Assembly: GCF_014274465.1 (NCBI RefSeq)
Contig: NZ_CP060394.1
Location: 620,001-684,000 of the forward strand
Direction of reading: 5' to 3'
Length of the DNA: 64,000 nucleotides
From: Alloacidobacterium dinghuense
Lineage (GTDB): Bacteria; Acidobacteriota; Terriglobia; Terriglobales; Acidobacteriaceae
Shown: in pieces, positions 1-64,000 of the stretch
Layout of the letters: every line of letters starts with the position of its first letter
How positions within the stretch are numbered: the stretch's first letter is position 1
Made by a program: the position numbers and the translations under genes
The notes under the pieces: generated by a model
Databases searched by the model: none
Told to the model about the DNA's origin: nothing
What the model saw: only the letters and a program-made list of their open reading frames with translations

Positions 1-1
1 T

Positions 2-1024
2 GCAGGGCGCAACAAGCCCACAATGCGCGTGCTTGTCCGGACGACGGTCTTTCCATTGGCGTTGATTGTCGCGACGGGTGCATGGATGGGATATTACGAT
101 TACCGCGCCTTCGGCAGCCCCCTGACTCCGCCATATAAACTCAACCGCGCCACGTACGCAGTAGCGCCTTACTATATCTGGCAATCACCTCGACCTGAAC
201 CCCTGTACCACCACGAAGTCATGCGGGAGTTCTACACTCGCGATGAAATGCATGACTATGGAAAAGTCCAGACCATTCTTGGTTTCTCGCGCCAAACGCT
301 CATAAAGTTCGTCAGAGGCGTGTTCTTTTTTTCGGGATTCGCCCTGCTGCCGCCTCTGATTATGCTCCGGCGCGTCTGTCTTGATCGTCGTATCCGTTTC
401 CTGCTTCTGTGTTCGCTCGTACTGGCCGCAGGAATGTTTATAGAAAATTTCCTCTATCCACACTACATCGCAGCCTTCACTGCCGTGTTTTATGCCATCG
501 GCTTACAGGCCATGCGTCATTTGCGAGTTTGGAAACCGGGCGGCAATCCCGTTGGAATGGCAATAACGCGGCTCACTGTAAGTTTGTGTTTTGTACTGGT
601 GATCGCGCGTTTGGATGCGGCGACGTCTCATCCGATGATTGTCATGAGGTCGGATGCCATCGCGGATTGGGGTGGCCCGGAAAATTATGGAGTCGAACGC
701 GCTCGCATCGAAAACGAATTGGAGCATCAACCAGGAAAACAACTGGTAATTGTCAGATATGTTCCGAGCCACGATGCATTCAATGAATGGGTGTACAACG
801 CTCCAGACATAGACACTTCCAAAGTGATCTGGGCGAGAGAAATGGATGACGCCAGCAATCTGGAGCTAGTTCGCTACTACAAAGATCGAAAGGTGTGGCT
901 GGCACAGCCGGATCTACAACCGGCCGGATTGTCTCCATATCCTCTTCCGAATACACGTGCAATCCCCTCAATGAATTCAATCTCGGCTGCGGACGGTGAT
1001 AACCAGCCGCAGTTCGGAGGCTAA
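2..1024 (+). CDS. Membrane protein, 5'-truncated by window edge
   Basis: The frame is open from base 2 and continues through the first in-frame ATG (base 23), so the true start lies upstream of the window. The visible 340 residues hold about five hydrophobic spans (near residues 8-25, 100-120, 130-150, 155-172 and 188-206 counted from base 23) followed by a soluble C-terminal tail of about 130 residues. This resembles the C-terminal half of bacterial GT39/PMT-like polytopic membrane proteins, but no catalytic motif is visible. It ends 4 bp before a GT2 glycosyltransferase, suggesting joint work on envelope glycans. Function is inferred only from layout and neighbours. Confidence 0.7.
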
Positions 1025-1028
1025 TTTT

Positions 1029-1853
1029 ATGATCAACGGAAAACGCGTTGCTGTTGTCATGCCGGCCTACAATGCCGAAAGAACCCTGGAAAAGACCGTG
1101 CGGGAACTTCCAGAAGAAGTTGATATCAAGATTCTCGTCGACGACGCAAGCACGGATGAAACCGCCCGCTTGTCGGAACAGCTTGGCGTGCGCACTTTTA
1201 TCCACGATGCGAACTACGGGTACGGGCGCAATCAGCAGACATGTTATCGCGAGGCTCTCTCAGCGGGTGCAGACATCGTCGTCATGGTCCACGCCGACTA
1301 CCAATATGAGCCAAAGCTGGTATCCGCCATAGCCGCGATGGTTTCAAGCGGCGTGTATGACATGGTCCTTGCCTCGCGGATTCTTGGAGGCGGGGCTCTT
1401 CGCGGGGGAATGCCGGTCTATAAGTACATCTTCAACCGTCTGCTGACTGGATTTCAGAACCTGTTTCTCGGAGCAAAGCTCTCCGAGTATCACACTGGCT
1501 ACCGCGCCTTCTCGCGGGAACTGTTGCAGACGCTGCCTCTGCTTGAAAACTCTGATGACTTTGTCTTCGACAACCAGATGATTGCTCAGGCTCTCATGTT
1601 CGGCTTCCGCATAGGAGAAATATCCTGCCCGACGAAATATTTCGAGGAGGCTTCTTCCATCAACTTCAGGCGCAGCGCGAAATATGGCTTGGGAGTACTG
1701 CGGACGACTGCCAGTTTTGTGGCCCATAAGATGGGCATTATCAAAGCGCCTGCCTTTGAAACAACTGGAAGAAAGGTAACTCTCAAATACTATGCAGAAC
1801 CAGCGCATAGTCTTGAGGCACTGACGCAATCCTTGCCACCGGTTGCTCAATAA
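1029..1853 (+). CDS. Family 2 glycosyltransferase (DPM1-like)
   Basis: A 274-aa GT2 enzyme. It opens with [14 protein letters not shown], the nucleotide-sugar binding strand, followed by VDDASTDET (the first Asp pair) and [11 protein letters not shown], which occupies the DXD position. Enzymes of this type move a sugar from a nucleotide donor to a polyprenyl phosphate on the cytoplasmic face of the membrane. There is no membrane anchor at the C-terminus. I chose ATG 1029 because CGGAGG lies 8 bases upstream at 1015-1020; an upstream in-frame start at 996 would overlap the previous gene and has no such site. The acceptor and sugar cannot be told from sequence. Confidence 0.88.
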
Positions 1854-1963
1854 TCGTCTCATCGAAGAGAAAGTAGGAAGTCGGATTCAGCTCTCAAGGT
1901 AGCCAAAAGCGCGAACGGCTATTTCTGTTGTTTGTACAGAGATAAGCCTTTAGTCTTACCAAA

Positions 1964-4030
1964 ATGATACGTTTTTCGACTGCCCTGTTTGCTGTTGCCT
2001 TTCCATTCGCAGTTTCGCTCTCAGGTCAAACACCAGCGGCCAACGCAACTGCGCCGTCCGCACCGCATGCGATGACGCTTGACGATCTCTTCCATTTACA
2101 GGATATGGGTGATCCACAGGTTTCGCCGGACGGAAAGTGGGTTGCATACACAGCCAGTACGATCGACACCGTCGCTGACAAGCGGCTGACCGACATCTGG
2201 ATGGTGAGTTGGGATGGCTCGGCAGACATCCGGTTGACCTATGCGAATGAGAATTCAGCCAGCGCGCCTCGTTGGAGTCCAGATGGAAAATATCTGTCCT
2301 TCACTTCTGACCGCGCCGGCAAGACAAAAGGCTCGCAGGTCTGGGTGCTGGACCGGCGGGGCGGAGAGGCGCGTCAGCTCACCGATGTAAAGAATCACCT
2401 GTCCTACTACGGCTGGTCTCCAGATGGAAAGAAGCTGCTGCTCGGGATCTCCGAGGACAAAGAGGCGGAATCCGAGGCAAAGGACAAGGATAAAGACAAA
2501 GAGAAAGAAAAGCCCAAACCAATCATCATCGACCGCTATCACTTCAAGCAGGACATCGAAGGCTACATCTCATCAGAGACGATGCCGACATTGATTTATT
2601 TGTTCGACGTCGACACACATAAGCTGGAAAAACTGACGACGGATGCCAAATATAACGAGCAGAACGCCGTGTGGTCTCCGGATGGGACGTACATTGCATA
2701 TGTCAGCAATCATGATGCTGATCCTGACCGGACAACCAATACGGATGTATTTATCGTCGATGCCAAAGTCAATTCCACACCAAAGAAATTAACGACGTTT
2801 GATGGGCAAGATGGGGGGCGGCTGGCCTGGAGTCCGGATAGCAAATGGATTGCCTATCTGCATGGCAGCGAGCCGAAATATCTTGAGTACAACCAGAACA
2901 AGCTCGCAGTGGTTCCAGCATCTGGCGGCGAGCCGCGTGTACTTACCGAGAAGCTGGATCGCGCTGTTTCATCGCCCATGTTCACTGAGGATGGACAATC
3001 TGTAACTGTGTTGGTGACGGATGATCGTTCCGAGTATCTGGCTTCGGTTTCTCTGGGTGATGGGTCGGTTAAGCGGCTCATCGATACCCCGGGATCAGTG
3101 ATGATGCGGAATCAGACTGCGGACCATTCCGCAGTCGTGTGGTCAACCGATATGGCTCCCGGGGAGATCTTCGCTTTTGAAGATGGCAAACTGCGAAAGT
3201 TGACATCACACAATGATGCGTTGATGGCGCAGCTGAAGCTGGGGGAGACTCGCGATCTAGAGACAAAGACAAAAGATGATGCTGACGTACACGCACTGCT
3301 AACTCTCCCCATCGGTTATCAAGCCGGGCAAAAGTATCCGATGTTGCTGCGCATCCACGGCGGCCCAGACGGCCAGGACGCCCATGCCTTTGTCCCGGAG
3401 CGCCAGCTTTTCGCTGGGCGCGGTTATGCCGTCTTGAACGTAAACTACCGTGGCAGCGCCGGACGAAGTGCGGCATACCAGCGGAGCATTTTCTCCGACT
3501 GGGGAAACAAAGAAGTTATTGATCTGCTGGCGTGTGTGGACGAGGCTGTGAAGGAGGGAGTGGCAGATCCCGATCGTCTGGGCGTGGGTGGATGGAGTTA
3601 CGGAGGCATCCTGACCGACTACACCATTGCAAGCTCGACGCGCTTCAAGGCGGCGATCAGTGGTGCGGGGACAGGCAGTCCGTTAGGCTTCTATGGCGTG
3701 GATCAGTACATCATTCAATACGATCAGGAACTCGGGCCGCCATGGAAAAATCTCGATACCTATCTGAAGCTCGGCTATCCATTGCTCCACGCCGACAGGA
3801 TCCGTACGCCGACTCTCTTCATGGGTGGCGATAAGGACTTCAACGTGCCTCTGATGGGCGGAGAACAGATGTATCAGGCGCTCCGCAGCCTGAATGTGCC
3901 GACGGAGCTGGTTGTATATCCGGGGCAGTTTCACGGATTTACGCGTCCGAGCTTCATCCGCGACCGCTATCAGCGCTATTTCGATTGGTATGACAAATAC
4001 CTTATGCCCCAGCAACCAGCGAAGAAATAA
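1964..4030 (+). CDS. Secreted S9 family peptidase (prolyl oligopeptidase/DPP type)
   Basis: A 688-aa protein with a hydrophobic N-terminal export signal (residues 1-24). A beta-propeller built from TolB/WD40-like blades with repeated WSPDGK motifs fills residues 35-420. The C-terminal alpha/beta hydrolase domain carries the triad Ser545 (in GWSYGG), Asp625 (in GGDKDFNVP) and His657 (in GQFHGF). These enzymes cleave peptides in the periplasm, with access gated by the propeller. A charged Lys/Asp/Glu-rich loop near residues 165-187 is a low-complexity insert. It stands alone, with a 110-bp upstream gap, and probably has its own promoter. Confidence 0.93.
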   Translation: MIRFSTALFAVAFPFAVSLSGQTPAANATAPSAPHAMTLDDLFHLQDMGDPQVSPDGKWVAYTASTIDTVADKRLTDIWMVSWDGSADIRLTYANENSASAPRWSPDGKYLSFTSDRAGKTKGSQVWVLDRRGGEARQLTDVKNHLSYYGWSPDGKKLLLGISEDKEAESEAKDKDKDKEKEKPKPIIIDRYHFKQDIEGYISSETMPTLIYLFDVDTHKLEKLTTDAKYNEQNAVWSPDGTYIAYVSNHDADPDRTTNTDVFIVDAKVNSTPKKLTTFDGQDGGRLAWSPDSKWIAYLHGSEPKYLEYNQNKLAVVPASGGEPRVLTEKLDRAVSSPMFTEDGQSVTVLVTDDRSEYLASVSLGDGSVKRLIDTPGSVMMRNQTADHSAVVWSTDMAPGEIFAFEDGKLRKLTSHNDALMAQLKLGETRDLETKTKDDADVHALLTLPIGYQAGQKYPMLLRIHGGPDGQDAHAFVPERQLFAGRGYAVLNVNYRGSAGRSAAYQRSIFSDWGNKEVIDLLACVDEAVKEGVADPDRLGVGGWSYGGILTDYTIASSTRFKAAISGAGTGSPLGFYGVDQYIIQYDQELGPPWKNLDTYLKLGYPLLHADRIRTPTLFMGGDKDFNVPLMGGEQMYQALRSLNVPTELVVYPGQFHGFTRPSFIRDRYQRYFDWYDKYLMPQQPAKK

Positions 4031-4048
4031 CCAGCGGAGGTTGCTCGT

Positions 4049-5191
4049 TTGGTGTGCTCTGCAGAAGTGGGCGCAGGGATGCTAACCTCAAAAGTGATCT
4101 CCGCAATGAAACAGCGTTTTCCCAATACACAGACTGAGCCTGATAATCTCACCTCCGGCTCGCGTTTCGTACGTGCATGTCAGCGCAAACCTATCGATCG
4201 CACTCCGGTATGGTTTCTGCGCCAGGCAGGCCGATATATGCCTGAGTATCAGGCTGTGCGAAAGCATCATTCGCTGCTGGAAATTTGTAAGAAGCCAGAA
4301 CTGGCAGCCGAGGTGACAATCACGGCGGCGGAAAGGCTCGATGTGGATGCGGCCATTATTTTCGCCGATCTATTGCTGCCGTTTGAGCCTATGGGGCTTG
4401 ACTTCGAGTTCCAGGCAGGCGAAGGCCCGGTAGTTCACAAACCCATACGCACATATGAAGACGTTACGCGCCTGCGCGTGGACAAGGCATCTGAGCTTGG
4501 CTACGTTGCCGAAGCAATTCAAAGAGTAGTCGCTCATTTCAAGGAGCGCATTGGAGTCATCGGTTTCTGTGGCGCTCCGTTTACGCTGGCTAGCTACATG
4601 ATCGAAGGCGGTAGCTCACGAAATTACATTGCTGCCAAAACGATGATGTATCGACAGCCCGATGCTTGGCGGCTGCTGATGGAAAAGCTTGTTACCGTAT
4701 TGAGCGCATATGTCCGGCAACAAGTAGACGCCGGTGCGGATGTCATCCAGATATTCGATAGCTGGGTGGGTGTTTTGAGCGTCGAGGATTATCGCGATTT
4801 TGTGTTGCCTGCCGCTAAAATTCTGATCCGTGAAGTGCAGTCTTTCGGTGTGCCAGTCATTTACTTCGGTGTCGAGACGGCGAGCTTACTTCCCGCGATG
4901 CGCGAAACAGGTGCAGACGTTCTTGGACTCGATTGGCGAACACCCCTGGGCGAGACATGGAAGTCGCTGGATTACGCGTGCGCGGTGCAAGGGAACCTCG
5001 ATCCGATTACGTTGTTTGCTGAGCCGGGGTTGATTCGAGAGAGAGTGAAGTCGATACTTACCCAGGCCGGGGGTAGGCCGGGGCATATCTTCAACCTTGG
5101 GCATGGGATTGTACCGGGCACCCCGGTTGAGAACGTGCAGCACGTGGTGCGGTTTGTGCGGGAGCTCTCGGCGGAGGTGGGGCGTGGGTGA
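4049..5191 (+). CDS. hemE: Uroporphyrinogen decarboxylase
   Basis: Decarboxylates the four acetate side chains of uroporphyrinogen III to give coproporphyrinogen III. The active-site block RQAGRYMPEY is at residues 58-67, followed by the family's FADLLLPFEPMGLD segment and the C-terminal LGHGI block. TTG 4049 is chosen because CGGAGG (4035-4040) precedes it by 8 bases. ATG 4079 and ATG 4106 are in frame, lack a good ribosome site, and would give a length (370 or 361 aa) closer to the family's usual 340-360. The start is therefore uncertain, the identity is not. It is the first gene of a three-gene heme operon, with its stop inside hemH. Confidence 0.95.
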   Translation: MVCSAEVGAGMLTSKVISAMKQRFPNTQTEPDNLTSGSRFVRACQRKPIDRTPVWFLRQAGRYMPEYQAVRKHHSLLEICKKPELAAEVTITAAERLDVDAAIIFADLLLPFEPMGLDFEFQAGEGPVVHKPIRTYEDVTRLRVDKASELGYVAEAIQRVVAHFKERIGVIGFCGAPFTLASYMIEGGSSRNYIAAKTMMYRQPDAWRLLMEKLVTVLSAYVRQQVDAGADVIQIFDSWVGVLSVEDYRDFVLPAAKILIREVQSFGVPVIYFGVETASLLPAMRETGADVLGLDWRTPLGETWKSLDYACAVQGNLDPITLFAEPGLIRERVKSILTQAGGRPGHIFNLGHGIVPGTPVENVQHVVRFVRELSAEVGRG

Positions 5192-6110
5192 TCGTGCAGC
5201 GGTGTTGCTGCTGGCTCATGGCACCCCGGATACGCTGGATGAGATACCGCAATACCTGAGTAATGTCACTGGTGGGCGGCCGATGCCGGAGTCGGTGATC
5301 GAGGAGATACGGCACCGGTATTCGCTGATCGGGTCGAGTCCGCTGACTCGGCTGACGCAGGAGCAGGGGCGGTTGCTGGGGAATGAGCTGGATGTGCCGG
5401 TGTATGTCGGCATGCGCAACTGGAAGCCATACATCAAGGACACCGTTCACCTGATGGTGGAGGACGGGATCACCTCGGCAGTGGTGATCTGCCTGGCTCC
5501 GCAGAACTCACGCACCAGCGTTGGGCTGTATAAGCGCGCCGTGGAAGCGGCTGCAGGCGACCGGTTGCGGATTGACTTCGTCGAAGGATGGGCGGACGAT
5601 CTGCTCCTCGCCGAGGCGTTTGCCGAGCGGTTGCGGCCATTGTGGCACGCGCTCTCGCGGGAGATCGGAGATCCGGCGCCGGTGCTGTTCACGGCGCACA
5701 GCGTTCCGCAGAGGACGGTCGAACCGGGACCAGATCAGCCAGCCGATCCGTATGCAGACCAGGCGAGGCTCACGGCTGAGAATGTGGCTGATTGCGTTCC
5801 CACGTTGAGGGAGTGGTCCTTTGCCTTCCAGAGTCAGGGCATGTCGGGCGGTCCGTGGCTTGGGCCGACGGTTGAGGACACGCTGACGGCGATGCGGGAG
5901 GCAGGGCACACGACAGTTATCATCCACCCGATTGGCTTCCTCTGCGATCACGTGGAGATCCTGTACGACATCGATATTGCCTTCCGTGACTTTGGCAAGA
6001 ACCTGGGAATGCGCGTTGAGCGGCCGCGGTCACTCAATAGCTCGCCGCTGCTCACGGCTGCGCTGCGAGGCCTTGCCAAGAACGGCCTCTGGCGGCTTGC
6101 TCAGGCATGA
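5184..6110 (+). CDS. hemH: Ferrochelatase (protoporphyrin or coproporphyrin type)
   Basis: Inserts ferrous iron into a porphyrin. The 308-aa product begins AAVLLLAHGTPDTLDEIP, the family's N-terminal strand, has FTAHSVP (the conserved catalytic His region) and ends with the HPIGFLCDHVEILYDID block whose His/Glu residues line the metal site. GTG 5184 is chosen because GCGGAGG (5171-5177) lies 6 bases upstream. This start overlaps the hemE stop by 8 bases, so the two are probably translationally coupled. Placement between hemE and the oxidase gene is typical of organisms that make heme through coproheme, but the sequence alone does not settle which porphyrin is used. Confidence 0.93.
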   Translation: MGDRAAVLLLAHGTPDTLDEIPQYLSNVTGGRPMPESVIEEIRHRYSLIGSSPLTRLTQEQGRLLGNELDVPVYVGMRNWKPYIKDTVHLMVEDGITSAVVICLAPQNSRTSVGLYKRAVEAAAGDRLRIDFVEGWADDLLLAEAFAERLRPLWHALSREIGDPAPVLFTAHSVPQRTVEPGPDQPADPYADQARLTAENVADCVPTLREWSFAFQSQGMSGGPWLGPTVEDTLTAMREAGHTTVIIHPIGFLCDHVEILYDIDIAFRDFGKNLGMRVERPRSLNSSPLLTAALRGLAKNGLWRLAQA

Positions 6111-7507
6111 GAGTCGCCGTTATCGGCGGAGGTATTGCTGGCGTTTCCGCCGCGCATGAGCTTGCACAATCGGGAATAGAGTTCGTTCTCTACGAGGCTT
6201 CTGGCCGTCTCGGCGGGATTGTCGAGACGGTGTGTCGTGATGGGTTTGTCATCGAATGCGGGCCTGATTCGTGGGTGACGGAGAAGCCGTGGGCTCGTGA
6301 GCTGGCGGTTGAGTTGGGACTCGAAGACGAGATCGTCGCGTCGAATGACCACTGGCGCAAGACGTACATCGTTCGCGGCGGGGAACTGGTGGCGATGCCC
6401 GATGGCATGCGCATGATGGTTCCCACGCAGTGGGAGCCAGTGCTGAGTTCGCCGCTCTTCAGTAAGGAGGCGCAGCAGGCGTATCTGCGCGAGCCGGAGC
6501 GCGCGGAGGAACTGAAGACGGCTGTTCCAGAATCCGACGAATCAGTTGCGAGCTTTGTTCGGCGGCATTTTGGCGATGAGGTGACCGATACGATTGGCGC
6601 TCCGCTGCTGGCTGGCGTTTTTGGCGGCGATGTGGATGAGCTGAGCGTGCGTGCCGTGATGCCTGCGTTCGTGAAGATGGAACGCGAGCATGGGAGTTTG
6701 ATTGCGGCGCTCGAGAAGAGTTCTCGCGGTGCTCAGAGCGCTTCGATTTTTACTACGCTCAAGTCCGGACTGCAGACGCTGATCGATCGCATGGTTGCGA
6801 CTTTGCCTGCATCGTCGATTCGACTGCGCAAAAGTGTGCAGAAAATCGAGTTTAAGGGCGGAAAGTGGTGCATTTTTGGCCCTTTTGCAGAGGAATTTGA
6901 TGCAGTTGTCGTGGCGACTCCTGCGGATGTGACGCGCGGGCTACTTTCGCCGATGGATCCGGCCTTCGACCAACTGCTGGCAATGGACGCTTCCTCTGCC
7001 ATCGTTGTGGCGCTGGCTTTTGCGCCGGAGATTGCGAAATCGTTGCGGATTCCGCCTGGATTCGGGTTTCTGGCGCCGCAGTCTCGCTCTGCCGCCGAGC
7101 GATCCAGCGTGCCTTCTCTACTTGCCTGCACATTCGTCGACCAGAAGTTCTCGCATCGCGTTCCCGAAGGCGGCGTTCTGCTCCGGGCCTTCTTTGGCGG
7201 CGCATCTGCGCCGCTTCTGCTCGATTCGCCGGATGACGAGGTTACAGGGCTCGCGCTGCGGCAGCTTTCATCGCTGCTGGGGCAGTTGCCGGAGCCGTCG
7301 TTTACGGTAGTCCGGCGCTGGCCGCGTTCCTTGCCGCAGTATGCGGTTGGGCATCTGGAGCGGATGGCTCGGTTAGAGGAGCGGGTGCGGGCTTTGCCTG
7401 GGTTGGAGTTGATTGGGAATGCGTATTACGGGGTTGGGCTTCCGGACCTGGTTCGGCAGGGGCGCGAGGCGGCGCGGAGGGTGATATCCCCCCTCCCCCC
7501 TGGTTAA
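6107..7507 (+). CDS. hemG: Protoporphyrinogen/coproporphyrinogen III oxidase (FAD)
   Basis: A 466-aa FAD-dependent, HemY-type oxidase that aromatises the porphyrinogen ring. The dinucleotide-binding fold is at the N-terminus (GGGIAG, residues 7-12), followed by GRLGGIVETV, which binds FAD. The C-terminal block with GNAYYGVGLPDLVRQGREAA is the second FAD contact typical of this family. The start ATG overlaps the hemH stop as ATGA, so the genes are coupled. It is the last gene of the operon. Either substrate is possible: the order hemE-hemH-oxidase suggests coproporphyrinogen (cgoX in that nomenclature). Confidence 0.93.
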   Translation: MRVAVIGGGIAGVSAAHELAQSGIEFVLYEASGRLGGIVETVCRDGFVIECGPDSWVTEKPWARELAVELGLEDEIVASNDHWRKTYIVRGGELVAMPDGMRMMVPTQWEPVLSSPLFSKEAQQAYLREPERAEELKTAVPESDESVASFVRRHFGDEVTDTIGAPLLAGVFGGDVDELSVRAVMPAFVKMEREHGSLIAALEKSSRGAQSASIFTTLKSGLQTLIDRMVATLPASSIRLRKSVQKIEFKGGKWCIFGPFAEEFDAVVVATPADVTRGLLSPMDPAFDQLLAMDASSAIVVALAFAPEIAKSLRIPPGFGFLAPQSRSAAERSSVPSLLACTFVDQKFSHRVPEGGVLLRAFFGGASAPLLLDSPDDEVTGLALRQLSSLLGQLPEPSFTVVRRWPRSLPQYAVGHLERMARLEERVRALPGLELIGNAYYGVGLPDLVRQGREAARRVISPLPPG

Positions 7508-7765
7508 TTTTCCTTTTCTTTATTTTTCAATGACTTACGAGGGGATCATCCCCTGCTATCCCTCTGATTTTGCTTGGTTTAGGTGCTTTCTAGTGTTTTC
7601 AATGACTTAGCGGGTAATCGGTTCTGTCCGTTATCTTGTTTCGCTGGGTTTTCCTGCCCTATATTCAGGATAGCAAGTTTGGTGAAGAAACACGCCAAAC
7701 TGGTTGGTTTGTAAAGCCTTTCTTTATAGAGGCTTGCGGTCGAGGTTACCATCGTGACCTCTTGA
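7508..7765. other. Intergenic stretch before the first insertion
   Basis: No convincing gene. It contains a 15-bp perfect palindrome AGGGGATCATCCCCT near 7541-7555, two direct copies of TTTTCAATGACTTA (near 7527 and 7596), and an inverted AGTTTGG/CCAAACT pair near 7675-7702. These look like decayed repeat or hairpin DNA downstream of the heme operon. Confidence 0.4.
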
Positions 7766-7773
7766 CAGGCTTC

Positions 7774-8332
7774 GGTAGTGTCTCAGTTTGGATTTTAGGG
7801 ATTAACCTGCGCTGCGAGGGCGCCGTGAGCGTATGCTACGCGCATCTGCATGATAACGTCGATAGGATTCATGGCGGGCGCCTTGCTGGAATCCTGGCCG
7901 GACCCGGCCTTGGTTGTGTCATTCTTCGCCCTGCTCGGTGTGGTCCCCGGGGCTGCCGGCGGGGCCCTCGCATTCGTCAGGGCTAAGGAACGGCTGTGGC
8001 AGCGCCTTGTGATCGGGGCCCTTGCCGGGGCACTGACCAGCTGGGTCGTGTTTTCCTCGATGCGGGGCCCGGACGACACCATCAGAGCACATGTTTTTTG
8101 GTGCATCGTGGGCGGCTACGCCGGGGCTGATGGGATTTCTATACTGCTGAAGGCCCTCGGACGAGAGAAATAACCTCTAAAGTCTCTGCTGGCAGAATGG
8201 CCCCGAGAATATACCCTCAGTTTGCCAATCCAGCGATTTCCTCAAAGCTCCAGACGTGATGAGATAACCCGGTTCTCTCGCCGGAGTAACGCCCGGCGGC
8301 AAGGGTTGTGGATTTCAAACTGAGACACTACC
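7774..8332. mobile_element. Transposase-less IS1-like cassette (mobile insertion cassette)
   Basis: A 559-bp unit bounded by perfect 17-bp inverted repeats, GGTAGTGTCTCAGTTTG at 7774-7790 and its complement at 8316-8332. It is flanked by an exact 8-bp direct duplication, CAGGCTTC, at 7766-7773 and 8333-8340. The end sequence shares GGTAGTGnnnCAGTTT with the neighbouring IS1-like element at 8415-10622. There is no transposase inside, only one small membrane-protein gene. The structure fits a mobile insertion cassette moved in trans by a related transposase. Ends and duplication are seen directly; trans-mobilisation is inference. Confidence 0.85.
7850..8173 (+). CDS. Small membrane protein, holin-like, cassette cargo
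   Basis: A 107-aa protein with three hydrophobic spans (about residues 18-42, 52-70 and 82-98) separated by a basic loop RAKERLWQR. It ends GGYAGADGISILLKALGREK. Small size, three spans and a Gly-rich third span followed by a charged tail resemble phage holins of the superfamily III type, but the similarity is too weak for a firm call. ATG 7850 lacks a clear ribosome site; ATG 7871 has TAGGA closely upstream and would give 100 aa. It is the only gene between the inverted repeats, so it is cargo. No lysin or spanin lies nearby. Confidence 0.6.
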   Translation: MITSIGFMAGALLESWPDPALVVSFFALLGVVPGAAGGALAFVRAKERLWQRLVIGALAGALTSWVVFSSMRGPDDTIRAHVFWCIVGGYAGADGISILLKALGREK

Positions 8333-8414
8333 CAGGCTTCCTGCCGGGGATGCAGATAGGCCTTGCTGCCGCAAGGCATCGCACTCACTTTGTTCGTACT
8401 GGTCCTTCGGCTTC

Positions 8415-8442
8415 GGTAGTGGTGCAGTTTACTTTTCCACAG
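8415..8442 (+). repeat. Left terminal inverted repeat of IS1-like element
   Basis: Begins GGTAGTGGTGCAGTTT and ends TTTCCACAG; pairs with 10595-10622 (25 of 28 identical). It contains the transposase stop codon. Confidence 0.93.
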
Positions 8443-9322
8443 ATTCAAGTGCCCTGCGAATCAAATCCTGATCGATAGTGGACTTGGCTGCGACTTTCTT
8501 GGGAATCAGAGCGCACAGTTCCTCTAGTGTCCAGATGTGATCTGTAAGCCCTGCTTGCATCGCTGGCGTCACTCTCAAGGTCTTGTGAACCTTGCAGAAG
8601 TTGTAATACATGAAGTGCAGCGCGACAGCATGAGCGTGATTCTCCTGTTTCTTCGAGAATCCATTAGTCAGCCGGGTAAAGCGGCGCATATGCATCCGCA
8701 TGGTTAGATTCTGGCGTTCTACAAAACTGGTAGAAACGTGCTTTGGATCAGGATTACCGCATACAGTTTTCATGTCCGTTCCAATAATGGCTGAGGGGGA
8801 ATATCGCCGTGCTTCTTCTTTGTCTGGAGCGCCGTAGATTTTGTGGAGTTGCGCATAATCGACTTCCGAGCCAAAGGCCGCTTCAATCGCATCTGGGTAT
8901 GCTTTCAACGCGTCTGTAGTGATCTGCGGCCTTCCAACAATCCGATCCGCACAATCTTGGATAAATTCAAACGTACAGCCTTTATCCCGCAGCCCGACGA
9001 GGTATGAAACGCAGAGCTTGGTATCGGCGTCAATTCCGGTCCAGGTCCAGGCATCGCCCCAGCCTTCCTGCTTCTGTTCGGGTGAAGCTGCCTTCTTCTT
9101 TGCGCCAACAAAAGACCAGATTTCATCGCATTGCAACCGCTTTACGCGAAGTCCGCGCACGTTCTGGTCGTGATATTCAGCACAGGCAATACCAAGATCG
9201 CGAAGCAGGTTCAGAACTGTGTGCTTAGCAACGCCCGTCATGCGGACGATTGCATTGATGCTGTTGCCTTCTACTAGAGCTGAGACGACTTGGACGCGCT
9301 TTGCTGTGCTTAGCCGATTCAT
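8429..9322 (-). CDS. IS1 family transposase
   Basis: A 297-aa single-frame DDE transposase. An N-terminal helix-turn-helix (residues 1-45, STAKRVQVVSALVEGN then TGVAKHTVLNLL) binds the ends. The catalytic core has Asp66 in LQCDEIWSFV, Asp137 in ITTDALKAY and Glu202 in SFVERQNLTMRM; the last is the IS1-type E-R-x-N-L-T-x-R signature. Unlike classical IS1 there is no InsA/InsB frameshift, as in the long single-ORF IS1 subgroup. ATG 9322 is chosen because GGGGGAG lies 5 bases upstream. The gene looks intact and so may be active. It is transcribed divergently from the P63C gene across an 82-bp region with four 9-bp repeats. Confidence 0.93.
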   Translation of the reverse strand: MNRLSTAKRVQVVSALVEGNSINAIVRMTGVAKHTVLNLLRDLGIACAEYHDQNVRGLRVKRLQCDEIWSFVGAKKKAASPEQKQEGWGDAWTWTGIDADTKLCVSYLVGLRDKGCTFEFIQDCADRIVGRPQITTDALKAYPDAIEAAFGSEVDYAQLHKIYGAPDKEEARRYSPSAIIGTDMKTVCGNPDPKHVSTSFVERQNLTMRMHMRRFTRLTNGFSKKQENHAHAVALHFMYYNFCKVHKTLRVTPAMQAGLTDHIWTLEELCALIPKKVAAKSTIDQDLIRRALESVEK

Positions 9323-9334
9323 CAAATCTCCCCC

Positions 9335-9406
9335 TGCAAGCATATTTAGAATAATGCTTGCATTCCTATTTTGCAAGCATTATTATCAAAATCGAGGTGC
9401 AAGCAT
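9335..9406. promoter_or_regulatory. Four TGCAAGCAT repeats between divergent genes
   Basis: The 9-mer TGCAAGCAT occurs at 9335-9343, inverted at 9354-9362, and again at 9372-9380 and 9398-9406. The last copy runs into the ATG of the P63C gene, the first lies just upstream of the transposase ribosome site. Starts are 19, 18 and 26 bp apart. This is what a repressor operator array controlling both genes would look like. The binding protein is unknown. Confidence 0.65.
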
Positions 9407-10451
9407 GAGCGACGAATCGACTGGCAAAGCAAAAGGCGGGTTTGCTAGAGCTGAGGTTCTTAGCCCGGAAAAGCGCAGCCAGATTGCAAAGAAGGCCGCG
9501 CTAGCTAGATGGGGAGACTCAGAAGCAGTGGACGCCGCAATTCAGCCCACGCATAACGGACAGATTCATATCAACGGGTTGGACATCGACTGTGTTGTCC
9601 TGAGCGATGGTCGAAGGGTGATATCGCAACGAGCGGTTGGACGCGCATTAGGTCGAAGACGTGGGGGAGAGGATTATTACCGTCGAAAGACCGGAAGCTC
9701 TGGCGGAGAACTGCCCGAATTTCTAGGGGCAAAAAACCTAAACCCTTTTATTTCCGATGAGTTACGCATGGCGGTGAGCAAGCCTATTTTTTACGGAGAT
9801 AAAGGAAGAGTCGCGTATGGGATTGAAGCGCAGTTGCTTCCCCAGATTTGCGATGTGTGGTTGAAGGCTAGAGATCATGGTGCGCTAAAAACAATTCAGC
9901 TTCCAGTGGCGCAACGAGTGGAAATACTGATGCGCGGTTTGGCCCATGTCGGCATCATTGCGCTCGTTGATGAGGCAACAGGCTATCAAGAAGTGAGGCC
10001 GAAAGATGCCCTTCAGGCATTCTTAGAAAAGATCATCGCTAAGGAACTAGCTGCATGGGCCAAGAAATTCCCCGACGAATTTTACGAGAACATCTACAAG
10101 CTGAAGAATTGGCCATGGCCTGGGATGAAAAAGAATCGCTACAGTGTTGTTGCCTATTACACCCGCGACCTCGTATACGAGCGCCTCGCCCCTGGTCTAC
10201 TCAAAGAGCTTGAGAGCAAGAGTCCGAAGAATGATAGCGGCAACCGGACGAACAAACTGCATCAATGGCTAACAGACGATATTGGTAACCCGATGCTCGC
10301 ACAGCATCTGCACTCAGTTATCATGTTTCAGCGGTTAGCGATTGCCAGTGGATATGGTTGGCATCGGTTTCTAAAAATGGTCGATCAGGTGATGCCGAGG
10401 CGAGGCGCAACTCTGGAAATTCCGTTCCCAGTGCCGGACGAGATCGATTAA
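9405..10451 (+). CDS. P63C domain-containing protein, IS cargo
   Basis: A 348-aa protein. The N-terminus carries the SPEKRSQIAKKAALARW segment often seen before P63C domains. The main body (about residues 50-270) matches the family pattern, including SQRAVGRALGRRRGG, LPEFLGAKNLNPFIS and HVGIIALVDEATGYQ. A C-terminal part ending HQWLTDDIGNPMLAQHL follows. P63C proteins occur in phages and mobile elements and some carry antirepressor-like DNA-binding regions; their biochemical role is not established. ATG 9405 is supported by GAGGTG at 9394-9399. It looks more AT-rich than its chromosomal neighbours, in keeping with acquisition. Its stop overlaps that of the opposing 39-aa gene. Confidence 0.88.
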   Translation: MSDESTGKAKGGFARAEVLSPEKRSQIAKKAALARWGDSEAVDAAIQPTHNGQIHINGLDIDCVVLSDGRRVISQRAVGRALGRRRGGEDYYRRKTGSSGGELPEFLGAKNLNPFISDELRMAVSKPIFYGDKGRVAYGIEAQLLPQICDVWLKARDHGALKTIQLPVAQRVEILMRGLAHVGIIALVDEATGYQEVRPKDALQAFLEKIIAKELAAWAKKFPDEFYENIYKLKNWPWPGMKKNRYSVVAYYTRDLVYERLAPGLLKELESKSPKNDSGNRTNKLHQWLTDDIGNPMLAQHLHSVIMFQRLAIASGYGWHRFLKMVDQVMPRRGATLEIPFPVPDEID

Positions 10452-10567
10452 TTCCGCTCCGTAGCTTCCTTGACGATCCGCGCAGCGGCTTGGTTCACGT
10501 CCTCGCGGATCGCTTTCTTCTTTGCCGCCTTCTTCGGTTTGGGCGCCAACTTCTTCTTAGTGGCCAT
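10448..10567 (-). CDS. 39-aa lysine-rich small protein, IS cargo
   Basis: A short frame reading MATKKKLAPKPKKAAKK and then a helical part with EDVNQAAARIVKEATERN. About ten lysines sit in the first 18 residues, like an H1-type nucleic-acid-binding tail. The second half resembles a small hypothetical-protein family I recall with a DVNQAAARIV core, which is why I regard it as a gene. It lies convergent to the P63C gene and the two stops overlap (TAA at 10449-10451 on plus, TAA at 10448-10450 on minus). The ribosome site is weak (GGAG 13 bases upstream). Function unknown. Confidence 0.6.
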   Translation of the reverse strand: MATKKKLAPKPKKAAKKKAIREDVNQAAARIVKEATERN

Positions 10568-10594
10568 ACTCTAAGTTTAACTCCGTCCTAAAAG

Positions 10595-10622
10595 CTGTGG
10601 AAATTCAAACTGCACCACTACC
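10595..10622 (-). repeat. Right terminal inverted repeat of IS1-like element
   Basis: Read on the minus strand it begins GGTAGTGGTGCAGTTT and ends TTTCCACAG. The inner bases GAA replace ACT of the left end, which gives the three mismatches. Confidence 0.93.
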
Positions 10623-10630
10623 TCGGCTTC

Positions 10631-10812
10631 GCTCAGGATGACATTGGGTAGAGGTTCGTGCTTTCCCACCCCTTCGGCAAGCTCAGGGCAGGCTCTGTCG
10701 CAGAAAGCGCGACAGGATGAGGCACCCTTTTTCTTGCTAGTGCTCAAGAAAAGCAGGTCCTTCCCCTTCACTACGTTCAGGGTCAGGATGACATCGATTC
10801 GCGGCCGTGTGG
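10631..10812. repeat. Interspersed repeat DNA (CTCAGGATGAC type)
   Basis: Starts with GCTCAGGATGAC and contains further GC-rich hairpin units (AGCGCGACAGGATGAG, GTTCAGGGTCAGGATGAC). With the IS1-like element and one target copy removed, 8341-8414 joins directly to this stretch and matches the repeat at 22905-23041 (GCAAGGC, ACTTTGTTCG, CTTCGCTCAGGATGAC in the same order). No gene seen. Confidence 0.6.
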
Positions 10813-11133
10813 TTAGAAGGCCATTTCGTTGGCGGCGAAGAGGCGGCGGGTTAAGGATCTTGTCCATTTCTGGAACAGCTTGGTCAGCTTGCTATTTGCT
10901 GACTGGAGGTTGTCGGCGGAGACCGTCAAGACCAACGGAGGTGTGCTGACCTGGCGGATTTGGCAGCGGCGGCAATGAAAGCGGGTAGCTGCTTCGTGCG
11001 AGGCTTTCTCAAAGGAGTTGTAGAGGCCTGCCAGTTCGCCTTTGTGCAGGAGGGCCCATTCGCCCATTTCGGAATGATTCTGGTCGGCAACTTCGTTGTT
11101 GCAATCTGGGGTTTGGCATTTGAGTTCTGGCAT
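10813..11133 (-). CDS. Small zinc-binding-type protein, function unknown
   Basis: A 106-aa protein with a Cys pattern typical of a zinc site: Cys6 and Cys11 in ELKCQTPDCNN and Cys54 and Cys57 in FHCRRCQ. The segment between is soluble and mostly helical; the tail is basic. ATG 11133 is chosen since CGGAG lies 6 bases upstream; a longer frame to 11181 has no ribosome site. No enzyme motif is visible. It could bind nucleic acid or act as an adaptor. It is divergent from the VOC protein gene. Confidence 0.6.
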   Translation of the reverse strand: MPELKCQTPDCNNEVADQNHSEMGEWALLHKGELAGLYNSFEKASHEAATRFHCRRCQIRQVSTPPLVLTVSADNLQSANSKLTKLFQKWTRSLTRRLFAANEMAF

Positions 11134-11222
11134 AACGGTCTCCGTGTTTTTCTCGCGGTGCAAATGTCTATATCGGAGCAAGGGATCGAATGCGTTAATG
11201 CTGACGGCGTTAGGATCTTCGT

Positions 11223-11621
11223 ATGAGTGCCAATGTTGGAAAAACTACGATTGCTCCGCTGCTCTCGGTGCGCAATGGGGCGAAGGCGGTTGCGTTCTAC
11301 GAAACGGCATTTGGGGCGACGGTGCTGATGCGGGTGGACGCTCCGGATGGGGCCGTGGTCGCGCAGCTGTCGGTTGGCGGAGCTGGCTTCTGGCTGGCGG
11401 ACGAGTCGCCGGAACACCAGAACTTCAGTCCGGAGACGCTGGGCGGCGGAACCGTGCGGATGATCATGGTGGTCGACGATCCGGATGCTGTGTTTGCGCG
11501 GGCGGTTGCGGCCGGCGCTACCGTCGTTTGGCCGGTTGAGGATCAGCCGTATCATTGGCGCGTTGGCCGGGTGGTTGATCCGTTCGGGCACCATTGGGAG
11601 ATTGGCAAGCCTTTGGGCTAG
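11223..11621 (+). CDS. VOC family protein (glyoxalase/bleomycin-resistance fold)
   Basis: A 132-aa protein of the PhnB-like branch of the VOC superfamily. It opens with PLLSVRNGAKAVAFYETAFG, the first beta-alpha-beta unit, and ends with RVVDPFGHHWEIGKP, the second metal-site strand. These proteins bind a metal in a paired beta-alpha-beta cup; members include isomerases, dioxygenases and resistance proteins, so the substrate cannot be named. AGGA lies 7 bases before the start. It is a single gene convergent with the hydrolase that follows. Confidence 0.88.
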   Translation: MSANVGKTTIAPLLSVRNGAKAVAFYETAFGATVLMRVDAPDGAVVAQLSVGGAGFWLADESPEHQNFSPETLGGGTVRMIMVVDDPDAVFARAVAAGATVVWPVEDQPYHWRVGRVVDPFGHHWEIGKPLG

Positions 11622-11627
11622 TAGGCC

Positions 11628-12896
11628 TCAGTGGCCGTATTGCTGGATCGTCGCCTCCGCATGGAACTCTTTACTCTCGAATAAAGGCTCTTTCTCGTGC
11701 TTCAAGTATTTGTCTAAGAAAGCACGAACAAACATCTGCGTGAGATGTAAGTTGTGAAGCGCCATCGCTGTTGCATCGGCGTTGCCGGCTGCCGCCAGGA
11801 GCGGATAATCGCTGAAGCTGCCGTGAAAAATTCCAGGAGATTTCAAAACCACGTCATAACTTCCCGCAGGGCAGCTCTGGAGTTGTTCTTCTTTCTTCTT
11901 GTAGTATTCCTCGATCTGGGCGTGTGTTCCGCCCATCCTCGATTCGGGATGATAAGCCTCAAGAAACAGAAGAGGCTGCTGTATGGTTTTGCCGTCAGGA
12001 TATTCAGGTAGCGCTGCTACTGGCACCAACTCTCCGTCAAGGTCGATACATGCTTTGAATCTTCCATCGAGCTGACATGCTCGCGCCGCGAATGCACCTC
12101 CAGCAGAATGCCCCATCGCTGCCACGCTATTCAGGTCGAGTCTTCTGGCGAGCAGGAAATGTTGGGTATCGGCGCTATTCAATTCCGTCAACTTGTCGAG
12201 AACAAACCGTATATCAGCGGCACCTTCACTAATCCCCGCCGCCGCCCCCGCCATCATTCGTTGGAATCGTTGTTGGGGAGTGAGGTCAGCAGGGCCTTGG
12301 TCCTGAAGAACAATCTTGCCATTCGAAAACGCAACTGCTATGGCGGTATATGTGTGCTCTATTGCCACGACCACGTATCCATGACTTACCAGATCTTCAA
12401 TCAACGATGTGGATTCAAAGCTTGTACCGCCGCTCCCATGCGAGAAAAAAACTACAGGGAAGTGTTTGGGATTTCTCGCTACAGGAGCACTGTCGCTGAC
12501 ATGAGAAGCAATCGTGCCTGAAACGATGAGCGGCCAGTTGCCCTCAAACTCCTGCTGCATGCGATGCTGAATATCTGGTATGGCGTCCATCTGCTTTGCG
12601 GCAGGCAAATAGGCTCCTGTGGTCTCGGCATCTTTCTGCGAGGTGGGATACCAAACATAGACCATTAACTCTCGATGAGCCTGCTGATCCGTTGAGTAGC
12701 GGTTTGGACGCGAGTTGTCGGTCCAGTCGTAACCTGTGCGGCCAATTCCAAATGGCCCGGACGGTATTGGTATTTGAGGGGCCATAACTGCAGGTGCTGC
12801 ACTCGGTGCAGTGACGGTAGGATCGCTGGCCGTCTGGCTCTGAATCATTACAGACGAAACGGCAACGCAGCCGAGTAATGTAAGCGCCCTGTTCAT
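11628..12896 (-). CDS. Secreted alpha/beta hydrolase, PAF-acetylhydrolase-like
   Basis: A 422-aa protein with an export signal (residues 1-22). The region FPVVFFSHGSGG (residues 147-158) forms the oxyanion loop and GHSAGG has the nucleophile Ser264, as in plasma/type-II platelet-activating-factor acetylhydrolases and related dienelactone-hydrolase-fold esterases. Likely hydrolyses short-chain ester lipids in the periplasm; the substrate is not known. AGGAGAG precedes the ATG by 6 bases. It follows the slipin gene on the same strand after 17 bp and may share its transcript. Confidence 0.85.
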   Translation of the reverse strand: MNRALTLLGCVAVSSVMIQSQTASDPTVTAPSAAPAVMAPQIPIPSGPFGIGRTGYDWTDNSRPNRYSTDQQAHRELMVYVWYPTSQKDAETTGAYLPAAKQMDAIPDIQHRMQQEFEGNWPLIVSGTIASHVSDSAPVARNPKHFPVVFFSHGSGGTSFESTSLIEDLVSHGYVVVAIEHTYTAIAVAFSNGKIVLQDQGPADLTPQQRFQRMMAGAAAGISEGAADIRFVLDKLTELNSADTQHFLLARRLDLNSVAAMGHSAGGAFAARACQLDGRFKACIDLDGELVPVAALPEYPDGKTIQQPLLFLEAYHPESRMGGTHAQIEEYYKKKEEQLQSCPAGSYDVVLKSPGIFHGSFSDYPLLAAAGNADATAMALHNLHLTQMFVRAFLDKYLKHEKEPLFESKEFHAEATIQQYGH

Positions 12897-12913
12897 GATT
12901 GCTCTCCTGTTGA

Positions 12914-13774
12914 CTACGGTTGCTTTCCCATCGATGTCATGGCCAGCATTCCGCCGAGGCCCATGGTTTCTACGGCGGAGGATGGCACGATGACCGTCGA
13001 GCCTTTGTCGCGAATGGCTTCATAGAGCATGTTCATGGCGCGGAGGTGCAGGGCCACCGGGTTGGCGGCGTAGGCTTCTGAGGCTTGTGCGAATTGGGCG
13101 GAGACCTGTACTTCGGCTTCGCCGAGGATGACGCGGGCCTGGCGCTCGCGTTCGGCTTGTGCCTGCTGCGACATGGCGTTCTGAAGCCCGAGCGGGATGC
13201 GAACGTCGCGAATTTCGACAGACTGCACAGTGATGCCCCACGCGGTTGTTTTTGCGTCGAGGATTTTCTGCAGCTCGGCGCCGAGGCTTTCGCGGTCAGT
13301 GATCATCTGCGCGAGTTGGTGGCGGCCGATGGATTCGCGCAGCGCGGTATGGGCACTGAGGGTGATGGCCTGAACAAAATCTTCAACTTCTAAGATGGAT
13401 TTTTCCGCGTTCCAGACGAGCCAGAAGACGATGGCGTCCACATCGACGGGAACAGTATCGCGCGTGAGCGTGGACTCGGCATTGACGGTGGCGAGGCGCG
13501 TGCGCTGGTCGACGTAGCGGCTGAGCGTGTCGACGATGGGAACGATGAGGAAGACGCCGGGGCCGCGCAACCCTCTGTAATGGCCGAAGCGCAGCACGGC
13601 AACGCGTTCCCACTGGTTGACGACCTTGATGGCGAAGAAAAAATAAGCGCCGGCAAGAAGGCCGATGATCGCGTAGACGCCGTGCCTGGTGAATACTGTG
13701 GCTTGAAATCCGGCGAGCACGCAAACGACGAAGACTGCGATGCCGACGGTGCTGTACTGACCGAATCTTCTCAT
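12914..13774 (-). CDS. Slipin (stomatin-like SPFH/band 7 protein)
   Basis: A 286-aa membrane-anchored SPFH protein. Two N-terminal hydrophobic spans (residues 9-27 and 32-50) are followed by the band 7 domain (about 50-210), including VNQWERVAVLRFGHYRGLRGPG and DVDAIVFWLV. A coiled, Ala/Gln/Glu-rich oligomerisation region follows (QQAQAERERQARVI). Such proteins form rings and microdomains that scaffold membrane proteases and channels. The partner NfeD protease that often sits next to slipins is absent. It starts 3 bp after the GntR stop with AGGAG inside that gene, so the two form an operon and the regulator probably controls its own partner. Confidence 0.92.
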   Translation of the reverse strand: MRRFGQYSTVGIAVFVVCVLAGFQATVFTRHGVYAIIGLLAGAYFFFAIKVVNQWERVAVLRFGHYRGLRGPGVFLIVPIVDTLSRYVDQRTRLATVNAESTLTRDTVPVDVDAIVFWLVWNAEKSILEVEDFVQAITLSAHTALRESIGRHQLAQMITDRESLGAELQKILDAKTTAWGITVQSVEIRDVRIPLGLQNAMSQQAQAERERQARVILGEAEVQVSAQFAQASEAYAANPVALHLRAMNMLYEAIRDKGSTVIVPSSAVETMGLGGMLAMTSMGKQP

Positions 13775-13777
13775 GGG

Positions 13778-14194
13778 TTATCTCCTCTTTTTGCCGGCTT
13801 CGGATTGAAATTCGCGCAGCGAATCGATCAGGTCCTGTAGGGTGAACCCGCCGGCTCCGGCGCGTGAAACGAATTCACTGGTGAGTTGGGCGAGCGCGCG
13901 GTCACGCTCGGCTTTGGACTGCTCGATTTTTCGGCTGGCGATGAAGGTGCCTGTGCCCTGCTGCGTGTCGACGATGCCGCGTATTTCCATTTCGCGATAG
14001 GCGCGCAGGACGGTGTTGGGATTGATGGCGAGATCGACGGCCACCTGGCGGACGGTGGGGAGCTGATCGCCGCACTTGAGGGCACCGGCGGCGATGCCGG
14101 CCTGCACCTGGTCGATGATTTGGCGGAAGACGGGGACGCCGCTGTGGGGGTCGAAGCGGAAGGTGAAGGCTTCGATTTGTTTCGGCGGTGTCAT
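13778..14194 (-). CDS. GntR family regulator, YtrA-type
   Basis: A 138-aa protein: an N-terminal winged helix (about residues 10-75, with GVPVFRQIIDQVQAGI and LPTVRQVAVDLAINPNTVLR) and a short C-terminal helical tail rather than an effector-binding domain. This is the layout of the YtrA subfamily, which usually represses its own operon. A 24-bp perfect palindrome lies just upstream at 14205-14228. It overlaps or abuts the slipin gene it is co-transcribed with. Confidence 0.9.
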   Translation of the reverse strand: MTPPKQIEAFTFRFDPHSGVPVFRQIIDQVQAGIAAGALKCGDQLPTVRQVAVDLAINPNTVLRAYREMEIRGIVDTQQGTGTFIASRKIEQSKAERDRALAQLTSEFVSRAGAGGFTLQDLIDSLREFQSEAGKKRR

Positions 14195-14204
14195 CTAGAT
14201 AAAT

Positions 14205-14228
14205 AATGTACTAGTTTACTAGTACATT
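14205..14228. promoter_or_regulatory. Palindromic operator upstream of gntR-slipin
   Basis: Perfect inverted repeat with 11-bp arms AATGTACTAGT and ACTAGTACATT around a 2-bp TT centre, 10 bp upstream of the GntR start. Two-fold symmetry and position fit autorepression by the GntR dimer. The TMEM175-like gene starts about 65 bp to the other side and could be controlled as well. Confidence 0.75.
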
Positions 14229-14292
14229 GCAAGGGGTATTTGCAAATTATTTTTGATTAGGGAGAATGGGGACGATTTTTCCGGGGAGACTG

Positions 14293-14925
14293 ATGGCGCA
14301 TTCGAATGCAAATTCGCAGATGACGGCAGGGCGGCTGGAGGCATTTTCAGACGGCGTGATTGCGGTGATTATCACGATCATGGTGCTGGAGATACATGTT
14401 CCGAAACAGGATGGGTTGGCGGGGTTGTGGTCGGTAGCGCCGCGACTGGCTGTGTATCTGCTGAGCTTTTTCATGGTGGGGATTTACTGGATCAATCACC
14501 ATGAGCTGATTCGGCGGACGGAATCGGTGGATTACCGGGTGCTCTGGGCGAACCTGATTTTTCTCTTTGTGCTGTCGCTGGTGCCTTACTTCGTGGACTA
14601 TCTGGATGAGAAGAATTTCAGCACCTTCGCGACGCTGCTGTATGACGTGACGATGCTGGTGGCGGGCATGGCGTTTTTTCTGCTGCGCTGGGCAGTGATA
14701 CGGAGGCAGTGGTACGCGGGGTCGCTGCGGAAGCAGGATACGTCAGAGCTGTGGAAGCATGGGGTGTGCCTGGGGATTTATCTGCTGGCGATTGCGATGG
14801 CGTTTTATAAGCCCTGGCTTTCGCTGGTGATTACCGGGCTGGTGACGCTGGTCTGGGTGGTGCCGGAGGCTGGGGTAAAGGAGCATCGGAAGGCTCCTCC
14901 GGCGGAGAATGCGCCGATTGAGTGA
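14293..14925 (+). CDS. TMEM175 family (DUF1211) potassium channel-like protein
   Basis: A 210-aa membrane protein with six hydrophobic spans. The first helix bears the signature GRLEAFSDGVIAVIITIMVL with Phe18-Ser19-Asp20, the FSD motif of TMEM175 channels, which replace the usual K+ selectivity filter with a hydrophobic constriction. Bacterial members form tetramers that leak potassium. ATG 14293 follows GGGGAG by 4 bases; an earlier ATG at 14266 has a ribosome site only one base away and is less likely. Divergent from gntR. Confidence 0.88.
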   Translation: MAHSNANSQMTAGRLEAFSDGVIAVIITIMVLEIHVPKQDGLAGLWSVAPRLAVYLLSFFMVGIYWINHHELIRRTESVDYRVLWANLIFLFVLSLVPYFVDYLDEKNFSTFATLLYDVTMLVAGMAFFLLRWAVIRRQWYAGSLRKQDTSELWKHGVCLGIYLLAIAMAFYKPWLSLVITGLVTLVWVVPEAGVKEHRKAPPAENAPIE

Positions 14926-14967
14926 CCGCTTATCGGATTGTTCTGAGTCGGCTGTCACAAAAGAGAA

Positions 14968-14997
14968 AGCCCCATCGCTTATGAAGGCGATAGGGCT
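14968..14997 (-). terminator. Intrinsic terminator of the SYLF gene
   Basis: Hairpin with arms AGCCCCATCGC and GCGATAGGGCT. On the minus strand it is followed by TTTCTCTTTTG, so it serves the minus-strand gene ending at 15039; there is no T-run on the plus side. Confidence 0.75.
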
Positions 14998-15038
14998 AGT
15001 CAGCGCTGCATTACGGAAGAGGATCGTGAATCAGGAAT

Positions 15039-15764
15039 TTACTTTCCTTTAGAGAGATTCTTTGGCGAGGCCTTCGTCAACTCGGCTAGCAGGGCGTGAG
15101 CAGATGCAGGTGCCGGTACGCTTCCTGCAAAGATCTCCTGCCCCGAAATCTTCTTGCCGTATAGCTTTTCGTTATCGCCGCCGTCAGGATTTAAAGAGGT
15201 CCCGTTTAGGGAGAGACCGCCAAACACTCCTTTCGTGCGCGAGTAGGAAAGCATCTGGGCGCTCACGGTGCCGCTCGTTGAAGCTTCCGCGTCGCGGCCC
15301 ACTGGACCAGCTGCAACACTAGCGTCGGCACCCAGTTTGGCCCTCCCTTTCATGACCGTACGTGCACCATCGTCATTCATCACAAGAATTACGAAGTCGG
15401 TCGCCTCTCCGCCAGCCTGCAGGCCAAAACTTCCACCACTGGACTGCATCATGATCGGCGCGCTCCACTTGCCATTGAAGTTCGCACCGCTTCGGCAGGT
15501 CATCAAGCCCTTGCCATATTGAGCTCCAATGATTAATCCGCCCTTCTTCACGGAGGGCAGCACGATGACGCAATCAGCCTTGTTCAGCAGATCGCGGGGT
15601 ATGCCATTGTCGGCGTTGACAAGTTCCTGAAACACCTGACCGGCGGCGGTGATTCTTTCGTTTACATCGTCCGCTCGCGCCAGCAATGGAACGGAGCAGA
15701 GAGCAGCGGCGAAAATGCTAAATGCCGCTTTCGTGAAACGATAGCAAGTTTTTCGTTGGATCAC
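15039..15764 (-). CDS. SYLF domain lipid-binding protein (Ysc84-like)
   Basis: A 241-aa exported protein. After the signal peptide (residues 1-32, ending in LLARA) comes the SYLF/Ysc84 domain: DLLNKADCVIVLPSVKKGG, the GAQYGKGLMTCR strand, and the FVILVMNDDG and YSRTKGVFGG blocks. SYLF domains bind phosphoinositides in eukaryotes; the bacterial role is unknown and probably envelope-associated. GTG 15764 is chosen since GGAGG lies 5 bases upstream. An ATG at 15806 would add 14 residues before the signal peptide and has no ribosome site. Single-gene unit with its own terminator. Confidence 0.9.
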   Translation of the reverse strand: MIQRKTCYRFTKAAFSIFAAALCSVPLLARADDVNERITAAGQVFQELVNADNGIPRDLLNKADCVIVLPSVKKGGLIIGAQYGKGLMTCRSGANFNGKWSAPIMMQSSGGSFGLQAGGEATDFVILVMNDDGARTVMKGRAKLGADASVAAGPVGRDAEASTSGTVSAQMLSYSRTKGVFGGLSLNGTSLNPDGGDNEKLYGKKISGQEIFAGSVPAPASAHALLAELTKASPKNLSKGK

Positions 15765-15954
15765 TGCGACCTCCTCGTAATTCTGTTGGATGGGGACAGA
15801 ACTCATTCGCGATGTATGCGTTTATCGCGAACAGTAGCAGCGAACAGCAGGAAAATGACCCGGCAACCATTGTATGCAGATTCGGCCTTTGTGCAGCAAT
15901 TGTTCTCTGTTTGTCGCTAATTGGCTCCCGCCGAAGCCAATACGGACAACGGCA

Positions 15955-16401
15955 TTAAGCGATTGACACCGACGCGGCGGAGCGGAGCCAGGCTTCCATC
16001 TGGTCGTGGCCTACGAGTCCAGCCTGCTGGTGCACGAGCTTTCCGTTGTTCAGGACCAAGAAGTTTGGGATGCCGCGGACGTTGTAGCGCGCGGCGAGCT
16101 GCGGTTGCTTATCGGAGTCGACTTTGAGGACGATGGCCTGGCCGGAGAGGTTGGCTGCAGTCTTGGCGACTTCGGGCGCAGCCATGCGGCAGGGGCCACA
16201 CCAGTCGGCCCAGAAATCGACGAGCACGGGGACGCGGGCGTTCTGGAGGATGTCGTCGAAGAGTGCGGCGTCGGCAGCGATGGGTTCATTGACGGGCGGC
16301 AGCGCGTGTTTACAGGCGCCGCAGCGGCCTGTGTCGGCTAAGTGGGTCGTGGGGATGCGGTTTTTCTGTCCACAGTGCGGGCAGACTCGAATGACGGGCA
16401 T
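15955..16401 (-). CDS. trxC: Thioredoxin 2 (zinc-ribbon thioredoxin)
   Basis: A 148-aa cytoplasmic disulfide reductase. The N-terminal extension holds two CxxC pairs (Cys7/Cys10 and Cys27/Cys30) that bind zinc in TrxC. The thioredoxin fold follows with the active site WCGPC at residues 67-71 and the cis-Pro in RGIPNF. ATG 16401 follows AAGGA by 5 bases; a longer frame to 16458 would add a 19-residue low-complexity tail. Single gene, divergent from the GH172 gene. Confidence 0.92.
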   Translation of the reverse strand: MPVIRVCPHCGQKNRIPTTHLADTGRCGACKHALPPVNEPIAADAALFDDILQNARVPVLVDFWADWCGPCRMAAPEVAKTAANLSGQAIVLKVDSDKQPQLAARYNVRGIPNFLVLNNGKLVHQQAGLVGHDQMEAWLRSAASVSIA

Positions 16402-16523
16402 GGTTTCCTTCTTTCGGGGATTAGATGATGGTGTCTTGCTTGCGGATTCCTGGGACATGGGAGTGAGGAAGCGCGCTGCCGGGGGTGATAGTATCGGAAC
16501 CGATTTTTCTGGAGGCTTTCCGG

Positions 16524-17693
16524 ATGCATTGTTTGGCGCGTTCTATCGTGCTTCTCTTTCTGGCGGCGATGGTGGCGCCGCTTGGCTATGGGCAGATTCC
16601 GGCGTGGATGCCGGACCCGACACAACAGCAGACCTATACGCTGCATCGTTCTTCGAGCCGCGAATCGACGGGCGGAAATGCGGATTACCGCACAGTGACG
16701 CCGGGGCAGACTCTTACCTTGCTGGATGAAGACGGTCCGGGGCTCATTTCGCACATGTGGTTCACGCTGGCGGACAGCGAACCATTCTTTCTGAAGCGAG
16801 TCGTACTGCGGATTTATTGGGATGGCGAGGAGTCGCCAAGCGTTGAGGCTCCGATAGGCGATTTTTACGGGCAGGGGACGGGCGAAATTGTTCCGTGGGA
16901 GACGCCGGTGCTGACGGTGTCGCATGATCGCGCGATGAATTGCTGGTTCCCGATGCCGTTTGCGAAACACGCGAAGATCACGATTACGAATGACGGCAAG
17001 CAGTCGCTGGGGAGTCTGTACTGGAACATTGATTACCGGACGGACACGAAGCCGCTGCCAAAGGACACGCTGTATTTTCACGCGCAGTACCGGCAGGCGC
17101 AGCCGAACCGTGGATGGACAGGCGAGTGGTATGAGAACGGCGATCCGATTGTGAACTACAAGCGTAATACCGATGGCAAGGACAACTACGTTTGGGTGGA
17201 GGCGCAGGGTCATGGGCAGTTTGTGGGCGTGACCATGTCGATTCTGGAGAACCAGGATGGATGGTGGGGCGAGGGTGATGACATGTTCTTCGTCGATGGT
17301 GCGACCACGCCGACGTTTATTGGGACGGGATCAGAGGATTATTTTCTCGGCGCGTGGGATTTCGGCGGCGGTGGTTACAGCTTGCCGATGAATGGCGCGC
17401 CGCTGGTGGGGAAAGAAATTGCGGGGAGCCGGTGGAGCGTGTATCGCTTCCATCTGGATTCGCCGATTCCGTTTGCGAAGTCATTTAAGGCGACGATCGA
17501 GCATGGGCATGCGAATCATCGGTCGGACACGTTTTCTTCGGTTGCGTATTGGTATCAGGCGGAGCCGCATGCGGCCTTTCCTCCACTGCCGGATGTGAGT
17601 GACCGGATTCCGGTGCTGGAGTTTGTGGGTGGGCCGGGAAATTCGAAGGGGAACTATTCGCCGGGGAGTTTGAATAACCTGAATCCGCGGTGA
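16524..17693 (+). CDS. DUF2961 (GH172 family) secreted glycoside hydrolase
   Basis: A 389-aa protein with an export signal (residues 1-23). The body is a DUF2961 double jelly roll, including GLISHMWFTLAD, FYGQGTGE and GTGSEDYFLGAWDFGG. DUF2961 founds GH172, whose characterised members act on fructofuranosyl or arabinofuranosyl linkages. The Glu in GTGSEDYF lies in the conserved block I take to hold a catalytic acid. TGGAGG lies 8 bases before ATG 16524. The exact sugar cannot be assigned. It is a lone gene, so no pathway context helps. Confidence 0.85.
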   Translation: MHCLARSIVLLFLAAMVAPLGYGQIPAWMPDPTQQQTYTLHRSSSRESTGGNADYRTVTPGQTLTLLDEDGPGLISHMWFTLADSEPFFLKRVVLRIYWDGEESPSVEAPIGDFYGQGTGEIVPWETPVLTVSHDRAMNCWFPMPFAKHAKITITNDGKQSLGSLYWNIDYRTDTKPLPKDTLYFHAQYRQAQPNRGWTGEWYENGDPIVNYKRNTDGKDNYVWVEAQGHGQFVGVTMSILENQDGWWGEGDDMFFVDGATTPTFIGTGSEDYFLGAWDFGGGGYSLPMNGAPLVGKEIAGSRWSVYRFHLDSPIPFAKSFKATIEHGHANHRSDTFSSVAYWYQAEPHAAFPPLPDVSDRIPVLEFVGGPGNSKGNYSPGSLNNLNPR

Positions 17694-17911
17694 TCTCAGT
17701 ATTGCGGTGAGCAGGGATTAGACCTATCTCGTAAATTGACGAGGCCGGTTTACTCGCCCCCAAACGTAACTTCCGCATTGCCGGTAAACTGTCCACAAAC
17801 ATTACTCCTCATAAGCCGACTTCTTGGTACTAATCCGATGTCGCTGAGCGCGTTCGCGATTTTTGCATCATTTGACAACCAATTGCGCCGGCTGGAACCC
17901 ATAGGCCGCGT

Positions 17912-19000
17912 TCACTGGTGATGGATCTGAGGGTCGATATCGAAGACGAGATATCGGGCGAAAAAGGGCAGAACTTCGGTATAGATTCGGCCGTCAGCGC
18001 CCCAATTCGACTCGTCAAAAGGTCCGGTGTATTCTTCGGCGCCGTGAGCAACTCCGAATTCGTTCAGCTTGCGAGTAAAAGCCTGGTTGGCATACACGTG
18101 GTCATAATTCGCATCGTTCCGCGTCCAGTCAAACTTGAATCCTCTCAGAGATTTGAGGTTATTGGCGTATTGCGGAATCATCGTCTCCAGATAAAAGTTA
18201 TTGCGGAAACGATCCATGAGTTTCACATCGATGATCAATTTGCCATTTTCCTGGCGTCCAGGCAGGTCGACGAACAGCGGCGGCTTGGCGGGATCAGGCA
18301 GATGAGCCTGAAACATGGTAGTGAAGATGCGTGTGCCGCCATCTTGTTTCACGTCATCCATCGATTTTGCGTTTGTCAGAATATCCCATTTGGGTATAGT
18401 CATACTGACGCCGACACCTGTCCCCGTTCCCACCGGGTGCATGGCATACACGGAGCCAAAGACATCCGGATGCCTCATACCTAAGCGGATAGCTCCATAT
18501 CCTCCAATGAAGATTCCGGCAATGCCTCGGGAATCCCTGTTAGGAAAGGTCTTGAAATTTGCATCAATGTACGGTATCAGTTCCTGAATCATGAGATCTT
18601 CCCAGTTGCCGGTGACCGGGGAGTTCACATACCACGAAGTTCCAAGCGGCGTGTTCATGTCGACCGCTACGAGGATAAAGTCCTTGATCACACCCTCTGC
18701 AATGGCCAGATCAAACAGGCCCTGAGCATCTCTGTGATCAAAATCGAAGCGATAGTTTTCCTCGAAAGGGTTCGGTAGAAAATAAATCACCGGGTATCGA
18801 TGCGTCGATGTGAGGTAACCAGGAGGCAGATAAATCACCATCTTCCGTACCGGGCTGACACCGATCCTATTACCGGCAAAGTTCATTGAGATGACTTGCC
18901 GGTCGATGATCTGACCCTTCGCCGATTGCGCCAGGGTGGAAACAGCGTTTAATGCCATGGCAAGCAGAGCGGTTGCGCCGAGAATCTGTCGCTTCTTCAT
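17912..19000 (-). CDS. Esterase-fold secreted protein lacking the nucleophile Ser
   Basis: A 362-aa protein with a signal peptide (1-24) and an esterase D/enterochelin esterase-like fold (VIYLPPGYL, YPVIYFLPNP, QELIPYIDANF). The nucleophile elbow, normally G-x-S-x-G-G-Y-G, reads GIFIGGYGA: the Ser position is Phe164 (TTC at 18511-18509 on the minus strand). One base change (TTC from TCC) would account for it. If real, hydrolysis is lost and the protein is a pseudoenzyme or on the way to loss. Its start overlaps the upstream membrane-protein stop by 4 bp, in an operon whose PadR is also broken. Confidence 0.8.
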   Translation of the reverse strand: MKKRQILGATALLAMALNAVSTLAQSAKGQIIDRQVISMNFAGNRIGVSPVRKMVIYLPPGYLTSTHRYPVIYFLPNPFEENYRFDFDHRDAQGLFDLAIAEGVIKDFILVAVDMNTPLGTSWYVNSPVTGNWEDLMIQELIPYIDANFKTFPNRDSRGIAGIFIGGYGAIRLGMRHPDVFGSVYAMHPVGTGTGVGVSMTIPKWDILTNAKSMDDVKQDGGTRIFTTMFQAHLPDPAKPPLFVDLPGRQENGKLIIDVKLMDRFRNNFYLETMIPQYANNLKSLRGFKFDWTRNDANYDHVYANQAFTRKLNEFGVAHGAEEYTGPFDESNWGADGRIYTEVLPFFARYLVFDIDPQIHHQ

Positions 19001-19722
19001 GACACTATGCCCTCATTTCGGAGAACCGCCATTCGATCAGGCCGGAACCGCAGAATGGCCAGATACCACGCGGGCACAATCAACTCCCAATTGAGCACCC
19101 ACAGGTGGCCGGAAAGTGCCAGTACAGCCATGCAGATTGTTGCTGCCAGAGCCAGAGTGAAAGCCCGGCGCCGGTTGATTGTCCCGCCGCGCCTGCTAAA
19201 GCAAACCCCTGCGATCGCGGGAAACAGAAAGAGCAGGAGACAGAACCGCGGCAACGATTCCTGGCGAAACCGCAGCAGACAAAACAAACATGGTAGAAAG
19301 CAGCAGATTGCACTTGCCGCCAATGTGCGGCGCGAAACCGAATCAACGGTGAATCCGGCGGCCCACGCGCAAATCATCAACACAAGAGCTTGGCAGAGAA
19401 GCGATACAGCTTCTGCCGGCTGAGCAGAAAAGAGGTTCAGCTGCAACCCATATGCGAAGTAAGTTCGAAGCTCCGAGCTGATGGCAAATGAGAATCCCAT
19501 CAGCAAAAAGCTGCACGGGAGCGCCATGCAGGGAGCGGCTAACCAGGGACGCCAGCTGGTCCACAATTGCAACTGACGACGCGCCACCAGCCCCGATACT
19601 TCTCGCATCCCTCGCCACGCAGTCTCACTTGTCTCGATCAGGTCGCCGAGGACGATCTCGCGCTCTTGGGGAGTTAATTGCAGGGCCATGGCTTCGATGA
19701 GCTTCCATGCAATATCTCTCAT
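18997..19722 (-). CDS. PadR-associated membrane protein (permease-prefix type)
   Basis: A 241-aa protein. A cytoplasmic N-terminal helix pair (MRDIAWKLIEAMALQLTP then REIVLGDLIETSE) resembles the prefix domain found on acidobacterial permeases and their satellites. About seven hydrophobic spans follow. No transport or catalytic motif is visible. It overlaps the PadR frame by 4 bp upstream and the esterase start by 4 bp downstream, so all three form one transcript. Role is unknown; a membrane sensor or accessory part is a guess. Confidence 0.7.
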   Translation of the reverse strand: MRDIAWKLIEAMALQLTPQEREIVLGDLIETSETAWRGMREVSGLVARRQLQLWTSWRPWLAAPCMALPCSFLLMGFSFAISSELRTYFAYGLQLNLFSAQPAEAVSLLCQALVLMICAWAAGFTVDSVSRRTLAASAICCFLPCLFCLLRFRQESLPRFCLLLFLFPAIAGVCFSRRGGTINRRRAFTLALAATICMAVLALSGHLWVLNWELIVPAWYLAILRFRPDRMAVLRNEGIVS

Positions 19723-20048
19723 TCGGCCCCTTCCGTCCGCCGCCGCGCCCAGGGCGCACGATTGCTCATGCGGATCATGGTGTCGTAGAAGCTTCTTGCC
19801 GCGGCGGTGCCGGCCGGCGTTACGCGGACCATCCTCTTCGAGCGGCCTCCTCGTTGAGGCGTGCCCACTCCCATCCAGGTCTTCACCAGTCCTTTGGCCT
19901 CAAGCCGGTCAAGCGTTGTATACAAAGCGCCTATCGAGCAACTCCGGCCTGTCGCCTTTGCAATCGATTAACGCATAGCGACGCCATAGGCGTTTTCGCC
20001 CAGAGTCGCTGCCGCCGTGACCAGAAGATATTCGAATTCGCCCAGCAT
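19719..20048 (-). pseudogene. PadR family regulator interrupted by a nonsense codon
   Basis: Reading from ATG 20048 gives MLGEFEYLLVTAAATLGENA then YGVAMR, a stop TAA at 19970-19968 (codon 27), then SIAKATGRSCSIGALYTTLD and the rest of a normal 109-aa PadR wing. The frame is unchanged across the stop, and relatives usually carry Gln or Glu there, so a single C-to-T or G-to-T change explains it. Re-initiation at TTG 19925 would yield only 68 residues without the recognition helix. The protein is probably lost, which would free the downstream operon from its repressor. Sequencing error is the main alternative. Confidence 0.8.
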
Positions 20049-20270
20049 CGTTATAACTACAATGTGATACTAATGGGCCGCCTTGTCAACAGAAAAGAAG
20101 AGGAAGTGCGATTTCAATTGGCGCGTACAGGACAAAGCACTCATCGAGGACGGCGTAGGCCGTTAGTCCTCATAAACGCGCCTGCGTTGAGTAATGTCCG
20201 GGTGGTCGGCATTTCGGAAGTAACTCTGACTAACCTGCTGCGTCTCTCAGGGACATTTAGGAGATGGGTT

Positions 20271-21782
20271 CTACTTTGCGGCTGTCTGGTTCGGGATCTT
20301 GTAATCGTCGGTGAGGGTTTTCAGGAAAGCTACGAGTGCATCCTCCTCCTGGTCCGTCAGTTTCAGGTTGCCAAGTTGGCGCTTGTTGAGATTTGTCGAG
20401 TCTTCAGGCGCCGGCCAGCAGGTGATCTTCTCGCCCGGGTCATTGGGCGCACATCTCGGCAGAACGTCGCGCGTGTTGTAGAAATGCACGACTTCTTTCA
20501 GGTTCTTGAAGTAACCGTTGTGCATGTACGCTTTCACAAAATCAGGCGTTGGGCGCATATCCACGTTGCGCAATGTTGGCACCTGAAACTTGCCGTCGAA
20601 GTGCGGCGCAAGCTCGATCCACCCCGAATCCGGATTTAGCTGCCCGCTCAGGCTTTTGAGTTTGCGCAGGAAGTGTCCTACGCCTGCATCGACGTAGTCG
20701 TTGCCGCTGGGGTTCGCAGAATAGCCGTGCTGATCGGGAGCGCCCTCATAGTAGTATTGCAGGCCAGGATTTCTCGGGACGCCTAGATTACTGGCGGTGA
20801 AATCAGTGAAAAGCGGCTCTTCGCCCGGGCCTCCATCACGATGACATTCATTGCAACGCGCTTTGCCGCGGAACAATTCATAACCCAACTTTTCCTGGGG
20901 TGTGAATTGATCCTTTCCGGCTTGAACGGCGTCGTACTTTGACGTGAACGGGCTCACTTCGGGCGAAAACTCATACGCGGAGACGGCAAGGCCGAAGCTA
21001 TCGTATACACGGTCGGATCGAGCACGGTCGGCGGCGCTGAGATGGACGGGGTATTCGTCCGTGGCTGGGGGTGGTCCCGGCGTTGCGCAGATCTTTTCCA
21101 CGTTGGGCGGCCATTGAATGGTGAAGGAATCCTCGCCCCAGACTGTTTCAAAGAGCTTGCGATAGGGAGCCTGGGAAATGCGGTAGGCGAGACAAGCCGA
21201 ATCGGGCAATCCCATTTCTACGGGATTGGTGGGTGGCCCCTGTGCCTGTTCCGCGCTCGGATTCTGGAGGCGGTATCCGCTGGCGCGCATATCCCAGAAG
21301 TTTCCACCGACAAAATCGCCCTGAAGCGCGTTGTAGTGGAGTACCGGAGCGAAGGGCGCATACATGTAGCTTTGCGGTTTCCGGTTGCTGAACCGGGTTC
21401 TCACCGATCCGGGGTAGGAGACTGTCGTCTGGTTCAGTGCTTGAATCGGCCCGGTGAAGCCGGTCTCCGGCGTATGGCAAAAACTGCATGCTTCGTTCTG
21501 GTTGACCGAAAGGTGCTTATCGAAGAGCAGGAGCTTTCCCAGCGTGCGGACCTGTGCCTGACGGTCAAGTTGAGTGTGTTCTACCTGGCTTAAGGTGTCG
21601 GCCTCAATCTTGTCGAGGGCGGCCACGACTCTTGCGACCTCCTGATCAAAGGAGGGAGGCATTTTGCCGGCAAGATTGCTCGGGCCGGCCGCAGTGGTTG
21701 ACTGTGGTTGATCGCTCGCAGATGTCAAAGGCGTGCTGAGGGCGAGCGCGGTCAGAACACCTGATACGAGACGGGTGCCCAT
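20271..21782 (-). CDS. Di-heme cytochrome c peroxidase family protein (MauG/CcpA-like)
   Basis: A 503-aa periplasmic protein with a signal peptide (1-22) and two heme c sites: C99-x-x-C102-H103 (ACSFCH) and C310-x-x-C313-H314 (RCNECH). Spacing of about 210 residues between the sites is larger than in classical CcpA and nearer to MauG-like oxidases. These enzymes reduce peroxide or oxidise bound partners. The tail DQEEDALVAFLKTLTDDY is the usual cytochrome c C-terminal helix. No electron donor gene is adjacent. Single gene. Confidence 0.9.
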   Translation of the reverse strand: MGTRLVSGVLTALALSTPLTSASDQPQSTTAAGPSNLAGKMPPSFDQEVARVVAALDKIEADTLSQVEHTQLDRQAQVRTLGKLLLFDKHLSVNQNEACSFCHTPETGFTGPIQALNQTTVSYPGSVRTRFSNRKPQSYMYAPFAPVLHYNALQGDFVGGNFWDMRASGYRLQNPSAEQAQGPPTNPVEMGLPDSACLAYRISQAPYRKLFETVWGEDSFTIQWPPNVEKICATPGPPPATDEYPVHLSAADRARSDRVYDSFGLAVSAYEFSPEVSPFTSKYDAVQAGKDQFTPQEKLGYELFRGKARCNECHRDGGPGEEPLFTDFTASNLGVPRNPGLQYYYEGAPDQHGYSANPSGNDYVDAGVGHFLRKLKSLSGQLNPDSGWIELAPHFDGKFQVPTLRNVDMRPTPDFVKAYMHNGYFKNLKEVVHFYNTRDVLPRCAPNDPGEKITCWPAPEDSTNLNKRQLGNLKLTDQEEDALVAFLKTLTDDYKIPNQTAAK

Positions 21783-21905
21783 GGCTTATTTTCTCAGGAA
21801 AACGCGCCGAGTATTGTATTGGGGCGTTAAAAAACGCCCGCAATCGCCGCTGAGGGTGACTCTGCTGACAGCCGGTTGGCTCTGGGCCGGGAAATTCAAA
21901 GCGGA

Positions 21906-22793
21906 TTATTCGCCAGGGAGTTTGACGTCTTGATGAGCGGGAAGGGATGCGGTGTGGATCTGTCGGGCGAGGCCTAGTTTCCCCAATACCCAGATGCAGT
22001 AGTAGTTGAGGTCGTATTCGTACCAGGTGAGGCCGTGGCGCGCGGAGGCGGGATAGGCGTGGTGGTTGTTGTGCCATCCTTCGCCGCCGGTCAGGAGGGC
22101 GACCCACCAGAGGTTGCGCGAATCGTCATGTGTCGAGAAGCGGCGCGAGCCCCATATGTGCGTGGCTGAATTGACCAGCCAGGTTACGTGCAGGCTCAAG
22201 GTGACACGGAAGAAGATTCCCCAAAGCAGGAAGGGCCAGCTGCCGGTGAGATAGAGGACGATGGCGAGGATGACGAGCGGCATCCAGTGGTATTCGCTGA
22301 GCAGCATGAGGTAGCGGTCGGCGAGAATGTCGGGCGCGTATTTGCGGATCAGCTCGGATTCTATGCTTAGCCCCTTGCCGTAGATCACCCATCCGGCGTG
22401 CGACCACCAGCCGCCTTCGCGGGGCGTGTGGGGATCTCCGTGGCGGTCGGTGAGCTGATGGTGGACGCGATGATTGACCACCCAGTAGAGCGGTCCGCCT
22501 TCAAGTGTGAGGGTTCCGCACGTGACGAGAAGATATTTCAAGAAGCGAGGGACCTTGTATCCGCGGTGCGTCAGCAGGCGGTGGTAGCCGACGCAGATTC
22601 CCAGGTTGATGCCGATGAAGTACAAAACGGCTGTGATGATGACTGCCTTCCAGTTGAAGAAGAAGAGCGCGGCGATGGCTCCGGCGTGAAAGAGGATCAG
22701 AAAGAGGAGCGTGATCGTGTTGAAGGAATTGCCTTGTGCTCTGCGGCTTAGCGGGTGGGCTTGCTTTTCTTCAACGGTGGTGGCTGTGGCCAT
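21906..22793 (-). CDS. Acyl-CoA/fatty acid desaturase (delta-9 type)
   Basis: A 295-aa integral membrane di-iron enzyme. The three His boxes are present: HRLLTH (71-76), HRVHH (108-112) and HNNHH (241-245). Four hydrophobic spans lie around residues 28-65, 85-105, 170-190 and 195-212. It introduces a cis double bond into acyl chains and so adjusts membrane fluidity; it needs an electron donor encoded elsewhere. Gene stands alone between the peroxidase and the repeat region. Confidence 0.93.
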   Translation of the reverse strand: MATATTVEEKQAHPLSRRAQGNSFNTITLLFLILFHAGAIAALFFFNWKAVIITAVLYFIGINLGICVGYHRLLTHRGYKVPRFLKYLLVTCGTLTLEGGPLYWVVNHRVHHQLTDRHGDPHTPREGGWWSHAGWVIYGKGLSIESELIRKYAPDILADRYLMLLSEYHWMPLVILAIVLYLTGSWPFLLWGIFFRVTLSLHVTWLVNSATHIWGSRRFSTHDDSRNLWWVALLTGGEGWHNNHHAYPASARHGLTWYEYDLNYYCIWVLGKLGLARQIHTASLPAHQDVKLPGE

Positions 22794-23055
22794 GCTTGAT
22801 CCTCTGCTCTCATACGAGCAGGGATTGCGGGTTTGTTGGGTGAATTTTCTTTAATGTGATGGGATATGTGAGCACTTCGGATGGCTGGTTGGGATATTGC
22901 CTTCCCACCCTTCGCTTTGCGAAGGATGGGGCACCGGTCTGCCTTTCTGAAACGAGCCTTGCTAGCGCAAGGCTTCGCACGAACTTTGTTCGCGCGAAGC
23001 CTTCGACTTCGCCACGCTTCGCTCAGGATGACAGGATTTGGGGGATCTAGCCTCT
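22794..23055. repeat. Intergenic interspersed repeat
   Basis: 22905-23041 holds a composite of short hairpins (CCTTCGCTTTGCGAAGG; CTTGCTAGCGCAAG; TTCGCGCGAA) ending CTTCGCTCAGGATGAC. The same order of units occurs around the IS1-like element (8341-8414 plus 10623-10642). It resembles REP/BIME-like intergenic repeats. No gene seen. Confidence 0.6.
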
Positions 23056-23195
23056 AGCTTTTTCTATGGCTCTTACTATTGCGCGGGATTTGTTTACCGA
23101 TTTCTTCGAATTCTTTTTCCGGGCCGGAGTCGGCTACGATTCCGACTCCGGCCTGGGTGTGGCCTTTCTTGCCTTGTTGCAGCGTGCGGATGCAG
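23056..23195 (-). pseudogene. trpE 3'-end fragment
   Basis: About 140 bp homologous to the 3' end of the intact trpE at 23883. Read on the minus strand it gives LQQGKKGHTQAGVGIVADSG, then PEKEFEE, a one-base insertion, and then an NKSRAIVRAIEKAR-like tail in another frame. Differences from the intact copy are mostly at third positions, plus a missing codon, so the two are old or come from different lineages. Nothing upstream of the last 50 codons is present. Confidence 0.8.
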
Positions 23196-23369
23196 GGCCG
23201 CTTGGATCTGGGTTGGCGCGCGCGTGAAATACTCGCGCGTTTGTGAGTAATTGCATTTTCGAAGAAGATTGAAGCGGAGATTGTGGTGTGATAACATCTT
23301 GCCGCTGCGTCAGGGTTAGACTCAAACGTGGCAAGTTGGGCCCCTTTATCAGAAAGGAGTGCTCAGAGT

Positions 23370-23714
23370 ATGGCTGAAAACCTACCTACCCGAACTGCAT
23401 CACTTGACGATGCAGGATTTCAGAAACTACTTAAGCTAGCTCAGGAAAATCCCGCTCTTGCAAAAGAAGCCGCTGATGAACTTGAGGCAAATCCGCGAGC
23501 AACCCTCATCAAACTATTCCGCCTTTCGCCTAGCCAAACCGCTGCAATCGCGAATACCAGCGATGAGGTCTTGCGAAGCCGAGCCACGCTGCTTATTCAT
23601 CGATTAAGGTCTGGCAACTTTAAGGGCATCACCTATGAACCCGGTCCTGCACCGCCTGGTGAAATCGGACCGGATATCTCTTGTGAGTGTCACATAAAGA
23701 TTAGTAGTAACTAA
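23370..23714 (+). CDS. 114-aa protein of unknown function
   Basis: A soluble, mostly helical protein with a long N-terminal helical region (DDAGFQKLLKLAQ, then PALAKEAADELEANPRATL) and a short C-terminal tail rich in Gly and Pro ending DISCECHIKISSN. AAAGGAG lies 10 bases before ATG 23370. The leader-like helix followed by a small Cys-containing tail recalls peptide precursors of the nitrile-hydratase-leader type, but no modifying enzyme is nearby and this is only a resemblance. It sits between the trpE fragment and intact trpE, so it probably arrived with that rearrangement. Confidence 0.55.
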   Translation: MAENLPTRTASLDDAGFQKLLKLAQENPALAKEAADELEANPRATLIKLFRLSPSQTAAIANTSDEVLRSRATLLIHRLRSGNFKGITYEPGPAPPGEIGPDISCECHIKISSN

Positions 23715-23774
23715 GGTCATCTCCATCGCATAGTGATCTGGCAGCAGAAGCTGCAGGCACATTGCCCTCAGTTC

Positions 23775-23803
23775 TTCGTGCCCCACTTACCCTGGGGCAC
23801 GAA
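23775..23803. terminator. Strong hairpin between the small gene and trpE
   Basis: Perfect 11-bp stem, TTCGTGCCCCA and TGGGGCACGAA, with a 7-base loop. Neither side has a long T-run, so it may work as a weak bidirectional terminator or be a repeat hairpin. Confidence 0.45.
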
Positions 23804-23882
23804 TCTTAGTACGAATAGTCCTGAGAGTGTGACTGTTTCTGCTCGGTTCAGTTTGTTCAGATTTATCTATTTCAACACATTG

Positions 23883-25376
23883 TCAGTTTCTTGCGCGTTC
23901 GATCGCCCTTACAACGGCGCGGGATTTGTTTATCGATTCCTCGAATTCCTTCTCCGGGACGGAGTCGGCTACGATTCCGGCACCGGCCTGGATGTGGCCC
24001 TTCTTGCCTTGTTGCAACAACGTGCGGATGGCGATGCAGGAGTCGAGATTGCCGGAGTAGTCGGCGTAGAGGACGCTGCCGCCATAGATGCCGCGGCGTG
24101 TCGGTTCCAGTTCCTCGATGATTTCCATGGCGCGAACTTTCGGGGCGCCGCTGAGGGTTCCGGCGGGGAAGCAGGCGCGGAAGGCGTCGACTGCGTGTAA
24201 CTCGGGGCGGAGCTTGCCTTCGATTCCGCTGACGATGTGCATGACATGCGAGTAGCGTTCGACGGACATCAGCTCCTTCACTTCGACGGAGCCGTACTCG
24301 CTGACGCGGCCTACGTCGTTGCGGCCGAGATCGACGAGCATGACGTGTTCGGCGCGTTCTTTTTCATCGTGGATCATCTCGTCGGCGATGCGGCGGTCGT
24401 CTTCGTCGCTGGATCCGCGCGGGCGCGTTCCGGCGATGGGGCGGTACTGGATGCGGTCCTGGTTTACCTTCACCAGCAATTCCGGTGACGACCCTGCGAT
24501 GTGCGTGTCGGCGTTCTTTTTGAGGCTGAGGCGCAGGAAATATAGATACGGCGATGGGTTGACAGTGCGCAGCGCGCGGTAAATCGAGAAGGGATCGACG
24601 CCCGGCTCTACATCGAAGCGCTGCGAGAGGACGACCTGAAAGACGTCTCCGGCGGCGATGTATTCTTTCGCGGTTTCGACGGCTTTGAGGAAGTCTTTTT
24701 TCCGCGTCTGCGACTCGAGCTTGAGCTTGCCGCGGACTTTTTTCTGTTTTGGTTTCTGGAATGGTCTTGCGAGGCGCTTCTCTAGTCTGTCGAGGCGCTT
24801 TAGGGCATTGGCGTAGGCGCGGTCGGGCTTCTGCTGTGTGACGTCAGCGGTGACGATGAGCAGCATTTCCTTGCGGATGTGGTCGAAGGCCAGCACCTCG
24901 TGGAAGAACATGAGGCAGGCGTCGGGCAGGCCGAGGTCGTCTTTGGTGGTTTCGGGCAGGCGCTCGATCTGGCGGACGACATCGTAGGCGAAGAAGCCTA
25001 CGGCTCCGGCAGTGAAGGGCGGCAGGCCCGGGATGCGCGCGGGCTTGTGGCTGCTCAGCAATCCCTTGCAAAGGTTGAAGATGTCGTCTTCCATGCGGTG
25101 CAGCTTGCCGTTTTCTGTGATCTCAATATTTTTGCCGCGCGAGACGATCTTGCGGAACGGGCGGATGCCGATGAAGGTGTAGCGGCCGATTTTTTCGCCC
25201 TGCTCGACGGATTCAAGGAGGAAGGCTTCGGGCTCGTCGGCAGCGAGGCGCAGGAAGGCGGTTACCGGGGTTTCGAGATCGGCAGTGAGCGTGCGGTAGA
25301 GCGGCACGAGCGTATGCGACTTGGCTAGCTTCAGGAAGTCGGCGCGATTGGGGAGCGTGGTCTCGGGCGAAGGCAT
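23883..25376 (-). CDS. trpE: Anthranilate synthase component I
   Basis: A 497-aa enzyme that makes anthranilate from chorismate, with ammonia from the TrpG glutaminase, in tryptophan synthesis. The N-terminal LLESVEQGEKIGRYTFIG block is the Trp feedback-binding region. The C-terminal chorismate-binding domain has PSPYLYFL, the IAGTRPRG and DLGRNDVGRV blocks, and FPAGTLSGAPK. Length is normal. No trpG follows; the gene is alone here, so the other trp genes are elsewhere. It competes with paralogous PabB for naming, but the LLES element favours TrpE. Confidence 0.93.
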   Translation of the reverse strand: MPSPETTLPNRADFLKLAKSHTLVPLYRTLTADLETPVTAFLRLAADEPEAFLLESVEQGEKIGRYTFIGIRPFRKIVSRGKNIEITENGKLHRMEDDIFNLCKGLLSSHKPARIPGLPPFTAGAVGFFAYDVVRQIERLPETTKDDLGLPDACLMFFHEVLAFDHIRKEMLLIVTADVTQQKPDRAYANALKRLDRLEKRLARPFQKPKQKKVRGKLKLESQTRKKDFLKAVETAKEYIAAGDVFQVVLSQRFDVEPGVDPFSIYRALRTVNPSPYLYFLRLSLKKNADTHIAGSSPELLVKVNQDRIQYRPIAGTRPRGSSDEDDRRIADEMIHDEKERAEHVMLVDLGRNDVGRVSEYGSVEVKELMSVERYSHVMHIVSGIEGKLRPELHAVDAFRACFPAGTLSGAPKVRAMEIIEELEPTRRGIYGGSVLYADYSGNLDSCIAIRTLLQQGKKGHIQAGAGIVADSVPEKEFEESINKSRAVVRAIERARN

Positions 25377-25435
25377 GGCTTTTGGCTATCGTACCGTACG
25401 CAGGTGAACCGCAATCGGCGCCAGTTTGAATCCTA

Positions 25436-25474
25436 TTGACAAGCTGCAAAGCGAGTGTATCCTATGCATAGGAT
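25436..25474 (+). promoter_or_regulatory. Promoter with PadR-type palindrome
   Basis: TTGACA at 25436-25441 is followed after 16 bp by TATCCT (25458-25463). A perfect 16-bp palindrome, ATCCTATGCATAGGAT, at 25459-25474 covers the -10 element. It lies 12 bp upstream of a padR gene, so autorepression is likely. Confidence 0.75.
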
Positions 25475-25486
25475 TACGAGGTATAC

Positions 25487-25798
25487 TTGAATTTCAAAGG
25501 AACACTGCCCACCTTGATTCTGGAAGCTCTACAGCAGGAGCCGAGCCACGGATACCGTATTGCGCAGCAGATCAAAGAGCGCTCGCAGGGGGTGCTCGAT
25601 TTCAAGGAAGGCACGCTCTATCCTGCGCTGCACAAACTCGAGAATGAAGGTCAGGTGGAGTCCTATGATGCGGTGGAAAGCGGGAGACAGCGGCGCTATT
25701 ACCGCATCACAAAAACCGGACGCAAGACGCTGGCAAAGGATCGCGCGGAATGGCACGAACTTTCGCGAGCGGTGACTGCGATTCTGGGGGAGGCGTAG
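25487..25798 (+). CDS. PadR family transcriptional regulator
   Basis: A 103-aa winged-helix protein: LPTLILEALQQEPSHGYRIA (helices 1-2), the wing region EGTLYPALHKLENEGQVES, and RRYYRITKTGRKTL. There is only the PadR domain plus a short dimer helix, as in PadR subfamily 2. TTG 25487 is the start, with GAGG 6 bases upstream. It forms an operon with the permease-prefix membrane protein that follows after 3 bp and probably represses its own promoter through the palindrome at 25459-25474. Confidence 0.93.
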   Translation: MNFKGTLPTLILEALQQEPSHGYRIAQQIKERSQGVLDFKEGTLYPALHKLENEGQVESYDAVESGRQRRYYRITKTGRKTLAKDRAEWHELSRAVTAILGEA

Positions 25799-25801
25799 GC
25801 G

Positions 25802-26437
25802 ATGACCGCACTGGAAAACTGGTTGCAACAGGCTACTCGGCGTTTATCGAAGGAGTCGGCAGCTCAGGTCTGCGTTGAGATTCGGGAGCACTATGAATCG
25901 GCGCGCGAGGCTGCCATGGCCCGAGGCGCAACTGCTGAGCAAGCAGAGGTGTCGGCGATGACTGCGCTGGGTGACGCGAAGAGCGCGAATTGCGAGTACC
26001 GCCGCGTTCTGCTGACGAGGGAAGAAGCGCGGGTTCTGCGCGAGGGAAATTGGGAAGGGCGGGTAGTTTGCTCGAGCCCCTTGCTGAAATACCTCCTTTT
26101 TGTCGTGCCTCCGCTTGCATTGGTTGCAACTGGGGTGCTTTTCCTGAGCGGTTCGCATGGAATGGCGCGAGTGGCGCTTGCTTTTGCATTGATCACCGGC
26201 ACCCTGTTCGCAGCGCGCTTTATGCCGATCTATACTCCTGCGCGCGGACGCGTTTTCCGCTGCGTGAAATGGGCGGTGTTTGCCGGCGCGCTTGGGCTGA
26301 TTCTCGGCGCGGATACGCTCAAACTGTCCTGGTTGCTGATCCCCTCCTTGTTTCCTGTGGTCTGGGTGGAATGGCAGCGGGTTTCCATTCGGCGAAAATT
26401 GCCTGTCGCCCGTTGGCCGAAGCAGTTGTATTTCTAA
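25802..26437 (+). CDS. HAAS/permease-prefix domain membrane protein
   Basis: A 211-aa protein. Its N-terminal 75 residues (MTALENWLQQATRRLSKESA, then VCVEIREHYESAREAAMARG and SAMTALGDAKSANCEYRR) form the helical HAAS-like prefix found with PadR regulators. Four hydrophobic spans follow (about residues 97-117, 120-138, 152-172, 175-190). HAAS-type proteins work as small PadR-linked membrane sensors or anti-factors. No catalytic residues are visible. Confidence 0.8.
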   Translation: MTALENWLQQATRRLSKESAAQVCVEIREHYESAREAAMARGATAEQAEVSAMTALGDAKSANCEYRRVLLTREEARVLREGNWEGRVVCSSPLLKYLLFVVPPLALVATGVLFLSGSHGMARVALAFALITGTLFAARFMPIYTPARGRVFRCVKWAVFAGALGLILGADTLKLSWLLIPSLFPVVWVEWQRVSIRRKLPVARWPKQLYF

Positions 26438-26853
26438 TCCTTATCTATTCAGGCATCCCGGCTTTGTCCTGAGGCCGGCGTACTGACTCATCTCAGCCTC
26501 TCTTCGTGTTATTCCGGTCAAAATTCGCAGCTTTGAGTCTGCGCTGCTGCCCCTGTTTTGTTCGTTAGCGGTGGCATAGCGTCGCCCGAATAGGTCTTTG
26601 GAATCCAAATAGATAACTATTCGTGACCTCCGTAATGCTTGCGAGGTGTTTGAGCGGAGGCCTATACTCGGTGAGTTTGGCCGGATGTGCGTCTTTCACT
26701 GTCATTGCGGGTCAAACATTTAGGGAAGACAGCCGGAGATAACCGGCTTCGGCGTGTCTGAAATGGTTCGTGCGGCGTTGACACAATGCTACCGGGCAAG
26801 TTGGAGAATCCGGTCGGGACGGTAAGGCGTTCCAAGGGAGAGATAGATTTCGT
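26438..26853. other. Intergenic region upstream of glutamate dehydrogenase
   Basis: 416 bp with no gene. A TTGACA at 26778-26783 may be a -35 element for the dehydrogenase, but no good -10 stands at the right spacing. A short inverted repeat, AGCCGG/CCGGCT, lies near 26731-26748. Confidence 0.4.
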
Positions 26854-28119
26854 ATGGCTACCATTACGCTCGAGCAGGAGATTAATCCATGGGAAGCACA
26901 GGCTGCTCGATTTGATTTTGCTGCCCGCAAGCTGAACCTCGATGAGGGTCTATGGCGCGTGCTGCGGCACCCCTCGCGCGAAATTATCGTGCATTTTCCC
27001 GTAACGATGGATGACGGACGAATTGAGATGTTTACCGGCTTTCGTGTGCTGCACTCGCAGGCGCGTGGGCCCGGCAAGGGCGGTATTCGCTATTCGCCCG
27101 ATGTGACGCTCGATGAAGTGCGCGCGCTGGCCAGCTGGATGACGTGGAAGTGCGCGGTGGTGAATATTCCGTTCGGCGGCGCGAAGGGCGGTGTGATCTG
27201 CGACCCGAAGCGGATGTCAATTGGCGAAGTGGAACGCATGACACGCCGCTACACTGCGGAGATTATCGAGTTCATTGGTCCGGAAAAGGACGTTCCCGCG
27301 CCCGACATGGGCACCAACGAGCAGACGATGGCCTGGATCATGGATACCTACTCTATGCATCAGCGCCAGACTGTGACGAGCGTGGTGACGGGCAAGCCGG
27401 TGAACATCGGCGGGTCGCGCGGGCGGCGCGAAGCCACGGGACGCGGTGTACGGGTGATGTGCGATGAAGCACTGAAGTATCTGCAGATGCCGGTGAACGG
27501 CTGCCGCGTGATTATTCAGGGCTTCGGCAACGTGGGCTCCAACGCCGCTAACCTGATGCGCGAGAGGGGCTACAAGATTATCGGCATCGCAGAGTACGAC
27601 GGCGGGCTCTACAACCCAAATGGCATCGACATCTGCTCTCTGCTAGAGCATCGCCAGCGCAATGGTACGGTGCTTGGATTCAAGGGCGCAGAGCCAGCGG
27701 ACTCGCTCGATCTGCTGACGACTGACTGCGAGATCCTGATTCCGGCCGCGACGGAGAACGTCATTACCAGCCGCAATGCGGAACGCATCAAGGCTCGCAT
27801 CATCTGCGAAGGCGCGAATGGTCCGACGACGGCTGTCGCCGACGAGATTCTGGCGGACAAAAAGGTATTTATCATTCCGGACATCCTGGCGAACTCCGGT
27901 GGTGTTACCGCTTCATATTTCGAGTGGGTACAAGACCGTCAGGGCTACTTCTGGAAAGAATCGGTTGTGAACGAGCAACTGGAGAGCATTCTGGCGGAGA
28001 GCTTTGACGATGTGGTTCGCTACTCGGATGCGCATGGAGTGAACAATCGCATTGCCGCATACATGCTGGCGATTGATCGCGTGGCGTTCACGATCAAGCA
28101 GCGTGGAATTTACGCATAA
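26854..28119 (+). CDS. gdhA: Glutamate dehydrogenase (Glu/Leu/Phe/Val family)
   Basis: A 421-aa NAD(P)-dependent enzyme interconverting glutamate and 2-oxoglutarate plus ammonia. The substrate site PFGGAKGGV is at residues 106-114 with catalytic Lys111, and [10 protein letters not shown] lies at 75-84. The Rossmann motif GFGNVG is at 223-228. Length is normal for the hexameric small-subunit class. It is followed by a strong terminator, so it is a monocistronic unit. Cofactor preference cannot be judged. Confidence 0.93.
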
Positions 28120-28137
28120 GCAGGTCTTTGCCCAATG

Positions 28138-28171
28138 AAAGAAGGACGAGTTTTTGCCCGTCCTTCTTTTT
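28138..28171. terminator. Bidirectional intrinsic terminator after gdhA
   Basis: Arms AAAGAAGGACG and CGTCCTTCTTT with a 10-base loop, followed by TTTTT. The A-rich left arm makes it usable from the minus strand as well. Confidence 0.9.
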
Positions 28172-28245
28172 GTTGAGCGAAGAAAGTGAAAGCAGATCCT
28201 TCCGCTTCGTTCCTCAGCGTCAGGATGACAATGCCTTGGCGATGT

Positions 28246-30133
28246 CTATTCCATGCGCAGTGCCTGTAATGGATCGAGGCGTGAAGCGCGCCAGGCGGGA
28301 ATCGCACAGGCAGTTGCGGCTACGAGCAGGAGCAGCATGGCGACTGCTGTGAAGATCGTCCAGTCGAGAGGCTGAGCTCCATAGAGCATGTTGCGGATGA
28401 GTTGCACGGTGAAGCCACTGCCGGTCAATCCGAGAACAAGGCCGATCCATGCTGGCGTCAGGCCGTCGAATAACAACAAGCGCACGACTGAGCTGCGTTG
28501 CGCGCCGAGTGCGATGCGGATTCCAATCTCGCTGGTGCGCTGGGTAGCCAGATACGAGAGCACCCCATACAAGCCAACCGCAGCAAGCAGCAATGCGATG
28601 ATGGCGAACGCCAGCACGAGCGTCGAGGTGAAGTTGGCGTCGAGTGTGGATTTGCCAATGGATTGCTCCATGGTCAGCACATCGGAGACGGGAAGATTCG
28701 GGTCGAGCTGCGCCAACACCTTTTGAATAGGGAGCGCCAGTCCTGTGACATCCTGATCGGAGCGGACAGCGATCGACGACCACCACCATGGGCCGGAAAG
28801 AATGGGGAAGTACACCGTCGGGCCTGTTGGCTCCGTAAGGCTCCAAAGCGTGTCACCGACAACGCCGACGACTTCAAAGTCGGCATCTCCCCAAATGTTG
28901 GCGCGGATATGTTTGCCCAGTGGATTTTCGTTCGGGAAATACTGGCGTGCCAGGGACTGGTTGATGATCACACTTGATTGACCTGCCTTCAGCCTTTCGC
29001 GGTCTTCAAAAGCGCGCCCGCTCAATACCGGAATCCTGATCGCCTGAAAATAGCCCGGATCGACAGCGCGGAGCATCGCATTCAGGCCAACCTGAGTTCC
29101 GGCTGGGTATTCGAGGATGGAAAAGCTTGCGTCGCCGCCATAGCCCTGACCGGGCAGTGTAGTGGCGAGCCCTGCGGCTTTCACTCCGGGTATCGCATGC
29201 AACCGATCGAGAAGCTCTGAAAAGAAGGCGCTCTTCTTGGCATAGGTGTCGTATTGCACGTCTGACAGCGAGAACCGCATGGTAAGCACATTGCGTGTTT
29301 CGCAGCCGATGTCGAGCGAGCGCAATTTCTGGTAGCTCTTCAGCAATAGGCCTGCGGTTGTGAGCAGCACGACCGTGAACCCTACTTCGATCGTGAGCAG
29401 AATCTTTCTCAGCAAAGCGGTGGATGAGCCTGAACTGTTTGTGCGGGATGACTCCTGGAGCGATTCAAACAGCGGCCCGCGCAGGAACGAAAAGCCCGGA
29501 ACCAGACCTGCAAGCATGCCGCCGAGTGCTATCATGCCCAGTCCAAAAAGAAGGATCGCGCCGTCGAAATGGACCGTGTCCACGCGGGCCAGGTCAGGAC
29601 GCGTATGGATGAGCCATTGTGTCCCAAGCCATGCCAGGGGAAGACCGAGAGCGCCAGCGGCGATGGCGAGTACCAGGCTTTCCGTCATCTGCTCGCGCAA
29701 CAACCGCATGCGGCTGCCACCGAGCGAAGCACGTATGGAAATTTCCTTTCGGCGAGAGGCCGATCGGGCCACCAACAGATTGGCTACGTTGAGGCAGGCA
29801 ATCAGTAACACACACGTCGTTGCCGCGAGCAGGATGTAGAGCTGTGTCTTCGCATCATGCACCACGCCATAAGGTGCGGGTGGAGTAGCGGAAGTCGCGC
29901 CAGAAGTCATCGAAGAAATGCAAGGTGTTAAATTCCCACTCTTCTTCTCGCACTCGTCGCGGGCTGCCGAACTTGTCGCGGGCTGCCGAACTTGAGGTAC
30001 GCTTGACGGCGGGCTTCTTCCGGGAGAGACCGCGAGCGATGTTCTCATCGATTTCGAGGACAATGTGCGCTTCGATTTCCAGCGCGAATTCGGCGTCGCG
30101 CCCGCGCCGTGTGAAAAATTTCCCGATGTTCAC
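28246..30133 (-). pseudogene. ADOP-type FtsX/MacB-like permease, degraded
   Basis: The 5' part (30133 to about 29860) encodes the permease prefix MNIGKFFTRRGRDAEFALEI and ends YSTRTLWRGA with a stop. The remaining reading frame, shifted by one base, continues directly at PYGVVHDAKTQLYILLAATT in the first FtsX membrane core and runs on through the second periplasmic and FtsX domain to QALRME. About 300 residues normally between these parts (first transmembrane helix and periplasmic domain) are missing. The prefix itself has a one-base deletion and a 19-bp tandem duplication near 29956-29993 that together restore the frame. It cannot make a normal permease. Confidence 0.85.
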
Positions 30134-30145
30134 AGTCTTTCTCCC

Positions 30146-30496
30146 CTAGTCGAGGCTTTCGCCCATTACGCGCCCGATCGCTTCGACGATCTGACGCCAG
30201 CGGCCCGCTTCAGCTACCAGCTGTTTCCGGCCTGCAGCCGTCAGCTGGTAGAACTTCGCTTTGCGATTGTTCTCGCTTGCACCCCAGTAGGAAGAAACCC
30301 AGCGGCGATCTTCAAGGCGATGAAGGGCTGGATAGAGTGAACCTTGCTCCACGTCGAGCACATTCTCCGATGTGTGCTCGATGACGTGGGCTATGGTGTG
30401 ACCGTGGGCGGGCCCCATGACCAGCGTGCGCAGGATCAGCATGTCGAGCGTGCCCTTCAGCATGTCGACGTCTGTCGGCTTTTTTGTTCCATCCAT
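30146..30496 (-). CDS. PadR family transcriptional regulator (ADOP-linked)
   Basis: A 116-aa winged-helix protein with MLKGTLDMLILRTLVMGPAH at the start of the fold, GSLYPALHRLEDRRWVSS as the wing and KAKFYQLTAAGRKQL at the end. PadR genes placed 12 bp upstream of an ADOP permease normally repress it. Here the regulator is intact while its target is broken. Two 18-bp direct repeats lie upstream at 30516-30565. An internal ATG at residue 12 could also serve as start. Confidence 0.9.
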   Translation of the reverse strand: MDGTKKPTDVDMLKGTLDMLILRTLVMGPAHGHTIAHVIEHTSENVLDVEQGSLYPALHRLEDRRWVSSYWGASENNRKAKFYQLTAAGRKQLVAEAGRWRQIVEAIGRVMGESLD

Positions 30497-30515
30497 GATT
30501 CGCGGTTCATCCTCT

Positions 30516-30565
30516 CCACTCGAATTTCTATGGAAGAAGACTATACACCACTCGAAGTTCTATGG
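30516..30565 (-). promoter_or_regulatory. Direct 18-bp repeats upstream of padR
   Basis: CCACTCGAATTTCTATGG at 30516-30533 and CCACTCGAAGTTCTATGG at 30548-30565 (17 of 18 identical), 32 bp apart, about three helical turns, so both copies face the same side of the DNA. A likely operator for the PadR protein. Confidence 0.6.
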
Positions 30566-30693
30566 GAAAGGGTTTTGGGGCAGGGCCGTAGACGGGGTCC
30601 GGGGTCATGGGACTTTGCATCTCGGTCAAAAAGTCTCTCGAAAGAATTTCTGAGACAAACCACCTGCGGTATGCTTTCTTAGCGAGGGAGATC

Positions 30694-31449
30694 ATGCCTA
30701 AGGGTGGGTTGCGAATCGCATTCTTCTGCATGCTGGTTGTTTCAACCGTTTCTGTCTGCTATGCGCAGGCGACGGCTACTATGCCGCCCGATTATCGCGG
30801 TGTTTCGGTGCGTATTCCCGGCGTCTTTGTCACGCCGGTTCCTGATGCGCCATTTTCTGCCACCGTCGAGATTGTTTCCAAGCAGAAGCTGGAGGCTGGC
30901 TCCTTCAATATCCGAACTACGACAAACCACGTAGCCCGCGATGCAGCGGGACGCATCTACAACGAGCGCAGGCAACTGGTTTCAACGTCTTTCAAGGGCG
31001 ATCCAATCCTGCTGTCAGCGCATATCTATGATCCGGCAACGCGCACGAGTACGTATCTTGATCCATTCAGCCATCTGGCGAGACAAAGTGTCCTGCGGCA
31101 GCCGCAAACAACGGCAGCGCGGATTCCAGTTCTGGGGCCGCATGCGGGGGCTGCCCTGACTACAGAGCAGGATCTTGGCGAGCAGACGATTGGAACGACG
31201 CTATTGCGCGGCACCAAGAAGGTCTGGACGGTTCCGGCCACGGCGAGCGGCACGGGAAAGGCGGTCGAGATTGTCGATCAATATTGGTATTCGCCGGAAC
31301 TCTCGGTATATCTGATTGTCCAGCATGACGATCCGCGAACCGGTGAACAGATTGTTGCCGTAAAGGATGTGAGCCGGGGAGTGACGGATGAGTCGCTTTT
31401 TGCCGTTCCATCGCGGTATCGTGTCGTGGACGAGACTCCGGAACCATAA
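30694..31449 (+). CDS. Secreted protein of unknown function
   Basis: A 251-aa protein with a clear signal peptide (residues 1-25, IAFFCMLVVSTVSVCYAQ). The mature part is beta-rich and hydrophilic, with TVEIVSKQKLEAGSFNIRTT and a C-terminal LSVYLIVQHDDPRTGEQIVA that recalls periplasmic lipoprotein-localisation-like folds. No catalytic motif. ATG 30694 has GAGG 6 bases upstream; a longer frame to 30607 would put 29 residues before the signal. Single gene. Confidence 0.8.
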   Translation: MPKGGLRIAFFCMLVVSTVSVCYAQATATMPPDYRGVSVRIPGVFVTPVPDAPFSATVEIVSKQKLEAGSFNIRTTTNHVARDAAGRIYNERRQLVSTSFKGDPILLSAHIYDPATRTSTYLDPFSHLARQSVLRQPQTTAARIPVLGPHAGAALTTEQDLGEQTIGTTLLRGTKKVWTVPATASGTGKAVEIVDQYWYSPELSVYLIVQHDDPRTGEQIVAVKDVSRGVTDESLFAVPSRYRVVDETPEP

Positions 31450-31536
31450 CACTTTGCTGAGGGAGCGGTCCTCGCTTGCAGTACGCGAGGTGGTGCATAA
31501 TGGCTAGGTAAAGCCTTTCTCGCCCGGCTGTCCATT

Positions 31537-32187
31537 GTGAACCTTCCCAACTCCATCACGATGTGCCGTATCTTCAGCGTTCCGCTCCTGATCTGGATGC
31601 TTTCGCCGTATTTTCCATTGCGGGGGCCGAATGGCGAGCAGGAGCTGTTTACCTCCATCTTCTTCATTCTGGTATCCATTTCTGACGGAGTAGACGGCTA
31701 CCTGGCGCGGCGGCGCGGGCAGATTACGACGATTGGCATGCTGCTCGATCCACTGGCCGACAAGCTGTTGATTACGGCCGCCTTTATCTGTTTAGTTCAA
31801 TATTGTCCCGACATTGTGAAGCCGTGGATTGCTGTGCTGGTCATCGGGCGCGAGTTCCTGGTGACCGGCTTGCGGAGCATCGCCAGCACCGAGGGGTTCA
31901 CGATCGAGGCCAGCGACATCGGCAAGTTGAAGACCGTGATACAGATCGTCGCAGTTGTCGCGGTGATTCTGGCGCATCGCTGGGATGCATGGCATTTTGG
32001 CTGGTTCATCATGCCAGTGCGCCCAGTGGCGGTAACGGCGGTCTATTTTATGGCGCTGGTTTCGACGATCTCGGCTGTGGATTATTTCGTGGCGTTCTGG
32101 CGGAAGATCGATCGCGCCACGGCCAGCCGGCGCAAGCGAGACAATGATTTTGTACTTAGCCGTAAAAAGAAGAATATTCCCGCTTAG
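31537..32187 (+). CDS. pgsA: CDP-diacylglycerol-glycerol-3-phosphate 3-phosphatidyltransferase
   Basis: A 216-aa membrane enzyme that makes phosphatidylglycerol phosphate, the committed step to phosphatidylglycerol and cardiolipin. The CDP-alcohol phosphotransferase motif is complete: D50-G-V-D53-G-Y-L-A57-R58, Gly67, Asp71 and Asp75. About five membrane spans. It starts with GTG 31537. The closely related pssA product lacks the same N-terminal NLPNSITMCRI block, which favours PgsA. Confidence 0.93.
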   Translation: MNLPNSITMCRIFSVPLLIWMLSPYFPLRGPNGEQELFTSIFFILVSISDGVDGYLARRRGQITTIGMLLDPLADKLLITAAFICLVQYCPDIVKPWIAVLVIGREFLVTGLRSIASTEGFTIEASDIGKLKTVIQIVAVVAVILAHRWDAWHFGWFIMPVRPVAVTAVYFMALVSTISAVDYFVAFWRKIDRATASRRKRDNDFVLSRKKKNIPA

Positions 32188-32355
32188 GGCGGCATTTAGC
32201 CCAACGAAATGCAAGGCGATATCGCTAAACGACTGAATTGGACTTTGGGCTTTTCGGTAAACAATTTTGCGGCTCATTCGTCTTTAGTGAATAGAGGCTG
32301 TGCGGATGTTCTGCCATAGAATCGCTCCGCTGCATCCTCTTGCTCCAGAAGAGAG

Positions 32356-32388
32356 AAGCCCCGGTGGTTCGTGGGTCCGCCGGGGCTT
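32356..32388 (+). terminator. Hairpin terminator downstream of pgsA
   Basis: A 12-bp stem (AAGCCCCGGTGG and CCGCCGGGGCTT, one GU pair) with a 9-base loop, followed by TACTTCTTG. It separates pgsA from the next gene. Confidence 0.7.
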
Positions 32389-32456
32389 TACTTCTTGCTT
32401 GCCTCTTATTGTCTCGGCGCAGAATGCGCCGTTGGTCTAAGAGCTATACTTCTGCG

Positions 32457-32759
32457 ATGGTCAAGACATTCGATTGGCAGAAGGGAAAGCTCTATCTTGG
32501 GTCGGGACCGGCCGACCCGGCCGTTTCCGTCATGTTCGATCTGAAGATCGAGCATGAGCCTGAGACAGAGGTTGAAACGGCCGAAGGACGTCTCCGCGTT
32601 GTGGATGAGGCATTTTCCGGGGAGCCATTGGTGATGATTGAGCAGACAGCGCCTTTAAGGCTGGAGAGCGATCAGGTGAAGGCCAGAGTCACTTTTAAAA
32701 CCATGAGCCTGAAGACCGGCGAATACACCTTTGTCTGTTCGGGTCCGGTGCAATATTGA
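32457..32759 (+). CDS. Small beta-rich protein of unknown function
   Basis: A 100-aa protein starting MVKTFDWQKGKLYLGSGPAD, with a run of short strands (VSVMFDLKIEHEPETEVETA, EGRLRVVDEAFSGEPLVM) and ending GEYTFVCSGPVQY. No signal peptide and no known domain recognised. The start is weakly supported, with AAGAGC upstream. It is placed between two strong terminators, which suggests its own promoter in the 32389-32456 gap. Confidence 0.6.
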   Translation: MVKTFDWQKGKLYLGSGPADPAVSVMFDLKIEHEPETEVETAEGRLRVVDEAFSGEPLVMIEQTAPLRLESDQVKARVTFKTMSLKTGEYTFVCSGPVQY

Positions 32760-32800
32760 ATCGTTTCGATATCGCAGCCCAGCTGACGACCCCCTTGGAC

Positions 32801-32841
32801 AAAAGAAGAGGCCAGCGGTTGGACCGCTGGCCTCTTCTTTT
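32801..32841. terminator. Strong bidirectional terminator between convergent genes
   Basis: A 19-bp perfect stem (left arm AAAAGAAGAGGCCAGCGGT, right arm its complement) with a TGG loop. A and T runs at the ends serve both strands. Confidence 0.93.
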
Positions 32842-32885
32842 AAGACCGGCGAGATTAAACGTGGGTCTGCCGGATATTTGCTGAT

Positions 32886-33662
32886 TTAAGCCTGTGCGAC
32901 CGGAGCTGCGTGATGGGCATTCCCATGACGCGTGGTGAGCCGGTGAACAAAGTGGTAGGGCGGCCAAGGACCAGAAAGCTGCATCTGGCAGTCCTTCATT
33001 ATCTGGCTCGCGCTTGAATATTTATTTTGATAGCGTTCCACACATTTGTTGTCGATCAGGTGGGCGATATCGAGGAGCATCTTTCCGGAATCGGTGCGGC
33101 GGCAGCTGACTTCTTCCGCCAGCGGCGAAAACATCCGGTGCATCTGAACAGAAACGGCACGGGCTTTCGTCTGGCGTTCGCGTTGGCGAGTAGCGTTTTC
33201 CCGAAGCTGCGCGAGGTATTCTTTGCCCGTCCCGGGATTTCCATGAGTGTGAAGAGAATAAGCGTGCAGTTGTTCCCGGCAGCAGTCGTCAAGCAGCACC
33301 TTCAGGTGCATCTCGGCCTTGCCGCGCAGGCGGTCAATATTGGTTAGGAATTGGCGCTGGTTGGAGCGGACCGAGCGGCGAAGGCTTTCGTCGTCCGTGA
33401 AAACGGTTCCAAAACGAAACGGCAGAACTGTGGAGCTTTTGAAGCAGTCTGCGATGACTCGGGCGTGTTCGACGGCTGCCCGATCGTTCAAGTTATCTTC
33501 GGGGGAATGTTCGCTGACGATAACGGCTAAATCACTGGCGGGGTAGAGGAAAACCTGGTTTCCTGCTATGCCCGACACCGTTTCCATAGGAATGGGTTTG
33601 CGGTGGCGAAGCAGTTCAGGGAAGGCTTGTTTCTCGGCAATGCAGTAGGCATACCATGCCAT
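32886..33662 (-). CDS. GvpL/GvpF family gas vesicle protein, orphan
   Basis: A 258-aa protein of the GvpL/F family. It opens with WYAYCIAEKQ, has VSEHSPEDNLNDRAAVEHAR and STVLPFRFGTVF in the first half, and the LRGKAEMHLKVLL and GNPGTGKEYLAQL blocks that mark the second domain. In gas-vesicle producers these minor proteins bind GvpA during assembly. No gvpA, gvpN or other gvp gene is seen in the window, so either the cluster is elsewhere or this is an orphan with another role. Eight or more bases of terminator lie at its 3' side. Confidence 0.88.
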   Translation of the reverse strand: MAWYAYCIAEKQAFPELLRHRKPIPMETVSGIAGNQVFLYPASDLAVIVSEHSPEDNLNDRAAVEHARVIADCFKSSTVLPFRFGTVFTDDESLRRSVRSNQRQFLTNIDRLRGKAEMHLKVLLDDCCREQLHAYSLHTHGNPGTGKEYLAQLRENATRQRERQTKARAVSVQMHRMFSPLAEEVSCRRTDSGKMLLDIAHLIDNKCVERYQNKYSSASQIMKDCQMQLSGPWPPYHFVHRLTTRHGNAHHAAPVAQA

Positions 33663-34143
33663 AGAGAATCTCTCCGTATGCTGGCACTTTTAACTGGATT
33701 ACATCGGTATCTTCTTGGAACGACTGCATGTTTCGCTCTGGCGTGTCCGTTTTGCCACGAACTACTCCGAACTGACACGTATCCTAGTCCCTCGAAGTAT
33801 CAGCTGGCAAATATTTGTTTAGATCCGGTGGAAACGTGAGCGCGTGAAAGTGATTTCGCATTCGCCATATCAAAATTGCATTCATAATACGAACAAGACA
33901 TTAACCAAACGAAGAACAGGACTTTCAGATGGTTCCGTTAGTCCAAGAATCGCCGAGGGAAGATGGGCGATCGAACCGGACGCTGCCAAATTGCGATCCG
34001 TGAAATGCTGCGTGCGCTGCGCATTCTGGCTGTTCTGAGTGGGTTGGCTGGAAGGTTGAGCACTCAGGCTCCAAGCGCGGGAACACCACCGGCTAGCACT
34101 CCGGCCCGTGCGACCGCCTAACGTCTGCCTTCTGAAGGTGAGT
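33663..34143. other. Intergenic stretch, no supported gene
   Basis: 481 bp between two minus-strand genes. A 64-codon plus frame at 33844-34038 has no ribosome site and no recognisable sequence. A near-inverted GTGCTCACG-like pair near 34055-34095 is too weak to call. Confidence 0.4.
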
Positions 34144-34890
34144 CTAGAAGCGGCAGGAGCGCAGGAACTTTGCGCGGTCGGTGGCGCGTTCGATTTCCTG
34201 GGAGACTTTTCCGCAGAGTTCTTCTACAGACGTGCAGCGCTTCGCGGCCTTTTTCACAATCACGTCGGAGATTGGACCGATATACGTGGCGAGTTCTTTC
34301 GTGATGCGTTCGATGTCTTGTGTGCCGATTCTCTGGATTCCGACTTCAGTGTTGACAGTGTGAGGACCAGAGGGAGACGGAGAGACAACTTGAGGCGCAG
34401 CTTCAGCGCGCGCAGGCTGGGGAGCCGGCGTGTCCATATACGGGTGCAGTGCGCGAATCAACACCTGTACATCCGACTTCCAGCGTGCGTGGGTTAATTC
34501 CACGGCGTTCCTGTAATGCAGTTCTTTGAGGTCATCGGGAAGTTGGTCGGCGTGCGGCATCTTCGCTCCGCGTACCAGGACTGGAATCACCGGAATATCG
34601 CGACGCAGAGCCGAAGCCAGTTCGATGCGGACAAAGTCATTCGCATTCTCAAGCCGGCGGCTTCCCTGACTGTCCTTTGAATCGAGCCAGTCGCGTCCAA
34701 TCAGCGCGAGCAGTACATTGCAATTCGCTACACTCTGGTCGATGGCCTTGCGAAAATCGCGGCCGGGCTCGATGGCTGCTACGTCCATAAACACCGAATC
34801 ACGGCTGAAGTGAGAGGTGAGGTCATCGAACAACCGGCCAGCTTCGCCTTCGGAGTCGTCTCGCCGGTAATTAATAAAGATGGAACGCAG
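34144..34890 (-). CDS. TIR domain protein with C-terminal helical domain; CTG start
   Basis: 248 aa if read from CTG 34890: (M)RSIFINYRRDDSEGEAG opens a TIR domain, and GGGAGG at 34902-34897 lies 6 bases upstream. No ATG, GTG or TTG lies in that place; TTG 34833 would cut off the first strand and the RRDD loop. The TIR part (1-135) has FMDVAAIEPGRDF (BB region) and the putative NADase Glu90 in NDFVRIELASAL, then IPVIPVLVRGAKMP. After a Pro-rich linker comes a helical domain (about 185-245) with YIGPISDVIVKKAAKR and a final RAKFLRSC, seen also at the ends of other signalling proteins. A role in NAD-based defence or signalling is possible. Confidence 0.8.
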   Translation of the reverse strand: MRSIFINYRRDDSEGEAGRLFDDLTSHFSRDSVFMDVAAIEPGRDFRKAIDQSVANCNVLLALIGRDWLDSKDSQGSRRLENANDFVRIELASALRRDIPVIPVLVRGAKMPHADQLPDDLKELHYRNAVELTHARWKSDVQVLIRALHPYMDTPAPQPARAEAAPQVVSPSPSGPHTVNTEVGIQRIGTQDIERITKELATYIGPISDVIVKKAAKRCTSVEELCGKVSQEIERATDRAKFLRSCRF

Positions 34891-35087
34891 AGCAGACCTC
34901 CCAGAGGAGCAGCAGGAATCAGAGCAAGCGCAAATGCCGGAGAGTTCGGACGAATTCCGACTCCCTTAAATGCTTGAAATCGAGTGTACTCCGGCAATTT
35001 GTTGTCATTCAATCGGAGACTTGGCCAGGTATCTCTTGGGTACAGGCACGGGTGGGCGTCACTCGGATGCTTCGCTACCGCTCAGGT

Positions 35088-37733
35088 TTATTCGGCTCTT
35101 AGCGCTTCCACCGGATTCACTGAGGCGGCGCGACGGGCCGGGATGTAGCTGGCAAGCAATGCCGATAGTCCGAGCAGAAGCGCTACGGCGGTGAGCGTGG
35201 GCACATCCCAGGAGTGGACGCCAAAGAGGAGCTTGCCCATCAAAGCCGTTAAGGCGAGGGAACCTGCGAGTCCGGCGAAGATGCCGAAGGTGATGAGCCA
35301 GGTGGCTTCTTTCAAGATGAGTTGGTAAACGGAACTGCGCTGCGCGCCGAGGGCCATGCGCACTCCGATTTCGCGCGTGCGCTGGCTTACTGAATAGGCG
35401 ATGACTCCGTAGAGGCCGACGACGCTGAGCAGGAGGGCCAGGATGGCGAAGCCTCCGACGAGCCACGCAGACGAGCGGTGAAGGTAAGCGGTTTCGGAAT
35501 CGCTGATTTGCTGCTCCATGGTGAGTTCGTTGCGAACGCCGATGTTCGGGTCAATCTCGTGGATGACCTTGACGAGGGCGGGGAGCATGGACTTTGGGTC
35601 CTGCGCCGTACGAACGACGACTTCGAAGTCGTCATCGGTGGATTGCACGAAGGGATAATAAACAGCTGGGCGTATCTCTTGATCGAGGCCACCTTCCCGG
35701 ATGTCGTCGACTACGCCGACAATTTGCCGCAGGGACTTCGGTGAGAGTTCGGTGTCGCCGATCATTTTGCCGATGGGGTCTTCATTGGGGAAGAATTGTT
35801 TCGCGAGTGTCTGGTTAATGATGATGGCGGGTGTCGACGAAGCGTCGTCGGCCTCGGTGTAGAAGCGGCCGCGGATCAATCGCGCCTGGATGGTCTTGAA
35901 GTAGTCGGTGCTGACAGAGCGCTCGGGCGCGTCGTTGTGCTCTCCGTGAAAGGGATGACCCTGAACCCGGAACCACGTTGTATCGCAGTTGCAGGTGACT
36001 GGAGGATCGCTGGTGTGGCTTGCGATGACGACTCCTGGCATCGAGGCGATGCTGTCGAGCACACGCTTTGAAAGCGCGATAGATTGTGGCGGCTTTTCAT
36101 AGTTCGCGTTGGGAGCGGAGATCTCGAACAGGGCCAGGTGGTCTGGGTTGAAATTGAGGTTCACGTGGAGTAGACGGTAGAAGCTTTTGCCGAGCAGACC
36201 GGCTCCGGCAAGGAGCACCACCGCGATGGCCAGTTCCAATGCGACGAGGTTTGAGCCGAGACGTTTCCAGGTTGTGCCAGCAGCGCTGCGGCCGCCTTCA
36301 GCGAGATCTTCGCGGAGATTTGCAATGGAGAGACGCAAGGCTGGAGTGAGGGAGAAGATTGCGGCTGAAAATATTCCGAGAGCGGCGGCGAAAGCGAGTA
36401 CACGTGGGTTGAGGCCGATGCTTTGGAGATAGGGCATGCGCAGCAGCATGTCGGAAGGGATGAGTTTGAGCAGCAGTTGAATCGCACCGTAAGCCATAGC
36501 CAGGCCGCAGATCATAGAGGCGGCGACCAGCACGATTCCTTCGGTGATGAACTGACGGATCAGGCGCGCAGGCGATGCGCCGAGTGCTCCGCGAACAGCC
36601 ATTTCACGCTTACGGTTTTCGGCGCGAACGAGAAGTAGGCTGGACACGTTGACGCAGGCGATGAGCAATAACAGGCCTGCTCCGCTGAGGAGAACCAGCA
36701 GGATCGGGCGGATATCGCCGACGATGGCGTCACTCAAAGACATGACCAACGCGCCCTGCCCGAGATTGGAGTCAGGGTATTGCTTCTCAAGCTGCGCAGC
36801 GATGGATTTCATGTTGGCCAGCGCGGTCTGGATCGAAACGCCATCGTTGAGGCGGGCGATACCGAAGAGGTTGTGGCAACTGCGCCGCTTTTCGCAGTTA
36901 TTTGGATCGTGAAGTGTTGTCCAGAACTCGGCTTCACCGCGCGGCGCGAAATGGAATTCCGGGGGCAGCACGCCGATGATGGTGTATGCGGCATCGTCGA
37001 GCATCAGGGATTTGCCTACGACGTCCTGGTTTCCTCCGAAGCGCTTCTGCCATGTGCTGTAGGCGAGCAGGGCGGTGCGCGGTGCGCCGGGAGTGTCATC
37101 GGCCTCGGTGAAAACGCGTCCCACTGCAGGAGATACGCCGAGAGTATGAAAGAAGCCGCCGGCGACGCGCGCGGCGGGAATCGTCTGTACTCCCGAAGGG
37201 CTTTTCCAGAGATAGCTTGCCCAGCCCCAGGCGTCGAAGGAGCTGAAGACCTTGTTGTCCTTTTTCCAGTCGAGATAGTCCTGATAGGAAAGATTGCAGT
37301 GCGGGCAGGCCGCTGAGGTTTCGTACACCCCGACGAGGCGAGATGGATTTTGATAGGGAAGCGGCTTGATCAGGGCGGCGTCAACGAAAGAGAAAATGGC
37401 CACACTGGCGGCGATTCCCATAGTGAGCACCATGATGGCGACACAGGCGAAGCCGGGGTTCTTGTGCAGTTGGCGGAGGGCGAAGCGGAAGTCCTGCCAA
37501 ACGCTCTCGATGCGAAAGCCGACGATCTCGTGGCTCTGTTCCTTCAATCGCACGTCATTGCCGAACTGGCGGCGTACTGCATGTTGTGCATCTGCCGCAG
37601 GCAAGCTATCAGACTGCATCTCTTGCCGGACCTGTTCGCGGTGGAAGTCCATCTCTTCGTCCAGCTCACGGTTGTAGTTGTCACGGCTTATAAGGATAAG
37701 GAGCTTGCGAAGGAAGAGCGTGATAGCTTGCAT
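35088..37733 (-). CDS. ADOP family FtsX-like permease, intact
   Basis: An 881-aa protein with the full ADOP layout: a permease prefix (1-85, RKLLILISRDNYNRELDEEM), first transmembrane helix (about 95-120, CVAIMVLTMGIAASVAIFSF), MacB-type periplasmic domain (130-320), first FtsX membrane core (about 345-490), second helix (about 500-525), second periplasmic domain (to about 760) and a second FtsX core ending NPVEALRAE. These duplicated permeases lack an ATPase gene next door and their transport role is unknown. No PadR or BlaI gene is adjacent, but an inverted repeat lies in its promoter. Confidence 0.93.
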   Translation of the reverse strand: MQAITLFLRKLLILISRDNYNRELDEEMDFHREQVRQEMQSDSLPAADAQHAVRRQFGNDVRLKEQSHEIVGFRIESVWQDFRFALRQLHKNPGFACVAIMVLTMGIAASVAIFSFVDAALIKPLPYQNPSRLVGVYETSAACPHCNLSYQDYLDWKKDNKVFSSFDAWGWASYLWKSPSGVQTIPAARVAGGFFHTLGVSPAVGRVFTEADDTPGAPRTALLAYSTWQKRFGGNQDVVGKSLMLDDAAYTIIGVLPPEFHFAPRGEAEFWTTLHDPNNCEKRRSCHNLFGIARLNDGVSIQTALANMKSIAAQLEKQYPDSNLGQGALVMSLSDAIVGDIRPILLVLLSGAGLLLLIACVNVSSLLLVRAENRKREMAVRGALGASPARLIRQFITEGIVLVAASMICGLAMAYGAIQLLLKLIPSDMLLRMPYLQSIGLNPRVLAFAAALGIFSAAIFSLTPALRLSIANLREDLAEGGRSAAGTTWKRLGSNLVALELAIAVVLLAGAGLLGKSFYRLLHVNLNFNPDHLALFEISAPNANYEKPPQSIALSKRVLDSIASMPGVVIASHTSDPPVTCNCDTTWFRVQGHPFHGEHNDAPERSVSTDYFKTIQARLIRGRFYTEADDASSTPAIIINQTLAKQFFPNEDPIGKMIGDTELSPKSLRQIVGVVDDIREGGLDQEIRPAVYYPFVQSTDDDFEVVVRTAQDPKSMLPALVKVIHEIDPNIGVRNELTMEQQISDSETAYLHRSSAWLVGGFAILALLLSVVGLYGVIAYSVSQRTREIGVRMALGAQRSSVYQLILKEATWLITFGIFAGLAGSLALTALMGKLLFGVHSWDVPTLTAVALLLGLSALLASYIPARRAASVNPVEALRAE

Positions 37734-37786
37734 GGTTTCCGCCTGTTTTGAAGGAGATACGTCCGGAGATTGGGTTGTGTTCCCAC

Positions 37787-37836
37787 TATCTACGATCTGG
37801 CTCGTAGATATAGTTTATCTATGGATAGATTGTCAA
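37787..37836 (-). promoter_or_regulatory. Promoter and operator of the ADOP permease
   Basis: On the minus strand TTGACA (37836-37831) is followed after 17-18 bp by a TATATC-like -10 element. Immediately downstream is an inverted repeat with 9-bp arms TATCTACGA and TCGTAGATA and a 6-bp spacer (37787-37810). A second short inverted repeat TCTAT/ATAGA lies between -35 and -10. Confidence 0.65.
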
Positions 37837-37859
37837 CGGCGGTTCGAGGCAAGAGCTCT

Positions 37860-38990
37860 TCAGCGAAAGAGATGTGGTACGAATCGGCTAGTATTCGTGG
37901 TGATGTAACCGCTTGATTCACGGATGCCAATGCCCGCCGGTTCGCCGTCGATGAGCCAGCTTCCGATGGCGGCATGTGTGCTGCCGCATGAAGCCAACTC
38001 GGCGTATTGCTGATAGATGAAGGGGTCCTTGGTGTGGGCGCCGGAGGTGGATTCCATGGTGATGCCGCTGAGTGACACGGTCACGTTCGCGCCTTCACGT
38101 CCGAAGAATGGCTTGCGTACCCACGACTGCAGATCGCGCGGGCCATCGAGGAAGGTTGGCAGGAGCAGTTCGTGGCCTGGGAAGAGTTCCCAGAGAATGG
38201 CGAGCAGGGCCTTGTTCGACCAGAGCATTTTCCAGATGGGCTCAATCCATTGAGTCTGGCGCATCGTGGAAAGCGCGTGCGGGCCGAAGGAATCGTTGAG
38301 CAGCGATTCCCATGGATAGAGTTTGAAGATCGTGCGGATGGGCTTACGGTCCAGATCGACAAAACTATAGGTCGATGCCTGCCAGCCGATGTCGTGCATG
38401 GTGATGGAAATCGTCTGCAGTCCGGCCTGGTGTGCCGTGTCGCGCAGGTATTCGACTGTGATCCGGTCCTCTTCTACAGGCTCAGAACCGAAGTAAACGG
38501 GCTGGGAGATGTAGGGAACCAGATCGAGCCATTTGGCGATGAGCTTTTCGTGGAGGGAGTTGAACTGGTCGGCCTGGGCATGGCCGTCCTGGAGCCAGTA
38601 CCATTGCGTGACGGCGGCTTCTACGAGGGATGTTGGCGTGTCGGCGTTGTATTCGAGGAGTTTGAGATGGTTTCCGTCGTAGGCGAGATCGATGCGTCCA
38701 TAGAGGGCGGGAGGTTCCTGCTGCCATGCCTGCACGATGTGCGGAATGGCTTTGGCGGGAATCCCCATCTCCGCGAAGCGGTTCTTTTCGATGATGTGGT
38801 CGCCCGCAGCAAGGCATAAACGTTGGACTTCGCTGGTCGCGGCTTCGATGCGGTCTACTTCAGCGGATGAGAGTTCCCAGTATGCGGATTCATCCCAATA
38901 GGGATTGCCTTCAAGCGAGTGGTATGTGAGCCCGGTCTGCTCGACGCGCTTCTGCCAGTCCTGGCGGGGCTGGATGGAGTGACGCTGCAT
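37860..38990 (-). CDS. Glutathionylspermidine synthase family protein (YgiC-like)
   Basis: A 376-aa ATP-grasp type ligase of the glutathionylspermidine synthetase C-terminal domain family, without the amidase domain of E. coli Gsp. Blocks seen are YDGNHLKLLEYNADTPTSLV, PVYFGSEPVEED and the C-terminal KPFFGREGANVTV and AIGSWLIDGEPAGIGIRES. Proteins of this short form (YgiC, YjfC) have unknown substrates. It starts at the stop of a lipoprotein gene (TAATG overlap), an arrangement matching the ygiB-ygiC pair of enterobacteria. Confidence 0.88.
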   Translation of the reverse strand: MQRHSIQPRQDWQKRVEQTGLTYHSLEGNPYWDESAYWELSSAEVDRIEAATSEVQRLCLAAGDHIIEKNRFAEMGIPAKAIPHIVQAWQQEPPALYGRIDLAYDGNHLKLLEYNADTPTSLVEAAVTQWYWLQDGHAQADQFNSLHEKLIAKWLDLVPYISQPVYFGSEPVEEDRITVEYLRDTAHQAGLQTISITMHDIGWQASTYSFVDLDRKPIRTIFKLYPWESLLNDSFGPHALSTMRQTQWIEPIWKMLWSNKALLAILWELFPGHELLLPTFLDGPRDLQSWVRKPFFGREGANVTVSLSGITMESTSGAHTKDPFIYQQYAELASCGSTHAAIGSWLIDGEPAGIGIRESSGYITTNTSRFVPHLFR

Positions 38991-39325
38991 TATTCGCCGC
39001 CGCCTTCGCCTCCGCCGGCATGACCGAATCCGCCGCGGGCTACCGCCTCTTCACCAGAGACGACGTGGGCTCCTGCTTCCGGGGCGGCGCTTCCTCCAAC
39101 GACGGTATCGCCGACGCGTCCTCCACTCGAACCCCCATAGAGAAAGTGGGCTCCTCCAGAGCCATGGCCTGTTCGCTGTTCGCAGTTGGAGTCCGGCACG
39201 ATGTGGCCCTGAGCATCGACACAGTTGCGGACCTCGACGGGGCGATTGTCACAGGCTGTGGTGGAAAGGGCGAGGGCAGTGAGTAGCGTGAGTGGAACGT
39301 CTTTCGAGCGGCGCATCTGGTGCAT
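38990..39325 (-). CDS. YgiB-like small lipoprotein
   Basis: A 111-aa protein with a lipoprotein-type signal, LTLLTALALSTTAC, whose Cys25 would be lipidated, followed by CVDAQGHIVPDSNCEQ and a Gly/Ser-rich low-complexity tail. Two further Cys residues could form a disulfide. Position and pattern match YgiB (DUF1190), the partner of YgiC. It lies immediately upstream of the ligase on the same strand and is co-transcribed. Confidence 0.75.
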   Translation of the reverse strand: MHQMRRSKDVPLTLLTALALSTTACDNRPVEVRNCVDAQGHIVPDSNCEQRTGHGSGGAHFLYGGSSGGRVGDTVVGGSAAPEAGAHVVSGEEAVARGGFGHAGGGEGGGE

Positions 39326-39367
39326 TTATGGTGCCGAAAGGCATGTCCGCTTGCAAGGTAAAAATGC

Positions 39368-40297
39368 TCACTGCTTCAGCAGGCTTTTGGCGATGAAGAG
39401 CGCGTTGGCCGGACGTTCTGCAAGGCGGCGCATGAAATAGGGATACCATTCGGTGCCGAAGGGGACGTAAACACGGGTGTTGTAGCCGTCGTGAACGAGG
39501 GACTTCTGGAGGTCACGGCGGATGCCGTAGAGCATCTGAAATTCGAAGGTCTTTGGGTCGATGTTGTTTTCGCGAACGAACTTCCTGGTGGCGGAGATCA
39601 TGTCCTCGTCGTGAGTGGCGATGCCGTGATAGATGCCACTGGTGAGAAGCTGGTGCGTCAGCTTGACGAAGTTGGCGTCGACGTCTTTCTTTTCCGGGAA
39701 GGCGAGATTGGATGGCTCCTTGTAAGCGCCTTTGCAGAGGCGAATGCGGATGCCATCGCCGGTTAGCGTGCGGATATCTTCTTGGCTGCGGTGAAGATAG
39801 GCCTGAATCACGATACCGACATGGCCCCGGTTTCCGGGTTTGGCGTGGAGGCGGCGGACCATATCTATGGTCGCCTTGGTGTATTCGCTGCCTTCCATAT
39901 CGACGCGGACGAAGGTGTTGGCGGCGACGGCGTGGTCGACCAGCCCAGAGACGATCTCCTCGGCGAGTCCGGGGTCGAGATCCATACCCATCTGGGTGAG
40001 CTTTACGCTGACATTGGCGTTCATGGTCGGGCGGGTCTGGATGGCGTCGAGTAGGCGGTGATAGATGTCGGCTGAGTGGCGGGCCTCGTTGGGGGTGGTG
40101 ACGTTCTCGCCCAGACTGTCGAGGGTGGAGGCGATGCCGAGCCGCTGGAGGGCTTCCGCAGCATGGACTACCTCATCCAGGGTCATGCCGGCGACGAAGC
40201 GCGAGGACATGCGACGGCCTAGTTGTGACCGTTCGGAGAAGGTTCTGAGGGCGGCATTGCGGGAGAGGGCGATAAAGGCAGAGCGGAGAATCGGCAT
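39368..40297 (-). CDS. Proline dehydrogenase
   Basis: A 309-aa FAD-dependent enzyme that oxidises proline to pyrroline-5-carboxylate. It is the stand-alone PRODH form, not fused to the second dehydrogenase as in PutA. The TIM-barrel blocks NVSVKLTQMG, FVRVDMEGSEYT, IQAYLHRSQED, RIRLCKGAYKEP and the C-terminal RVYVPFGTEWYPYFMRRLAE are present; the last contacts FAD and substrate. Length is normal. No P5C dehydrogenase is adjacent. It may also act on hydroxyproline. Confidence 0.93.
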   Translation of the reverse strand: MPILRSAFIALSRNAALRTFSERSQLGRRMSSRFVAGMTLDEVVHAAEALQRLGIASTLDSLGENVTTPNEARHSADIYHRLLDAIQTRPTMNANVSVKLTQMGMDLDPGLAEEIVSGLVDHAVAANTFVRVDMEGSEYTKATIDMVRRLHAKPGNRGHVGIVIQAYLHRSQEDIRTLTGDGIRIRLCKGAYKEPSNLAFPEKKDVDANFVKLTHQLLTSGIYHGIATHDEDMISATRKFVRENNIDPKTFEFQMLYGIRRDLQKSLVHDGYNTRVYVPFGTEWYPYFMRRLAERPANALFIAKSLLKQ

Positions 40298-40594
40298 ATT
40301 TTTCTATGAAAATGGGCGAACTTTTCATTTTCGCATACGAAATATAGGCGTAGGATAGTAATGCGGATTGAAATTCGTCCCCAGGTCTTTAGAGTTTTCC
40401 AAGAACAAAATCTCGTGAAGCTATTACCGAGATTAGTAACCGACGCTCCCTTGTGCGCATCTTAACGTTGTAGGCCAATTTTTTAGAAATGATATGAGAG
40501 CTGGGGACGTTCTCCGGTACTTTGCTTAAAAAGCACAGGAAGTCATGTCAGCACCTGAACGGCAGAACCGTTGCAGGCGCAGTGGAGAATTCAA
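40298..40594. other. Intergenic stretch between divergent genes
   Basis: 297 bp with AT-rich patches (CATTTTCGCATACGAAATAT near 40327) that could hold promoters for the proline dehydrogenase and the small zinc protein. No gene or clear operator seen. Confidence 0.4.
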
Positions 40595-40864
40595 ATGGTG
40601 AGCAACTGCGCGAATCCTCAATGTGCCAAGCCCCTGCATTACCTGAGGGACGGGCGAGTCTTCGTATTTGAGTTGCAGGACAAGTCGGATAAGCGGGGTC
40701 ACCACCTCGAACATTACTGGTTGTGTGGCGACTGCTCGCAGCGATTCCTTGTTGAATATGAGGCAAAAAACGGCGTTCGGCTTGCGCCAAGGCAATCGCT
40801 CAATAAGTTCGTTGTCAAAAATACGGTCGAAGAACGGTCGCGGCCTGTAGTCTTGGCTTCGTAA
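40595..40864 (+). CDS. Small zinc-ribbon protein, function unknown
   Basis: An 89-aa protein with two CxxC-type pairs: NCANPQCAKP near residues 4-9 and YWLCGDCSQRF near 43-53. The linker LHYLRDGRVFVFELQDK folds as strands. The layout is that of a small rubredoxin-like or zinc-ribbon adaptor. ATG 40595 has GGAGA 6 bases upstream; a frame extending to 40571 is less likely. It is monocistronic with a terminator downstream. Confidence 0.75.
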   Translation: MVSNCANPQCAKPLHYLRDGRVFVFELQDKSDKRGHHLEHYWLCGDCSQRFLVEYEAKNGVRLAPRQSLNKFVVKNTVEERSRPVVLAS

Positions 40865-40883
40865 GCGAGATTTTTTACTAATG

Positions 40884-40910
40884 AAAGGCGCCCTTTATCG
40901 GGCGCCTTTT
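40884..40910. terminator. Bidirectional terminator between convergent genes
   Basis: Stem AAAGGCGCCC/GGGCGCCTTT, 6-base loop, T-run following. The hairpin overlaps the stop codon of the minus-strand glycosyltransferase. Confidence 0.9.
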
Positions 40911-41704
40911 GTTTGGGCATTTGCCGCCAGCTTGGAGCCGGCAGCTGCCGGGTCCAGTTCCTTTACCGGCTTGCTGTAGACGCCGGTCAGCGCGTTCCAG
41001 CGCACGAAGACAAGTTCTTCCAGCATTTTGAGTCCGTCTCTGAGGTAACTGATACGAGATCGTTCGTCGTGTCCCCAGGTGACAGGAACCTCACGGATGG
41101 AATAGCCGCGCTTGATGGCGATGAAGAGAATTTCCGGGTCAAAGCCCCAGCGCTCGATCCTTTGCAATTGAAATACCGTCTGTGAGGCCTGACGGGTGAA
41201 GGCTTTGAAGCCGCATTGGGTGTCGGCGAAAGGCAACGCCATGACCATGCGCGTAACGGCATTGAAGCATCTCCCAAAAAAACGCCGGTAAAGCGGTTGC
41301 CTGAGGGTCTGCCGTTTGACTTCAAGCCAGCGCGAGCCGATGGCTATGTCAGCGCCTGCGCGAATGGCGGCGAAGAGCTGTTCCGCCTCTTCGATTGGCG
41401 AAGAAAGGTCGGCATCGGTAAACATGACAATCTCACCTGTTGCTTGCAACATGCCGTTGCGCACGCTGTAACCTTTGCCGCAGTTTTTGGGGTTGTTGAT
41501 CAGGCGCACGAACGGATCTTTGGCTGCAAAGCTTTCTATGATTGAGGCGGTATTGTCGCTGGAACCGTCATTGACAACCAGCACTTCGGCATTCCAGCCA
41601 CGGGCATGAACGCACTCGAGGACCCGCTCCAGCGTGTGTCCAATGCGTGCTTTTTCGTTGTAGGCAGGAATAACGATACTGTAATTCGGATTCACCCTGA
41701 GCAC
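40895..41704 (-). CDS. Family 2 glycosyltransferase, dolichyl-phosphate glucosyltransferase-like
   Basis: A 269-aa GT2 enzyme: SIVIPAYNEKARIGHTLERV, VLVVNDGSSDNT, then VMFTDADLSSPIEEAEQL, which is the DXD region, and CGFKAFTRQ and REVPVTWGHDERSR near the acceptor site. The DADLSSPIEE pattern fits the ALG5-like branch, which loads glucose onto a polyprenyl phosphate. GTG 41704 is the start, with AAGGA closely upstream. Single gene on this strand. Confidence 0.88.
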   Translation of the reverse strand: MLRVNPNYSIVIPAYNEKARIGHTLERVLECVHARGWNAEVLVVNDGSSDNTASIIESFAAKDPFVRLINNPKNCGKGYSVRNGMLQATGEIVMFTDADLSSPIEEAEQLFAAIRAGADIAIGSRWLEVKRQTLRQPLYRRFFGRCFNAVTRMVMALPFADTQCGFKAFTRQASQTVFQLQRIERWGFDPEILFIAIKRGYSIREVPVTWGHDERSRISYLRDGLKMLEELVFVRWNALTGVYSKPVKELDPAAAGSKLAANAQTKGAR

Positions 41705-41799
41705 TATGTCCTTGAGAGTTTCTCTTTAAGAGTCTCTCTTTAAATGATACGCTGCCTCGCGGAAGTGCTTTCCTGCCTTTAATTTCCTTTCGTGACGTT

Positions 41800-42111
41800 T
41801 TAACAGCCGCCCGCGATGGCGCCAATGATAAGAAAAGGCTCAACGCCCCGGGCGACGGAGTCAGGCAGGGGAGCATCGGGTGATTCGTGCGACAAATCCT
41901 CCTCGCAGGCGAAGAAACGGAGGAATGGGCGGCGCTGGAGCGTGTCGTGTTCGCGGATCGTTCCCTTGAGCATGGGATAGCGCGCTTCGACCGCGTCGAG
42001 GATAGAGCGTTGCGTGACCGGGCCTTCGACCTCGATCAGCACCTCGCTCCCCTCGATGTGTGCAAGCGTTCGCAGATGCTGTGGCAGTGCGACCCTGACC
42101 GGAGATGTCAT
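41800..42111 (-). CDS. MoaD/ThiS-like sulfur carrier ending Gly-Gly-Cys
   Basis: A 103-aa ubiquitin-fold protein. It begins [20 protein letters not shown], has [18 protein letters not shown] in the middle, and ends [11 protein letters not shown]. Sulfur carriers expose Gly-Gly for adenylation and thiocarboxylation; here one Cys follows the pair (TGT before TAA). Some carriers, such as QbsE, are made with extra residues that a JAMM peptidase removes. Its start overlaps the stop of the BNR-repeat gene by 4 bp, so the two are made together. Confidence 0.85.
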
Positions 42112-43286
42112 GGCAGCGTCTGCACCTCAACCGAGAGCACTGCGGGAAGGTCGCGCACGATGGGCTTCCAGGTATCTCCGTCATTTGTGGAGGCATATAC
42201 CTGCCCGCCCGTGGTTCCGAAGTAGATACCACAGTCATCGAGCTTGTCGACAGCCATGGCATCGCGCAGCACATTGACGTAGCAGTTTTCCTGCGGCAGG
42301 CCGTTGGTAAGCGGCTCCCATTCGTCGCCGCCGCTTCGGCTGCGATAGACGCGCAGCTTGCCGTCGAGGGGATAGTGTTCCGAGTCGCTCTTGATGGGGA
42401 CGACGTAGACTGTGTCCGGTTCGTGCGCATGCACGTCGATGGCGAAGCCGAAGTCAGTGGGCAGGTTGCCGCTGATCTCCTGCCAGGAGTCGCCGGCGTT
42501 GTCGCTGCGCATCACGTCCCAGTGCTTCTGCATAAAGAGTGTGCTGGGTTTCGTGGGGTTCATGGCGATGTGGTGGACGCAATGGCCCACCTCACAGTCC
42601 TGATCGGGAAGAAATTGCGAACGCAGGCCGCGATTGATAGGTTTCCAGGTTTTGCCGCCGTCGTCGGTACGGAAGGCTCCTGCGGCGGAGATGGCAATAT
42701 AGATGCGATTCGGATCGCTGGGATCGAGAATGATGGTGTGCAGGCACATGCCGCCTGCTCCGGGCTGCCATTTCGGGCCGGTGCCGTGGCCGCGCAGGCC
42801 GGACACCTCTTGCCACGAGTGCGCCCCGTCCGTCGAGCGGAACAGTGCCGCATCCTCCACGCCGGCATAGACCGTCTCCGCATCGGTCAGCGATGGCTCC
42901 AAGTGCCATACGCGCTTGAACTCCCATGGATGCTGTGTCCCGTCATAGAACTGGTGCGTGGTCAGCGGCGCACCAGTTTCCGTCGAGGTGTCATATACAA
43001 AGCGGTTGCTCTCGCCGATGGGCCAACCTTCCGGCGATTTCCCGATGCCGCCGCCCGGTGCGTACCATGTCTTCCCGCCGTCATCGGAGCACTGCAACAC
43101 CTGTCCGGACCAGCTGCTGGTCTGCGAGGCGTAAATACGGTCGGGATTCACTGGTGATCCCTTCAAGTGGTAGACCTCCCAGCCGGCAAAATGGGGGCCG
43201 CTGACGTCCCACTGCTCACGTTTGCCGTCTGAAGTGAGAATGAATGCCCCTTTTTTGGTGCCTACCAGTACACGCACTTTGCTCAT
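42108..43286 (-). CDS. WD40/YVTN/BNR-repeat protein (sialidase-like propeller)
   Basis: A 392-aa beta-propeller. Repeats carry BNR/Asp-box-like blocks such as [46 protein letters not shown] and [15 protein letters not shown]. It begins [20 protein letters not shown]. There is no signal peptide and no sialidase Arg triad was found, so it is a photosystem-stability- or sortilin-like propeller, not a proven sialidase. CGAGGAG lies 5 bases before ATG 43286. It is coupled to the MoaD-like gene. Pairing of these two families is familiar in acidobacteria, but its function is not known to me. Confidence 0.85.
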
Positions 43287-43315
43287 GATGACTCCTCGAT
43301 GAATTTGTTCGACCT

Positions 43316-44662
43316 TCAATCCTCTATGGCGAGAGCCGCAGATGTCCAGAAGTCGAGGCAGACATTCGGCGGAGTGGGAGATGTCCACGCTCGCTGGGTT
43401 AAAAGGAGGGTTGAGAGGCCGTCCCTCGGATCGGCGAACCACGATGTGCCGAGGCCACCATTCCAGCCGAAGCTCCCGACGCTTCCCGCGATATCGGTGT
43501 GCTTGGTGACGATGGACATGCAGAAGCCCCAGCCATGATTGTCAAAATAGCCGGGAGTAAGGCCAGAGATTGCCTTTTGCTCGGGAGTCAGCTGATCGGT
43601 TCTCATCAACTCGATTGATTTCTGGGAAAGGATGCGCTCGGGACCACGCTTGCCGGTATTCAGCAGCGACTCACTGAAGGCGAAGTAGTCATCGACGGTG
43701 GAAACCAAGCCACCGGCTCCGGACGGAAAGGCAGGGGGGCGGCTCCATTGGCCGCCATCAGCTTCATCAAATACTTCAAGCTTGCCTGTTTGTGGATTGA
43801 GCCAATAGCTGGTTGCAAATCGGTTGATCTTGGCTGCCGGTACGCTGAAGTCAGAGTCCTTCATGGCGAGTGGCCCGAAGATGCGCTCGCGCAAGAAAGC
43901 CTCGAATGGCTGGCCAGAGGCGCGAGCGATGAGCACGCCAAGAACGTCTGCGGGGGTGTCGTACATCCACATCTCGCCGGGCTGGTGCATGAGCGGGAGG
44001 GTGCCCAGGCGGTGAATCCATTCGTCAGGAGCGGGCTTGGTCGCGGGGTTCGGCGCGCCCATGCCGATCTGGAGTTCATTCGCGGCTTTCAGGATCGGGT
44101 AAGCGTCAGGGGCCGCGACCATCTGGCCAAAGCCCATGCGGAAGGTCAGCAGATCGCGTACGGTGATGGGGCGCTTTGCCGGTACCGTGTCGTCTAGCTT
44201 TGCGTCGATTCTTTTGAGGACGCGGCGATTGGCGAGTTCGGGCAGGAGGTGATCCACGGGGTCGTCCAGACGTAGGACGCATTCCTCAACCAGGATCATG
44301 GTCGCTGCGGCAGTAATCGGCTTGGTCATGGAGGCGATGCGAAAGATAGTGTCGCGCTGCACGGGATTGGTCTCGCCGATCTTCTTCATGCCGACCGCAT
44401 CGACGTCGATCTGGCCGCGGCGGCTCACGAGCGTGACGATTCCGGGTACTTCGCCACTGTCGACGTAGCCGGACATGACGCCGTGCATCCGGTTCAGGCC
44501 CTTGGCAGACAGACCTGAAGCAGGTGCTGCCTTCGATTCTGCGCTCACCCCCTTCGGTGGCGCTTTTGTAGCGGCGGACATAGACATATTGGATGGCGCG
44601 ACGACGGCAGCGGAGGCTGCCGCGCCCTTCAGGAAAGTGCGACGATCGACGCCTGTCGTCAT
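43316..44662 (-). CDS. Serine hydrolase, class C beta-lactamase family, Tat-exported
   Basis: A 448-aa protein. It starts [20 protein letters not shown], a Tat signal with the twin-arginine RRTFLK. The catalytic SxxK is S111-M-T-K114 ([12 protein letters not shown]); a Tyr motif and the C-terminal WGGLGTSWF-like block follow, as in EstB-type esterases and D-aminopeptidases. It probably hydrolyses esters or peptides outside the cytoplasm. An upstream frame to 44791 would bury the Tat signal, so ATG 44662 is preferred. Confidence 0.9.
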
Positions 44663-44866
44663 GCTCTCACTCGAACACTCAAGGTTTTCTCCTACATGTT
44701 CATGAGCGCTTTCTGCTACGAGGAAAACGTAGTGGCACGGATGGAAAAATGCAACTGGTTTGAGCTGGGAGGGTTCAAGCGGGCGATTCAATTGGCGGCG
44801 CCGACGCGAGCGAGTATCGCGTCGGCGAGAGAAAAGTGTTTCAGGCTCGTTTCATTGTTTCCGGAA

Positions 44867-46228
44867 TCAGCTTTGCGTTGCGATCTGTGATGCTGACCGT
44901 TCCTGCCATTTTCCGCGGGTGAAATCGGGGAACCTGGCTGGCGCGCTGCCATTGGCTACTGAAGCGGTGCTGAGTGGACCGGGCGCCGACCATGCGGCTG
45001 CATCATAGACATCCATATCTGGCACGAGGCCCTGATGCATGCACTGCAGCAGGCGATAGAGCATGATGTAGTCCATGCCGCCGTGGCCGCCGAGTTTTTG
45101 TGCGATAGCGCCTTCTTCTTTCCAGAGGGGATGCTGGTACTGCTTCCAGTTATCGATGCTGCCCCACGCTTCGCCGCCGGCCTGTTCGTCGAAGTAGATG
45201 CGAGGCGGATAGTCGGCGAACACGCCCTTGGTCCCAGCGATGATGTTGATGCGGTCGTAGGGGTGGGGATTTACCGTGTCGTGTTTCAGCGTAAGGGTGA
45301 GCCCATTTGCGGTCTTGATGAGCGAAGTGTTCATGTCGCCGTTTATGTATCGCTCAGACCATCTGGGATCGGAAGAGGGCACGTGGGCTTTGCGATATTG
45401 TTCAAGCCCATGTTGCGGCGTACTCATGGAGACGAGGTAATCGAAACGGTCGCCGCGCTGAATGCCCATGTAGTTTGCGACCGGGCCCAATCCGTGGGTC
45501 GGGTAGAGATTGCCGTTGCGCTCGGTGTGCACGGTACGACGCCACAGGCCTTCACCTTTATTGGAGAAGAGTTCGTCGCGCAGATCATGGATGTACGCGC
45601 CTTCGCCATAGAGAATGTCGCCGAAGAGTCCGGCATGTACCATGCGGAGAACGAGCGTCTCGTTGTACCCGTAACAGCAGTTTTCGAGCATGATGCAATG
45701 GCGGCGAGTCTGCTCGGATGTGTTGACGAGCTTCCAGCAGTCTTCGATGGTTGTGGCTGCGGGGACTTCGACGCATGTGTGCTTGCCGTGCGTCATAGAA
45801 GCAACAGCCATTTCGACATGCCAATTCCAAGGAGTGGCAATGATGACGAGATCAAGATCGTCTCTTGCAACCAGCGATTCGAATGCGTGATCGCCTTTGG
45901 TGTAGAGCTCGGGCGATTTCTGTCCGGACTTCACAACGAGCGATTGCGCGTGCTCGGCTTTTTCCTGCACGATGTCGCACAAAGCGAGGATCTGTGCATC
46001 GGCTCCCAGAAGGTTTTCGAGAAGGTTGGTGCCTCGGCCTCCGGTGCCGATGATGCCGATCTTCGGATTGACTGGCGTGAATGGCATGCCGATGACGCTG
46101 GATGTGTTGGGCTTCGAAGACTCAGCGTCAAGTTGCGGGAGTGTTGCGCCGATTGCGGTCATGGTTCCTAGTCTAAGAAAGCTCCGGCGAGACAGATCAT
46201 CATGTGAAATAGCCGATTTGTCGTTCAT
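44867..46228 (-). CDS. Gfo/Idh/MocA family oxidoreductase, Tat-exported
   Basis: A 453-aa NAD-dependent sugar oxidoreductase-like enzyme with a Tat signal (SRRSFLRLG). The Rossmann motif GIIGTGGRGTN (residues 58-68), the EVPAATTIEDC region and a GH109-like pattern (HTERNGNLYPTHGLGPVANY) are seen. Relatives remove sugars by an NAD-dependent redox elimination, for example from alpha-N-acetylgalactosaminides. AGGAGAGAG precedes the ATG. The substrate is inferred only from this similarity. Divergent from the HGSNAT-like gene. Confidence 0.9.
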   Translation of the reverse strand: MNDKSAISHDDLSRRSFLRLGTMTAIGATLPQLDAESSKPNTSSVIGMPFTPVNPKIGIIGTGGRGTNLLENLLGADAQILALCDIVQEKAEHAQSLVVKSGQKSPELYTKGDHAFESLVARDDLDLVIIATPWNWHVEMAVASMTHGKHTCVEVPAATTIEDCWKLVNTSEQTRRHCIMLENCCYGYNETLVLRMVHAGLFGDILYGEGAYIHDLRDELFSNKGEGLWRRTVHTERNGNLYPTHGLGPVANYMGIQRGDRFDYLVSMSTPQHGLEQYRKAHVPSSDPRWSERYINGDMNTSLIKTANGLTLTLKHDTVNPHPYDRINIIAGTKGVFADYPPRIYFDEQAGGEAWGSIDNWKQYQHPLWKEEGAIAQKLGGHGGMDYIMLYRLLQCMHQGLVPDMDVYDAAAWSAPGPLSTASVANGSAPARFPDFTRGKWQERSASQIATQS

Positions 46229-46384
46229 CTCTCTCCTGATTTCGATTGGCCTGTTTTCGATAGCTATATGCCTTCGTTTGGTTTTGATTTTACATATAGC
46301 ATTGGTTGAGTACTTTATGCTACCTTACGGCTCATTACGAATTGCTGTTTAAGTCTGGTCTGAGCGGCCAGCAAGGAGGGCTGG

Positions 46385-47623
46385 ATGCACGCCACAGTCA
46401 GCACGCTGAAGGCTGAAGGAATCCGGCCGCCGGTGACTCGAAAAGTTACGATATCGCCGCCCATACGCAATGTTGCGGTCGATGCGTATCGCGGCCTGGT
46501 GATGCTCCTGATGATGGGCGAAGTGATGAGCTTTGCCAAGGTGGCCCGAGCCTTTCCTGACAGCCTTTTCTGGCGCGTGCTGGCATTCAATCAAAACCAT
46601 GTGGAATGGGCCGGCATGAGTCTTCACGACACGATTCAGCCGGGATTTACTTTCCTGGTGGGTGTGGCTCTTCCTTATTCGATAAACAGCCGCATTGTGA
46701 AAGGTCAAAGCTTCGGGAAAATGCTGGCACATACCTTGTGGCGGAGTCTATTGCTCATCGCGCTGGGTATTTTCCTGAGGTCGACACACAGCACCCAGAC
46801 GTATTTCACCTTTGAAGATACGCTGACGCAAATTGGCCTAGGATATACGTTTGCTTTTCTGCTGGCATACTGCAAGCCCAAATGGCAGTGGGCTGCGCTG
46901 GGTGCGATTTTGTTTGCATATTGGCTGGCCTGGGCGCTGTATCCGGTGCCGGGACCGAATTTCGATTACGCTGCCGTTGGCGTTTCGGCGGACTGGCACC
47001 ACAACTTTACCGGGTTTGCTTCTCACTGGAACAAGAATAGCAATCTGGGACAGGCGGTGGATGTCTGGTTCCTGAATCTCTTTCCGCGGGCTTCAAGGTT
47101 TGTCTATAACGATGGCGGCTACCTCACGTCGAGCTTTATTCCAACGCTTGGGACCATGCTGCTTGGCCTTTTCGCAGGTCGATGGTTTCGTGAAGTGGCT
47201 CCGAAGATTCCGATCAAACGCTTTGTGCTGGTTGGATTGGCCCTTATGGCTGCGGCCTTGCTTCTGCATGTGACAGGGATTTGCCCGATTGTGAAGCGCA
47301 TCTGGACGCCTAGCTGGACGCTCTTCAGCGGCGGAGTCTGCTTCCTTTTCCTTGCGTCGTTTTCGTGGTTGATTGACGTCAAAGGGTATCGGCGCTGGGC
47401 CTTCCCGCTGGTTGTGGTCGGTATGAATTCGATTGCGGCATACCTGATCGCTCATTTGTGGGAAGACTTCATTATCGAGAACCTGCATATCAATCTCGGA
47501 TCTGCGCCGTTCAGGATCTTCGGCACGGGCCTTGAGCCTTTCATGCTTGGTGTTACGGTGATGCTGATTTACTGGCTCACTCTCTACTGGATGTATCGTA
47601 GAAAACTTTTCCTGCGCATTTGA
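46385..47623 (+). CDS. HGSNAT-like membrane acyltransferase (DUF5009/DUF1624)
   Basis: A 412-aa integral membrane protein with about ten spans. It opens with NVAVDAYRGLVMLLMMGEV, the family's first helix, which includes the conserved D-x-x-R/x-x-G residues, and has the EWAGMSLHDTIQPGFTFLVG block with the family's His. Eukaryotic HGSNAT acetylates glucosamine using acetyl-CoA across a membrane. Bacterial members are uncharacterised; glycan O/N-acylation in the envelope is likely. AAGGAGGG lies 4 bases before the start. Confidence 0.85.
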   Translation: MHATVSTLKAEGIRPPVTRKVTISPPIRNVAVDAYRGLVMLLMMGEVMSFAKVARAFPDSLFWRVLAFNQNHVEWAGMSLHDTIQPGFTFLVGVALPYSINSRIVKGQSFGKMLAHTLWRSLLLIALGIFLRSTHSTQTYFTFEDTLTQIGLGYTFAFLLAYCKPKWQWAALGAILFAYWLAWALYPVPGPNFDYAAVGVSADWHHNFTGFASHWNKNSNLGQAVDVWFLNLFPRASRFVYNDGGYLTSSFIPTLGTMLLGLFAGRWFREVAPKIPIKRFVLVGLALMAAALLLHVTGICPIVKRIWTPSWTLFSGGVCFLFLASFSWLIDVKGYRRWAFPLVVVGMNSIAAYLIAHLWEDFIIENLHINLGSAPFRIFGTGLEPFMLGVTVMLIYWLTLYWMYRRKLFLRI

Positions 47624-47956
47624 CAAGCAATTCCCGAACCTTTTCTCCTGAACGTCGGGCTTTCATCAGGTCTGCTGCATGTGCAGATCTTTTGGATATT
47701 TTCCGAAGAGATAGGCGAAGGTCTCGTTCCCATATCGATCGACCTGCTTGCCAGCCGGTTTGTGCCACCCGAATTTTGTAAAACATCCCATGGTTACTGC
47801 GGGGAATTTCCGCTCCTTCTACCCGTCTACAGTTGTGGTAGTTACTGCCGGAGGCCGCAAATTCACGTCTCCCTCTAAAATACAAATATGAAATAGAATT
47901 TCTATTGAAAAGTGATCGATTGAAGATCTACACTTCGGCTTTTATGCGGGGGCGCA
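47624..47956. other. Intergenic region upstream of the rhamnose operon
   Basis: 333 bp without a supported gene. A perfect 15-bp palindrome at 47892-47906 is listed separately; an AT-rich stretch (AAAATACAAATATGAAAT) lies just before it. Confidence 0.45.
47892..47906. promoter_or_regulatory. Palindrome upstream of the rhamnose operon
   Basis: AATAGAA, a central T, then TTCTATT, 50 bp before the rhamnose isomerase start. Position fits a regulator site. No second copy was found near the divergent rhamnosidase/RhaT transcript, so this is weak. Confidence 0.35.
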
Positions 47957-49147
47957 ATGCATATCGATGATCGCTTTGAGCGGGTCCTGAATCGGGTGGA
48001 CGAGTTCGTAATAGAAATACCTTCCTGGGGATTTGCAAACACCGGCACCCGGTTCGGCAAATTTCTACAGGCAGGGGCGGCGGGAACGCTGGAGGAAAAG
48101 TTTGCGGACGCTGCGCAGGTGCGGGCTCTGACCGGGGCTACGCCGAGCATGGCGTTGCATGTTTTGTGGGATCTGCCGGGCGGCGTAGACGACGCGCCGA
48201 AAGTGAAACGCCTGGTGACCGAGTACGGAGTTCGAGCGGGGTCGATTAATCCGAACCTGTTTCAGGACCAGGAATACAAATTCGGGTCCATCTGCAATCC
48301 GGATGGGAATATCCGGCGAAAAGCCATCGATCATCTGCTCGACTCGGTTGAAATTGCAATGGCACTCGATTCGCAGGATGTGTCGCTGTGGGTGTCTGAC
48401 GGATCGAATTATCCCGGCGCGCAGAGTATTCGCAAGCGCATTCTGTGGGCCGAAGAGGCGATGCAAGCGACGCATGATGCCCTGGCAGATGGCCAGCGGA
48501 TGCTGATCGAGTACAAGCCGTTTGAGCCGGCATTCTATTTCACGGACTTCGCCGATTGGGGAATGGCGGCGAACCTCGCCCGCGTGGCTGGTCCGAAGGC
48601 GCTGGTGCTGGTGGATACGGGGCATCATTATCAGTCGCAGAATATTGAGCAGATTGTTGCGTGGCTGCTGCATTTGCGGCTGCTGGGCGGTTTTCACTTA
48701 AACGATCGCCGCTACGCAGACGATGATTTGACGATTGGCTCAATTGATCCCTATCAGGTTTTTCGCATCTTTCATGAGATTCTGAGTGAGCCGTCTAGCG
48801 ATGTCACGCGCGATGTTGCGTACATGATTGACCAGAGCCACAACATCAAGGGCAAGATGGAAGCGATGGTCCAGACTGTTGTTTCTGCGCAGGAGCTTTT
48901 TGCCAAGGCGCTGCTGGTGGATCGTGACAGGCTGGCGGAATTGCAGGCAGAAGCGAAGACGGTGGAGGCGGAAGAGTGCATGCGCGAGGCTTTCTGGAGC
49001 GATGTGCGGCCTGTGTTGAAGACTTGGCGCGAGCGGCGTGGATTGCCGAAGGATCCACTCAAGGCGCTGCGCGAGAGCGGGTACGTGGAGAAGATTGAAC
49101 GGGAGAGGAGGGCGCGCAACTCGTCGCTTTCCGCCAGCTACGCCTGA
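47957..49147 (+). CDS. rhaI: L-rhamnose isomerase (RhaI type)
   Basis: A 396-aa xylose-isomerase-like barrel that converts L-rhamnose to L-rhamnulose. It has the RhaI-type pattern, not that of E. coli RhaA: FVIEIPSWGFANTGTRF, SMALHVLWDLPGG, RMLIEYKPFEPAFY, VDTGHHYQSQNIEQIV and GGFHLNDRRYADDDL, the last three giving the metal-binding Glu, Asp and His residues. Length is close to that of the Pseudomonas stutzeri-type enzyme. It is the first gene of the rhamnose operon, with the aldolase-dehydrogenase 58 bp downstream. Confidence 0.93.
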   Translation: MHIDDRFERVLNRVDEFVIEIPSWGFANTGTRFGKFLQAGAAGTLEEKFADAAQVRALTGATPSMALHVLWDLPGGVDDAPKVKRLVTEYGVRAGSINPNLFQDQEYKFGSICNPDGNIRRKAIDHLLDSVEIAMALDSQDVSLWVSDGSNYPGAQSIRKRILWAEEAMQATHDALADGQRMLIEYKPFEPAFYFTDFADWGMAANLARVAGPKALVLVDTGHHYQSQNIEQIVAWLLHLRLLGGFHLNDRRYADDDLTIGSIDPYQVFRIFHEILSEPSSDVTRDVAYMIDQSHNIKGKMEAMVQTVVSAQELFAKALLVDRDRLAELQAEAKTVEAEECMREAFWSDVRPVLKTWRERRGLPKDPLKALRESGYVEKIERERRARNSSLSASYA

Positions 49148-49204
49148 GAGTCGTTTGCGATTCGAAACAGGAACAACTTAAATACCGGAAGTGAGGAAGC
49201 AGTC

Positions 49205-51430
49205 ATGTCAGCCACGGTAACGGTAGATCAGAAACTCAAGCTCAAATATCTGGAGGACGGCTGGAATGGGGCTGAGACAGCGCAGATGGACGAGCCGGAA
49301 TTGCTGCGCTATCGCTCCAATCTGCTCGGCTCTGATCTGCGTATTACCAATTTTGGCGGCGGCAACACCAGCTCGAAGATCATGATGAGCGTTCCGTTGG
49401 ACGGGAAGGCTCGGCAGGTTTTGTGGGTAAAGGGGAGTGGTGGCGACCTTGGCAGCATTAAGCGGAGCGGCTTTGCCACGCTTTATCTCGATAATCTGCT
49501 GGCATTGGAGGCGCTCTATAGGGGTGTTGAGTTCGAAGACGAGATGGTGGACTACTATCCGCTGTGCACGTTTGGCGTGAATCCGGTGGCGTCTTCGATT
49601 GATACGGCGCTGCATGGATATCTGCCGTTTCCGCATGTCGATCACCTTCATCCCGACTGCGCGATTGCGTTGGCGGCGTCGGCGAATGGCAAAGAGAAGA
49701 TGGAGGAGTTCAATCGGACTTATGGGCATAAGCTGGTCTGGCTTCCGTGGCAGCGCCCAGGATTTGAGCTGGCCATGATGCTGAAGCACGGAGTTGCGAG
49801 CGAGCCGGGTTGCGATGGCGTGATTCTTGGCGGGCACGGATTGTTCACATGGGGCAACACTCAGCGAGAATGCTATGCCAATACTATTGCGGTGATCGAT
49901 CAGATGACGGACTTCATCGAGAAGCATATTGCGATGAAGGGCGAGAGTATTTTTGGCGGTCAGCGCCGTCAGTCGCTTGATTCAAGGCGTGACGTCGCCA
50001 TGGAGATCCTTCCATTCCTGCGCGGTCGGGTTTCGCAGCAGAAGAGGCTGATTGGCAGCTATAGCGATTTGCCGGAGGTGTTGGAGTTTGTGAATTCCGC
50101 CGATGCGGCGAAGCTTGCTTATCTGGGCACGAGCTGCCCGGATCATTTCATTCGCACTAAGATTCGGCCTCTCTTTGTGGACTGGGATGCTGCGACCGGC
50201 ATTGATTCATTGAAGCAGCAGATTGAGAGCGGGCTGACTCAATATCGTGCTGACTACGCTGCTTACTATAATGCACACCGCGATGCGGAGTCGCCTGCGA
50301 TGCGCGATCCGAATCCGACGATGGTGCTGATTTCAGGTGCAGGCATGTTCAGCTTCGGCAAGAATAAGGCTGAATCGCGGATTACGGGCGAGTTTTACGT
50401 CAATGCGATTCACGTGATGAAGGGCGCTGCGGCGCTTGAAGAAGGGAAGATCGCCGGCCCTGTTCCTCAGAGCAAACCTTCGGGCTCGGCCAATGATTTC
50501 AAAGTTGAAGATAATTATGTGGCCTTGCCTGCATCCGAGGCTTTTCGTATCGAGTACTGGAAGCTCGAAGAGGCGAAGATTCGTCGGCAGCCTCCGGAAA
50601 AAGAGTTGAGCCGACAGGTAGTGCTTGTGGTTGGCGGCGGCAGCGGCATTGGTAGAGAGGTTGCGCTGCTCGCAGCGGAGCGGGGCGCTCATGTCGTGGT
50701 TGCGGATCGCGATCAGGCTGCGGCGCAAAAAGTGGCAGAAGAGACGAACGCGATCTCGGGCAAAGAGACAGCTGTTGCCGCAGCGGTTGACATTCGCAGC
50801 CGCGATTCGATTCGCGCTGCTATGCGGGAGACGGTGGCGAGCTTCGGCGGCATCGATATTCTTGTGAATACCGCTGCTCTGTTTCCTACTTCTCCGGATG
50901 GTGTGATCAGTGAGGCGCAGTGGGCGCTGACACTTGAAGTGAATGTCACGGCAAACTATCTGCTCGTTGAAGAAATCGGCAAATTACTGCGCGACCAGAA
51001 TTTGGCAAGCTGTGTTGTGCTGACCAGCTCGGCGAATGCGGTTGTGCCCAAGAAGGGGAGCGAGGCGTACGACGTAAGCAAGGCGGCACTGAGTCATCTT
51101 GTGCGCGAGCTTGCTGTTTCGCAGGCTCCGTTGGTGCGCGTGAATGGCATCAGTCCGGCGACTGTGGTGAAGGGCTCGACGATGTTTCCACGCGACCGCG
51201 TGATCGCTTCACTCAAGAAGTATGAAATTCCTTTTGATGCGAATCTGAGCGACGAAGAGCTGCGTATGATTTTGGCGAAGTTCTATGCCAAGCGCACGCT
51301 GACACATCAGCCGATTGATCCGCGTATTTGCGCCGAATCGATTCTCTTTCTGGCCGGCCCCAAGGCTCCATGCACGACGGGACATATGATTCCCGTGGAT
51401 GGCGGCTTGACAGACGCATTCCTTCGCTAG
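49205..51430 (+). CDS. Bifunctional rhamnulose-1-phosphate aldolase/short-chain dehydrogenase
   Basis: A 741-aa fusion. Residues 1-430 form the class II aldolase part (TNFGGGNTSSKI, HVDHLHPDCAIALAAS, GGHGLFTWG with metal His residues). Residues 465-741 form an SDR dehydrogenase with the cofactor loop GGGSGIGRE and the catalytic YDVSK. Together they split L-rhamnulose-1-phosphate into DHAP and L-lactaldehyde and oxidise the lactaldehyde to lactate. The kinase gene follows after 5 bp. The fused form is common in soil bacteria using RhaI-type pathways. Confidence 0.95.
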   Translation: MSATVTVDQKLKLKYLEDGWNGAETAQMDEPELLRYRSNLLGSDLRITNFGGGNTSSKIMMSVPLDGKARQVLWVKGSGGDLGSIKRSGFATLYLDNLLALEALYRGVEFEDEMVDYYPLCTFGVNPVASSIDTALHGYLPFPHVDHLHPDCAIALAASANGKEKMEEFNRTYGHKLVWLPWQRPGFELAMMLKHGVASEPGCDGVILGGHGLFTWGNTQRECYANTIAVIDQMTDFIEKHIAMKGESIFGGQRRQSLDSRRDVAMEILPFLRGRVSQQKRLIGSYSDLPEVLEFVNSADAAKLAYLGTSCPDHFIRTKIRPLFVDWDAATGIDSLKQQIESGLTQYRADYAAYYNAHRDAESPAMRDPNPTMVLISGAGMFSFGKNKAESRITGEFYVNAIHVMKGAAALEEGKIAGPVPQSKPSGSANDFKVEDNYVALPASEAFRIEYWKLEEAKIRRQPPEKELSRQVVLVVGGGSGIGREVALLAAERGAHVVVADRDQAAAQKVAEETNAISGKETAVAAAVDIRSRDSIRAAMRETVASFGGIDILVNTAALFPTSPDGVISEAQWALTLEVNVTANYLLVEEIGKLLRDQNLASCVVLTSSANAVVPKKGSEAYDVSKAALSHLVRELAVSQAPLVRVNGISPATVVKGSTMFPRDRVIASLKKYEIPFDANLSDEELRMILAKFYAKRTLTHQPIDPRICAESILFLAGPKAPCTTGHMIPVDGGLTDAFLR

Positions 51431-51435
51431 CTCCT

Positions 51436-52863
51436 ATGCCGGACGACCTTCCTTCAATTGTGGCGATCGATCTGGGCGCGGAGAGCTGCCGCGTCTCGCT
51501 TTTACGTTGGGACGCGCGAAAGCCGCGGATCGAACTGGTGCATCGCTTCAGCAATGCGCCGGTTGAGCACGATGGCGGGTTGTATTGGAATCTTGATCGC
51601 ATCTGCGCGGGTCTGGATGAAGGTCTTGACCGCTGCGCGCAGTTGGTCGATGGGCAAGTCGCTTCGATTGGCGTGGATGGATGGGCGGTCGATTATGTGC
51701 GTCTGCAGGCTGACGGAACTCCGATTGGCGCGCCCCATTGCTATCGCGACATTCGAAATGAAGCGGCTGAGGAAGATGTGCGGCAGCGTATCTCTCCGGA
51801 GGAGATGTTTGCGCTCAGCGGCGTGCAGCCTCTGCGCATCAATACGTTGAACCAATTGGTGGCTGACCGGCTTGGGGGCGTTGCGCAGGATGCGCCATGG
51901 GTGAATCTGCCGGAATATGTGCTGATGCGATTGGGCGGAGAGCGCGTGGCCGAGTTCAGCAATGCGACGCATACGGGATTAGTCGATGCGACGACGAAAA
52001 CCTGGAACAAAGAACTCTTTGAGCGCTCTGGGCTGGATATGTCCGCTGCTCCTTCAAATGTTTCGACCGGCGAGGCGCTTGGAGAGGTGAGAGGCCAGCT
52101 TGCGCAAGAGAGGGTTTTTGCGGGAGCGCGGCTGATTGCGCCTTGCTGTCACGATACGGCTTCAGCGGTTGCAGGCATTCCGATTCTTGGCGATGACTGG
52201 GCATACATCAGTTCCGGAACATGGTCGCTGGTTGGTGCGCTTCTTGATCATTCGGTTTGCAGTCGGGAAGCGTTTCAGGCTGGATTCACGAATCTTGGCG
52301 CGGCGGGCGGCCAAATCTGTTTTCACAAGAATGTGAATGGCATGTGGCTTTTGAAGCAGTGCCTTGCTCAACTTTGTCCGGATGACAAGATGTGGCCAAT
52401 GCTAGAACTTGTCGCAGCGGCGGAATCGCTGCCTGCGCCAAAACATCTTCTGGACGTCGACGATCCTGAGCTGCTTCTGCACGGCAATATGGCGTCGCGC
52501 ATCAATGTGCAGCTTGAGCGGCGAGGGCTGGCTCCGTTGGATGAGCGCGCTTCTGCAATGCCCCAGTTTGCATCGCTGATTTTTCACAGCCTGGCTGCGC
52601 GTTATGCGGAAGTGTTGAAGAACGCCGCGGCGATTACGGGCAAGAAGCTGAAGCGGCTCTCGATTGTTGGCGGGGGTAGCCTGAATCAGTTTCTGAATCG
52701 CCTCACGAGTGAGGCTACAGGTCTGGAGCTTACCTGCGGCGTTGCTGAAAGCTCGACGGTTGGGAATTTCGCAATTCAGCTTGCGGTGCTGGAGAGCGCC
52801 GGCGGATCGCGGGAGCGAATTGCACACTGGGCCGGCGCCCTTGCCAGCATGCACGAGTGTTGA
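51436..52863 (+). CDS. rhaB: Rhamnulokinase
   Basis: A 475-aa FGGY-family kinase that phosphorylates L-rhamnulose. It begins SIVAIDLGAESCRVSLLRWD, the phosphate-1 loop, has ASIGVDGWAVDYVRLQADG, and ends with RLSIVGGGSLNQFLNRLTSE, the adenosine-binding motif. ATG 51436, 5 bp after the previous stop, is chosen; a longer frame to 51328 lies inside the aldolase fusion. It is the last gene of the operon and ends 4 bp before the convergent rhamnosidase stop. Confidence 0.94.
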   Translation: MPDDLPSIVAIDLGAESCRVSLLRWDARKPRIELVHRFSNAPVEHDGGLYWNLDRICAGLDEGLDRCAQLVDGQVASIGVDGWAVDYVRLQADGTPIGAPHCYRDIRNEAAEEDVRQRISPEEMFALSGVQPLRINTLNQLVADRLGGVAQDAPWVNLPEYVLMRLGGERVAEFSNATHTGLVDATTKTWNKELFERSGLDMSAAPSNVSTGEALGEVRGQLAQERVFAGARLIAPCCHDTASAVAGIPILGDDWAYISSGTWSLVGALLDHSVCSREAFQAGFTNLGAAGGQICFHKNVNGMWLLKQCLAQLCPDDKMWPMLELVAAAESLPAPKHLLDVDDPELLLHGNMASRINVQLERRGLAPLDERASAMPQFASLIFHSLAARYAEVLKNAAAITGKKLKRLSIVGGGSLNQFLNRLTSEATGLELTCGVAESSTVGNFAIQLAVLESAGGSRERIAHWAGALASMHEC

Positions 52864-52867
52864 TGCG

Positions 52868-55387
52868 CTACTGTGCGGCGATTTCGTAGTGTCCGGCCTC
52901 CTTGATGGTGACGACGGCGCGTGTTCCGTTTTCGGCGGACTCGCTTTGCGTCGTCTTGCTGTTGACTGTGATCTGCGCGCCTGCATTGGTTACCGGTACG
53001 GATATGCGAGCCTCTGTCTGTGAGGGCAGATCGAGGCTGATGGCGGTGCCCTGGCCTTCTTTCTTGAGCGAGACGTTCAGCATGCCGTGCGGTGTGGGCT
53101 CGCCGCCCTTAGCCCATGCGAGGTCGATGAGGTCAGGACGGATGTCGACGGTTGAGAAACCGGGGCCAGTCGCGTGGATGCCGAGGACTTCTTCCATGAG
53201 CCAGGGGGTAACGCCTGAGGACCAGCCATGTGCGAGGCTGACGCGATATCCGGACATGTTGTCGGCCTGCAGAGATCCGTGCGCGTCGTCCTTGTACCAC
53301 GAGGGGTCGTAGCCCTCCCAGAAGCTGGTGGCGCCTTCATCGACCATGCCGCCCCAGTATTGCCGAATCCAGTCGAGCGTTTCAGCGCGGTGGCCCATCT
53401 TCGCCATAGCGCTGATGACGTAGTAGTTGTAATACGGCGTGATGATGAGCGCGTTGTACTTGATCTTGCCTACGCTTCCGAGTGATGCTTTCCAGATGTC
53501 GTCGTATTGTGACGGATCGGCTGCGCCGGAGAGCACGGCCATCGCGTTCACCTGCCAGCGGTCGCCATAGGAGTTGGTCTGCTTGTCGAGCAAGTACTTC
53601 TTTGCGGCTGCCTTCAGGTCATCGAGCTTTTTCGCGAAGAGCGGCGCGTTTACCTTGTCGCCCATTTCGTTGAGCAGATAGACGCCCTGCGCGAAGGCGG
53701 CGATGAATTCAAGCTGCGTGCCGCGACGGGCTTCCGGCGTGTCGCCATTCAGTTCCTGCGACCAGTCCACGAAGGGCCATGATTTGTGATTGTTTGCGTA
53801 GAGGTTGCGGTTGTCGAGTTCCGTTTCCATGTAGTGCATGAGATCGACGAGCCGATCGTGAAATGACATCAGCTGCTTCTTGTCGCCCATGTGCCGGTAG
53901 TATTCGGCTTCGCCTGTGATCCAGAAAGCCGAGTAGCCGGCGATGCCGTTGACGTGCTGGCGGATGGGCGCCGGTCCCATGAGGCGGTCGAGCGTGTCTT
54001 CCATGAGGAAATGATCGTAGAAGGAGTCGTTGATGGTGCGCCCGCTTACGTCAAGGTCGCCCATCCAGCGGCCGCGGTCGCGCTTGGGCGCGTCCCAGAT
54101 GTCGTCCTGCATGCAGAGATGCGCGGTGTAGGCGCCGATGGTCCACATGAGGTTGAGCTTTGGATCGGAGGACTCGAAGGATCCCTGGTACTTGACCGGG
54201 TAGTAGATGAGGTCGTTGTCGATGGATTTGAAGCGCAGCTTTTGTCCGCCGACGAAGCGGATGATGGCATAGCGGAATGTGCTTTTAGGGGCAAACGCTG
54301 AGCCGTGTGGCGGGATGTAGAGCGCGTTCTCGCCCAGGTAGGGCTGCTTTAAGGCTTCTGCGTCGGATTCGCCGTATTGCACGGTGACGGTTGCGGCGGA
54401 GTCTGAATCGGAAACGAAATGCAGGCGGCCGTTTGTGTTGCGGCCGAAGTCGAGAATGATCTGCGGAGCGTCGGTGTTGTCGACTTGGGCTGAGGGCAAA
54501 TCTACCGAAAACTCTGAGCCTGAGCTGTTGCTTTTGAGCGCGTCGGCGTTCTGGATGGTTCCTACACCGCCATAGACGTGCTCAACGCTTACTGGCAAAA
54601 GGGGTGCCTGTGCAAGGAAGGACGAGATACCATCGTATCCGGGCCAGTCGTACATGCCGGCGTCGGCATTCCATTGCAGCAAGTCGATGTGGCCTTCGAT
54701 GGGGCCAAGACTGTCGGCAGAGGGCCACGATTTGTCGTCAAAGCCGGCGTTCTGCCAGCCGTTGCCAGCGCTCATCGATGCCTTCCAGCTTTTGTCGCTG
54801 ATCAGCAGGGCGGGGCCGTTCACTCCTCGGGGTGCGGAGACCAACTTTACGGCAAGAATTTTGCCCATGGTGAGTTGCACAGTGAGGCGGCTGTTGTTGA
54901 ATCCGTTGACGCCTCCGCCACGCACAGCTTCAATCGCGATCACATTCTTTCCGGCATGAAGCGCGCGGGTCACGTCCATGGGAAAGACATGAACACCGAT
55001 GGGCGAGTCGAGGTTGGATTGAAACTGACCGACTTGCTGGCCGTTGACGAAGACGCGAACCGAGCGAGGGCCGGCGAGATAGAGCGTGGCAGCGGCGGGC
55101 ACGTCGCCGAGGTCGAATTCGCGGCGGAAAAAGTGCGGTCCCGTTTCCTCGTTTTCCTTCAAGCCTTCGTAGGTAAGGAGTGCGTCGCTTTTGACTGCGT
55201 CCTGCTGGGTCCAGATGTACTCTTCGGGTAGCTGCTTGTGGGTTGCAGATTCCAACTGAGGCTGTGTGATGCTGCGGGTCGGGTCGAGTTGATCGAGAGG
55301 AATCTCAGCCGGCTTGAGAGCCTGCGCAATGGCCAGAGTGGAAAAGGTCGCAGCTATGCTGATTCCGAGGCAGACTCTTTTTTTCAA
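52868..55387 (-). CDS. Alpha-L-rhamnosidase (GH78), secreted
   Basis: An 839-aa enzyme with an export signal (1-22). A beta-sandwich with a carbohydrate-binding type domain (about 85-200, ATLYLAGPRSVRVFVNGQQV) precedes the alpha/alpha barrel of GH78 (about 390-760), in which DIWDAPKRDRGRWMGDLDVS holds the typical acidic DAPKRDR block. It releases L-rhamnose from plant or bacterial glycans in the periplasm or outside. The RhaT-type gene overlaps its start by 4 bp. It is convergent with the catabolic operon. Confidence 0.93.
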   Translation of the reverse strand: MKKRVCLGISIAATFSTLAIAQALKPAEIPLDQLDPTRSITQPQLESATHKQLPEEYIWTQQDAVKSDALLTYEGLKENEETGPHFFRREFDLGDVPAAATLYLAGPRSVRVFVNGQQVGQFQSNLDSPIGVHVFPMDVTRALHAGKNVIAIEAVRGGGVNGFNNSRLTVQLTMGKILAVKLVSAPRGVNGPALLISDKSWKASMSAGNGWQNAGFDDKSWPSADSLGPIEGHIDLLQWNADAGMYDWPGYDGISSFLAQAPLLPVSVEHVYGGVGTIQNADALKSNSSGSEFSVDLPSAQVDNTDAPQIILDFGRNTNGRLHFVSDSDSAATVTVQYGESDAEALKQPYLGENALYIPPHGSAFAPKSTFRYAIIRFVGGQKLRFKSIDNDLIYYPVKYQGSFESSDPKLNLMWTIGAYTAHLCMQDDIWDAPKRDRGRWMGDLDVSGRTINDSFYDHFLMEDTLDRLMGPAPIRQHVNGIAGYSAFWITGEAEYYRHMGDKKQLMSFHDRLVDLMHYMETELDNRNLYANNHKSWPFVDWSQELNGDTPEARRGTQLEFIAAFAQGVYLLNEMGDKVNAPLFAKKLDDLKAAAKKYLLDKQTNSYGDRWQVNAMAVLSGAADPSQYDDIWKASLGSVGKIKYNALIITPYYNYYVISAMAKMGHRAETLDWIRQYWGGMVDEGATSFWEGYDPSWYKDDAHGSLQADNMSGYRVSLAHGWSSGVTPWLMEEVLGIHATGPGFSTVDIRPDLIDLAWAKGGEPTPHGMLNVSLKKEGQGTAISLDLPSQTEARISVPVTNAGAQITVNSKTTQSESAENGTRAVVTIKEAGHYEIAAQ

Positions 55388-56583
55388 CGGACTCCTCCTT
55401 GCTTGGATGCGCTGGTTGTCGTGGTTGCTCCGAGGTAGTTACCGTACCCTACGATGATGGTCGAGCCGACGAGCACGATCAGCGTGCAGGCTACCAGCAG
55501 GCGCGTCCGCATGCTCGCTCCCTTCCACTCTTTGAGGGCGATTCCCCAGAGCGTGCTGAAGATGATGATGCTGGCCATGTGCAGCGTCCAGCTTGAAAAT
55601 TTGAAGCGGCCCATCTGCGTTTCGCCCATGGTGTAGAAGAAGAACTGAAAGTACCAGGTTGTTCCCGCCAGGGCAGAGAAGAGGTAATTGGCCACGATGG
55701 GAACGCGTCCATTGTCGTCGCCGTGCTCCTTGCGGTCGACGGCGATTTCGACGGCGGGAGCATCAGTTGCGGTCTCGATGATGGGCTCTTCACTAATGGT
55801 TGGGATGTGGCCACGGGTGATCAGCGAAAGATATTGGTAACCGGTACGGTTACGGATGTTGAGGATCAGGCACCAGATGAAATTGGTCGTGAATCCTCCT
55901 GCGAGAAGGACGACCAGTACCGGCAAACCTTGCCAGAGGGTTGAGGTGCCATGGCGCAGCGTGATTTGCTTGATGGGGTCGCCCGCTGCCAGTCCGTAGG
56001 CGAAGCATGCGCTCATGATGCCGCAAAAGGTGGCGACGAGCAGGCCGCGCTTGAGGTCGAACTCCTTGATAGCGGCGCGCTTTTCCTCCTCAGACATCTC
56101 GCGTTCCTTGGAAATGCCTGCTGACCCGGCGAAGATGATACCGGCAACACATACGGCCACGCCGATGAGAATGATGATTCCGGAGCGCGTGCTCAGGACT
56201 TCCGAAACGAATTGCCCGCGAAAAATCGGGGGCATGAGTGTCCCGAAGACGGCGGTGTATCCCAATGCCACGGCCATGCCCAGCGACATGCCGAGGAAGC
56301 GCATGGTGAGGCCGAAGGTGAGGCCGCCTAGTCCCCACAGAACGCCGAAGATGTAGGTCCAAGCGAGGCTGCTCGTCGGCGCTTCATGCAGGACGGCAAT
56401 CAGGTCGCGCGTCATGAATCCAGCGAGGAACCAGGGAACGATGATCCAGCTGAAAACGCCGCCTACGAGCCAGTAGGTTTCCCAGGCCCATCGCTTTACG
56501 CCGCGGTAGGGAACATAGAAGCTGGCAGATGCAAGCCCTCCCAGCCAGTGCAAGAAGACTCCCAATAACGGGTTTGCCCCCAC
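55384..56583 (-). CDS. rhaT: L-rhamnose/proton symporter family transporter
   Basis: A membrane protein of about 399 aa with ten spans, matching RhaT: GVFLHWLGGLASASFYVPYR, WETYWLVGGVFSWII and GLTMRFLGMSLGMAVALGYT. GTG 56583 is chosen because AAGGGGAG lies 7 bases upstream and it gives a start similar to the E. coli protein; ATG 56658 would add 25 basic residues. It is the first gene of a two-gene operon with the rhamnosidase, so released rhamnose can be taken up directly. It differs from E. coli RhaT by a longer central loop (residues near 175-195 and 260-300). Confidence 0.9.
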   Translation of the reverse strand: MGANPLLGVFLHWLGGLASASFYVPYRGVKRWAWETYWLVGGVFSWIIVPWFLAGFMTRDLIAVLHEAPTSSLAWTYIFGVLWGLGGLTFGLTMRFLGMSLGMAVALGYTAVFGTLMPPIFRGQFVSEVLSTRSGIIILIGVAVCVAGIIFAGSAGISKEREMSEEEKRAAIKEFDLKRGLLVATFCGIMSACFAYGLAAGDPIKQITLRHGTSTLWQGLPVLVVLLAGGFTTNFIWCLILNIRNRTGYQYLSLITRGHIPTISEEPIIETATDAPAVEIAVDRKEHGDDNGRVPIVANYLFSALAGTTWYFQFFFYTMGETQMGRFKFSSWTLHMASIIIFSTLWGIALKEWKGASMRTRLLVACTLIVLVGSTIIVGYGNYLGATTTTSASKQGGVR

Positions 56584-56785
56584 GAATCGTACTCCCCTTA
56601 CCAGGGTCGTCACCCTGGTTCGCGCCCGCTTCGAGGCGTCTCGGTGAATCTGTTGCATTGTAATCTATTCACCATTTGAAACAACCGGTAAGTCACGTAG
56701 GGTGTGTCTTTGGGGATACACTGAGCATTTTTGCAGGTGTCGTCTCGTGGGGGAGTATGTAACTTCATGATGAGGTGGGGCTGCC

Positions 56786-58993
56786 ATGGTCAGACTCTTG
56801 AAGTCGCTCGTCAGCGCTGTATTGATAAGCACATTGCTCGCAAGCCCGATACGGGGCGCGGACGGCGGATCGCCAGCCACACGGCCGAGGATAGGGCTGG
56901 TGCTGAATGGCGGCGGCGCGCTTGGGCTGGCGCATATCGGCGTATTGCGCTGGCTGGAAGAACATCACATTCCTGTCGATGTGGTTGCCGGCACGAGTAT
57001 GGGTGGGCTGGTTGGCGGCGTTTATGCGACTGGCAAATCTCCCGACCAAGTGCGCGACCTGGTGGCCGGCATTGACTGGGATCAGATGCTGAGCGATGGC
57101 GTGCCGTATCGCGATCTGTCGGTCCGAAGGAAGCAAGACGCAGAGAGATATCCGATCCCGATTGTGCTTGGCTGGAAGAAAGGGCTGGTCACTCAGGGGG
57201 GATACAAGGCGGGGCAGCAGATACAACTCCTGCTCGACAAGATTGCTCTGCCTTATTCCGATGTTCACAATTTTGACGATCTCCCCATTCCCTTTGCCTG
57301 CGTAGCTACGGACTTGGTTTCCGGTAGGGCCCACGTCTTTCGGTCGGGCTCGCTTGGCCTCGCCATGCGGTCTACGATGTCGCTACCGGGTATTTTTTCG
57401 CCGGTGAGAACCCCGGACGCGATCTACGCCGATGGAGGGCTGGTTGATAATCTGCCGGTAGATGTGGCCAAGCAGATGGGCGCCGATGTCACGCTGGCGA
57501 TCTATCTCCAGACTGCTCCCATTAAAGCTGATGAGCGCTTTACTTCCGTAGGAGTGCTGGGGCGCGGCATCAGCGTGATGATCGCTGCCAACGAACTGAG
57601 AAGCATGGAGCAGGCGGACGTCCTGGTCAGCGTTCCATTGCAGAAATTCACAGCGCTCGAGTACAGCAAGTCCAAAGACCTGATTCAGCAAGGATATGAT
57701 GCCGCCCAGAGCAAGGCTACCATTCTGGAAAAGCTGGCCGTGGACGATGCGACCTGGCAGCAGTATCTGGCCCAGCGCGCGAGCCGGACACGGTCACTGC
57801 CGATTCCTAAATTTGTTGAAGTCACCGGCGTTCCGCCGAATGACGCGGAGCAGATCAAGCAGCAGCTGACACCGGATCTAGGAAAACCGATTGACCCTGA
57901 CTCACTTTCCAAACAGCTCACAACCATTGTGGGCGACCAGCGCGTATCCAATTTGAACTATGGATTGGCAACCAATCTGTCAGGAGTACCTGGCCTTACG
58001 ATTAACGGGTCGGCGGATACATTTGGGCGGAACATTATCCGACCTCTGATTGTGGTGAATGGATGGGATTATCAGAATGTGACGCTGAGCGTGGGCGCGC
58101 GCTTGACGATGCTCGATCTGGGTAAATTCGGCGCGGAATTGCGGAGCGACCTTCTCTTAGGATCAGAATATGAGTTCAGCTCCGAGTATTTTCGTCCGCT
58201 CACGCGCTCACGCCGATGGTTTGTGGCTCCTCAGATATTTGTCGACAATGCGCCCTTGAATATTTACTCTTCGCAAGGCTTAATCGCAGAGTATCGAAAC
58301 AGAGTCACGGGCGGCAGAGGGGACTTCGGATACCTTTCGCCGCGCCTGACTGAATTCCGAGTCGGCTATGAGGCCGCCGATCAGAGACTCTACCCGAATA
58401 TTGGCAATCCCACGCTCTACCCTCGGGTCACCGGTCGATTGGGCGATACGCATGCGCGTTTCAGTCTTGATTACCTCGATAATCCAATCACGCCAATGTC
58501 TGGTTATCGGCTGCAAACGAGGATGGAATGGTGGGATGCAAAGCCCGCGGCGGGCACAACGTTTCCTCTGGCTGAACTGTCAATGATCGGATTTCGTCCG
58601 TTCACACCGAAGTCGTCAATGTATCTCGCAGCATCAGGTGGAAGCACGCTGTGGAAGAACCCCGGCGGTTTGCCTCCGTTTTCGCTGGGCGGATCGTTCA
58701 AATTGCCTGCGTTCAACACGAATGAACTGCTCACGAACCAGTATTTCCTCTTCCAGGGAGGGTACATGCGGCAGTTGGGGCAACTCACGCCTCTGGTGGG
58801 GGGCAAGGTGCTTCTTTTTGTTGGAGGCGACCTCGGAAAGGCCTACTATTTGAAGGAGACGCTCAATCTTGCTGGGGATGGGTCGGTGGGACTGATCATC
58901 AATACTCTGCTCGGACCGATTGTTGTCGGGACCGCATTTGGGAATGAGGGGCACAAGAAGGTCTTCTTTGAGATCGGGCGCACGTATTTCTGA
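56786..58993 (+). CDS. Patatin-like phospholipase with outer-membrane barrel
   Basis: A 735-aa protein. The signal peptide spans 1-24. The patatin domain (30-320) has the oxyanion loop NGGGALG (41-47), nucleophile Ser71 in GTSMGG and Asp216 in DGG. A POTRA-like segment (about 340-390, FVEVTGVPPNDAEQIKQQL) leads to a C-terminal Omp85/BamA-type beta barrel ending in a Phe, GHKKVFFEIGRTYF. This is the PlpD/type Vd layout, in which the barrel exports its own lipase domain. Possible targets are host or competitor membranes. AGGTGGGG-like ribosome site is weak. Confidence 0.93.
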   Translation: MVRLLKSLVSAVLISTLLASPIRGADGGSPATRPRIGLVLNGGGALGLAHIGVLRWLEEHHIPVDVVAGTSMGGLVGGVYATGKSPDQVRDLVAGIDWDQMLSDGVPYRDLSVRRKQDAERYPIPIVLGWKKGLVTQGGYKAGQQIQLLLDKIALPYSDVHNFDDLPIPFACVATDLVSGRAHVFRSGSLGLAMRSTMSLPGIFSPVRTPDAIYADGGLVDNLPVDVAKQMGADVTLAIYLQTAPIKADERFTSVGVLGRGISVMIAANELRSMEQADVLVSVPLQKFTALEYSKSKDLIQQGYDAAQSKATILEKLAVDDATWQQYLAQRASRTRSLPIPKFVEVTGVPPNDAEQIKQQLTPDLGKPIDPDSLSKQLTTIVGDQRVSNLNYGLATNLSGVPGLTINGSADTFGRNIIRPLIVVNGWDYQNVTLSVGARLTMLDLGKFGAELRSDLLLGSEYEFSSEYFRPLTRSRRWFVAPQIFVDNAPLNIYSSQGLIAEYRNRVTGGRGDFGYLSPRLTEFRVGYEAADQRLYPNIGNPTLYPRVTGRLGDTHARFSLDYLDNPITPMSGYRLQTRMEWWDAKPAAGTTFPLAELSMIGFRPFTPKSSMYLAASGGSTLWKNPGGLPPFSLGGSFKLPAFNTNELLTNQYFLFQGGYMRQLGQLTPLVGGKVLLFVGGDLGKAYYLKETLNLAGDGSVGLIINTLLGPIVVGTAFGNEGHKKVFFEIGRTYF

Positions 58994-59003
58994 TTTGTCG
59001 TGA

Positions 59004-59237
59004 TTAGACTAGCTGAAAGTAGCCGGTCTTGATAAGAGCCGCCGCGTCTCTTGCGTCGACGCTCAGGGTGTTTACCGAGCCGTTGAATTGGTAGTGTCGT
59101 CCGGTTATTGGTCCACGTACCAATACAGGTGACGGCTGCTTGAACCGCACGTTGACGGATGAGCCCGCCGTGTGAGTCTGGGCGATGGCTGGCTTATTTT
59201 GGGTGAGTGCGGCGCGTTGCTGACCACAGCATGCCAT
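59004..59237 (-). CDS. 77-aa protein, third gene of the Cys-rich operon
   Basis: Starts MACCGQQRAALTQN with a Cys pair, then a Ser/Thr-rich linker and a beta-strand C-terminus, VRGPITGRHYQFNGSVNTLS followed by VDARDAAALIKTGYFQ. GGGGA precedes ATG 59237 by 7 bases. The end resembles small structural proteins of phage-like clusters, a weak impression. It lies 26 bp after the DUF1360 gene on the same strand. Function unknown. Confidence 0.65.
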   Translation of the reverse strand: MACCGQQRAALTQNKPAIAQTHTAGSSVNVRFKQPSPVLVRGPITGRHYQFNGSVNTLSVDARDAAALIKTGYFQLV

Positions 59238-59263
59238 TTGTCTTCCCCTCATATTTTGCGATC

Positions 59264-59578
59264 TTAAACATCCGCAGGAGGCTCAAAGATCACAGGCTCT
59301 TTGATGAACTTGTTCGCAAGGGATGCTGCTCCTGAGAGCGCAAGCCATACGACGATTCTGTCCAGCATTCCGCTCACAACAAAGAGTGCAAACGGAATGC
59401 TGATCCAGATGCTGAGGCAATAGAAACAGTCCATCAGCTTACCCCAGATAGTGGTTCCGAGATTGCGGCGCAGACGTACGATCAAGTCCCAGGGGCCATC
59501 CTCTGCTGCCAGAAGGTGCGACAGACGCCACACGGCGAGTGCTGCTATCACAAATCGGAACCACGTATTGGTCTCCAT
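59264..59578 (-). CDS. DUF1360 family membrane protein
   Basis: A 104-aa protein with three hydrophobic spans (about residues 6-22, 47-68 and 70-88) and the family pattern FVIAALAVWRLSHLLAAEDG then GPWDLIVRLR and LMDCFYCLSIWISIP with a Cys pair. DUF1360 has no known function. The start M59578 is preferred over 59662, which would run into the preceding gene. It sits between the Cys-rich protein and the 77-aa protein. Confidence 0.75.
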   Translation of the reverse strand: METNTWFRFVIAALAVWRLSHLLAAEDGPWDLIVRLRRNLGTTIWGKLMDCFYCLSIWISIPFALFVVSGMLDRIVVWLALSGAASLANKFIKEPVIFEPPADV

Positions 59579-59585
59579 TCGGCGG

Positions 59586-61862
59586 CTATGTCCCGATATC
59601 GTTGATGATGTTGACTGCGAACAATATCGGTCCCGAGCTGTTGTTATTGCCGCCGTCTCCAACCCAGGTGGTGTCGCCGACTACCAGTTCGAGTACATAG
59701 GCGCAACGGCACCCGCGTGGGAGTTGCCACGGGTTCGTGGGCACGCAAGGATTGTTGGGATCGGGCGGCGGCCCGCCATCGAGAGCTGTAACGATATCCC
59801 ACGAAGCGAGTAGTGCGGCCTGTGCCGTTGTAGGCGGCGTTGCCTGCCACAGGTTCGGAACGCGCACCGTAGGTGACGTTCCTGCCGGCGCGCCGTTGGG
59901 CGTGTAATCCGAGGCAAGGAATGAGCGCATCGAGCCGCCGTTCTTCTGATAGCTGAGGGAATACGACCCGAAGTTATCGTTCGGCAGCTTCTGCGCCGCA
60001 GTGATGTCGATGGGATAATCCCAGGCGAGGCCGAGGACGGGCGCGGTCGTTCCAACGTAGTCCTTCAAATGAAGATCGCCGCAGCCAACCACATTTCCAA
60101 CCTGCGTGATCAAGCCTGTGACCGGATAGTTATCGATCCAGACCGTGATCTGGTCTTCGCCAGCCGGAACAACCGGAGTGTGCGGCGGCGTAATGGGGGC
60201 TTCGTCCACTTCGAGGAAGATCACATACCGGCCGCTCGTGCCGCTGCTCCATTTGTTGATTGAACTGATTTTCGGCACGGTGTGCGGAGACGGGAAGAGG
60301 CAAAGTTCTGTCGACCATGACGCAACGAGATCGCCATTGAGAATGGTGTTCGGCGTGGTTGGACTCAACGGGCAGCCCGAGGACCATGGATGCGATGGAG
60401 TGTTGTCATAAATGACCGGTGCAATCAAGGGATTGCCGCCCAAGGCGGTTGGGCTCGGAGTGGGAGCAGGCAAGGGAATTGCTCCGGGCGCAGGACCGAA
60501 TTCGGATAGCTGATACTGCGTCATCTGGTTGCCACAACCGAACGCATAGGCGCTTCCGGTTACGCTGATGAGGCCGCCAACGGACTGCTCGAAAGCCGGG
60601 TTGGAGACATTCTGCACCATCTTGATAATCGATGGGCTGGGGTTGAATGGGTCCTGCCCCACCGTGGCTGCGACGGTGGCCACTGCGGTGATTTGGATGG
60701 CATTGATCGCCAGGTTGAAGACGGCACTCACCTGAAGATGCAGACCACCGCTTCCGTACACGTCCAGATAGACGGTTACGGTTGTCGTGGCTGGCGGCAG
60801 CAGATCGACATCGAGGTATCCCAGGACTCCGTTATTGACCGGCGTTCCAGACGATGGATTCACGGGTGGCCTTGAGCAATCCGGATACACTACGGCATCG
60901 TTGATGATGGGGCCGCCAACGCTGTAGCTGAGCGTGTAGGACGTGAAGGCTGCGCCTGCCGCTGTGCCGTCAATCTCAATACCCGAAAGATTGCTGCATG
61001 CAGCAACGAACGTGAGCGATGAGCAGGCAGGCGGCGTATCGATGATGGCGATGAGAGGTTGGAAGCAGCGGCGCAATTGCAGGAAGAATTCTTCGAGGCA
61101 GCGGAGCGCTTCGACCAGCGTTTTCGCTCGCCCGAGGCAGCAGCCGAACTCAAGTGCAGCTACGCAATAGCAGCAACAATTGCGAGCGAGAGGACCAACC
61201 CCGATTTGTTCAAAGCTTTTGCCGAAGAGTACGCGAGATGCCTCAGGCGAGCATAGGCGCTGAAAAAGTGAAGCTGCGGCGTTGTTGTCTACATTGCAGT
61301 CGATCGCGCCCGCGATAATTTCCTTGGGAATATCGATGGGATATTCGAGGTCCTTGATCTGGTCCTTGATGGTTGGCGCATAGGCAGTCGCAAGAATCTT
61401 TACCAGCGTGCTGAAGTCGCGTTGTTCTTCAACTGTCGGCGGCGCAGACACCGGCTCGCCCAGAGCCTGACGAACGCAGCGCCAGTATTGATACAGATAG
61501 TAAGCAAAGCCACGAAATGTGCGCGGTCCACGGCAAACCAGCCAGCCGAATATTAAGCAGCAGAGGATGCGTCGATAACACCACTCCCACTGGTCAGGAT
61601 TACCGAGGATCTGGCGGCCCTCCACGGGTAGCACGCGGAGAGCGACATCTTTGGTGAAGAATCGTTCGAAAAGCGTAACCGCAATCGCGATTTCGTCGTC
61701 GCAGGTGGGCGGGTGCGCCTGCGATTCCTTGATCAGCGTCGCAGCCGATTCAGAAACTCTTAACTCGTGCTCGAGGATCGGGCGATAAGCTGCAAGAAAG
61801 GTATTGAGGACTGCCTGGAAATCCTGGTTCTGGGTCAGAGTGGGGTCGTTGAGATCAGCCAT
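59586..61862 (-). CDS. 758-aa Cys-rich protein with duplicated N-terminal module
   Basis: Not recognised. Two helical modules repeat in tandem: residues 14-134 and 148-268, each ending in a Cys cluster (EWCYRRILCCLIFGWLVCRG then YWRCVRQ; RNCCCYCVAALEFGCCLGRA then LRCLEEF). The 500-residue C-terminal half is rich in Gly, Pro, Thr and strands, with Ig-like features (LSYSVGGPIINDAVVYPDC, VTVYLDVYGSGGLHL). No signal peptide and no membrane anchor. AAGGAG lies 7 bases before ATG 61862. It heads an operon with the DUF1360 and 77-aa proteins. A structural or metal-binding particle is possible. Confidence 0.75.
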   Translation of the reverse strand: MADLNDPTLTQNQDFQAVLNTFLAAYRPILEHELRVSESAATLIKESQAHPPTCDDEIAIAVTLFERFFTKDVALRVLPVEGRQILGNPDQWEWCYRRILCCLIFGWLVCRGPRTFRGFAYYLYQYWRCVRQALGEPVSAPPTVEEQRDFSTLVKILATAYAPTIKDQIKDLEYPIDIPKEIIAGAIDCNVDNNAAASLFQRLCSPEASRVLFGKSFEQIGVGPLARNCCCYCVAALEFGCCLGRAKTLVEALRCLEEFFLQLRRCFQPLIAIIDTPPACSSLTFVAACSNLSGIEIDGTAAGAAFTSYTLSYSVGGPIINDAVVYPDCSRPPVNPSSGTPVNNGVLGYLDVDLLPPATTTVTVYLDVYGSGGLHLQVSAVFNLAINAIQITAVATVAATVGQDPFNPSPSIIKMVQNVSNPAFEQSVGGLISVTGSAYAFGCGNQMTQYQLSEFGPAPGAIPLPAPTPSPTALGGNPLIAPVIYDNTPSHPWSSGCPLSPTTPNTILNGDLVASWSTELCLFPSPHTVPKISSINKWSSGTSGRYVIFLEVDEAPITPPHTPVVPAGEDQITVWIDNYPVTGLITQVGNVVGCGDLHLKDYVGTTAPVLGLAWDYPIDITAAQKLPNDNFGSYSLSYQKNGGSMRSFLASDYTPNGAPAGTSPTVRVPNLWQATPPTTAQAALLASWDIVTALDGGPPPDPNNPCVPTNPWQLPRGCRCAYVLELVVGDTTWVGDGGNNNSSGPILFAVNIINDIGT

Positions 61863-62032
61863 GGAAATTCTCCTTTGAGTACGCGTCGTTGGAGGAGAAC
61901 GTCCGCTACGTAACAATCGATGGTGGTCGGCTGCTTGCACCCGTTACAACAAAGTTACGAACTCAAGAGGCGATCGTTTGACAGGGATGAGAGAGGTCTA
62001 TTAGTGATTCACAAGGTCCGATTGGTAAAACG

Positions 62033-62053
62033 TTGTACCGGATCGCGGTATAA
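62033..62053 (+). promoter_or_regulatory. Operator-like site upstream of kdgK
   Basis: A 21-bp imperfect palindrome with half-sites TTGTACCG and CGGTATAA, 66 bp before the kdgK start. It agrees at 18 of 21 positions with the site at 63882-63902, so the two probably bind the same regulator. Confidence 0.65.
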
Positions 62054-62119
62054 CTGGATTTATCGATCAATGAATGTAGCCGTCTAAAATTAAACAATTC
62101 CTTACGTTGAGGACGTTGA

Positions 62120-63217
62120 ATGCAGCCGATTGTTTTGAAGACTGAAGGATTTCGATGGGATAGTGTGAGCCTGGGCGAAGTGATGTTGCGGCTCGATCCG
62201 GGAGAAGGACGTATACACACAGCAAGACAGTTCACCGCATGGGAAGGTGGCGGGGAATACAACGTGGCGCGCGGGCTTCGGCGGTGCTTCGGGCTGAAGA
62301 CGGCGGTAGCCACAGCGTTCGCAGACAATCCAGTTGGCCGTCTGGTTGAGGATTTCATTCTCCAGGGTGGTGTGGACACGTCACTCATTCGCTGGGCTAA
62401 GTACGACGGAGTGGGTCGTACGGTTCGCAATGGTCTGAATTTTACTGAGCGCGGTTACGGCGTGCGCGCCGCCGTTGGCTGTTCCGATCGTGGACATACA
62501 GCCATTTCGCAGGTGAAGCATGGGGACTTCGATTGGGAGGCCATCTTCGGTGCGCAGAATGGATCGAGATGGTTTCACACGGGCGGGATTTTTGCGGCGC
62601 TATCAGAGACGACGCCTGACGTCGCCTCCGAATCGATGGATGCGGCAAGGAAGTTCGGTACGATCGTTTCCTATGATTTGAACTATCGCGACTCGCTATG
62701 GAAAGCGATCGGCGGCAAGGCCAAGGCGCAGGAAGTGAATCGCGAATTAGTTCGCAAGGTCGATCTTCTTCTCGGCAACGAAGAGGATTTTTCGGCGATG
62801 CTGGGGATTGCCCTCGAGGGTGTTACCGAGGACTTCGACGAGTTGCCCATCGCCAGCTACGAGAAGATGCTGCGTGATGTGGCAGCAGCTTATCCAAACC
62901 TGAAAATGATTGCCACTACGTTGCGCACTGCGCACACGGCAAGCCGCAACGCATGGGGAGCCATCGCGCTGTATCAGGACGAGATTGTTCACGTTCCGCA
63001 GCGTGAGGTCGATATTCTGGATCGGGTAGGAGGCGGCGACTCTTTCGCGTCGGGATTGATTTACGGAATTCTCGCCGGAAAACCGACGGACTGGGCAGTG
63101 CGTTGTGGCGTGGCTCACGGCGCTCTCGCTATGACGACTCCGGGCGACACCAGCATGGCAACTTTTGCCGAAGTGGAGCGTGTGATGAAGGGCGGCTCCG
63201 CTCGCATAGCGCGATAA
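62120..63217 (+). CDS. kdgK: 2-dehydro-3-deoxygluconokinase (PfkB family)
   Basis: A 365-aa PfkB/ribokinase-family sugar kinase with SLGEVMLRLDPGEGRIHTAR and EGGGEYNVARGLRRCFGLKT (substrate lid) at the start and VGGGDSFASGLIYGI, which holds the catalytic Asp, near residue 300. It phosphorylates KDG to KDPG. The KDPG aldolase gene follows after 12 bp. GAGG lies 7 bases before ATG. Other PfkB sugars are possible, but pairing with the aldolase fixes the assignment. Confidence 0.92.
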   Translation: MQPIVLKTEGFRWDSVSLGEVMLRLDPGEGRIHTARQFTAWEGGGEYNVARGLRRCFGLKTAVATAFADNPVGRLVEDFILQGGVDTSLIRWAKYDGVGRTVRNGLNFTERGYGVRAAVGCSDRGHTAISQVKHGDFDWEAIFGAQNGSRWFHTGGIFAALSETTPDVASESMDAARKFGTIVSYDLNYRDSLWKAIGGKAKAQEVNRELVRKVDLLLGNEEDFSAMLGIALEGVTEDFDELPIASYEKMLRDVAAAYPNLKMIATTLRTAHTASRNAWGAIALYQDEIVHVPQREVDILDRVGGGDSFASGLIYGILAGKPTDWAVRCGVAHGALAMTTPGDTSMATFAEVERVMKGGSARIAR

Positions 63218-63229
63218 AACAGGAGAAAA

Positions 63230-63874
63230 ATGTCAGCAGAAATCAAAGCAGAGATAGAACGTTTATGCCTTGTGCCTGTTTTGCGGGCGCAATCAGAAGA
63301 AATTGGACACGCACTTGTAGAGGCAATGATTGCCGGTGGCGTCACTGTTGTTGAAGTTACCATGACAGTTCCCGGAGCGATCGATTTACTGCGAGCGCTG
63401 AAAGCGAAATATGGCAGTCAATTGCTGCTCGGGTCGGGAACCGTTACCACAGCGGCGCAGGCGGCGGCGACGATCGAGGCTGGTGCTGAGTTCGTTGTCA
63501 GTCCAAGCTTGCATCCAGAGGTGATTGCCAAGACGAAAGAACTCGGCAAAGTCTCGATTCCCGGCGCATTGACTCCTACGGAAGTCATCACAGCCTGGAA
63601 TGCGGGTGCGGACTATGTCAAAGTCTTTCCGTGTTCTGCCGTGGGTGGCGCCAGCTATCTTAAGGCGCTACTCGCTCCGTTTCCAGAATTGCAATTGATC
63701 CCTACAGGCGGAGTAACGCAACAGACTGCGCCGGAATTTCTTAAAGCAGGTGCGCGTGCTTTGGGAGTGGGAGCCGATCTGGTCAATGCGAAAGCGATTA
63801 CGGATGGCCGGCCTGGGTTGGTGACGAACGTTGCGCGGGCTTACCTCGAAATCATTCGTCAGACGCGCGCATAG
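63230..63874 (+). CDS. eda: KDPG aldolase (2-dehydro-3-deoxy-phosphogluconate aldolase)
   Basis: A 214-aa class I aldolase barrel that splits KDPG to pyruvate and glyceraldehyde-3-phosphate. The Schiff-base Lys131 is in ADYVKVFPCS, the catalytic Glu42 in VEVTM, and PSLHPEVI and IPTGGV contact phosphate. AGGAG lies 5 bases before the start. It forms an operon with kdgK. The bifunctional 4-hydroxy-2-oxoglutarate aldolase activity of this family cannot be excluded. Confidence 0.94.
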   Translation: MSAEIKAEIERLCLVPVLRAQSEEIGHALVEAMIAGGVTVVEVTMTVPGAIDLLRALKAKYGSQLLLGSGTVTTAAQAAATIEAGAEFVVSPSLHPEVIAKTKELGKVSIPGALTPTEVITAWNAGADYVKVFPCSAVGGASYLKALLAPFPELQLIPTGGVTQQTAPEFLKAGARALGVGADLVNAKAITDGRPGLVTNVARAYLEIIRQTRA

Positions 63875-63876
63875 AG

Positions 63877-63907
63877 AGATCTTGTACCGGATGCCGGTAC
63901 AAGATCT
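63877..63907. promoter_or_regulatory. Long palindrome with KDG-operator core
   Basis: Perfect 14-bp arms, AGATCTTGTACCGG and CCGGTACAAGATCT, around ATG. The core shares the half-sites of the site at 62033. No T-run follows, so it is an operator rather than a terminator, probably for a gene beyond the window; it would also be transcribed as a hairpin after eda. Confidence 0.65.
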
Positions 63908-64000
63908 TCCAAAATGAGTCGCCAACCGGCTCGGAGAATTGACAACCGTTTTTCCAATAAAAAACAATGCGTAACGTTGAGTGCGCGTAACGGGACAGCG

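Follow-up and report, generated by a model that had tools for sequence, protein, structure and literature searches.

Introduction

What is a P63C gene doing inside an insertion sequence, and does it serve the transposon that carries it, the host cell, or neither? This question is raised by an IS1-like element in Alloacidobacterium dinghuense, located within a 64,000-nucleotide stretch of DNA that was analysed as a whole (the window; contig NZ_CP060394.1, positions 620,001 to 684,000). Here, we define the element and its relatives, follow the P63C gene through transposons, phages and chromosomes, and weigh the explanations for its presence.

Boundaries and architecture of the element

The element (8415-10622; 2,208 bp) is intact and complete, and carries genes for a transposase and a P63C protein as well as a Lys-rich ORF of 39 aa. 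Repeat search recovered its left (GGTAGTGGTGCAGTTT...; 8415..8445, plus strand) and right (10592..10622, minus strand) terminal inverted repeats as arms of 31 nt with 87% complementarity, and 25 of the first 28 bases of the arms match. Direct reading revealed two copies of TCGGCTTC, at 8407..8414 and 10623..10630, which form an exact 8-bp target-site duplication. The initial annotation had considered the boundaries certain on the basis of the 25/28 match and the duplication, and had suggested a transposon-borne module that travels as cargo; both points hold, given that repeat search and direct reading agree and that the module is bounded by inverted ends and the exact TCGGCTTC duplication. The end pattern GGTAGTGNNNCAGTTT (at most two mismatches) occurs at four sites in the window versus 0.69 expected, and four sites were reached in none of 100 shuffles. 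A composite transposon, in which the cargo would lie between two IS copies, was rejected because there is only one transposase and the ends directly bound the cargo. P63C and the small ORF, previously put at two thirds of the length, occupy 53% of it (1,167 of 2,208 bp).

The transposase is encoded by an intact ORF on the minus strand (8429..9322), the 3' end of which lies inside the left repeat; its start was set at the ATG at 9322, because related proteins begin with MNRL or similar residues. It matches the IS1-type DDE transposase family PF03400 (DDE_Tnp_IS1) with 28 bits, above the Pfam cut-off of 24.1, and residues D69, D140, and E205 (numbered on the 8429-9331 translation), which are invariant in all 27 aligned transposases, presumably form the catalytic triad. 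Together with its inverted repeats and a target duplication within the 8-9 bp range, the element displays the hallmarks of the IS1 family. The IS1595-type domain PF12762 (DDE_Tnp_IS1595) was sought at E 0.1 and gave no match in this transposase, so that IS1595 membership finds no support, while the same model did match a comparison protein (locus L071). In the host genome (6.27 Mb, one contig), the P63C domain is matched once and the transposase four times, with two of the latter matches being short.

A separate 559-bp cassette devoid of a transposase lies nearby at 7774..8332; it has similar ends (GGTAGTGTCTCAGTTT) and its own exact duplication, CAGGCTTC (7766-7773 and 8333-8340), and is a relative of the element described here. 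The 107-aa ORF of this cassette gave no match in a Pfam scan.

A shared backbone with exchangeable cargo

To place the element among its relatives, 396 Acidobacteriota genomes were searched with the P63C protein and the transposase, and 60 stretches were hand-picked from the matches. A transposase match was present in 49 of these, both ends were found in 34, and the other 15 stand outside the element counts. The 34 relatives are bounded by GGTAGTG-type or similar ends, 1.9-4.9 kb apart. The initial expectation that the transposase is normally the sole gene of IS1-family elements thus does not apply to this group. Target duplications are exact over 8 bp in 29 relatives and over 9 bp in two, match at 7 of 8 positions in two, and are missing in one (L066); the choice of ends was aided by matching duplications, and this agreement is therefore partly by construction. 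The end pair of one relative (L112) is only moderately alike.

Besides ends and transposase, the relatives share a small basic protein, which we refer to as the companion. With a profile derived from 23 companions of the elements under study, it was detected in 28 of the 34 relatives versus 0 of 70 flanks of equal total length. It approximately follows the pattern D.NQ.A..IV..AT, then GGLKGGKARA..LS..KR.EIA.KAA..RW, and 19 of these 28 relatives encode it on the minus strand in a frame that ends at most 75 bp from the right end. By eye, the 39-aa microprotein of the window (10448..10567, minus strand; located at the right end of the element and transcribed towards P63C) resembles the first half of this protein and appears to be a short form of the companion; two sister elements (L120 and L095) also carry a short form. 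We considered a companion split between the 39-aa ORF, resembling the first half, and the N-terminus of P63C, resembling the second half, but dropped this idea because both sisters have the short form without P63C and because P63C genes of phages carry the corresponding hairpin as well. A single-sequence structure model of the companion was too poor for use (pLDDT 68.5).

Unlike the companion, which belongs to the conserved backbone of the transposon, P63C is exchangeable: 31 of 35 elements (the 34 relatives and the window copy) do without it. When all cargo ORFs of 80 aa or longer were scanned with Pfam, a set of 107 in which companions and P63C are counted, HTH_3 (11 ORFs), M78/IrrE (5), DUF3467 (4), P63C (3), proteasome-like (3), and Trypsin_2 (2) domains were found, as well as single matches to TIR_2, SocA_Panacea, NYN, SecB, HigB, and AAA/nSTAND (among the 25 of 44 families listed). 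PADLOC reported PD-Lambda-2_B in four ORFs and RmrA models (25 of 42 families listed), and NCBIfam reported HigA in five and MqsA-like proteins in two (25 of 31 listed). For six elements (L076, L082, L085, L093, L097, and L101), Pfam scored none of the tested cargo ORFs above its cut-off. The flanks of the same loci served as control (106 of 137 flanking ORFs and the cassette ORF) and contain ordinary chromosomal genes, such as those for Radical SAM proteins, PEPCK and SAM synthetase; HTH_26 and Peptidase_S24 were each found twice and a PemK toxin once among the 25 of 89 families listed, and HTH_3, M78, and DUF3467 occur at most once each in the 106 flanking ORFs, given that families with two members head that list. 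Cargo is therefore enriched over flanking DNA in HTH, M78, and other domains of the toxin-antitoxin or defence type, a designation that is a reading of domains, because HTH and M78 also occur in regulators of mobile elements.

Exchange is illustrated by three sister elements with common ends and the short companion, but different cargo. One is the window copy. The second (L095, 70% transposase identity to the window) comes from another genome, where the contig is broken on the left and starts inside the element, leaving only the right end, GGTAGTGGTGCAGTTT; its cargo, named by eye, is an HTH-M78 gene with a HigB-like neighbour. The third (L120) resides in the same genome as the window and has ends with two and one mismatches, 6 of 8 duplication bases and a decayed transposase (79% identity over a 52-aa fragment); it encodes a YhaV toxin, matched at 46 bits, and a partner that is Phd/YefM-like (21 bits, which falls short of the cut-off). 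The same genome contains a further element of 1,823 bp (L296) with an exact duplication, TAAGACTC, a transposase remnant, a companion and a gene pair that reads by eye as HicB and HicA. Another element (L078) has a proteasome-like protein as cargo. Hence, the window element holds a passenger inside its ends and the same backbone is found with other passengers, as is the case for transporter insertion sequences.

P63C genes as recurrent passengers

A scan covering 84,980 species, each represented by one genome, yielded 357 P63C relatives, of which the best 80 were kept; the viral set consists of the best 80 of 226 relatives. An intact P63C ORF was recovered from 157 of the 160 loci, L180 being outside the hairpin and operator tables, and near-identical rows were removed before the tree and the operator tables were made. 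A transposase adjoins P63C at 47 of the best 80 genomic loci, IS1-like in 33 and IS1595-like in 14, spread over many phyla; among the best 80 viral loci, it is IS1-like in one and IS1595-like in five. These counts include transposase fragments (e.g. L160, L165, L173, and L176). Next to IS1-like transposases, P63C is divergently oriented in 27 of the 33 cases and on the same strand in six (L137, L152, L155, L167, L180, and L203); beside IS1595-like transposases, it is usually located downstream on the same strand.

The initial annotation had proposed that recurrence of a transposase-P63C-small protein trio within identical ends would support a unit. The trio does recur, given that 24 of the 33 IS1-linked loci contain a separate companion and both ends were found in 20, of which 16 have an exact 8-bp duplication. 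However, it is not inherited as one unit. Transposase and P63C distances are uncorrelated over 30 loci (Mantel r=0.02, a value attained in 789 of 2000 permutations). Where a companion is present (21 loci), its distances correlate with those of the transposase (r=0.39; 1 of 2000) and weakly with those of P63C (r=0.19; 38 of 2000), and transposase and P63C again show no correlation (r=0.09; 390 of 2000). The companion therefore tracks the transposase and P63C does not, and on the basis of these tests we consider P63C to be unrelated to transposition. In addition, no companion match was found at 19 P63C loci linked to IS1595-like transposases.

On a P63C tree (FastTree, 139 rows), the IS1 label requires 28 changes on 37 rows, versus a mean of 32.9 after shuffling (as low in 12 of 500), and at least 21 of the changes are forced by well supported branches. 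The IS1595 label requires 13 changes versus a shuffled mean of 18.9 (as low in 0 of 500). It follows that P63C moved between carriers many times. Both observations that had been named at the outset as signs of a chance association were made, as similar ends occur without P63C in most elements and P63C occurs without these ends in phages and elsewhere. Nevertheless, the association of ends and P63C reflects recurrent captures and not one isolated coincidence.

Conserved repeats at P63C start codons and an N-terminal hairpin

The P63C gene (9405..10451, plus strand, divergent from the transposase) encodes a protein of 348 aa. Residues 207-298 match PF10546 with 107.3 bits (Pfam cut-off 26.1), which places the protein in the P63C family; the domain is the only one found by Pfam, and the protein is encoded here by a single gene. 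Upstream of this domain, a helical hairpin (about residues 7-36) and a KilA-N/Bro-N-like fold (about 47-195) are predicted. The structural model, which tentatively suggests the KilA-N/Bro-N-like assignment, has p63 of phage Mx8, an antirepressor, and BRO proteins as its best viral Foldseek matches, and VIA-align matched the fold to Orf22, DdrC, Dachshund, Ski, and Mbp1. By sequence, the search for relatives of solved structure returned none that was convincing (best E 0.042). P63C corresponds to PHROG 2384, annotated as 'unknown function', and also matches the PHROG antirepressor Ant (38 bits).

Four copies of TGCAAGCAT form a predicted operator array at 9335..9406 (9335-9343, 9354-9362 in inverted orientation, 9372-9380, and 9398-9406), with the last site overlapping the P63C start codon. 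An 8-mer occurring at least three times in the 140-bp stretch around the array was reached in 2 of 2000 shuffles. A scan for sigma-70-type promoters and terminators found none.

These 9-bp repeats had initially been singled out for a test of P63C binding, and their association with the gene is supported by their conservation where P63C genes begin, be it in IS1 elements, phages or chromosomes. Within 320 bp around the start, ATGCTTGC is present on either strand at 27 of 33 IS1-borne genes versus 1 of 228 control windows, at 27 of 51 viral genes versus 4 of 362, and at 21 of 28 chromosomal genes free of a transposase versus 1 of 211; it is the most enriched 8-mer in all three classes alike. Similarly, TGCAAGCA was found near the start of 21 IS1-borne, 22 viral, and 12 chromosomal genes, but of none of the 19 IS1595-linked ones, of which a single gene (L200) has a site under a wider operator pattern. 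Exact sites occur in two of the four elements with P63C and in one of the 31 without it (L080). Together, these counts indicate that the repeats go with P63C. The alternative that they are part of the IS backbone was rejected, given the single case among the 31 elements and the absence of TGCAAGC from the transposase-upstream stretches read in the sisters L095 and L120.

The hairpin motif is present in 32 of 33 proteins encoded by IS1 elements, in 62 of 73 from viruses, in 25 of 32 from chromosomes, and in none of the 19 linked to IS1595, where the IS1 count is favoured by a profile seeded with 10 peptides, nine from IS1-borne genes. Hairpin and operator occur together in 80 genes, the hairpin alone in 17, the operator alone in two and neither in 32 (Fisher p 7e-16, relatedness ignored). 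Outside of IS elements, the corresponding numbers are 53, 12, 1, and 13. On a tree computed without the N-terminal columns, 14 independent pairs gave on average 10.6 in agreement versus 1.5 opposed (median p 0.02, range 0.003-0.065). We therefore predict from sequence that the TGCAAGCAT array is the operator of P63C.

Discussion

We consider it fairly probable that the window contains an intact IS1-type transporter insertion sequence with, as its passenger, a DNA-binding protein of KilA-N/Bro-N-like type that regulates itself, is also found in phages and probably serves in exclusion or addiction. The backbone of this element consists of the transposase, the GGTAGTG ends and the small basic companion, which is reduced to 39 aa here, and the middle is an exchangeable cargo slot, filled in the window copy by P63C and the predicted operator array that comes with it. 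The protein most likely recognises the TGCAAGCAT repeats near the start of its gene and thereby represses its own expression; as the array is located between two divergent genes, it might also repress the transposase. The likely benefit is that P63C acts as a phage-exclusion or addiction-type gene. Several recognisable cargoes of its sisters are of this type, and the phage slot that P63C has in common with bstA agrees with it. Any such role, be it directed against the host or against phages, is an inference.

P63C is unlikely to serve solely as a transposon regulator that represses the transposase and lowers the cost of the element without benefit to the cell. While such a function would fit the position of the array in or near the 82 bp separating the divergent transposase and P63C starts, the prevalence of the divergent arrangement (27 of 33 IS1-linked genes) and the predicted antirepressor- and BRO-like fold together with the match to Ant, the array also precedes P63C in phages and chromosomes where no transposase is present. 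Moreover, it is not seen upstream of the transposase in sisters with other cargo, P63C does not co-evolve with the transposase, and most elements manage without it. We regard it as quite improbable that P63C is a neutral passenger, gained by imprecise transposition and not under selection. The variety of cargoes, several without a Pfam match, and the scatter of P63C labels on the tree would agree with such a scenario; however, P63C resides beside two transposase types at many loci and in many phyla, and hairpin and operator are both retained in 27 of the 33 IS1-borne genes with intact ORFs, unlike what is expected for a neutral gene.

That transposase, P63C, and small protein constitute one dedicated three-gene system is largely refuted and would now come as a considerable surprise. 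The trio is indeed frequent at IS1-linked P63C loci, but the small protein accompanies many kinds of cargo, its short form is found in the sisters carrying HTH-M78 and YhaV genes, P63C does not follow the transposase, and IS1595-linked P63C genes lack a companion match. A more far-reaching proposal, which we put forward tentatively and consider rather doubtful, is that P63C represents a new class of phage-exclusion proteins resembling BstA. The hairpin and the KilA-N-like domain would then read TGCAAGCAT, and the array of the gene itself would act both as autoregulator and as self-immunity element, so that the carrier is spared and others are blocked. IS1-like transporters, united by their small companion, would spread P63C and many further single-module genes of the toxin-antitoxin or defence type between chromosomes and phages.

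If the favoured reading of a transporter with a self-regulating passenger is right, some mobile elements that are among the smallest, at 2-5 kb, and can readily pass for ordinary IS1-family transposases regularly carry genes of the toxin-antitoxin or defence type, and the companion protein offers a handle to find them. P63C, in turn, would gain a predicted DNA site, a candidate domain for reading it and a testable role.

Comparison with known systems

In the titles and abstracts of the literature searched, mostly without subscription papers, we found no description of an IS1-borne P63C or of the companion protein, which is weak evidence of absence. The phage proteins that Foldseek ranked closest to P63C, i.e. 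p63 of Myxococcus phage Mx8, antirepressors and BRO proteins, differ from the window protein, which is borne by an IS and has a hairpin as well as a repeat array.

A further point of comparison is BstA of prophage BTP1, which the excerpts of PMC8585504 describe as an abortive-infection protein with a DNA-binding N-terminus (KilA-N by HHpred) and a functionally important aba element comprising 29 bp upstream and the first 34 bp of the gene. Similar to bstA in BTP1, P63C in ST104 is located directly downstream of CI (upstream neighbours were scanned for 48 of 50 viral genes). As far as these excerpts go, both genes also have a DNA element at their 5' end, and the proteins may share a DNA-binding N-terminus, predicted in the case of P63C. 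Unlike P63C starts, however, the aba stretch lacks TGCAAGCA. Membership of P63C in the BstA family itself was rejected, given that there is no PADLOC match at E 1 and that hhalign assigns a probability of 4.5 to a profile similarity of 27 columns.

Among insertion sequences, the ISMhu11-like elements, which we take to be a single-ORF subgroup of the IS1 family, have the DDE_Tnp_IS1 domain, the 8-bp target duplication and terminal inverted repeats in common with the window element, the features to which this comparison extends. Work by Siguier et al. from 2009, cited in PMC3129680, reportedly deals with IS1595 elements and how these relate to IS1.

The closest parallel to the element as a whole is provided by transporter insertion sequences (tIS), as treated in passages of PMC3129680 and PMC7986276. 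Like these, the window element combines one transposase, IS-type ends, a target duplication, and passengers unrelated to transposition. It differs from the tIS covered there by its IS1-type transposase, the recurrent small companion, the enrichment of its cargo in toxin-antitoxin and defence-type domains, and a P63C gene accompanied by its own array. While the transporter IS kind itself is known, an IS1-type transporter IS with a companion protein and a cargo gene that is shared with phages and brings its own repeat array appears to be new, and the element, the exchange of its cargo and the repeats are well supported.

Surroundings of the P63C element

A 559-bp cassette (window 7774-8332) close to the P63C element, the IS1-like element carrying a transposase, a P63C gene and a 39-aa ORF, is a non-autonomous relative. 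The ends of the cassette, GGTAGTGTCTCAGTTT, match at 16 of 16 positions, and it is bordered by an exact 8-bp duplication, CAGGCTTC. It lacks a transposase and contains a single ORF of 107 aa (window 7850-8173), which looks membrane- or holin-like by eye and for which a Pfam search returned zero matches. The cassette and the P63C element are separated by 82 bp, and the last six bases of both duplications are GGCTTC. CTTCGGCTTCGCTCAGGATGACA-type sequence, which by eye has a REP-like look, surrounds the P63C element (window 8400-8414 and 10623-10700).

P63C genes and IS1595-type transposases

P63C genes overlap or adjoin IS1595-type transposases in the fetched stretch L071 (9388-11179; transposase match to PF12762, 121 bits) and at 14 genome loci, transposase fragments included, among the best 80 of 357 P63C relatives. 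The predicted N-terminal helical hairpin was absent from all 19 IS1595-linked P63C proteins tested, and the predicted operator, a 9-bp repeat array at the P63C start, from 18 of the 19 genes.

Cargo of other IS1-like elements

The same genome holds an IS1-like element with an exact target-site duplication, TAAGACTC (L296 1287-3109, genome 465286-467108), in which a transposase remnant, the small basic companion protein and a HicBA-like pair were named by eye. Another (L078, about 4.37 Mb; exact 8-bp duplication) includes a proteasome-like protein in its cargo (26 bits). The starts of proteins from L092, L093 and L106 resemble it by eye; despite this likeness, the L093 protein had no Pfam match.

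DUF3467 accounted for 4 of the 107 cargo ORFs of at least 80 aa (Pfam). Within this family of IS1-like elements, L074 has an HTH gene and, next after it, a DUF3467-type protein, placed by single-ORF scan. L083 and probably also L105 and L113 share this arrangement, as placed by order and length, and the DUF3467-type protein may be a partner of such modules.
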